A stretch of DNA of 23,893 bases from a virus. The position numbers and the translations under genes were made by a program. Shown here piece by piece: positions 1-23,893 of this stretch. The DNA lies in IMG/VR virus record IMGVR_UViG_3300031784_000198, positions 1 through 23,893 of that record. The stretch is one strand, 5' to 3'. Each line of letters starts with the position of its first letter. The stretch's first letter is position 1. Below the pieces are notes generated by a model that did no database searches, was not told the origin of the DNA, and saw nothing but the letters and a program-made list of their open reading frames with translations.

Positions 1-2
1 TT

Positions 3-377
3 CCTGCAATCAAACAATATAAAATACCAATTCAAGTCATTAGTTTACTTGTACTTTCTTTGGGATTATATCTAGAGGGCGGATTAGCTGACTATAAAGA
101 ATGGGAAGCTAGAGTCAAAGAGATGGAAGCCAAAGTAGCCGTAGCTGAAGAAAAAGCTAAAACTGTGAATGTGGAAGTACAAGAAAAGATTGTTACGCAG
201 ACTAAAGTTATTAGAGAAAAAGGTAAAGACATAATCAAGTACATTGATAAAGAAGTTGTAAAAACTGAAGAAGTTATCAAGTATGTTGAGAATTGTCCTG
301 TACCTAAAGCAATCATTGATATACACAATGACGCCGCAATACTAAACAAAGCCGCTGAACCAAAGGACAAGAAATGA
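3..377 (+). CDS. Inner-membrane coiled-coil protein, probable i-spanin (Rz-like), 5' partial
   Basis: The reading frame is open from the left edge, so the true start lies outside the window; 124 residues are visible. Near the visible N-terminus there is one hydrophobic segment of about 20 residues (starting IPIQVISLLVL), followed by a long charged helix rich in E, K, V and A (roughly residues 30-95) that should form a coiled coil, and then a short tail with PVPKA and a basic end. One membrane helix plus a periplasmic coiled coil is the architecture of inner-membrane spanins, which pair with an outer-membrane lipoprotein to fuse the membranes during Gram-negative host lysis. The next gene is a small lipoprotein whose ATG overlaps this stop by 4 nt, as in Rz/Rz1 pairs. 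The spanin role is inferred from architecture and order, not from recognised sequence identity. Confidence 0.6.
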   Translation, partial: PAIKQYKIPIQVISLLVLSLGLYLEGGLADYKEWEARVKEMEAKVAVAEEKAKTVNVEVQEKIVTQTKVIREKGKDIIKYIDKEVVKTEEVIKYVENCPVPKAIIDIHNDAAILNKAAEPKDKK

Positions 378-640
378 AAGCATTGATTATATCATTAGCA
401 ATTGTTCTTGCAGGATGCAGTACCACTGTACCTGTTGCTAGAAAGTTTCCTGAAGCACCTCAAGTTCTTAAAGAAAAGTGCGAAAGACTTAAACTCATAG
501 AGGGTGACAAAGTAGCAATTACAGAAATGTTAAAAGTTATCGTACACAACTATTCGTTATACCACGAATGTTCTACAAAAGTAGAAGGTTGGCAAGAGTG
601 GTATGAAACACAAAAGAAAATCTTTAACGAAGTCAAATGA
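374..640 (+). CDS. Small lipoprotein, probable o-spanin (Rz1-like)
   Basis: An 88-residue protein with a signal sequence (MKALIISLAIVL) ending in a lipobox LAGC, so Cys15 would be lipidated and the protein anchored in a membrane facing the periplasm. The mature part begins STTVPVARKFPEAP, a proline-containing stretch, then a helical region with one Cys (HECSTK) and an aromatic end (GWQEWYETQKKIF). It overlaps the upstream coiled-coil gene by 4 nt and the next lipoprotein gene by 4 nt, which suggests translational coupling. Size, lipobox, position after a membrane coiled-coil protein and the Pro-rich start fit an outer-membrane spanin subunit. The lipobox is seen directly; the lysis role is inferred. 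Confidence 0.62.
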   Translation: MKALIISLAIVLAGCSTTVPVARKFPEAPQVLKEKCERLKLIEGDKVAITEMLKVIVHNYSLYHECSTKVEGWQEWYETQKKIFNEVK

Positions 641-894
641 AATATATCATACTACTCGTATCTTTAATGATTTCGGGATGTGCTAGTAAAGATTATTCTG
701 TGTATGTAGAAGCACAGAAATCTCTATCCCGAGATATCACTGTTACAGAAACCACTCGTATGTTAGCTATATCGGAGATGTTAAAAAGTCCCGATCCTAG
801 CGTTAGACAGAACGGGACTTTATTATTACAACAATTACAACAAAATAGACAACCTATTGTAATTGAGTTACCTAAGAATATATTTGGATTTTAG
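637..894 (+). CDS. Second small lipoprotein, function unknown
   Basis: An 85-residue protein with a signal sequence and lipobox ISGC (Cys15), followed by a charged, mostly helical mature domain: YVEAQKSLSRD, then an ARM/HEAT-like helix (ISEMLKSPDPSVRQNG), then a Gln-rich stretch. Its ATG overlaps the stop of the preceding lipoprotein by 4 nt, so the three genes at the left edge look like one translationally coupled unit. Its stop overlaps the stop of the convergent minus-strand nuclease gene by 4 nt. It may be an alternative or accessory outer-membrane lysis subunit. No specific function is recognised. Confidence 0.55.
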   Translation: MKYIILLVSLMISGCASKDYSVYVEAQKSLSRDITVTETTRMLAISEMLKSPDPSVRQNGTLLLQQLQQNRQPIVIELPKNIFGF

Positions 895-1331
895 TTACAC
901 CAAGAAGTCTTAGCTTCACCATAGTACTCACGTGCAAAACCCTGCTGGATAAGCATCCCTCTTAAACTTTTGCCGTCTAAAATAACGTCACCCAAAACAC
1001 GTCCGCCGTACTTATCCCAGTCTATTAGTATAATTTGCTTCTTTTGTGCATTAGCAATTTGTTGTTTTGTGAATGCACTAGCAGCCTCTCCTCGCTGTGC
1101 TTCACTTGGACATTGTGCTCTATGACCCTTCTCAGGAGTATCAACACCAAATACACGAATACTTAGTTCGGGTTTTAACGGCGCCGGCAAGAACGGTGCT
1201 TGAAATGCAATTGTGTCTCCATCGATAACTCTAGTAATCAATGCATCATATGTCACCCCTGCTTTTTGTTTTTGAGCAAACGCAGTAGTTGTCAAAGTGG
1301 ATAATAGTAGTATAGATATAAGTTTTTTCAT
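891..1331 (-). CDS. Secreted staphylococcal-nuclease-like (thermonuclease) enzyme
   Basis: A 146-residue protein on the minus strand. A signal peptide (MKKLISILLLST...AFA, likely cut before Gln20) directs export. The rest is an SNase-type OB-fold nuclease: VIDGDT at 36-40 (metal Asp), R59 in SIRVFG, VDTPEKG at 63-69 (Asp64, Glu67), and YGGRVLGD at 108-115 (Arg111). These match the Asp21, Arg35, Asp40, Glu43 and Arg87 catalytic set of the family. Two cysteines (AQCPSE and the C-terminal SWCN) could form a disulfide in the periplasm. Family members cut DNA and RNA using Ca2+. A late-type box (AATAAATA, 1339-1346) lies 7 nt before the ATG. The exported location is unusual for a phage nuclease; it may act on periplasmic or external DNA, for example after lysis. 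Confidence 0.85.
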   Translation of the reverse strand: MKKLISILLLSTLTTTAFAQKQKAGVTYDALITRVIDGDTIAFQAPFLPAPLKPELSIRVFGVDTPEKGHRAQCPSEAQRGEAASAFTKQQIANAQKKQIILIDWDKYGGRVLGDVILDGKSLRGMLIQQGFAREYYGEAKTSWCN

Positions 1332-1338
1332 AGTGAAG

Positions 1339-1346
1339 TATTTATT
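1339..1346 (-). promoter_or_regulatory. T4-late-like promoter box for the minus-strand nuclease
   Basis: The minus strand reads AATAAATACTTCAC just before the nuclease ATG, with 7 nt between box and start. T4 late promoters carry TATAAATA at about -10. The same 12-nt AATAAATACTTC occurs before the other minus-strand gene (22616-22623). Predicted transcription would begin at or within 1-2 nt of the ATG. Confidence 0.6.
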
Positions 1347-1353
1347 AATTTGT

Positions 1354-1361
1354 CATAAATA
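1354..1361 (+). promoter_or_regulatory. T4-late-like promoter box for the 1383 gene
   Basis: CATAAATA lies 21 nt before the ATG at 1383. The 14-nt ATTTGTCATAAATA is repeated exactly before the virion gene at 22678, and in both places the box is divergent to a minus-strand box. Confidence 0.6.
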
Positions 1362-1382
1362 CTCTATAAGTGGAATAGAAAC

Positions 1383-2180
1383 ATGACCCAAGAAATCATT
1401 GACATAGGCGAATTAGCTAATGACGGTACAGGTGACCCGTTACGTGTTGCCTTCGACAAAATCAATAACAACTTTACTCAATTATATAATACTGCTTCAG
1501 TAGATGGACCCAACGGTTCAGTACAATTTGCATTAGCAAATACAGTAGGAAATGTCACTACCTATTCTTTATCATCAAGTGCTAATTTGGTATTTAATTC
1601 TAGTACTAATCGACTTGATATTAAAGGAACAATTGTTCCTTTAGTCCCAAACAATTTAAATATTGGTTCTACTGCTAATACAGTAGGCAACTTATACCTG
1701 AGTAATACAGGGTTAAAGTTAGGAAATGTATCATTTTCTGAATCTGCCAATACAGTAAGAATATTCAACACAAATGCTAATATTGATGCTAATATACAAG
1801 TTAATACAATAACCGCATCTACTGTAGATGTAGCACAGATTGTTATTGCTAACACGCAATTTGATGGTAGTATTGCGACCAGTGAAGGGTCAGATCCCAA
1901 TCAAGTGATATATCAGCTCCCTGAAACAAGTATACTTTCTGGTAAATTTGATATTAAATCAGTATCAGATACTTCTGCTAATAATCAATCAGTAACAATA
2001 ACGATTAATAAATCTACTTCGGGTGGAAGTGTTAAATATGTTGTATATGGAACAACATTTAACGGTGACCCTGTAACTAGATATGATGTAGATGTGGCAT
2101 TCGGTAATGTTCGTATCAAAGTTAACCCATTGGTTAATGATCTTATTACGCATACTATATCTTATCAAGTAACAAACTAA
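1383..2180 (+). CDS. Virion structural protein, probable fibre/baseplate-associated
   Basis: A 265-residue protein starting TQEIIDIGELANDGTGDPL, followed by RVAFDKINNNFTQLY. This N-terminal signature recurs in fibre or baseplate-associated proteins of T4-like aquatic phages. The body is beta-rich and low in charge, with many N, S, T, V and I residues, and recurring ANTVGN / SANTV units at about residues 50-55, 95-100 and 120-125, as in fibrous phage proteins. The C-terminal 90 residues (from about SGKFDIKSV) look like a separate compact beta domain. A late-type promoter box 21 nt upstream agrees with a virion role. No enzymatic motif is visible, and the exact location in the particle cannot be assigned. 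Confidence 0.6.
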   Translation: MTQEIIDIGELANDGTGDPLRVAFDKINNNFTQLYNTASVDGPNGSVQFALANTVGNVTTYSLSSSANLVFNSSTNRLDIKGTIVPLVPNNLNIGSTANTVGNLYLSNTGLKLGNVSFSESANTVRIFNTNANIDANIQVNTITASTVDVAQIVIANTQFDGSIATSEGSDPNQVIYQLPETSILSGKFDIKSVSDTSANNQSVTITINKSTSGGSVKYVVYGTTFNGDPVTRYDVDVAFGNVRIKVNPLVNDLITHTISYQVTN

Positions 2181-2181
2181 C

Positions 2182-2565
2182 ATGAGAGCTAAAGAATTTA
2201 TTAACGAGGGTCGTACTGGCTCTATACAGGATGATGTAGCTAGAGCACTGCCCTCCACATATGCCATTCCTGAGTTAAAAGGTCAAGATCCATATATTCA
2301 ATATAGATTTGGTGTAGCAATTGCAGGCGCTAAAGGTTCTAAGAAACGTGCGGAAGACGGTGTACCTAATTTTAGCAAAGAAAGTGCTTGGGGACAAAAT
2401 CAAATTGTTGTAAGTTTTGACCCTTCTATTGATGAATGGTTGACCGATGCATTAAAAATCATGGGCATCAAAGGTAAGAAAAGATTAAGTACCATACACA
2501 GCGAAGAAGCTGATGATGTGTCTACAAAAAGCCCTGTACAGGGGTTTAAAGGGTTTAAAAAATGA
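2182..2565 (+). CDS. Small phage protein with T4 capsid-targeting-like N-terminus
   Basis: A 127-residue basic protein beginning MRAKEFINE and ending PVQGFKGFKK. Both ends are shared with the next gene, so the two are paralogues or carry the same terminal signals. The N-terminal EFI-x-E resembles the capsid-targeting peptide of T4 internal proteins (MKTYQEFIAE), which the gp21 protease removes after I-x-E. The middle part (DPYIQYRFGVAIAGA) looks like a folded domain. The gene starts 1 nt after the preceding stop, has no strong ribosome-binding site, and overlaps the next gene by 4 nt. An internal head protein is an inference from the N-terminal motif and the position among virion genes; no function is recognised from the body. 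Confidence 0.55.
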   Translation: MRAKEFINEGRTGSIQDDVARALPSTYAIPELKGQDPYIQYRFGVAIAGAKGSKKRAEDGVPNFSKESAWGQNQIVVSFDPSIDEWLTDALKIMGIKGKKRLSTIHSEEADDVSTKSPVQGFKGFKK

Positions 2566-2930
2566 GGGCTTCCGAATTTATATTCGAAAATAGTAAGGGT
2601 AAAATATCTAAACGTCAACAAGAGTCTTCACGTGGACTAAACATATTTGCCGATAATCAATTTGATAGAACATATGATTTGAATCGTGTAATGATGGCAG
2701 TTGCCTGTAGTGATGGCATCAATCCTATTGATATGAACTCTGAAAGCTGGTTTGGTAAAAATAATACAGCACATCCTTATACCAAAGAAGAACAAGATAT
2801 GCTAAAATTAGCATACAAAGCTGCCGGTATAACTTATAAAGATTTAAATAAGGCTGATCTAAGAAGTAAAGAACTAGACAGTACATACAAAACAAGCCCA
2901 GTAATTGGGTTTAAAGGCTTTAAAAAATAA
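2562..2930 (+). CDS. Paralogous small protein with capsid-targeting-like N-terminus
   Basis: A 122-residue protein beginning MRASEFIFE and ending PVIGFKGFKK, matching the ends of the preceding 127-residue protein (MRAKEFINE ... PVQGFKGFKK). The central domains share a similar layout: an AVACSDGI / AVAIAGAKG hydrophobic segment, an NSESWFGKN / SKESAWGQN motif, and a helix ending in (Y/M)(K/G)I.. before the C-terminal basic tail. The S-x-ES-(W/A) motif and the tail support true duplication. The ATG overlaps the previous stop (ATGA). The I-x-E at residues 7-9 would suit a gp21-type prohead protease. Function unknown; internal head protein is the working hypothesis. Confidence 0.55.
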   Translation: MRASEFIFENSKGKISKRQQESSRGLNIFADNQFDRTYDLNRVMMAVACSDGINPIDMNSESWFGKNNTAHPYTKEEQDMLKLAYKAAGITYKDLNKADLRSKELDSTYKTSPVIGFKGFKK

Positions 2931-2981
2931 TTCTATCATCAATATCTTGTATAAGTAGATTTATAACTTTTCAGGATATGC

Positions 2982-3674
2982 ATGATCGATATTAACAACA
3001 CCCTAGACCTCGTCAAACTTAAATTCTATAATGAATGGCTATATACAGCACACATTTATGATGAGGGTGAATCTACGTTCCATAAACAACTAACAACTAA
3101 AGTTGTAATCGATTATATAGATCCAATTAAATTAAAAAAAGATGCACTTATTTTAGACTTAGGTTGTGGTCCGGGTTATTTCTTAGATGAAATGAAAGAA
3201 AGAGGGTACACTAACTTAGTCGGTGTAACTCTTAGTCCAAATGACATTGACCTATGTAAGAGTAAAGGGCATAAAGTTAAAGAATACGATTTAAGCTTCT
3301 TACCACAGAAAGAAGGGTATTATGACGAATCGGTTGATTTTATCTTTTTGCGACATGCATTAGAACATAGTCCATATCCTATCTTTAGTTTAATGGAATA
3401 TAATCGTATATTAAAACAAGGTAGTAAGATTTATATTGAAGTGCCCGCCCCTGATCAGGAACGTAAGCATGAATATAACTTAAATCATTATAGTATTTTA
3501 GGTACTGCACAGCTAGCGGCATTACTTGAAAGAACTGGATTTACTATTGATACGTTTAATACAATGGATTTTACGTTAAATGTTGGTAAAAACGATGAAG
3601 ATGAAGATATTGAAATTTCAGAAAGATATTTCTGTATTGTAGCTACAAAGCAACGTCCGCTGGATATTAAGTAA
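2982..3674 (+). CDS. Class I SAM-dependent methyltransferase
   Basis: A 230-residue protein with a Rossmann methyltransferase core: motif I LDLGCGPGYF at about 59-67 for S-adenosylmethionine binding, GVTLSPNDIDLC at 81-92 with the acidic residue following strand 2, DESVDFIFLRHALEH at about 115-129 (motif IV region), and LKQGSKIYIEVP after it. The pattern is that of the Methyltransf_11/23 type, which acts on small molecules, sugars or proteins; no DNA-methylase catalytic motif (DPPY or PC) is present. It sits alone between structural-type small genes. Substrate cannot be predicted; modification of a virion or host surface component is possible. A CAGGA ribosome-binding site lies 5 nt before the start. 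Confidence 0.8.
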   Translation: MIDINNTLDLVKLKFYNEWLYTAHIYDEGESTFHKQLTTKVVIDYIDPIKLKKDALILDLGCGPGYFLDEMKERGYTNLVGVTLSPNDIDLCKSKGHKVKEYDLSFLPQKEGYYDESVDFIFLRHALEHSPYPIFSLMEYNRILKQGSKIYIEVPAPDQERKHEYNLNHYSILGTAQLAALLERTGFTIDTFNTMDFTLNVGKNDEDEDIEISERYFCIVATKQRPLDIK

Positions 3675-3692
3675 AATTCTACTAAATATATC

Positions 3693-3971
3693 ATGACCTT
3701 TGATATATGGAAACAATCTAAAATACAAAATGGTCTTGAAAATATCAAGACCGTTTCCTTACCCGCTGTTGCCTCTGACAATATTGATGAGATGAAACGT
3801 TTAGCAGGGATACCCTCTACTCAATCCGATGTAGGAATGAACATGAGTGTAACTGGCACCCAAAAGGGCGAATTAATGAAGAAGAATAACATTCAGCCGG
3901 GAACACCTGAATGGTTCAAGTTATGGTTTAGTTTACCATATATGACTGGCGAAAAGCCTATAGGAAAATAA
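3693..3971 (+). CDS. Conserved small phage protein, unknown
   Basis: A 92-residue protein with no recognised catalytic domain. It contains a DEMKRLAGIP segment near residue 31 and a C-terminal aromatic motif PGTPEWFKLWFSLPYMTGEKP, a pattern seen in small proteins next to packaging and structural genes of T4-like aquatic phages. It ends 1 nt before the next gene, with AGGAAAA serving as the next ribosome-binding site inside its 3' end. A weak late-like box (CTAAATAT) lies 4 nt before its ATG. The role is unknown; its location directly upstream of the ubiquitin-like protein and the terminase suggests virion assembly. Confidence 0.5.
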   Translation: MTFDIWKQSKIQNGLENIKTVSLPAVASDNIDEMKRLAGIPSTQSDVGMNMSVTGTQKGELMKKNNIQPGTPEWFKLWFSLPYMTGEKPIGK

Positions 3972-3972
3972 C

Positions 3973-4401
3973 ATGGCCACTATAAACATAACGGTACAGA
4001 GTTTGCTCAATGCCGCACAATATGATAGTTATGCAGTAGATAATGCAGGAACTATCGGTGAACTTAAAAATTCTATTGATGCTACTACAGGTTGCTTAAT
4101 AGGTTGGTTTGATTTAGTATTCAATAATGAAGTATTAGATACCGCACAAACAATCAGTTCTTACGGTATAGTAGAAGGTTCAAGATTAAGAACTCATAAT
4201 AAAATTTCACGATTATCTACACTACAAGATAGACAAGTTGCAAAACTTAGTTTGGCACAATTAGAAAGACTAGACCTTTCAAATACTAGACCATACTATA
4301 ATATAGATGAACTGCCTACCAAATATAGTGGTAACAGTGTTGTAGATAATTCTCATCCTACTGGATTGATTGAAGGTCGTCCGTGGAATAGCACTCCATA
4401 G
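3973..4401 (+). CDS. Protein with ubiquitin-like beta-grasp N-terminal domain
   Basis: A 142-residue protein. Residues 1-78 follow the ubiquitin pattern: an N-terminal beta hairpin (ATINITVQS), the helix entry TIGELKNSIDATTG (compare ubiquitin TIENVKAKIQDKEG), FDLVFNNEVLD (compare RLIFAGKQLED), ISSYGIVEGSRLRT (compare LSDYNIQKESTLHL). There is no C-terminal di-glycine at the end of the domain; the chain continues into a helix (RQVAKLSLAQLERLD) and a proline-rich tail (HPTGLIEGRPW). Conjugation is therefore unlikely, and a protein-interaction or assembly role next to the terminase is more plausible. The fold call is by eye from spacing and hydrophobic pattern. Confidence 0.6.
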   Translation: MATINITVQSLLNAAQYDSYAVDNAGTIGELKNSIDATTGCLIGWFDLVFNNEVLDTAQTISSYGIVEGSRLRTHNKISRLSTLQDRQVAKLSLAQLERLDLSNTRPYYNIDELPTKYSGNSVVDNSHPTGLIEGRPWNSTP

Positions 4402-4427
4402 TAAATTCTATATCGTAACCAAAATTT

Positions 4428-4435
4428 TATAAATA
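4428..4435 (+). promoter_or_regulatory. T4 late promoter box (TATAAATA) of the terminase gene
   Basis: A perfect TATAAATA, 6 nt before the terminase ATG. In T4 this octamer sits at about -13 to -6, so +1 would fall on or next to the A of the ATG. No Shine-Dalgarno sequence lies between them, which implies a leaderless late transcript. Confidence 0.7.
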
Positions 4436-4441
4436 CGCAAT

Positions 4442-5989
4442 ATGAGCGGAACCCCTACCTTAATCAAAACACCTTATACAAAGACAAAGTTTAATTCTGA
4501 TAAAGAGCTAGAAGATTTTGTTAAATGTTGTGATCCTGAAATGGGTTATCTATACTTTATGGATAACTTTTTTTACATACAACATCCTACAAAGGGTTCT
4601 ATGCTGTATCACCCCTGGGATTATCAAAAACGGTTAATACATACATATCATACCTATCGCTATTCAATTAGCTTGATGCCACGACAAACAGGTAAGTCAA
4701 CATCAGCCGCAGGGTATCTACTTTGGTATGCTATGTTTGTACCGGATAGTACTATTCTTATTGCGGCACACAAATACACAGGTGCACAAGAGATTATGCA
4801 ACGTATTCGTTATGCGTATGAGAACTGTCCCGATCACATTAAAGCAGGTGTAACAACATACAACAAAGGCTCACTAGACTTTGAGAACGGATCACGTATT
4901 GTTAGTGCTACAACTACAGAAAATACAGGTCGCGGTATGTCTATTACACTATTATACTTGGATGAGTTTGCGTTTGTTCGACCTACAATTGCTACAGAAT
5001 TCTGGACATCTATTACTCCTACATTAGCAACAGGTGGTAAAGCGATTATCACTAGTACTCCTAATAGTGATGAGGATCAATTTGCTTTGATTTGGAAGGG
5101 TGCTAATAAAACAGAAGATGAGTTTGGTGATACCACCGAGCTCGGTGTTAACGGTTTTAAATCATACAGAGCATTCTGGCAAGAGCATCCTGATCGTAAT
5201 CAAGAATGGGCTGACCAGATGAAGGCTCAGTTAGGTGAAGACAGATTTAGACGAGAGATTGGTTGCGAGTTCATTATTGCAGATGAGACATTAATTGCCC
5301 CTACTAGGTTAATTGATTTAGATGGTATCGAACCTGTATTCCGTCAGGGACAGATACGTTGGTATAAGAAACCTGAAAAGGGGAATATCTATATAGTTGC
5401 ACTAGATCCTGCTGTCGGTACAGGTGGTGACAATGCCGCAATACAGATTTATGAAGCAAATACTACGACACAAATCGGTGAATGGAAACATAATAGAACA
5501 GATATACCGTCACAAATTAAACTGATAGCACAGATTAACAAATACATTGTTGAATGTACTACTCAACCAGACAATTTATACTATAGTGTAGAAGTCAACG
5601 GAGTAGGCGAGGCCGCCCTAGTATCATTGAACGAATATGGTCTAGCTAACATACCTGGATCTTTCTTAAGCGAGCCGGGCAAAAAGAAACGAGGGTTCAA
5701 TACAACTAATAAGAGTAAACTAGCAGCCTGTTCTAAGTTTAAAACATTAGTTGAGAGTAATAAGTTGACTATTAACAGTCGTAGTTTGGTAACAGAACTT
5801 AAAAGTTTTGTAGCCTCAGGTGGTAGTTATGCCGCAAAAATAGGTGAATCAGACGATTTGGTAACGTCTTCATTGTTAGTTGTGCGTATGTTACAGAACT
5901 TAAGCGAATATAACTATGATTTAGATAACTATATTCGTGACCATGATGAAGTAATTATGCCCTTACCTTTCTATGCCATAATGGGATAA
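4442..5989 (+). CDS. 17: Large terminase subunit (gp17-like ATPase/nuclease)
   Basis: A 515-residue DNA packaging motor protein. The N-terminal ATPase has a Walker A variant (MPRQTGKST, about 79-87, as in T4 gp17), Walker B with catalytic Glu (LLYLDEF, 170-176) and the coupling motif TSTPN (204-208). The C-terminal RNase-H-like nuclease has VALDPAVGTGGD (Asp322), the acidic VEVNGVGE (Glu384 region) and ESDDLVTSS (Asp471/472), the three metal-binding acids used to cut concatemeric DNA. It is somewhat shorter than T4 gp17 (about 610) but the core is complete. It would dock on the portal and translocate DNA into the prohead. It has its own late-type promoter; no small terminase subunit gene is recognised upstream. 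Confidence 0.95.
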   Translation: MSGTPTLIKTPYTKTKFNSDKELEDFVKCCDPEMGYLYFMDNFFYIQHPTKGSMLYHPWDYQKRLIHTYHTYRYSISLMPRQTGKSTSAAGYLLWYAMFVPDSTILIAAHKYTGAQEIMQRIRYAYENCPDHIKAGVTTYNKGSLDFENGSRIVSATTTENTGRGMSITLLYLDEFAFVRPTIATEFWTSITPTLATGGKAIITSTPNSDEDQFALIWKGANKTEDEFGDTTELGVNGFKSYRAFWQEHPDRNQEWADQMKAQLGEDRFRREIGCEFIIADETLIAPTRLIDLDGIEPVFRQGQIRWYKKPEKGNIYIVALDPAVGTGGDNAAIQIYEANTTTQIGEWKHNRTDIPSQIKLIAQINKYIVECTTQPDNLYYSVEVNGVGEAALVSLNEYGLANIPGSFLSEPGKKKRGFNTTNKSKLAACSKFKTLVESNKLTINSRSLVTELKSFVASGGSYAAKIGESDDLVTSSLLVVRMLQNLSEYNYDLDNYIRDHDEVIMPLPFYAIMG

Positions 5990-5994
5990 TCTTT

Positions 5995-6002
5995 GATAAA
6001 TA
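5995..6002 (+). promoter_or_regulatory. Late-like promoter box (GATAAATA) of the 6007 gene
   Basis: GATAAATAC lies 4 nt before the ATG at 6007, overlapping the space just after the terminase stop. It matches seven of eight T4 late-box positions. The distance again predicts essentially no 5' leader. Confidence 0.5.
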
Positions 6003-6006
6003 CAAT

Positions 6007-7389
6007 ATGCCTAAAAACGCCGACTCATTAAATTCAGAATTATTCGATTTTCTACAAAGCCGTGGGTTTAAACCTACGCTACTAGACACCTCAGGTAAAG
6101 AAATTCCTGTACCAGAAAAAGCAGAAGTCTTTCAATTTGACTTTGAAATTGATGGGGAAAACTACGGAACTGCCACTATCAGTATTGATGGACTGCATAA
6201 ATTAGTAGTATACTTTGGTGAGGGAATCGCAAACAGCCCCAAAACTAGTAAGGATGATAGCGAATCATGGTATAGTTTATTGAGACAGTTTAAGTATTTT
6301 TCTCAAAAGCATCAACTAAGCTTTGAGACCAAGAACATTGATAGATTGAAGCACGATATGGCTAAAAGAGAACACACTAAACAGTTAGATGAGGGTTATT
6401 ACCCAATGGGTAATAAAGCTAGTTACAGCGACAATATCCCTACAACTAAGATGATTATTAAACATAAAAGAAAGATGGAAGAGGGTGAACAACGTTTCCG
6501 TCAAATCGATAGAATATTCATTGAAAATGCAATTGGTGAACGTGTATTAGCTCCTAGTAATAAGCCTGGATTAGCTAGGACATTTGCAAGACATATCGCT
6601 GAAGGTGGTAGACCATATGATGAAAGATGGAATCACCTTATGGAATTATGTGAAGAATATGATAAGATGGCAGGATTTGTTCGTGCCACTCGCAACAACC
6701 AATTTAATGAAGCCGCACAACCTTTAGTCTCGGAGGGTGTCAATCATTATATGAAATTACGTGAGACATTACACAAGATGTCAGGACGTAAAGGATATTC
6801 TAACTACTTTGAATCTTGGACTCCTGCAGTAATGGAACAAGACCAAGAAGACGGACTAGACGAAATGTTTATGAATTCAAGTCTTGATCCTAGAATTGAA
6901 TGTGCAATGCCTATATTGAATAGATTAAAGAAAAATCTTAGCTCTCCACCTATGTTGCCACAAGTACAAGAATTAGAAGAATGGGCTGATAGTGTAATCG
7001 ATATGGATAAAGATGCTATGCCTATGGACATGAAACCGGCCGAGCTCGGTGAAGAAGAAAAGATTGCAGGGCGACATGATCCAGCAGACTTTGACGATAT
7101 GGTAAAACGTGTTGGTGTTAAAGCTAAAAAGAAGCCAGTTGATATGACTGACCTAGCACGTAGACTACATGCGGCAATGGCTAAAGACAAGAAAAAAGAA
7201 GAAAAAACTGATGAAGGTTTGGCAGGAGCAACAATGGGTGGCATTGCTGGAGCAGTATTAACTAAATCACCTTCTGGAGCAATGACCGGAGCTAGCATGG
7301 GAAGTGATATTGAAGACGTTATCAAAAATGAAAGCCTAGAATTAATTGCTGACCCGCTATTAAGATTTAAGAAATTGTCAGGACTATAA
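6007..7389 (+). CDS. Large unknown phage protein with C-terminal glycine zipper
   Basis: A 460-residue protein of unknown function. The first 90 residues look like a small alpha/beta domain (QFDFEIDGENYGTATISIDG), followed by a charged helical middle part (residues 110-330). Around residue 327 is LEEWADSVID, a motif echoed at the start of the next protein (LLESWADSII). Near the C-terminus (about 403-432) is a glycine-zipper stretch, GLAGATMGGIAGAV ... GAMTGASMG, of the sort that packs membrane-inserted helices. The protein ends with a basic LLRFKKLSGL. A late-type promoter box and the position next to the terminase suggest a virion or internal (ejected) protein. The glycine zipper could help it enter the host membrane during DNA injection; this is speculation. 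Confidence 0.5.
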   Translation: MPKNADSLNSELFDFLQSRGFKPTLLDTSGKEIPVPEKAEVFQFDFEIDGENYGTATISIDGLHKLVVYFGEGIANSPKTSKDDSESWYSLLRQFKYFSQKHQLSFETKNIDRLKHDMAKREHTKQLDEGYYPMGNKASYSDNIPTTKMIIKHKRKMEEGEQRFRQIDRIFIENAIGERVLAPSNKPGLARTFARHIAEGGRPYDERWNHLMELCEEYDKMAGFVRATRNNQFNEAAQPLVSEGVNHYMKLRETLHKMSGRKGYSNYFESWTPAVMEQDQEDGLDEMFMNSSLDPRIECAMPILNRLKKNLSSPPMLPQVQELEEWADSVIDMDKDAMPMDMKPAELGEEEKIAGRHDPADFDDMVKRVGVKAKKKPVDMTDLARRLHAAMAKDKKKEEKTDEGLAGATMGGIAGAVLTKSPSGAMTGASMGSDIEDVIKNESLELIADPLLRFKKLSGL

Positions 7390-7390
7390 A

Positions 7391-8902
7391 ATGAAAGAAC
7401 TTCAACTATTAGAGTCTTGGGCAGATAGTATTATTGCTAATGAAGCAGTACAAGATCGTCCACTAACAAGAGATCAGGATATTCAATATCAGGCATCCAG
7501 AAAGTATTCCGATCGTAGTCCAGAGCAAGCATTACAAATGTATGTAGCTGATAAATTAGCTAGCTCTGAACAAATGGATTATGAACAGAACAAACTTATC
7601 AATGCACAGAAACGTGAAAATGAAAAGTTACGTAGAAGCTTACAAGATTTGGGTCAAGAACTAACTGACCATGAGCGTGTAGCACAAGATACTGAACAAC
7701 AAGTTCAACGATTAAAAGATTTAAGTGCCAAATTACGTCCTGCAGGTGAAATACAACAGGCTACTACAAAAGCAAGTGCTGATAAAGTAGAAGCTATGTT
7801 AGCTGATGTAGAGAAATTAAAAACATTACCTGGTATGGATGAAAAGAAATATAAAGAGCTTGTTGATAAGGTTAACCAAATCAAACAAGGTGCAGGTGAT
7901 GAAGAAGTGCAGAAAGTTCAATTGGCACTGGCTGTATTGTCACAGAAACAACAGGTTGATGACCAGATGTTTAACACAGTAATGGCTAGACTAGATGATA
8001 CACAGACTAAACTGGATGCTAAAGAATTACGTTTTAGAAAATACATTACTAAAAAGAGCGGAGATATTGAAGCTCAAACAAGAACACACGGTGATGAACT
8101 TAAAAAATATTCACAAATAGTTAACAAATATAAAGAAGAACTTGATGGCTTCAGTGACTACATGAATACTACAAAAAAAGAAGTTGACAACTCTAAAAAA
8201 GAGGTAGAACAAGCTAAACTAGAAGTAGGACAAGCTAAACTAGAAGTTGAAAAAACTAAACAAGAAGCAATTGCATTGACTAATGAACTTGAATTTAGAT
8301 TCTCACCTGAAGTAAGAAAATCAACAACACGTACTAAGAAGAAACGTGTACCCTCAGTAGATGATATGTTTAAAGCATCATCTAAAGAAATTAACAAATT
8401 AAAACCTAATGCTAGTCCATCTGATGTAGCTGCTGCCACAAAAACTGGAATAGCTAAACCTGCTAAAGCAGGACCTGATATATCTAAACTAGATACTGAC
8501 TTTGAGAGACAACGTAGTTTTGGTATGCAAGCAAAAGATGACGAAAAAGAACCTAAAGACCCTACACAAATGAACGAAGATTTACGACAATATGATGATG
8601 CAGACTTCTTAGAATGGGCTATGGAAAACGTTCCAATTATCATTAGACATTTCTATAGTCGTTACCCAGAGTTAGAAGATACTATACCAAAAGAACAAGT
8701 ACGTGATATGGTTGAAAAATACCTTCCTTACTTGTATCAATACGATGATGTGGATGTTGAATTGATGAACACCTTCTTAGATATTGTAAATAGTAAAATT
8801 AAAAAACAAGGTAAGATCCCAGTTCAGAAAGACTTGTTTAGTTTGGAAGAACAGTTTGAACAACAATTGGACAAACTAATTGGGTTAGAATACATAAAAT
8901 AA
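7391..8902 (+). CDS. Long coiled-coil phage protein, unknown
   Basis: A 503-residue protein, starting 1 nt after the preceding stop. The N-terminus is MKELQLLESWADSIIANE, sharing the x-x-WADS-(I/V)(I) motif with the upstream protein. From about residue 55 to 310 it is an almost continuous coiled coil (many E, K, Q, L), including a heptad repeat EQAKLEV/GQAKLEV near residue 275. After a Lys-rich linker with VPSVDDMF and alternating Ala/Lys/Pro, a compact helical C-terminal domain follows (EDLRQYDDADFLEWAMENVP ... FEQQLDKLIGLEYIK, about 395-503). It is likely coexpressed with the preceding gene. A scaffold, internal-head or tape-like role is possible, but there is no recognised homologue family. 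Confidence 0.5.
   Translation: MKELQLLESWADSIIANEAVQDRPLTRDQDIQYQASRKYSDRSPEQALQMYVADKLASSEQMDYEQNKLINAQKRENEKLRRSLQDLGQELTDHERVAQDTEQQVQRLKDLSAKLRPAGEIQQATTKASADKVEAMLADVEKLKTLPGMDEKKYKELVDKVNQIKQGAGDEEVQKVQLALAVLSQKQQVDDQMFNTVMARLDDTQTKLDAKELRFRKYITKKSGDIEAQTRTHGDELKKYSQIVNKYKEELDGFSDYMNTTKKEVDNSKKEVEQAKLEVGQAKLEVEKTKQEAIALTNELEFRFSPEVRKSTTRTKKKRVPSVDDMFKASSKEINKLKPNASPSDVAAATKTGIAKPAKAGPDISKLDTDFERQRSFGMQAKDDEKEPKDPTQMNEDLRQYDDADFLEWAMENVPIIIRHFYSRYPELEDTIPKEQVRDMVEKYLPYLYQYDDVDVELMNTFLDIVNSKIKKQGKIPVQKDLFSLEEQFEQQLDKLIGLEYIK
8207..8269 (+). repeat. 21-bp tandem repeat encoding heptads
   Basis: Two nearly identical 21-bp units (core caagctaaactagaagt; 8207-8227 and 8228-8248) and one decayed unit (8249-8269) encode EQAKLEV, GQAKLEV and EKTKQEA, lengthening the coiled coil by whole heptads. 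Confidence 0.75.
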
Positions 8903-8924
8903 ATTTATATTTTCCCTTAATCGG

Positions 8925-8932
8925 GATAAATA
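8925..8932 (+). promoter_or_regulatory. Late-like promoter box upstream of gene 32
   Basis: GATAAATACT lies 108 nt before the gp32 ATG and immediately before the sigma70-like -35. T4 gene 32 is also transcribed from both early/middle and late promoters, so a tandem arrangement is plausible here. Confidence 0.45.
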
Positions 8933-8935
8933 CTA

Positions 8936-8964
8936 TTGACAGGAGAGTAAAGTACTGCTATACT
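8936..8964 (+). promoter_or_regulatory. Sigma70-like promoter of gene 32
   Basis: Perfect -35 TTGACA (8936-8941), 17-nt spacer, TG-C before the -10 TATACT (8959-8964): an extended -10. It leaves a leader of about 70 nt before the gp32 start. Confidence 0.75.
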
Positions 8965-8974
8965 TACTCTTGTG

Positions 8975-8994
8975 TTAGTCACTAATAGGTAGTG
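8975..8994 (+). promoter_or_regulatory. Possible leader hairpin in gp32 mRNA
   Basis: CACTA (8980-8984) can pair with TAGTG (8990-8994) around a 5-nt loop. A competing hairpin uses TTAG (8975-8978) with CTAA (8982-8985). T4 gp32 represses its own mRNA through a leader pseudoknot, so alternative structures here could serve the same end; this is inferred. Confidence 0.3.
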
Positions 8995-9040
8995 GCGAAT
9001 ATTAAACAGAGACCATCTCAATTTTATAAGGAAAAATATC

Positions 9041-10036
9041 ATGGCTTCATTAGCAGAAATTCGTGCCCGTATCTCGGCACAAGAAAACAAATCAAACAAC
9101 AAGGGTTCTAACACCCAATCTGACAACTCAGTATACGCACATTGGAATATGGATGAAGGCACAACTGCTACCATTCGTTTCTTACCTGATGGCAATACAA
9201 AGAACGATTTCTTCTGGGTTGAAAAGCAAATCATCAAACTCCCATTCAATGGTGTTAAGGGTGATCCTAATGTAAAACAAATTGTAGTACAAGTACCCTG
9301 CGTAGAGATGTATGGGGACAGTTGTCCTGTCTTGGCAGAAGTTCGTCCATGGTACAAAGACGAAAGTTTGAAAGAACTAGCAAACAAATATTGGAAGAAA
9401 CGCAGTTATATCTTTCAAGGTTTTGTACGTCAGAACCCACTAGGTGATGACAAAACACCAGCGAATCCTATTCGCAGATTCATTATCAGTCCACAAATTA
9501 TTCCAATTATTAAAGCTGGATTGATGGACCCAGAGATTGAAGAATTACCAACAGACTATTTGCGTGGTCTTGACTTTAACGTTAAGAAAACAAGCAAAGG
9601 TGGTTATGCTGATTATTCAACAAGCAATTGGGCACGTAAAGAATCAACACTAACAGAAGCAGAACAAGCGGCAATCGAAGCACATGGTTTATTTGATTTG
9701 TCTGAGTTCTTACCTAAGAAGCCAACAGCGGCTGAGTTAAACATTATCAAAGAAATGTTTGAAGCATCGGTTGATGGTCGTCCTTATGATAATGAACGTT
9801 GGGGCAATTACTATCGTCCATATGGACTTGAAGCACCTGCAGGGTCGACAGCGGATCAACATTCAGCTCCTACTGAAAATAGGGCACCCGCAACAGCACC
9901 AGTAGCAGAATCTTCAGCTCCTTGGGATGATGCACCAGTTACAACTTCTGCACCAATTGAAGTACCTAAGACAGCTCCGGCAAGTGACAAAGCACAAGAC
10001 ATTCTAGCAATGATTCGTGCCAGAAAAACTGCTTAA
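9041..10036 (+). CDS. 32: Single-stranded DNA-binding protein gp32
   Basis: A 331-residue helix-destabilising protein for replication and recombination. The core matches T4 gp32: YAHWNMDEGTTATIRFLPDG at 32-51, FFWVEKQIIKLPFNG, the zinc-ribbon region CVEMYGDSCPV (Cys87, Cys95), the aromatic DNA-binding segment KKRSYIFQGFVRQNPL, FIISPQI, and DLSEFLPKKPTAAEL. The usual third Cys after CPV is Leu here, so classic His-Cys3 zinc binding may be altered. A Pro/Ala/Ser-rich linker (about 275-315) leads to a short C-terminal helix, DILAMIRARKTA; the N-terminus, AEIRARISA, carries a similar IRAR motif. AAGGAA at 9028-9033 is the ribosome-binding site. It heads the recombination cassette with UvsX and UvsY and has a dual promoter region. 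Confidence 0.92.
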   Translation: MASLAEIRARISAQENKSNNKGSNTQSDNSVYAHWNMDEGTTATIRFLPDGNTKNDFFWVEKQIIKLPFNGVKGDPNVKQIVVQVPCVEMYGDSCPVLAEVRPWYKDESLKELANKYWKKRSYIFQGFVRQNPLGDDKTPANPIRRFIISPQIIPIIKAGLMDPEIEELPTDYLRGLDFNVKKTSKGGYADYSTSNWARKESTLTEAEQAAIEAHGLFDLSEFLPKKPTAAELNIIKEMFEASVDGRPYDNERWGNYYRPYGLEAPAGSTADQHSAPTENRAPATAPVAESSAPWDDAPVTTSAPIEVPKTAPASDKAQDILAMIRARKTA

Positions 10037-10043
10037 AAGAAAA

Positions 10044-10063
10044 TGGGGGAGTTACCTCCCTCA
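10044..10063 (+). terminator. Intercistronic hairpin after gp32
   Basis: TGGGGGAG-TTAC-CTCCCTCA forms an 8-bp stem (one G-T wobble) with a 4-nt loop. It is not followed by a T-run (only ATCTT), so it may be an attenuator or a 3' stabiliser of gp32 mRNA rather than a full terminator. Confidence 0.5.
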
Positions 10064-10078
10064 TCTTAAGGAGAACAT

Positions 10079-10315
10079 ATGACATTACCAGATGAAAGAT
10101 ACCGTGCTTTAAAGCAAGGTAAAAAACTACTGGAAGAGTTATGCGATCCGGGCAAGACTCCTAGAGTACCAAGTATTGTAAGAGACCGTGCCCGTGCCGC
10201 ACTAAGACACTTCCCGAACGAACATGAGTTAGATAGAATTGCGGATCAATGCCCAGACTACCTTGACAAAATTTCGTTTAGTGATAAACTAATACATAGA
10301 CAACTAGGAGATTAA
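10079..10315 (+). CDS. Small BPSL0761-family-like protein
   Basis: A 78-residue protein with the pattern MTLPDERYRALKQGKKLLEEL, then LCDPGKTPRVPSIVRDRARAALRHFPNEHELDRIAD. This resembles the BPSL0761 family of short proteins found in Burkholderia, Pseudomonas and relatives, characterised by a TPDER start and an LRH(Y/F)P motif; their function is unknown. Finding one between gp32 and UvsX suggests acquisition from a proteobacterial host, or that the bacterial copies came from phages. A strong AAGGAG site (10068-10073) lies 5 nt upstream. The stop is 3 nt before the UvsX start. Many basic residues make nucleic-acid binding possible, but nothing specific shows it. Confidence 0.6.
   Translation: MTLPDERYRALKQGKKLLEELCDPGKTPRVPSIVRDRARAALRHFPNEHELDRIADQCPDYLDKISFSDKLIHRQLGD
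10306..10310 (+). promoter_or_regulatory. Ribosome-binding site fixing the TTG start of uvsX
   Basis: AGGAG lies 6 nt before TTG at 10317. No in-frame ATG occurs near it, so the rare TTG initiation codon is supported. Confidence 0.65.
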
Positions 10316-10316
10316 A

Positions 10317-11390
10317 TTGGTAAAACCATTCGATGTTAGTAAATTTAGAAAAGATATAACAAAAAGTATTGAAGGATTAAGTATTGGATTCAACGACCCA
10401 ACTGACTGGATTAGCACAGGAAATTACGCACTTAACTATCTTATTAGTGGTGATTTTAACAAAGGGGTTCCTTTGGGCAAGGTTACTGTATTTGCTGGTG
10501 AAAGCGGTGCAGGCAAGTCCTTTATTTGCTCCGGGAACCTTATACGACACGCACAACAACAAGGAATCTTTGTTGTTCTCATTGATTCGGAGAATGCGTT
10601 AGACGAAGCATGGTTACACGCATTAGAGGTATCTACTGCTGAAGATAAGTTATTAAAACTCAACATGGCAATGATTGATGATGTGGGTAAGACTATTTCA
10701 ACATTCGTTAAAGACTATAAAAATTTATCAGAGGCTGATAGACCAAAAGTCTTGTTTGTACTTGATTCATTGGGAATGTTGTTGACCCCCACAGACGTAA
10801 ATCAGTTTGAAGCAGGTGATATGAAAGGTGACATGGGTCGTAAGCCTAAAGCACTAACAGCACTTGTTCGTAACTGTGTTAATATGTTTGGTTCATTGAA
10901 CATTGGCTTAGTTGCTACTAATCACACATATGCTAGTCAAGATATGTTTGATCCAGATGATAAAATCTCAGGTGGTCAAGGTTTTGTTTACGCATCAAGT
11001 ATCGTTGTTGCTATGAAGAAACTTAAACTTAAAGAAGATGAAGATGGTAATAAGATTAGTGATGTGCGAGGTATTCGTGCGGCATGTAAGATTATGAAAA
11101 CTCGCTATGCGAAACCATTTGAATCAGTGCAAGTTAAGATTCCATATGAAACAGGTATGAGCCCTTACTCAGGCTTATTAGATATGATTGAGAAGGCTGA
11201 ACTTGTTAAGAAAGAAGGTAACAGTCTTGTGTATACGACACTTGATGGTGAAATCATTAAGAAGTTTCGTAAAGCATGGGAAGCAAATACTGATGGTTGC
11301 TTAGATAAAGTAATGAATGAGTATAGTCAAAAATCAACGTCAACGTCAAAGATAAGTAATGTACAACCTGAGGAGGAGGGTACAGAATGA
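10317..11390 (+). CDS. uvsX: UvsX RecA-like recombinase
   Basis: A 357-residue RecA/UvsX family strand-exchange ATPase. The N-terminal part has the conserved WISTGNYALNYLISGDFNKGVPLGKV, then Walker A GESGAGKS (61-68), LIDSENALDEAWL with the catalytic Glu, and Walker B KVLFVLDSLGML (Asp150). DNA-loop regions follow: FEAGDMKGDMGRKPKALTALVR (L1) and the NHTYASQDMFDPDDKISGGQGF region (L2), with the Tyr/Gly features typical of UvsX. The C-terminus ends in an acidic QPEEEGTE tail. It forms filaments on gp32-coated single strands with UvsY as mediator, and both partners are encoded here. It overlaps the next gene by 4 nt, where its 3' end supplies an AGGAGGAGG ribosome-binding site. Confidence 0.95.
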   Translation: MVKPFDVSKFRKDITKSIEGLSIGFNDPTDWISTGNYALNYLISGDFNKGVPLGKVTVFAGESGAGKSFICSGNLIRHAQQQGIFVVLIDSENALDEAWLHALEVSTAEDKLLKLNMAMIDDVGKTISTFVKDYKNLSEADRPKVLFVLDSLGMLLTPTDVNQFEAGDMKGDMGRKPKALTALVRNCVNMFGSLNIGLVATNHTYASQDMFDPDDKISGGQGFVYASSIVVAMKKLKLKEDEDGNKISDVRGIRAACKIMKTRYAKPFESVQVKIPYETGMSPYSGLLDMIEKAELVKKEGNSLVYTTLDGEIIKKFRKAWEANTDGCLDKVMNEYSQKSTSTSKISNVQPEEEGTE

Positions 11391-11638
11391 GTTTAGATTT
11401 TGTTGCTGAAGTTTGGGATGCACTACGTTCACATATTGATTTTAATGAACGTAGTGATGCCGCAGACACATTAATCAATTTATTGATTGATAACAACTAC
11501 GAAGCTGACGATATCAAAAGTGCGTTCAGAGGTGACAAGGAGATGCTAGGTGCATTGAAAGGTTACGCTGAACAACATGATATTGAGGAAGACTACGAAG
11601 AATTTGAAGAAGATGAAGACCAAGACGAAGATTGGTAA
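11387..11638 (+). CDS. Small protein with extremely acidic tail, unknown
   Basis: An 83-residue protein between uvsX and uvsY. Residues 1-65 form a predicted helical domain (FVAEVWDALRSHIDFNERSDAADTLINLLIDNNYEADDIKSAF), and the last 20 residues are almost all Asp/Glu with a final DEDW. Its ATG overlaps the uvsX stop and has a very strong ribosome-binding site (11371-11379), so it is probably made in large amounts. Its place in the cassette suggests it modulates gp32/UvsX/UvsY; acidic tails of ssDNA-binding proteins often recruit partners or mimic DNA. No homologue is named with confidence. Confidence 0.55.
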   Translation: MSLDFVAEVWDALRSHIDFNERSDAADTLINLLIDNNYEADDIKSAFRGDKEMLGALKGYAEQHDIEEDYEEFEEDEDQDEDW

Positions 11639-11641
11639 TCA

Positions 11642-12100
11642 ATGAATTGGTACACCAGAGTAAGCGCAAGTATATCAGTAATTCCTGATTTTATCTCGCA
11701 TTATGAAAACGAGTTATTATCTGCAAAGCAAGATGTTAAAATCTATGGTAACGTAGAAAAGAACATTGCGGCATTGCCCGGAGTTACTGAACATCGATTC
11801 AACCAGCTTCAAGAAATTGAAGCTGTGTTGGGTTATCTAAATTTACAATTACGAAAAATCCGACGTAAACACTTTCAAAAATATTTGGAAGCATATAATC
11901 GTGCATTAACAAGTCGTGATGCTGAAAAATATGTTGACGGCGAAGATGAAGTCATTGACTATGAAACCATTATCAACGAAGTTGCATTACTACGTAATCG
12001 TTGGTTAGGTGTGCTTAAAGGCATTGAAGCAAAACAATGGCAACTAGGTCACATTGTACGATTGCGTACAGCTGGAATGGAAGATATTACAATCGGGTAA
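11642..12100 (+). CDS. uvsY: UvsY recombination mediator
   Basis: A 152-residue, mainly helical protein. The C-terminal half (KYLEAYNRALTSRDAEKYVD, then VIDYETIINEVALLRNRWLGVLKGIEAKQWQLGHIVRLRTAGMED) matches the UvsY pattern of a Tyr/Arg-rich middle, an NxxxxRxW.G.ldai.sk.w.i.hi..lR.ag. block, and a length close to T4 UvsY (137). UvsY loads UvsX onto gp32-covered single strands. The position just downstream of uvsX supports this strongly. The N-terminal extension (WYTRVSASISVIPDFISHYENEL) is longer than in T4. The start ATG lies 3 nt after the preceding stop and has no clear Shine-Dalgarno, suggesting translational coupling. Confidence 0.8.
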   Translation: MNWYTRVSASISVIPDFISHYENELLSAKQDVKIYGNVEKNIAALPGVTEHRFNQLQEIEAVLGYLNLQLRKIRRKHFQKYLEAYNRALTSRDAEKYVDGEDEVIDYETIINEVALLRNRWLGVLKGIEAKQWQLGHIVRLRTAGMEDITIG

Positions 12101-12107
12101 GATGTGA

Positions 12108-12136
12108 TTGTAGTTTAATCAACACCGTGATATAAT
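12108..12136 (+). promoter_or_regulatory. Probable sigma70-like promoter of the 12163 gene
   Basis: Weak -35 TTGTAG (12108-12113), 17-nt spacer ending GTGA, consensus -10 TATAAT (12131-12136) with TGA before it. It fits the set of promoters in this window that share GTG-N-TA-N-AAT. Confidence 0.6.
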
Positions 12137-12162
12137 ATATCATAAACATAGGAATAAATTAA

Positions 12163-13002
12163 ATGTCTACAACATCTTGTCCTTCAATAACAGGGTACGG
12201 TGCATCAGGTATATCTGCAGGTACAAATTCTCTAGGTAACATTAACTTGAGTAGTTTAAACAGCACTATCAATTTGTCATCCGCTCAAATTTCTGGCATA
12301 CAAGCAGATGATTTATTTACCTTTGATTATAGAATTAATCCTAATGTAAAAAAATATGAAATTTACGAATTTACAGAAGATGTACTAGCATTGAGTGTAA
12401 CTTGGAATAGAATGCGGGCAAATAGTGTTAGTACTGTAACTAAACTTACTGATAATGAATTGTTTAGAAACATAACCGCAGACGACAGAACATTAGCAGA
12501 TACTATTGCTAACTACTACAGCAAAAAAATTATGATGATGAAACTAGTAAACACCAGGTTTACTAGTTATAGAACAGACCTTAATGAGTTTGTTCACGGT
12601 GATCGTAAAAAAATTGTAGATAAGATGTTTGGATTGGCTTATTACTTGCCATCATTCTATGACTATGATGTAAAACTTGATGCGGTTAAATCAGAACTTG
12701 TACTTAAACAAGAATGGTCTACAAATAATAAGATGAACGGTAAACAGCAGTCAATAGTTCTTACGCCATTAAGACGTTTACGTAGGAAAACTAAATCATT
12801 GGATGCATATCATTATTGGTTAAAAACTACAAACGGAACCGGAGTATTGATTGCGTTGCAACCTAACAACACTTTATTGAAGCTTTGGGAGCATTTTTTC
12901 AATAAAAATGAGCAAATTGTAATCTCAGGAACAACTTTTTGTAAGACTTTAGACGGATTTGAATACTTGAGTATTAAAAATTGGGAAATAGTACACGGTT
13001 GA
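12163..13002 (+). CDS. Unknown phage protein
   Basis: A 279-residue protein of no recognised family. Residues 1-45 are Ser/Asn/Gly-rich and low in complexity (GYGASGISAGTNSLGNINLSS), like linkers or adhesive N-termini. The remainder is a mixed alpha/beta domain with helical FRNITADDRTLADTIANYYSKKIMMMKL, a basic stretch (LTPLRRLRRKTKSLDAYHYW), and a beta-rich end that includes LIALQPNNTLLKLWEHFFN and ISGTTFCKTLDGFEYLSIKNWEIVHG. The ribosome-binding site AGGA lies 9 nt before the ATG, and the gene has its own sigma70-like promoter. The -35 of the following promoter overlaps its stop codon. No motif supports an enzymatic assignment. Confidence 0.5.
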   Translation: MSTTSCPSITGYGASGISAGTNSLGNINLSSLNSTINLSSAQISGIQADDLFTFDYRINPNVKKYEIYEFTEDVLALSVTWNRMRANSVSTVTKLTDNELFRNITADDRTLADTIANYYSKKIMMMKLVNTRFTSYRTDLNEFVHGDRKKIVDKMFGLAYYLPSFYDYDVKLDAVKSELVLKQEWSTNNKMNGKQQSIVLTPLRRLRRKTKSLDAYHYWLKTTNGTGVLIALQPNNTLLKLWEHFFNKNEQIVISGTTFCKTLDGFEYLSIKNWEIVHG

Positions 13003-13027
13003 CAATAAATGGGTCCCGTGATACAAT
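12999..13027 (+). promoter_or_regulatory. Promoter cassette 1 (sigma70-like)
   Basis: TTGACA (12999-13004), 17-nt spacer, TGA-TACAAT (13022-13027). It is followed by AATACTTGTATT (13025-13036), a 5+2+5 inverted repeat overlapping the -10 and the start region. It shares AATAAATGG in the spacer with the two next promoters. Confidence 0.85.
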
Positions 13028-13059
13028 ACTTGTATTGAAACTGATAAAGAGGACTACAA

Positions 13060-13437
13060 ATGACTACAGAATTCAAATCTTGGGAAGAGTTGACTCAGTT
13101 GGAACAAGCCCAATCTATATATTGGGATATGTATAAGGACGCTTATGGTGTTCGTCCTCGTGGTGTTGATACTTCGGGTTGGACTCTGGCAGATTTTGAT
13201 GCAGAATTTGAAGGACTCCGTGTGGCTATTGAAGCCGAAGACAAGGCCCGTAAAGAGGCAGAGTCTACTGCAACTGTTGTTTTTGAGCAACGGATTCAAT
13301 CATTGATTGATGCTGGTGCTAAGGACCGTGCAACAGCAATGCGCTGGATCCACGAAGCTGAGGACACTCAGGGTGATGATGAGTACTTGTGCTATACATT
13401 GGGCTTGCCCTATCAGTATTTTCGTAAGGTAGCATAA
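13060..13437 (+). CDS. Small phage protein, unknown
   Basis: A 125-residue acidic protein. The N-terminal part, EQAQSIYWDMYKDAYGVRPRGVDTSGWTLADFDAEFEGL, resembles short proteins found repeatedly in aquatic phages (MYKDxYGxRPR signature), and a second part (AKDRATAMRWIHEAEDTQGDDEYLCYTLGLPYQYF) looks helical. It has a consensus promoter and an AAAGAGGA ribosome-binding site (13046-13053), so it should be well expressed as a short transcript. Its codons (many CGT, GGT, TTG) differ from the TTA/AGA-rich neighbours downstream. No catalytic motif or known function is recognised. Confidence 0.5.
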   Translation: MTTEFKSWEELTQLEQAQSIYWDMYKDAYGVRPRGVDTSGWTLADFDAEFEGLRVAIEAEDKARKEAESTATVVFEQRIQSLIDAGAKDRATAMRWIHEAEDTQGDDEYLCYTLGLPYQYFRKVA

Positions 13438-13438
13438 T

Positions 13439-13467
13439 TTGACAATAAATGGGCATTGTGCTACAAT
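13439..13467 (+). promoter_or_regulatory. Promoter cassette 2 (sigma70-like)
   Basis: TTGACA (13439-13444), 17-nt spacer containing AATAAATGGGCATT, TGC-TACAAT (13462-13467), then AATACTTGTATA (13465-13476). It places transcription initiation near 13474, downstream of any start at 13449. Confidence 0.85.
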
Positions 13468-13496
13468 ACTTGTATAGATTGATTAAAGGAGCTTAT

Positions 13497-13844
13497 ATGT
13501 CTTATTTCAACGTTGATGAAGATTCACGCACTAGCACAACTGCTTGGTACGCCCGGCAAGATTGTGAACAGTACAATAGTGATCACAAGCATTTATATAC
13601 TAAAGATCAAATTTTATCAGGTGAATTATTGAAAAAAGCGGCTGAAACTGCATACTTTCGTAGTCGTGTGTTTTTGAATTTCCGTGAAAAATTTATGACT
13701 GTCAAAGTTGAGGCACCGCAACTTGCTGATAAAATTAGTAATGAAGTAGAACAGTTACTAATTCATGCAGGAAAGACTGGTGTATATGTTAAACACGGTA
13801 AAGCTAGTATAATTTTTGAATTCGCACATCGTAAAATTTGCTAA
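13497..13844 (+). CDS. Small phage protein, unknown
   Basis: A 115-residue protein starting MSYFNVDEDSRTSTTAWYARQD. The frame is open from 13449, but that start would lie inside the promoter spacer; the ATG at 13497 follows AAAGGAG (13485-13491) by 5 nt and is the supported start. The sequence is a mixture of helical segments (LSGELLKKAAETAYFRSRVFLNFREKF, then ADKISNEVEQLLIHAG) and a basic C-terminal end (GKASIIFEFAHRKIC). It has its own strong promoter and lies between two other genes with near-identical promoters. The -35 of the next promoter overlaps its 3' end. Function unknown. Confidence 0.55.
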   Translation: MSYFNVDEDSRTSTTAWYARQDCEQYNSDHKHLYTKDQILSGELLKKAAETAYFRSRVFLNFREKFMTVKVEAPQLADKISNEVEQLLIHAGKTGVYVKHGKASIIFEFAHRKIC

Positions 13845-13866
13845 TAAATGGCATTCGTGCTATAAT
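13838..13866 (+). promoter_or_regulatory. Promoter cassette 3 (sigma70-like)
   Basis: TTGCTA (13838-13843), 17-nt spacer with AATAAATGG, TGC-TATAAT (13861-13866), then AATACTTGTATT (13864-13875). Third copy of the same cassette in 870 nt. Confidence 0.82.
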
Positions 13867-13900
13867 ACTTGTATTGATTGATTAACACACAGGAGAAGCT

Positions 13901-14929
13901 ATGTCTACAGTTCGTATTTTGTCAGGTTCTTATCGCAATGAAGCAGTTAAAGGTGAAGTGTTTACACTTGTCAAGGGTTTTCAGACAAGTAAAAAAGGTA
14001 GTTATGTGACTGTTAAAAATGATGGTCAATTCCCGGGTCGTAGTGCTGAAATTAAAGTTTTAGTAGATACGATTGATAATATTGAATTTTTAAATGGAGA
14101 TAAAGTTATGGCTAATGCTGTAGTAGAGTTTAAGAAAGAAGTTGTGAAAGAAACAGAACAAGAAGCAATGGACCGTATTGCTACTCGTTTTGAGGTCCTT
14201 GATGAAATGTCACGTGCATGTATCAATGGTGATATTCGTGCTATGATTGTTTCAGGCCCGCCCGGTGTCGGCAAATCATATGGTGTTGAGACACAAATGG
14301 AGAAAGCAAGCATGTTTGACAAGCTTGCAGGCAAACGTGTGCGTTTTCAGATTGTTAAAGGTGCTATGACAGCATTGGGTTTGTATACTCAACTGTACAA
14401 GTATTCTGACACAAAGAATGTGTTAATTTTTGATGATTGCGATTCAGTTTTTACTGATGACTTGAGTTTGAACATTCTAAAGGCCGCACTTGATTCAGGC
14501 AAGACACGTAGAATTTGCTGGAACTCTGACAGTCGGTTGTTGCGTGAAGAAGGTATCCCGAATACTTTCAACTTCAATGGTAGTGCTATCTTTATCACTA
14601 ACTTGAAATTCGGCAACTTGAAGTCTAAGAAATTGCAGGATCACTTAGAGGCATTGCAGTCACGTTGTCACTTTCTTGACTTGACTATTGATGGTGATCG
14701 TGACAAGATGTTGCGTATCAAGCAAGTACATCGTGACGCTGATGGTGGTTTGTTCAAAGATTATGATTTTACTGAAGAACAATCACAAACCGTGATTAGC
14801 TTTATGTGGGACAATCACACTAAATTGCGTGAAGTGTCCTTGCGTATGTGTTTGAAGATTGCAGACTTAGTTAAGATTAGCCCCAACAACTGGCAGAATC
14901 TTGCTAAGACAACTTGTATGAAAGCATAA
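13901..14929 (+). CDS. AAA+ ATPase
   Basis: A 342-residue protein. The first 75 residues form a small beta domain (RILSGSYRNEAVKGEVFTLVKG, KGSYVTVKNDG), KOW/SH3-like in pattern. An AAA+ module follows: Walker A GPPGVGKS (119-126), Walker B VLIFDDCD (174-181), sensor-1 AIFITN (229-234), an arginine-rich region (LQSRCHFLDL), and a lid helix domain ending KLREVSLRMCLKIADLVK, with sensor-2-like Arg. It could be a helicase loader, a DNA-remodelling or a protein-remodelling ATPase; it is not close to the clamp-loader gp44 pattern as far as can be seen. It has its own promoter and AGGAG ribosome-binding site, host-like codons, and a strong terminator after it. Confidence 0.8.
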   Translation: MSTVRILSGSYRNEAVKGEVFTLVKGFQTSKKGSYVTVKNDGQFPGRSAEIKVLVDTIDNIEFLNGDKVMANAVVEFKKEVVKETEQEAMDRIATRFEVLDEMSRACINGDIRAMIVSGPPGVGKSYGVETQMEKASMFDKLAGKRVRFQIVKGAMTALGLYTQLYKYSDTKNVLIFDDCDSVFTDDLSLNILKAALDSGKTRRICWNSDSRLLREEGIPNTFNFNGSAIFITNLKFGNLKSKKLQDHLEALQSRCHFLDLTIDGDRDKMLRIKQVHRDADGGLFKDYDFTEEQSQTVISFMWDNHTKLREVSLRMCLKIADLVKISPNNWQNLAKTTCMKA

Positions 14930-15004
14930 CCCTGCAGTGTGCGTAACGGCAATGTCAATAAGTCCGTTTCGATAATTTTTTTCATCTCCTTAAGTTAATT
15001 TTAT

Positions 15005-15028
15005 AGAGGACTTCGGTCCTCTTTTTTT
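15005..15028 (+). terminator. Rho-independent terminator
   Basis: AGAGGAC-TTCG-GTCCTCT is a perfect 7-bp stem with a stable UUCG tetraloop, followed by a T-run. It ends the transcription unit of the AAA+ ATPase gene. The 14930-15004 stretch before it shows no gene. Confidence 0.93.
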
Positions 15029-15038
15029 GCCTATTCAC

Positions 15039-15067
15039 TTGCTTTCTACTATCATAAGTACTATAAT
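15039..15067 (+). promoter_or_regulatory. Sigma70-like promoter giving a leaderless transcript
   Basis: TTGCTT (15039-15044), 17-nt spacer, TATAAT (15062-15067). Only 6 nt (ATTAAT) separate the -10 from the ATG at 15074, so +1 is expected at the A of the ATG. ATATTAATAT at this point is a perfect palindrome. Confidence 0.8.
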
Positions 15068-15073
15068 ATTAAT

Positions 15074-16075
15074 ATGTCAAAAGTGAAACCTACTACAAAA
15101 GAACAACTGATACATTATCTATTGCATAATGTTAGTTTAGGTTCCTATGACAATCGATTCTTATCTAACATTGAAATTAATTTCATAGGTGCCGGCAAAC
15201 CTGTAACTACTAATCAAGCAGAGTTATTGAATAAGATAACAATTAGATATGCTAGACAATTAGCCAAACAAGAACTAGATGCTAATATGTTAGTAAACCT
15301 TTCATGGAAAAAGGAACCTATTAATAGTTCACCTGAATATACTACAGCATATGCACAATTAGATAATGGTAAGATAGTCATACGTACTCCCTATAAAACA
15401 AACTTTATCAAAGAACTTAGAAACATTAATACCAGTGATTGGGATAAAGATAAACGAGAGTGGACTGTAAACTATAATGAACCCAATTTGAAAAAAATAG
15501 TAACACTCATTGCAGATAACTATAAGCTAATTAATTTCTGTGATGACATTAAACACATGTTAATTGTGGCTGAACAGTTTGAACATATTAAAGTATGGAA
15601 TCCTACATTATGTGAAGTGTCCGGTAATTTGTTAATTGCTGGTATAAACGAATACTTACATGAATCAATTATAGACATTCCATTAGAAAAGACGCCTTTA
15701 TGCTTTTCTAAGTTAGCTACGTATGGTGTAGAAATAGATAAATCATTATACATAGATGATGTATTAAAGTTTGCCGCTAATACACGTCCCGAAATAGAAA
15801 AATCTCAATTAACAGACCTAGTAGAACTACTACCATTGATTGGTTGTGAAGCTGTAGTGTTATCCGTAACACATAGTTTTTCTAGCTTATTGATGGATTT
15901 GGTTATAGGATTAAAAGAAAAGAATATAGAGATAGTTACAAAAAGTAATGTGAGTAATAACACATTAAAAAACTATGTAGTAATCTGCCCAGCACATACC
16001 ATCAATACTGCAATAGAAATAAGTGCAGACAAAGTGATACAAGTTGTAAATAGTACCCCGGTAACAATAAAATGA
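15074..16075 (+). CDS. HARP-like domain protein adjacent to UvsW
   Basis: A 333-residue protein of unknown role. Residues about 91-150 (TAYAQLDNGKIVIRTPYKTN, then FIKELRNINTSDWDKDKREWTV, then LKKIVTLIADNY) follow the HARP-domain pattern: a beta strand, a helix, W-D-x-x-x-x-x-W between two strands, and a closing helix. HARP domains in SMARCAL1-type annealing helicases recognise DNA junctions, and a similar fold has been reported for the N-terminus of T4 UvsW. The N-terminal 70 residues are helical, and the C-terminal 80 residues (CEAVVLSVTHSF ... YVVICPAHTINTA) look Rossmann-like. It overlaps uvsW by 4 nt, so the two proteins are probably made together and may act on the same branched DNA. It is predicted to be leaderless. 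Confidence 0.55.
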   Translation: MSKVKPTTKEQLIHYLLHNVSLGSYDNRFLSNIEINFIGAGKPVTTNQAELLNKITIRYARQLAKQELDANMLVNLSWKKEPINSSPEYTTAYAQLDNGKIVIRTPYKTNFIKELRNINTSDWDKDKREWTVNYNEPNLKKIVTLIADNYKLINFCDDIKHMLIVAEQFEHIKVWNPTLCEVSGNLLIAGINEYLHESIIDIPLEKTPLCFSKLATYGVEIDKSLYIDDVLKFAANTRPEIEKSQLTDLVELLPLIGCEAVVLSVTHSFSSLLMDLVIGLKEKNIEIVTKSNVSNNTLKNYVVICPAHTINTAIEISADKVIQVVNSTPVTIK

Positions 16076-17529
16076 AACAATGTAAAATAATTGTCAAAGA
16101 CGAAGTTAATGTAAAAATAGAAGGACTTGATTTATCGGAACGAAAAACTCTGATGAAGATGTTTGAATATGAAATACCCGGAGCAAGGTATCTACCTGCA
16201 GTCAGACTAGGTAGATGGAATGGTAAGGTTAGTTACTTCAGTTTAGCCGGAAGTACATACATTAACCTGTTACCAGAAATATTACCAGTACTGGATCGTA
16301 TTGGATATGATATTGACTTAGAAGACCTAAGAGACTATACTACAACCTTTACTTTTGACAAAGTTTCAGAGGATACATTCAAACATAAGAACTGGCCTAA
16401 AGGTCATCCACAAGAAGGTAAGCCAGTAGTACTACGTGACTATCAAATTGAAATTGTTAATAACTTCCTAGAGAACCCACAGTCATTGCAAGAGATTGCT
16501 ACAGGTGCAGGTAAGACATTGATGACTGCCGCACTAAGCTATAGTATTGAGAAGTATGGACGTAGTATTGTTATCGTTCCAAACAAATCATTAGTAACAC
16601 AGACAGAGGCAGACTACATTAATCTAGGATTAGATGTTGGTGTATACTTTGGTGATCGTAAAGAATACAACAAGACACATACCATATGCACTTGGCAGAG
16701 TTTAAATAACATGCTTAAGAAAACAAAGAGTGGTGAAGCTGAAGTAGAGATCGGTGACTTCATTGAAGATGTAGTTTGTGTTATGGTCGATGAAGTTCAC
16801 ATGGCTAAAGCTGACGCACTCAAAACATTACTTACAAGTGTATTTGCTAAAGTGCCCATTCGTTGGGGCTTAACAGGAACTATCCCTAAAGCTAAGTTTG
16901 AAGCACAAAGTATCTTTGTTAGTTTGGGCAATGTGATTGGTAAACTATCAGCAAGTGAATTGCAAGATCAGGGTGTATTAGCACGTTGTCACGTTAATAT
17001 TATGCAATTACAAGATGGGAAAGAGTTTACTAACTATCAGAGTGAATTGAAACACTTACTAGAAGATAGTGAACGATTAGATAAGATTGCTAGTTTAATC
17101 AGTGGTATCAATAATACAGGCAATACATTGATCCTTGTTGATAGGGTTAATGCAGGAAAAGAGATTGTTAATAGATTACCCGGTAGTGTATTTGTTAGCG
17201 GTGCTACCAATATGAATGAAAGGAAAGAAGAATATGACGAAGTTGCAACCTCAAGTAATAAAATTATTGTGGCAACATATGGTGTGGCTGCTGTTGGTAT
17301 CAACATACCTAGGATTTTTAATCTGGTTCTCATTGAACCTGGAAAATCATTCGTCCGTGTTATCCAAAGCATCGGTCGAGGAATTCGTAAAGCAGAAGAT
17401 AAAGACCATGTACAAATCTACGACATAACCAGTAGTTGTAAGTTTGCTAAACGGCACTTGACCCAACGTAAGACTTTTTATAAAGAAGCTAATTACCCTT
17501 TCGACTTAGAAAAGTTGACATACAGATAA
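16072..17529 (+). CDS. uvsW: UvsW-type superfamily 2 helicase
   Basis: A 485-residue DNA/RNA-DNA helicase that in T4 unwinds R-loops and remodels recombination and stalled-fork junctions. The N-terminal substrate-recognition domain (about 1-100) includes LSERKTLMKMFEYEIPGARYLPAVRLGRWNG region features. Helicase motifs are complete: Q-like LRDYQ (121-125), Walker A ATGAGKT (143-149), motif Ia VPNKSLVTQ (169-177), DEVH (240-243), LTGT (about 267-270), and motif VI QSIGRGIRK near residue 445. The length is close to T4 UvsW (503). It overlaps the HARP-like gene by 4 nt. The promoter of the next gene is contained in its 3' end (17515-17543). Confidence 0.93.
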   Translation: MKQCKIIVKDEVNVKIEGLDLSERKTLMKMFEYEIPGARYLPAVRLGRWNGKVSYFSLAGSTYINLLPEILPVLDRIGYDIDLEDLRDYTTTFTFDKVSEDTFKHKNWPKGHPQEGKPVVLRDYQIEIVNNFLENPQSLQEIATGAGKTLMTAALSYSIEKYGRSIVIVPNKSLVTQTEADYINLGLDVGVYFGDRKEYNKTHTICTWQSLNNMLKKTKSGEAEVEIGDFIEDVVCVMVDEVHMAKADALKTLLTSVFAKVPIRWGLTGTIPKAKFEAQSIFVSLGNVIGKLSASELQDQGVLARCHVNIMQLQDGKEFTNYQSELKHLLEDSERLDKIASLISGINNTGNTLILVDRVNAGKEIVNRLPGSVFVSGATNMNERKEEYDEVATSSNKIIVATYGVAAVGINIPRIFNLVLIEPGKSFVRVIQSIGRGIRKAEDKDHVQIYDITSSCKFAKRHLTQRKTFYKEANYPFDLEKLTYR

Positions 17530-17543
17530 GATTGTGATAGAAT
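17515..17543 (+). promoter_or_regulatory. Sigma70-like promoter giving a leaderless transcript
   Basis: Perfect TTGACA (17515-17520), 17-nt spacer, TGA-TAGAAT (17538-17543). The ATG at 17550 is 6 nt after the -10, with no Shine-Dalgarno sequence between. Confidence 0.8.
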
Positions 17544-17549
17544 AACAAC

Positions 17550-18050
17550 ATGAGAATTTTAACATTAGAAGACCGTTTTTATAACTTAGAAACATTACCC
17601 GAAGAAGTAGACGATTTGCGTTTTGCTATACTAGACAATAGTAATCCACAAAACGTTGACTATCATTACATACCATTAATATTCTTAGAATCATTTAATA
17701 GTCCTGCATTAGTATTACGAATTGGTGATAAACAAATTAAGATGCCGGTAGATTGGCAAATACTTATCGGTGAACCTGACATGGGTGACTTAGAAACATT
17801 ACCTTTAACTAGTATCAATGACAGAGGATTCAAAGCATTTGAATTCAACCCATTGAGTGCATTCAGACCTAGCTTTCAGGATATTGACATTGTAGATATT
17901 TACCAAGATGTAACATGGTATGCACCTCGATTAAAAAATGGACAATTCTTATGTGTGCCTATTGATGATGGCCCCAAACCACGATGTGTATTTTTTGTAA
18001 AAGAAATTAGTCGAAACTGTGAAATAGTAGACTATTCAATGGCTTTCTGA
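17550..18050 (+). CDS. Unknown phage protein
   Basis: A 166-residue acidic protein, starting MRILTLEDRFYNLETLPEEVDDLRFAILDN. It is beta-rich with several aromatic and Pro positions (YHYIPLIFLESF, MPVDWQILIGEPDMGDLETLPL, DRGFKAFEFNPLSAFRPSF, DVTWYAPRLKNGQFLCVPIDDGPKPRCVFFVKEI). No family or catalytic motif is recognised. Expression should start from the promoter embedded in the end of uvsW, on a leaderless mRNA. Position between uvsW and the gp62-like gene suggests a role in replication, for instance as an accessory or regulator. The stop overlaps by 1 nt the ATG of a possible 22-codon ORF. Confidence 0.5.
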   Translation: MRILTLEDRFYNLETLPEEVDDLRFAILDNSNPQNVDYHYIPLIFLESFNSPALVLRIGDKQIKMPVDWQILIGEPDMGDLETLPLTSINDRGFKAFEFNPLSAFRPSFQDIDIVDIYQDVTWYAPRLKNGQFLCVPIDDGPKPRCVFFVKEISRNCEIVDYSMAF

Positions 18051-18118
18051 TGATAGACTGGGAATTTGTTCAAGTTAGTTCATTGGAGTCAAAGCGTAGA
18101 AGAAATAATGGCAACTAA
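18050..18118 (+). CDS. Possible 22-codon leader peptide
   Basis: ATG at 18050 overlaps the previous stop (TGATG) and encodes MIDWEFVQVSSLESKRRRNN-GN before TAA at 18116-18118. It runs through the start region of the gp62-like gene and could couple its translation to the upstream gene. There is no independent evidence that it is expressed. Confidence 0.2.
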   Translation: MIDWEFVQVSSLESKRRRNNGN

Positions 18119-18698
18119 AAAGAGTACCCCTATTGATGAAAAATTTGTAGCACAAGACTTTGACTTGTTTGATGCACTTACAGCTATGGACAAGAAAGAC
18201 TATGGTTATTATGATAGGCTAACAGAAGAACAACAAAAAAAGTTTGTTCCCTATATGATGACACATTGGATGAGTGCTATAAAAGCATCAGGTGAGTTGG
18301 GTGCATATTATGTAATGAGTACAGAGTGTGCGGCAAACAAACATCTGTTCAATGAATATGTACAGAGGCATCCTAAACTACAATGGATGATGTTATGTGC
18401 GGCCAGCCCTGGCATGGGTAAGCAATTCCATCAGTGGATACCTCACATGTCTGGCAAAGTTTCATCGTTAAAAGAACCAGCTAAAGCAAAAGACATTAAA
18501 GAATACTACAGTAAAGTATACAAAGGTGCATCTAGTGATGATCTAGCTGCCATCACAGAAGCATTTATAGATGACAACAAAAAAAAATGTTATCTAGCAC
18601 AAATTTATCCTCATCTCAAACTATCTGACATAGAATTATTAAGCCAATTAATTACACATGCCGACATTGAAAAGTACGAAAGAAGCCGAGGAAACTAA
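18108..18698 (+). CDS. 62: Probable clamp-loader small subunit (gp62-like)
   Basis: A 196-residue protein, starting MATKKSTPIDEKF. The layout resembles gp62-type proteins of T4-like phages: an N-terminal DLFDALTAMDKKDYGYYDRL helix, KKFVPYMMTHWMSAIKASGELGAYYVM (compare the family pattern of a Y/F-x-x-(F/Y)-M-x-x-R-x-(M/L)-S helix), a middle block HPKLQWMMLCAASPGMGKQFHQWI, and a C-terminal YPHLKLSDIELLSQLI helix. The size is close to T4 gp62 (187). gp62 joins gp44 to load the sliding clamp gp45. A frame-extended TTG start at 18066 is possible, but the ATG is better, with AGAAGAAA just upstream. No gp44 gene lies next to it, so the call is moderate. Confidence 0.5.
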   Translation: MATKKSTPIDEKFVAQDFDLFDALTAMDKKDYGYYDRLTEEQQKKFVPYMMTHWMSAIKASGELGAYYVMSTECAANKHLFNEYVQRHPKLQWMMLCAASPGMGKQFHQWIPHMSGKVSSLKEPAKAKDIKEYYSKVYKGASSDDLAAITEAFIDDNKKKCYLAQIYPHLKLSDIELLSQLITHADIEKYERSRGN

Positions 18699-19377
18699 AT
18701 CGGTTAAGCACAGTTGTGAGTTTTGTAGCAGGGAGTTTATAAAAGAACGGACTCTGCTTACTCATATATGTGAGACTAAACATCGTTGGTTAGAAAAAGA
18801 CAAGCAAAGCAATCGTATTGCATATCAGTCCTTTGTACAGTTCTATACCAAACACACCGCAACTAAAAAGACAAAGACTCAGCTAGAGTTTATTAAGAGT
18901 CCATACTATATTGCATTTGCAAAGTTTGGAACATATTGTGTAGATACAAATTGCATCAACATCAGCAGGTATGTTGATTGGTTATTGCGAGACCAAATCA
19001 AGCTTGATAATTGGGCAACTGACACTAACTATACTAAATTTTTGCAAGAGTATGTTAGAGTTGAGGATGCGTATGATGCAATTACTCGTAGTGTTCAGTA
19101 TACAATTGAATTAGCACAAGCAGAACATATACTACCTCATGATATTCTAAGATATGGTAACGTAAATAAGATTTGTTATGCAATTACAACTGGTAAGATT
19201 AGTCCTTGGATGTTGTATCAGAGTGACAGTGGTGTACATTTCTTAGACACATTAAATTCGGATCATGTTAAAATGATTATTGATTATATTAATCCAGAAC
19301 AATGGACGTTAAAGTTTAGACGTGAGCCAGAACTTGTTACACAAATCAAGGAGTTATTGAATGCAGGCGGGTACTAG
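18658..19377 (+). CDS. C2H2 zinc-finger phage protein, unknown
   Basis: A 239-residue protein. Residues 20-42 form a classical single C2H2 finger, C-x2-C-x12-H-x5-H (Cys20, Cys23, His36, His42; CEFCSREF start). The remainder is helical with conserved-looking aromatic features (YQSFVQFYTKH, SPYYIAFAKFGTYC, ISRYVDWLLRDQIKLDNW, PWMLYQSDSG, YINPEQWTLKFRREPELV). The ATG lies 41 nt inside the 3' end of the preceding gene, an unusually long overlap, but no better start is visible. A DNA-binding or replication-associated role is likely from the finger and position; an exact function is not recognised. Its last codons contain the ribosome-binding site and start of the next small gene. Confidence 0.6.
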   Translation: MPTLKSTKEAEETKSVKHSCEFCSREFIKERTLLTHICETKHRWLEKDKQSNRIAYQSFVQFYTKHTATKKTKTQLEFIKSPYYIAFAKFGTYCVDTNCINISRYVDWLLRDQIKLDNWATDTNYTKFLQEYVRVEDAYDAITRSVQYTIELAQAEHILPHDILRYGNVNKICYAITTGKISPWMLYQSDSGVHFLDTLNSDHVKMIIDYINPEQWTLKFRREPELVTQIKELLNAGGY

Positions 19378-19558
19378 GGTTCGCATTCCATGGCAAACAA
19401 ATCATGACATTCCTACATGGAATCAAAAATGTGCATGGGCGGTAGAGACATTTGGTTTGCCCGGAGATAAGTTTGATACACATGCAACAGAAGATTATAT
19501 GGATTTTTACTTTAAGGATGAGCGTGATGCTATTCATTTTGAGTTAAGATGGGGATAA
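19361..19558 (+). CDS. Tiny FxLRW protein, copy 1 (type A)
   Basis: A 65-residue protein: MQAGTRVRIPWQTNHDIPTW, then KCAWAVETFGLPGDKF, then the C-terminal block DFYFKDERDAIHFELRWG. The AVETFG and F-x-L-R-W features recur in copy 3 (19775), and the C-terminal block recurs in all four tandem proteins. AAGGAG (19349-19354) lies 6 nt before the ATG, and the gene overlaps the previous stop by 17 nt. A small folded beta-alpha domain is likely. No known family is recognised. Confidence 0.65.
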   Translation: MQAGTRVRIPWQTNHDIPTWNQKCAWAVETFGLPGDKFDTHATEDYMDFYFKDERDAIHFELRWG

Positions 19559-19559
19559 T

Positions 19560-19775
19560 ATGGCTGATGTTATCCTATACATTACTGCTAAAAGAACTAT
19601 GGAAATAGGCCATGAGTTACGAAACATGGGTTGGATACAGGGTGTTGATTTTGATTATGCTTACTACCAAGAGAAGTATGACAACTTTAGCCATGACCCT
19701 ATTGTAAAACGACATGCAAGATTTACCTTTTACAATGATAGCAATGCTAGTTATTTTGCATTGAGGTGGACATAG
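19560..19775 (+). CDS. Tiny FxLRW protein, copy 2 (type B)
   Basis: A 71-residue protein: MADVILYITAKRTMEIGHELRNMGW, then a Tyr/Asp-rich middle, then RFTFYNDSNASYFALRWT. The start and the N-terminal third align with copy 4 (MAVIIKVYKPW ... LLIENVG), and the C-terminal block with all four proteins. It starts 1 nt after the previous stop with a GGGGAT site upstream, and its stop overlaps the next start by 1 nt. Function unknown. Confidence 0.62.
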   Translation: MADVILYITAKRTMEIGHELRNMGWIQGVDFDYAYYQEKYDNFSHDPIVKRHARFTFYNDSNASYFALRWT

Positions 19776-20038
19776 TGGAGTTAATATTAGAAGAAGGTTT
19801 GATATTTGGGTCAAAATATTATACTGCTTATCCTAGTTTTGATTGGGTATTAAATAATAAAAAGTCCAATCAATATTGGATACTAATGGAAGATTGGTGT
19901 ATTGACACCTTTGGTCGCAGTGGCACCGATAATATGCCCGGAGTATATACTCCTAACGCACGATGGTATATTAACAACAGCAAGTTTTGGTTTAAAGAAC
20001 AAAAAGATTTAGAATGGTTTCTACTAAAATGGCAGTGA
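19775..20038 (+). CDS. Tiny FxLRW protein, copy 3 (type A)
   Basis: An 87-residue protein starting with GTG at 19775, which overlaps the previous stop (TAGTG) and has TGAGGTGG about 6 nt upstream. A GTG at 19766 is also in frame but lies inside that ribosome-binding site. After MELILEEGLIFGSKYY comes YWILMEDWCIDTFGRSGTD (matching AVETFG of copy 1) and the C-terminal KFWFKEQKDLEWFLLKWQ, the most diverged F-x-L-(R/K)-W block of the set. Function unknown. Confidence 0.6.
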   Translation: MELILEEGLIFGSKYYTAYPSFDWVLNNKKSNQYWILMEDWCIDTFGRSGTDNMPGVYTPNARWYINNSKFWFKEQKDLEWFLLKWQ

Positions 20039-20250
20039 TCATAAAGGTTTACAAACCATGGGCATTAGTGTTACACTTACTGATAGAGAATGTAGGACCT
20101 ATGTTACATAGTAACCCTATAATCTTTTGGCATGGTAAAGGGTGGCATATGACATTTCATCCCGAGGTTGTTACTCAAGGTGAATCATATTGTAACATTC
20201 AATTTGATAGAGAAGCAGACGCAATATGGTTTTCATTACGATGGGTTTAG
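20029..20250 (+). CDS. Tiny FxLRW protein, copy 4 (type B)
   Basis: A 73-residue protein: MAVIIKVYKPWALVLHLLIENVG, then HSNPIIFWHGKGWHMTFHPEV, ending NIQFDREADAIWFSLRWV. The start at 20029 is chosen because MAVIIKV aligns with MADVILYI of copy 2; in-frame ATG 20014 and GTG 20035 are alternatives, and no strong ribosome-binding site decides. It overlaps copy 3 by 10 nt. Its stop is followed directly by the ROK kinase ATG. Function unknown. Confidence 0.58.
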   Translation: MAVIIKVYKPWALVLHLLIENVGPMLHSNPIIFWHGKGWHMTFHPEVVTQGESYCNIQFDREADAIWFSLRWV

Positions 20251-21111
20251 ATGATTATGAATAAGATTGGTGTTGATATTGGTAAAACAAAAATTGAGTG
20301 TTGTGTGTTATCAACTACAAATGAGGTATTGTTTAGAGAACGTCTTCCTACAGGTTCTGTATACGAAGAAATAGAAGTTCTTTATAATAAAGCTATACTG
20401 TATACTAATACAACAGAACATACATTGGGAGTATGTATGCCGGGATCCATAAGCAATAGAACCGGTTTAATGATAAATTCTAGCATAGGATTTTTAAACG
20501 ATACAGATTTTGTAGGTATGTTGGAAACTAGATTAAATCGTAAGATACAAATTGCCAACGATAGTCAATGTTTTGCTTTAGCAGAATCATTGTTAGGGGT
20601 AGGCAATGGATATAATACTGTATTCGGAATGATATTAGGTACGGGTGTGGGAGGCGGCATAGTGATTAATGGAATGCTACATAAAGGATTTCATAACATA
20701 AGTTGTGAATGGGGACATACAACATTAGACCCTAGTAACAATATAATGTGTCGTTGCGGTAGAATTGGATGTGTAGAAACTTGGTTAAGCGGATCAGGAA
20801 TTGACACATGGGCATACAATCTTACAAATAAAAAACTATCCACAAAAGAATATATGGAAATGACAGAGATACAAGAATGTTTTTTAAATAAGTTTGGGTT
20901 GGCAGTTTCTAATTTAGTTCAAGTATTAGACCCGGATTGTATTGTAATTGGCGGAGGAATCAGTAATAATGATATATTATTCACTCAAGGCATTGAATCT
21001 GTTAAAAAGAATATATTCAATGATGAATTCAACACACCTATATATAGAGCAAAATTAGGTGACAGTGCAGGTGTAATTGGAGCGGCATTATTATGGCAAA
21101 TGACATTATGA
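20251..21111 (+). CDS. ROK-family sugar kinase
   Basis: A 286-residue protein with all hallmarks of the ROK family (glucokinase, N-acetylglucosamine, N-acetylmannosamine or fructokinase types). Seen: the phosphate-binding DIGKTKIE at 9-16; PGSIS at 64-68; IANDSQCFALAE with the catalytic Asp104; GMILGTGVGGGIVING at 126-141 for ATP; the substrate Glu/His segment CEWGH at 152-156; the zinc motif CRCGRIGC at 167-174, with His156; and VIGGGIS near 237 in the adenosine region. All catalytic residues appear intact, so it should phosphorylate a hexose or amino sugar. A metabolic kinase is unusual among phage replication genes. It overlaps the next gene by 19 nt. The substrate cannot be told from sequence alone. 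Confidence 0.87.
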   Translation: MIMNKIGVDIGKTKIECCVLSTTNEVLFRERLPTGSVYEEIEVLYNKAILYTNTTEHTLGVCMPGSISNRTGLMINSSIGFLNDTDFVGMLETRLNRKIQIANDSQCFALAESLLGVGNGYNTVFGMILGTGVGGGIVINGMLHKGFHNISCEWGHTTLDPSNNIMCRCGRIGCVETWLSGSGIDTWAYNLTNKKLSTKEYMEMTEIQECFLNKFGLAVSNLVQVLDPDCIVIGGGISNNDILFTQGIESVKKNIFNDEFNTPIYRAKLGDSAGVIGAALLWQMTL

Positions 21112-21656
21112 TTGACATTGAAAGTTTAGATACAACACCTAACTGTGTTATCTTAACCATCGGTGCGGTACGATTCGATCCTAAAGGTAGTGGCGTAGTT
21201 GAACGATTAGAACTACGTCCTACAGTAGAGGATCAAACAGAAATATATAACAGGAGTATCAATGAAGATACATTACGATGGTGGAGTGAGCAGAGCCCTG
21301 AAGCACTTGAAGAAGCTATGGGAGACGGGGGACGTTTGCCATTTAGCGAGTGCATGGAGACTCTTTATAAGTTCTGTTGGAACCGTCGTGCTGTTTGGAG
21401 TAATGGTGCATCATTTGATTGTGTAGTTATGGAGTCTGCTTGGAGACAAACATCAGACAAACCTAATCCTATCCCCTGGCCTTTCTGGACAGTTAGAGAT
21501 ACACGTACATTATATGAAATTGCAGGTGTTAGTCTTAAAGACGGTGGGCATTCTACTAGTCACAAAGCAGTAGAAGATGCTGAACGTCAGGCTATTGTTG
21601 TACAAAAAGCGTATACTAAATTAATTAAAGCAGGCCTAGTTGCACCACCTAAATGA
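21093..21656 (+). CDS. dexA: DEDDh 3'-5' exonuclease (DexA/Rv2179c-like)
   Basis: A 187-residue exonuclease. The DEDDh acids are visible: Asp8 and Glu10 in IDIES, Asp109 in WSNGASFDC, and His157/Asp162 in HKAVEDAER. Family features include TIGAVRFDP, LRWWSEQSPEA (as in T4 DexA WWKNQSPEA), and the VRDTRTLYEIAG segment. The protein resembles T4 exonuclease A and Rv2179c-type exoribonucleases; DNA or RNA as substrate cannot be told. It overlaps the ROK gene by 19 nt and the mini-DnaE gene by 4 nt (ATGA), so the exonuclease and the DnaE-like protein are probably made in a coupled way, as an epsilon/alpha-like pair. Confidence 0.82.
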   Translation: MANDIMIDIESLDTTPNCVILTIGAVRFDPKGSGVVERLELRPTVEDQTEIYNRSINEDTLRWWSEQSPEALEEAMGDGGRLPFSECMETLYKFCWNRRAVWSNGASFDCVVMESAWRQTSDKPNPIPWPFWTVRDTRTLYEIAGVSLKDGGHSTSHKAVEDAERQAIVVQKAYTKLIKAGLVAPPK

Positions 21657-22258
21657 AATTTAATTCAGACATTGATATTGACTTTGGTGACCGAGATAAG
21701 ATATTAAGTCTTATCAAGCATACGCCTGCGGCAATGCGTAAGGTTAATCCTATTCGTAAACATGCAACAGGTGTTCACGTGACTAATATACCCTACGATG
21801 CTATCAATGATATGGCTAACATCGATTATTCTGAGGCAGAACAACGTGGATATCTCAAATTAGATATGTTAAATGTTTATGTTTATAACTATGTTAGAAG
21901 TGAAGAACATCTAAAGTGCTTAATGTGTGAACCTGATTGGGATAAGTTAAAGGATGCAAAGTTTGTAGAAAACTTGATTCACTTAAACAATCACTACAAT
22001 AGCATTAAGAAAATGAAAGAACCTATAGATAGCATCCCTAGACTAGCTATGTTCTTGTCTATCATTCGTCCTGCAAAGAAACACTTAATTGGTTTAACGT
22101 GGGCTGAAGTTGCAAAAACTGTATGGGATAAAGGCACTGATGGGTATAGTTTTAAGAAAAGTCACGCAATTGCATATGCTCATTTAGTTGTCGTACATAT
22201 GAATTTGATTGATGAATTAGGATATCCTCTTGACCAGGGTAATACTTTTACGCTTTGA
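21653..22258 (+). CDS. Miniature C-family DNA polymerase (DnaE)-like protein
   Basis: A 201-residue protein with the landmark motifs of the Pol III alpha palm and fingers in the right order: SDIDIDFGDRDKIL (compare PDFDVDF..RD, two catalytic Asp), IRKHATGVHVT (compare GKHAGGVVIAP), IDYSEAEQRGYLKLDMLNV (compare VEYAGLVKFDFLGL, third Asp at 71), RLAMFLSIIRPAKK (compare ALVALFRPGPL), and GYSFKKSHAIAYAHLVVVHMNL (compare [20 protein letters not shown]). The PHP, tau-binding, OB and most finger insertions are gone. A typical DnaE is about 1160 residues. The gene is intact and 4 nt from a DEDDh exonuclease gene. It could be a reduced polymerase, a DNA-binding remnant, or a decoy for host Pol III. 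The last 42 nt overlap the convergent minus-strand gene. Confidence 0.75.
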   Translation: MKFNSDIDIDFGDRDKILSLIKHTPAAMRKVNPIRKHATGVHVTNIPYDAINDMANIDYSEAEQRGYLKLDMLNVYVYNYVRSEEHLKCLMCEPDWDKLKDAKFVENLIHLNNHYNSIKKMKEPIDSIPRLAMFLSIIRPAKKHLIGLTWAEVAKTVWDKGTDGYSFKKSHAIAYAHLVVVHMNLIDELGYPLDQGNTFTL

Positions 22259-22597
22259 CTTACGTTTGCTTAGTTCTAACATACTACATATAGGACCGTG
22301 TAATATAGTCAGACTCTTATTGTTAAATGTTCTTAGATAGGGTTTAAAGATCATCCAATCTTCTTTTAAGAACATATTAATGGGCACTAATCTATTAGAT
22401 TCCCACCACCATATATCCCCTAGTTCTAAGAATTTTTCTCGTATTACTTGGTCTATAATAGATCCATAGTCGTAGATGGTAGTTACTACATCATCTCTAT
22501 TTTGAACTATGCCTACATAATCTTGGCCTGCGTATGAGCAGACCGTTATAAAGGGGTGGTTCTCGGTTAGTCGTTTGAAAAAGTCGTTATGAAGCAT
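22217..22597 (-). CDS. Conserved phage protein, unknown (minus strand)
   Basis: A 126-residue protein: MLHNDFFKRLTENHPFITV, YVGIVQNRDD, LELGDIWWWESNRLVPINMFLK (WWWESNR at 63-69) and a basic end SKRKSKRKSITLV. It belongs to a type of small protein widely seen in T4-like aquatic phages and without known function. It has its own late-type promoter box (22616-22623, minus) divergent from the virion gene at 22678, which suggests late expression. The 3' end overlaps antisense with the mini-DnaE gene for 42 nt. The basic tail suggests nucleic-acid contact, but that is only inferred. Confidence 0.7.
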   Translation of the reverse strand: MLHNDFFKRLTENHPFITVCSYAGQDYVGIVQNRDDVVTTIYDYGSIIDQVIREKFLELGDIWWWESNRLVPINMFLKEDWMIFKPYLRTFNNKSLTILHGPICSMLELSKRKSKRKSITLVKRIS

Positions 22598-22615
22598 TTA
22601 TTTAGTTCTCGGAAG

Positions 22616-22623
22616 TATTTATT
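22616..22623 (-). promoter_or_regulatory. Late-like promoter box for the minus-strand gene
   Basis: The minus strand reads AATAAATACTTCC, 18 nt before the ATG, with the same 12-nt core as the box before the nuclease gene at 1339-1346. Confidence 0.6.
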
Positions 22624-22651
22624 CGGGCAAAAATGTCTTTATATTATTTGT

Positions 22652-22659
22652 CATAAATA
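22652..22659 (+). promoter_or_regulatory. Late-like promoter box for the 22678 virion gene
   Basis: CATAAATA preceded by ATTTGT, giving the same 14-nt string ATTTGTCATAAATA found before the gene at 1383. A leader of about 12 nt contains AAGGAG at 22665-22670. Confidence 0.6.
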
Positions 22660-22664
22660 TGATA

Positions 22665-22670
22665 AAGGAG
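22665..22670 (+). promoter_or_regulatory. Ribosome-binding site fixing a TTG start
   Basis: AAGGAG lies 7 nt before TTG at 22678, and the conserved-looking YSTNVYYYTQ sequence begins right after it, so the TTG start is supported. Confidence 0.65.
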
Positions 22671-22677
22671 TCTCATT

Positions 22678-23439
22678 TTGTATTCAACAAATGTTTATTA
22701 TTACACACAACGTCAAACAGTAGTGTTGTATTCCGGCTCTAGCAATAGGAGATATGATATCGTGTATGCAAAAGATTTAACCCTAAACAAGGGCGTGGAA
22801 AACAAGATTCAGTTTCAGTTCCTAAACCAAGAACAGAAACCAGTAAATATTACCGGTAAAACTATCTCTTTTAGACTTATCAAATATGATGGTTCTATGG
22901 TATATTTTAGTAAGCAATTAACCAATTTATTGCCATTGACTGGTATAACTCAATTAGAGCTAGATGCTACTGATATTGTAGATGTAGAACCTCAAATGTG
23001 TTTCTATTCACTAGAGGTAGTAGAGGGAACTGCACATACAGCTGCCTTTGTTAGTCCCGATGCAAATGCACGTGGTACAGTAAAAGTTATTGATAGTGTA
23101 TTACCAGGATATATTAATACTATTCCTGTAACTATCCCAAGTCACGCACCCATAAGCAATGTAGGTGTAACATTCTACAGCAGTGTATTCAGCACATACG
23201 ACAATCCATTATTCACAGATATATTGGGTGTGCAAATGTCATTGGACAACTTTACCGGCGATGTAGTAATACAAGGATCTACTATCCCAAATGGTGATTG
23301 GTATAACATACACGAAGCAAATACATTTGCAAACGCAACCGAAAGTTTATATTTCTTATGTGAGGGATACCATCCTTACGTAAGGGCACAATATGCTAAC
23401 GTAACAACTGGTGATATTACTAGTCTGGTTGTCCGTTAA
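22678..23439 (+). CDS. Virion structural protein, unknown location
   Basis: A 253-residue beta-rich protein: YSTNVYYYTQRQTVVLYSGSSNRRYDIVYAKDLTLNKGV, then NKIQFQFLNQEQKPVNITGKTISFRLIKYDGSMVYF, which reads like an N-terminal immunoglobulin-like platform domain of a BppU-type baseplate or receptor-binding protein. The second half has beta strands and IPVTIPSHAP, IQGSTIPNGDWYNIHE and YVRAQYANVTTGDITSLVV, typical of phage decoration or fibre domains. A late-type promoter box with a TTG start supported by AAGGAG agrees with a virion role. The promoter of the next gene starts just past its stop. No enzymatic residues are seen. Confidence 0.62.
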   Translation: MYSTNVYYYTQRQTVVLYSGSSNRRYDIVYAKDLTLNKGVENKIQFQFLNQEQKPVNITGKTISFRLIKYDGSMVYFSKQLTNLLPLTGITQLELDATDIVDVEPQMCFYSLEVVEGTAHTAAFVSPDANARGTVKVIDSVLPGYINTIPVTIPSHAPISNVGVTFYSSVFSTYDNPLFTDILGVQMSLDNFTGDVVIQGSTIPNGDWYNIHEANTFANATESLYFLCEGYHPYVRAQYANVTTGDITSLVVR

Positions 23440-23442
23440 AAA

Positions 23443-23471
23443 TTGACTTACATCTAAAAACATGCTACAAT
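23443..23471 (+). promoter_or_regulatory. Sigma70-like promoter giving a leaderless transcript
   Basis: TTGACT (23443-23448), 17-nt spacer, TGC-TACAAT (23466-23471). The ATG at 23478 is 6 nt after the -10. ATACTAGTAT at the junction is a perfect palindrome. Confidence 0.8.
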
Positions 23472-23477
23472 ACTAGT

Positions 23478-23893
23478 ATGTTTGATATTCTATCTCTGAT
23501 ACCGGGTAAACGTAAACTAACACACAGTGGTTGGTACAGCTTCAATGCGGCGTGTTGTAGTCATCGTGGTCATAAACAAGATAAACGTCATAGGGGCGGA
23601 ATTAAATTCGATGGCCCTACTAATTGGACCTATCATTGTTTTAACTGTAGCTTTAGCTGTAACTTTACATTAGGTAAAACAATTACCCCTAAAGCAAAAC
23701 AACTACTAACATGGTTAGGTGTTGATACTGACCAAATACAAAAGTGGAGCTTAGAAAGTCTAGCACATAAAGACATATTAGATTTCACTCAGCCCAAACG
23801 AATAAATTTCAAAATGAAATTCAAGGATCATCAATTGCCTGATGGTGATTTGATTGATCCTAATAATCCAGCGCACAAAGTATACATAGGCTA
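23478..23893 (+). CDS. Zinc-ribbon protein, probable phage primase, 3' partial
   Basis: The gene runs off the right edge; 138 residues are visible, starting MFDILSLIPGKRKLTHSGWYSFNAACC. The N-terminal part has a primase-type zinc ribbon: AACCSHRGHKQDKRHRGGIKF, then WTYHCFNCSFSCNF (C-x2-C), with an R-x-x-R-G-G region between, followed by a helix KAKQLLTWLGV. This is the CHC2-like layout (W-x-x-F-x-x-P/A-C-C...G...Y-x-C-F-x-C) seen at the start of bacterial and phage primases. The catalytic TOPRIM part would be beyond the window, so primase activity is not demonstrated. It is expected to be transcribed as a leaderless early mRNA. Confidence 0.55.
   Translation, partial: MFDILSLIPGKRKLTHSGWYSFNAACCSHRGHKQDKRHRGGIKFDGPTNWTYHCFNCSFSCNFTLGKTITPKAKQLLTWLGVDTDQIQKWSLESLAHKDILDFTQPKRINFKMKFKDHQLPDGDLIDPNNPAHKVYIG

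Follow-up and report, generated by a model that had tools for sequence, protein, structure and literature searches.

Introduction

Besides a family B polymerase, jumbo phages of group 2.2 encode a minimal form of the DNA polymerase III (Pol III) alpha subunit as two separate proteins, whose genes lie far apart (Iyer et al. 2021, PMC7824862). Based on genome comparison, Iyer et al. proposed that the two proteins likely reconstitute the enzyme (PMC7824862). A truncated alpha homologue of 172 residues was described in phage CBB (PMC5259590), and an alpha subunit, gp316, in phage Atu_ph07 (PMC6102473). Among the jumbo-phage papers compared, in the portions available, a split C-family polymerase is described only by Iyer et al., and the available text of that paper makes no link to DexA, DnaQ, DEDD, epsilon or another exonuclease (PMC7824862). 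The literature searched, which excluded most subscription journals and bioRxiv, contained no experimental test of a split polymerase.

The 23.9-kb virus record analysed here in full (the window) carries a 201-residue open reading frame that, going by the available part of PMC7824862, is a member of this already published type. As in the system of Iyer et al., a dNTP-binding N-terminal part and a metal- and template-binding C-terminal part are encoded by distant genes (PMC7824862, available part); the family B polymerase of that system has a counterpart in relatives of the window. Phage Atu_ph07, which is placed in group 2.2 in that part of PMC7824862, carries proteins of both phrog_11127 and phrog_11778, and we infer that these families are the N-terminal and the C-terminal protein of Iyer et al., respectively. 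Unlike the published examples, the copy in the window belongs to an uncultured phage and is coupled to an Rv2179c-like exonuclease, and the same pair of proteins also occurs in 141-kb phages below jumbo size. New in this work are the mapping of the two halves at the level of structure, the counts of their co-occurrence, the purifying selection on them, the two 141-kb phages, and a likely correction of the catalytic Asp triad. Coupling to the exonuclease was seen only in the window's closer relatives.

Results

Gene neighbourhood of the half-polymerase

The window contains a T4-like cluster of replication and recombination genes, whose members include a terminase large subunit, a single-strand binding protein, a UvsX-like recombinase and a DNA helicase. 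The genes at and around the half-polymerase are as follows.

16072..17529, plus strand: DNA helicase of the T4-like replication cluster, upstream of the exonuclease and the half-polymerase (phrog_16 DNA helicase, E 3.3e-74)
21093..21656, plus strand: DEDDh-type 3'-5' exonuclease, Rv2179c-like (PF16473, E 2.1e-33; phrog_255 exonuclease, E 6.1e-42)
21653..22258, plus strand: C-terminal half of a predicted split minimal Pol III alpha, 201 residues (phrog_11778, E 2.7e-57)
22217..22597, minus strand: convergent 126-residue protein, its 3' end overlapping that of the half-polymerase by 42 nt (phrog_11637, E 9.9e-30)

The positions and strands of the exonuclease and the DnaE-like frame, and the 4-nt ATGA overlap between them, agree with the first-pass annotation. 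The helicase is probably of the UvsW type by annotation of its relatives, one of which, in phage CBB, was named UvsW (PMC5259590); in GAP32 and Ettore, too, a helicase gene precedes the half-polymerase.

The most constant neighbour measured was the phrog_11637 gene, which is steadier than the exonuclease: of 142 loci, 139 have a match to it close to the half-polymerase, and in 138 the two genes converge. Its protein keeps an invariant WWWxxxRxxP segment (15/15 sequences), has no Pfam match, and gave nothing better than E 0.14 in a profile search of the PDB. It is a possible third component or regulator.

Two further observations concern the region upstream. A ROK-family sugar kinase-like protein (20251-21111, plus strand; PF00480, E 8.8e-60) overlaps the start of the exonuclease; only six of the first 81 loci, many of them short upstream, had this gene, and five of the six were of the window's own kind. 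Before it stand four tandem small frames of 65, 71, 90 and 78 residues (19361-20250, plus strand), all ending in F.L(R/K)W plus one residue. They have no PHROG match, five of their six pairwise scores exceed at least 99% of shuffles, and their sequences suggest that they are likely tandem paralogues.

Conserved residues of the C half

The 201-residue frame (C half) aligned with the phrog_11778 'DNA polymerase' profile over residues 3-188 (profile 5-193 of 197, E 2.7e-57), and no Pfam or NCBIfam model matched it at E<=1. All five Pol III alpha motifs read in the first-pass annotation are present in the right order. The frame starts at the DIDIDF strand, and the dNTP-binding GxGRGS segment is absent from it. 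Its recognizable features are the catalytic strand with D6, D8 and D10, H37-G40, the K69-x-D71 strand, R139-P140, and a finger helix with H171. In 89 aligned sequences, D6, D8, D10, H37, G40, K69, D71, R139, P140 and H171 were invariant. In this alignment (A1), which holds no isolates, the window sequence replaces L001, and 12 of the 101 distinct proteins were omitted as near-copies; a second set of 65 sequences, eight isolates included, agrees on these residues.

The catalytic aspartates of E. coli alpha are D401, D403 and D555, and D405 is conserved too (PMC3919608, available part). The first-pass annotation took Asp-8, Asp-10 and Asp-71 as the triad. These aspartates are indeed kept in the homologues, but the triad is more likely D6, D8 and D71; D10 would then correspond to D405, the additional conserved Asp. 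This register is supported by motif matching and by a weak profile alignment to M. tuberculosis 7pu7, and is shifted by two residues in the hhalign alignment to E. coli DnaE; all four aspartates are invariant whichever register holds. H171 of the finger helix falls at the position of E. coli H760, the presumed steric gate for dNTP choice (PMC8485763, available part), and its invariance argues for the use of dNTPs.

By a strict motif count, 94 of 111 C halves passed. We inspected 16 of the 17 failures, and the Asp motif and K-x-D were kept in all 16 and the finger His was seen in 14; of these 16, L188 ends at a contig edge, and L192 was missed by the pattern but is part of A1, in which the His is invariant. 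The 17th failure (L288) is a fragment of 20 residues. C-terminal tails, examined by eye for a clamp-binding peptide, were varied, with no shared motif evident.

A second gene encodes the dNTP-binding part

It had been noted that about 80% of a normal DnaE is missing. That figure leaves out a second piece, which has its own gene elsewhere. When 15 records with a C half were searched with PF07733, a different small protein was found in 14 of them, matching only profile positions 13-99 of 260; the sole record with no match is a 139-kb contig. This protein (N half) belongs to phrog_11127, also a 'DNA polymerase' family (10/10 tested). PF07733 was passed by 7 of 7 N halves tested, with no other Pfam match at E<=0.1. 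N halves are mostly about 165-190 residues long, and the two halves together make up about 374 residues. GxGRGS was kept in all 102 distinct N halves, a count from which 13 of 136 N rows had been removed because the choice of start gave a stub shorter than 100 residues. All 102 stop 33-35 residues past the first residue of GRGS. The usual ending is EFLK or a close variant, about 33 residues beyond GxGRGS, which is the point where DnaE runs on to ...PDFDVDF, the start of the window frame.

The N half is not within the 23.9-kb window. A 180-kb contig overlaps the window by 8.2 kb with 99.99% identity (one mismatch in 8,241 bases) and encodes, on its minus strand, an N half at 10993-11511 and, 42 kb away, a C half at 53102-53704. 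This identifies the partner gene in the phage population of the window itself. Where the spacing was measured (11 records), 11-224 kb separate the halves, and neither fused nor adjacent halves were seen within the available flanks of 148 C loci and 136 N loci. We considered whether the split arose through an intein or a recent break of the gene; both look unlikely, given the fixed end of the N half (102/102) and the distance between the halves.

With the dNTP-binding part of the palm on another chain, the 201-residue frame alone is unlikely to be the minimal polymerase that had been suggested, and we rejected a whole polymerase in one chain of this length.

Distribution and co-occurrence of the two halves

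A tblastn search with the C half found 65 phage records among 50,697. Without two Enterococcus records that matched only weakly (E 0.9 over 23% of the query), 63 GenBank records remain, some of which are RefSeq and GenBank copies of one phage. The carriers are mostly RaK2/121Q/GAP32-like jumbo phages and PA5oct-like phages; the others are Atu_ph07, Phosso, SCTP-2, XacN1, CM1/RAS14 and two 141-kb Alishewanella phages. In IMG/VR, C-half relatives are encoded in 323 stretches. Conservation of the frame in 63 phage records and 323 IMG/VR stretches is therefore far beyond chance. A scan of genome contigs found one full-length relative, on a 283-kb contig that is binned as 'uncultured bacterium' but is possibly phage DNA, and one 20-residue fragment. 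Two phage 'DNA polymerase' families, phrog_13169 (463 residues) and phrog_21652 (476 residues), gave weak matches to the halves: one matches the N half near the C-terminal end of the family, and the other matches the C half (E 0.012). Perhaps they are further split C-family polymerases.

The N half was found in 62 of the 63 GenBank records with a C half. In the first tblastn set, 59 of 60 C-half records were also among the 60 N-half records; the N matches had E 2e-5 or better except in CM1 and RAS14 (E 0.02), both confirmed by profile. Both halves are present in RAS14 and in both Alishewanella phages as well, which brings the total to 62. The one remaining record, 109 kb long and flagged as unverified, gave nothing in the N-half profile search. 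In the reverse direction, the C half was found in 9 of 15 N-half contigs and in 6 of the 6 that are at least 124 kb long; the six N-half contigs with no C half are fragments of 78-121 kb. We had considered the two Alishewanella phages, Slicko01 and Slickus01, as cases of the C half only, and rejected this when the profile search recovered their N half. These 141-kb, non-jumbo phages carry both halves (L292 7884-8495; L298 521-1033, minus strand), and the system is therefore not limited to genomes above 200 kb.

The co-occurrence also bears on the idea that the window protein, acting alone, is a regulator or a decoy that binds the clamp, epsilon or tau of host Pol III in place of alpha. Such a role would fit its resemblance to part of host alpha and its presence in phages that already have a family B polymerase, but it would not need invariant catalytic residues, and the N half accompanies the C half in 62 of 63 records. 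Furthermore, Pfam finds in it no PHP, HhH or OB part, through which alpha contacts its partners. The regulator and decoy ideas of the first-pass annotation thus gain no specific support, and we regard them as very improbable.

Purifying selection on both halves

Both halves are under purifying selection. The dN/dS of the C half was 0.015-0.122 in eight of nine pairs (the ninth was saturated), and that of the N half was 0.047-0.091 in five pairs; dS exceeded 1, which makes the estimate imprecise, in 4 of 13 C- and N-half pairs. A dN/dS of 0.015-0.122 indicates no decay. The small size of the frame, and the description of the N half of phage CBB as truncated (PMC5259590, available part), might suggest a decaying remnant of a captured host dnaE gene. 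The selection effectively refutes this, and active-site residues that are invariant in 89 sequences and a break point that is fixed in the N half also speak against it.

Structural comparison with C-family polymerases

The AlphaFold models of the C half and the N half had pLDDT of 90.2 and 87.1, respectively. A fold unrelated to the C-family palm had been named as the finding that would contradict the first-pass annotation; instead, the predicted fold of the C half matches the palm and part of the fingers of Pol III alpha. VIA-align placed the C half on PolC 3f2b 968-1310 (Z 10.1, 3.8 A, 196 of 201 residues), and also on 2hpi 458-851, M. tuberculosis 7pu7 417-821 and E. coli 2hqa 397-794. Its best 13 entries are Pol III alpha, PolC, or a 'DNA polymerase' with PolC-like or Pol III-like numbering, and the next unrelated row has Z 3.3. 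The N half, with its first 70 or so residues left out of the fold matches, was placed on PolC 3f2b 825-965, 2hpi 293-455, 7pu7 307-413 and E. coli 2hqa 278-393, and all 15 of its rows are the same C-family entries (Z 7.5-12.0). Structure 2hpi is the Thermus (Taq) polymerase. Since the N and C ranges adjoin on each structure, the break lies at the same loop in four polymerases.

In Foldseek, the top match of each half was Pol III alpha or a DNA polymerase related to it, at modest E of 1.8e-3 and 2.1e-2, with no match below E 0.001 for either. In hhalign against E. coli DnaE, the probability was 95.0 for the N half alone, 95.2 for the two halves joined and 0.4 for the C half alone; the value of the concatenate is carried by the N half. 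Phmmer with the C half against the PDB returned nothing at E<=10, and the C-half profile reached only E 0.021, with no single stretch passing alone.

In their fold and palm core, in the Asp triad, the K-x-D strand and the RP motif, and in a finger helix that carries the steric-gate His, the halves are like DnaE and PolC. Unlike these enzymes, the phage protein comprises about 374 residues in two chains, versus 1160 in one chain in E. coli. The distance D403-H511 is 108 residues in E. coli and 29 in the window frame (D8-H37), and R639-H760 is 121 residues in E. coli and 32 in the frame. From this motif spacing and the absent Pfam matches, most of the thumb, much of the fingers, and the PHP, HhH, OB and tau parts seem to be missing. 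With most of the thumb and these other parts apparently lost, a processive enzyme is doubtful.

A Pol beta-like palm is common to many nucleotidyltransferases that are not polymerases. The two halves might therefore make up an enzyme of this nucleotidyltransferase fold that has given up template copying and serves, for example, in end-tailing, priming or nucleotide sensing. The shortening of the C half by about 80 residues in the thumb (D403-H511) and about 90 in the fingers (R639-H760) would fit this view. We consider this unlikely, since the residue at the steric-gate position of E. coli H760, H171, is invariant and the closest folds are replicative DNA polymerases.

The neighbouring exonuclease and the family B polymerase

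The only Pfam match of the neighbouring exonuclease was PF16473, at both E<=0.1 and E<=1; no RNase_T/DnaQ model (PF00929) matched, and the only NCBIfam model was RNase_AS at E 0.044, under the cut-off. The protein belongs to the Rv2179c-like exonucleases (PF16473, phrog_255), a family that we liken to T4 DexA. We know of no tie between T4 DexA and any C-family half-polymerase.

With the window protein as tblastn query, 148 C-half loci were surveyed (113 distinct proteins, copies included). The exonuclease was upstream of the half-polymerase in 75, with the exact 4-nt overlap in 41, a distance of 11-100 nt in 2 and of 101-2000 nt in 32. It was not found in 61 loci with at least 2 kb of upstream sequence, and 12 further loci were too short upstream. 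The 61 include all eight isolate loci tested, which lack it within 6-8 kb upstream. An exonuclease of another family (PF00929) lies 4.4 kb upstream in GAP32 and 2.3 kb downstream in XacN1.

Co-occurrence with the exonuclease, a check proposed in the first-pass annotation, holds for about half of the loci and fails in 61 of 148. The 4-nt coupling is real in the window and its closer relatives, and the exonuclease is Rv2179c-like rather than DnaQ. The term 'Pol III-core-like pair' thus fits the gene order of the window's closer relatives rather than the core system. In the lineage of the window, the exonuclease and the half-polymerase are probably co-transcribed.

A family B polymerase had been expected alongside, and we found one in 11 of 15 records searched, including all eight GenBank phages; in all 11 it has its own exonuclease domain. 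None was found in the other four records, all of them IMG/VR contigs of 135-260 kb. PF00136 had no match in the 180-kb fragment that matches the window and was present in three contigs of relatives (G002, G003, G006). Slicko01, the Alishewanella phage tested, has a family B polymerase. In Ettore (88825-92602) and Slicko01 (3529-5033) this gene seems to be spread over more than one open frame, and the relative MIJ3 has been reported to have a split family B polymerase with an intein (PMC6892783, available part).

A polymerase-proofreader pair resembling the Pol III core, made of the frame and the overlapping exonuclease, would be compatible with a split polymerase. The exact overlap in 41 of 148 loci, the upstream exonuclease in 75, and the PF00929 exonuclease in the region of GAP32 and XacN1 speak for such a pair. 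We nevertheless hold it to be improbable: tblastn finds no such exonuclease in 61 loci that have 2 kb or more of upstream sequence, all eight isolate loci tested among them, the enzyme is not of the DnaQ type, and in 11 of 15 records the family B polymerase has an exonuclease domain of its own. In addition, epsilon is bound by the PHP region of alpha, and this region appears to be missing.

Discussion

Both halves are real proteins that occur together and evolve under purifying selection, and they fall on neighbouring stretches of one and the same domain. The window frame is probably the C-terminal half of a predicted two-chain minimal C-family (Pol III alpha-like) DNA polymerase. We propose that the halves would assemble non-covalently into one Pol beta-like palm with a single active site, in which GxGRGS of the N half would hold the triphosphate of the dNTP. 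The C half would supply the K-x-D strand, with D6, D8 and D71 holding two metal ions, and H171 would check the sugar. The pair may then polymerise DNA as an auxiliary enzyme, in gap filling, on the lagging strand or in repair, beside the family B replicase. Because most of the thumb is absent, the enzyme is probably distributive as well as auxiliary. In the lineage of the window, the probably co-transcribed exonuclease may help the polymerase, for example by trimming ends.

We lean, by a narrow measure, towards the fuller proposal that unlinked proteins, with neither intein nor fusion, assemble into a putative smallest C-family DNA polymerase (about 374 residues, with almost no thumb and no PHP) that shares the replication fork with a family B replicase and, in the window's relatives, has a dedicated exonuclease of the Rv2179c/DexA type. 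To our knowledge, no C-family DNA polymerase smaller than this is known.

The question is now reducible to two small proteins. Were the pair active, it would show how few parts a bacterial replicase needs, and two unrelated replicase families, B and C, would share one phage replication system. This would bear on the suggestion of Iyer et al. that minimal forms model ancestral Pol III (PMC7824862, available part).
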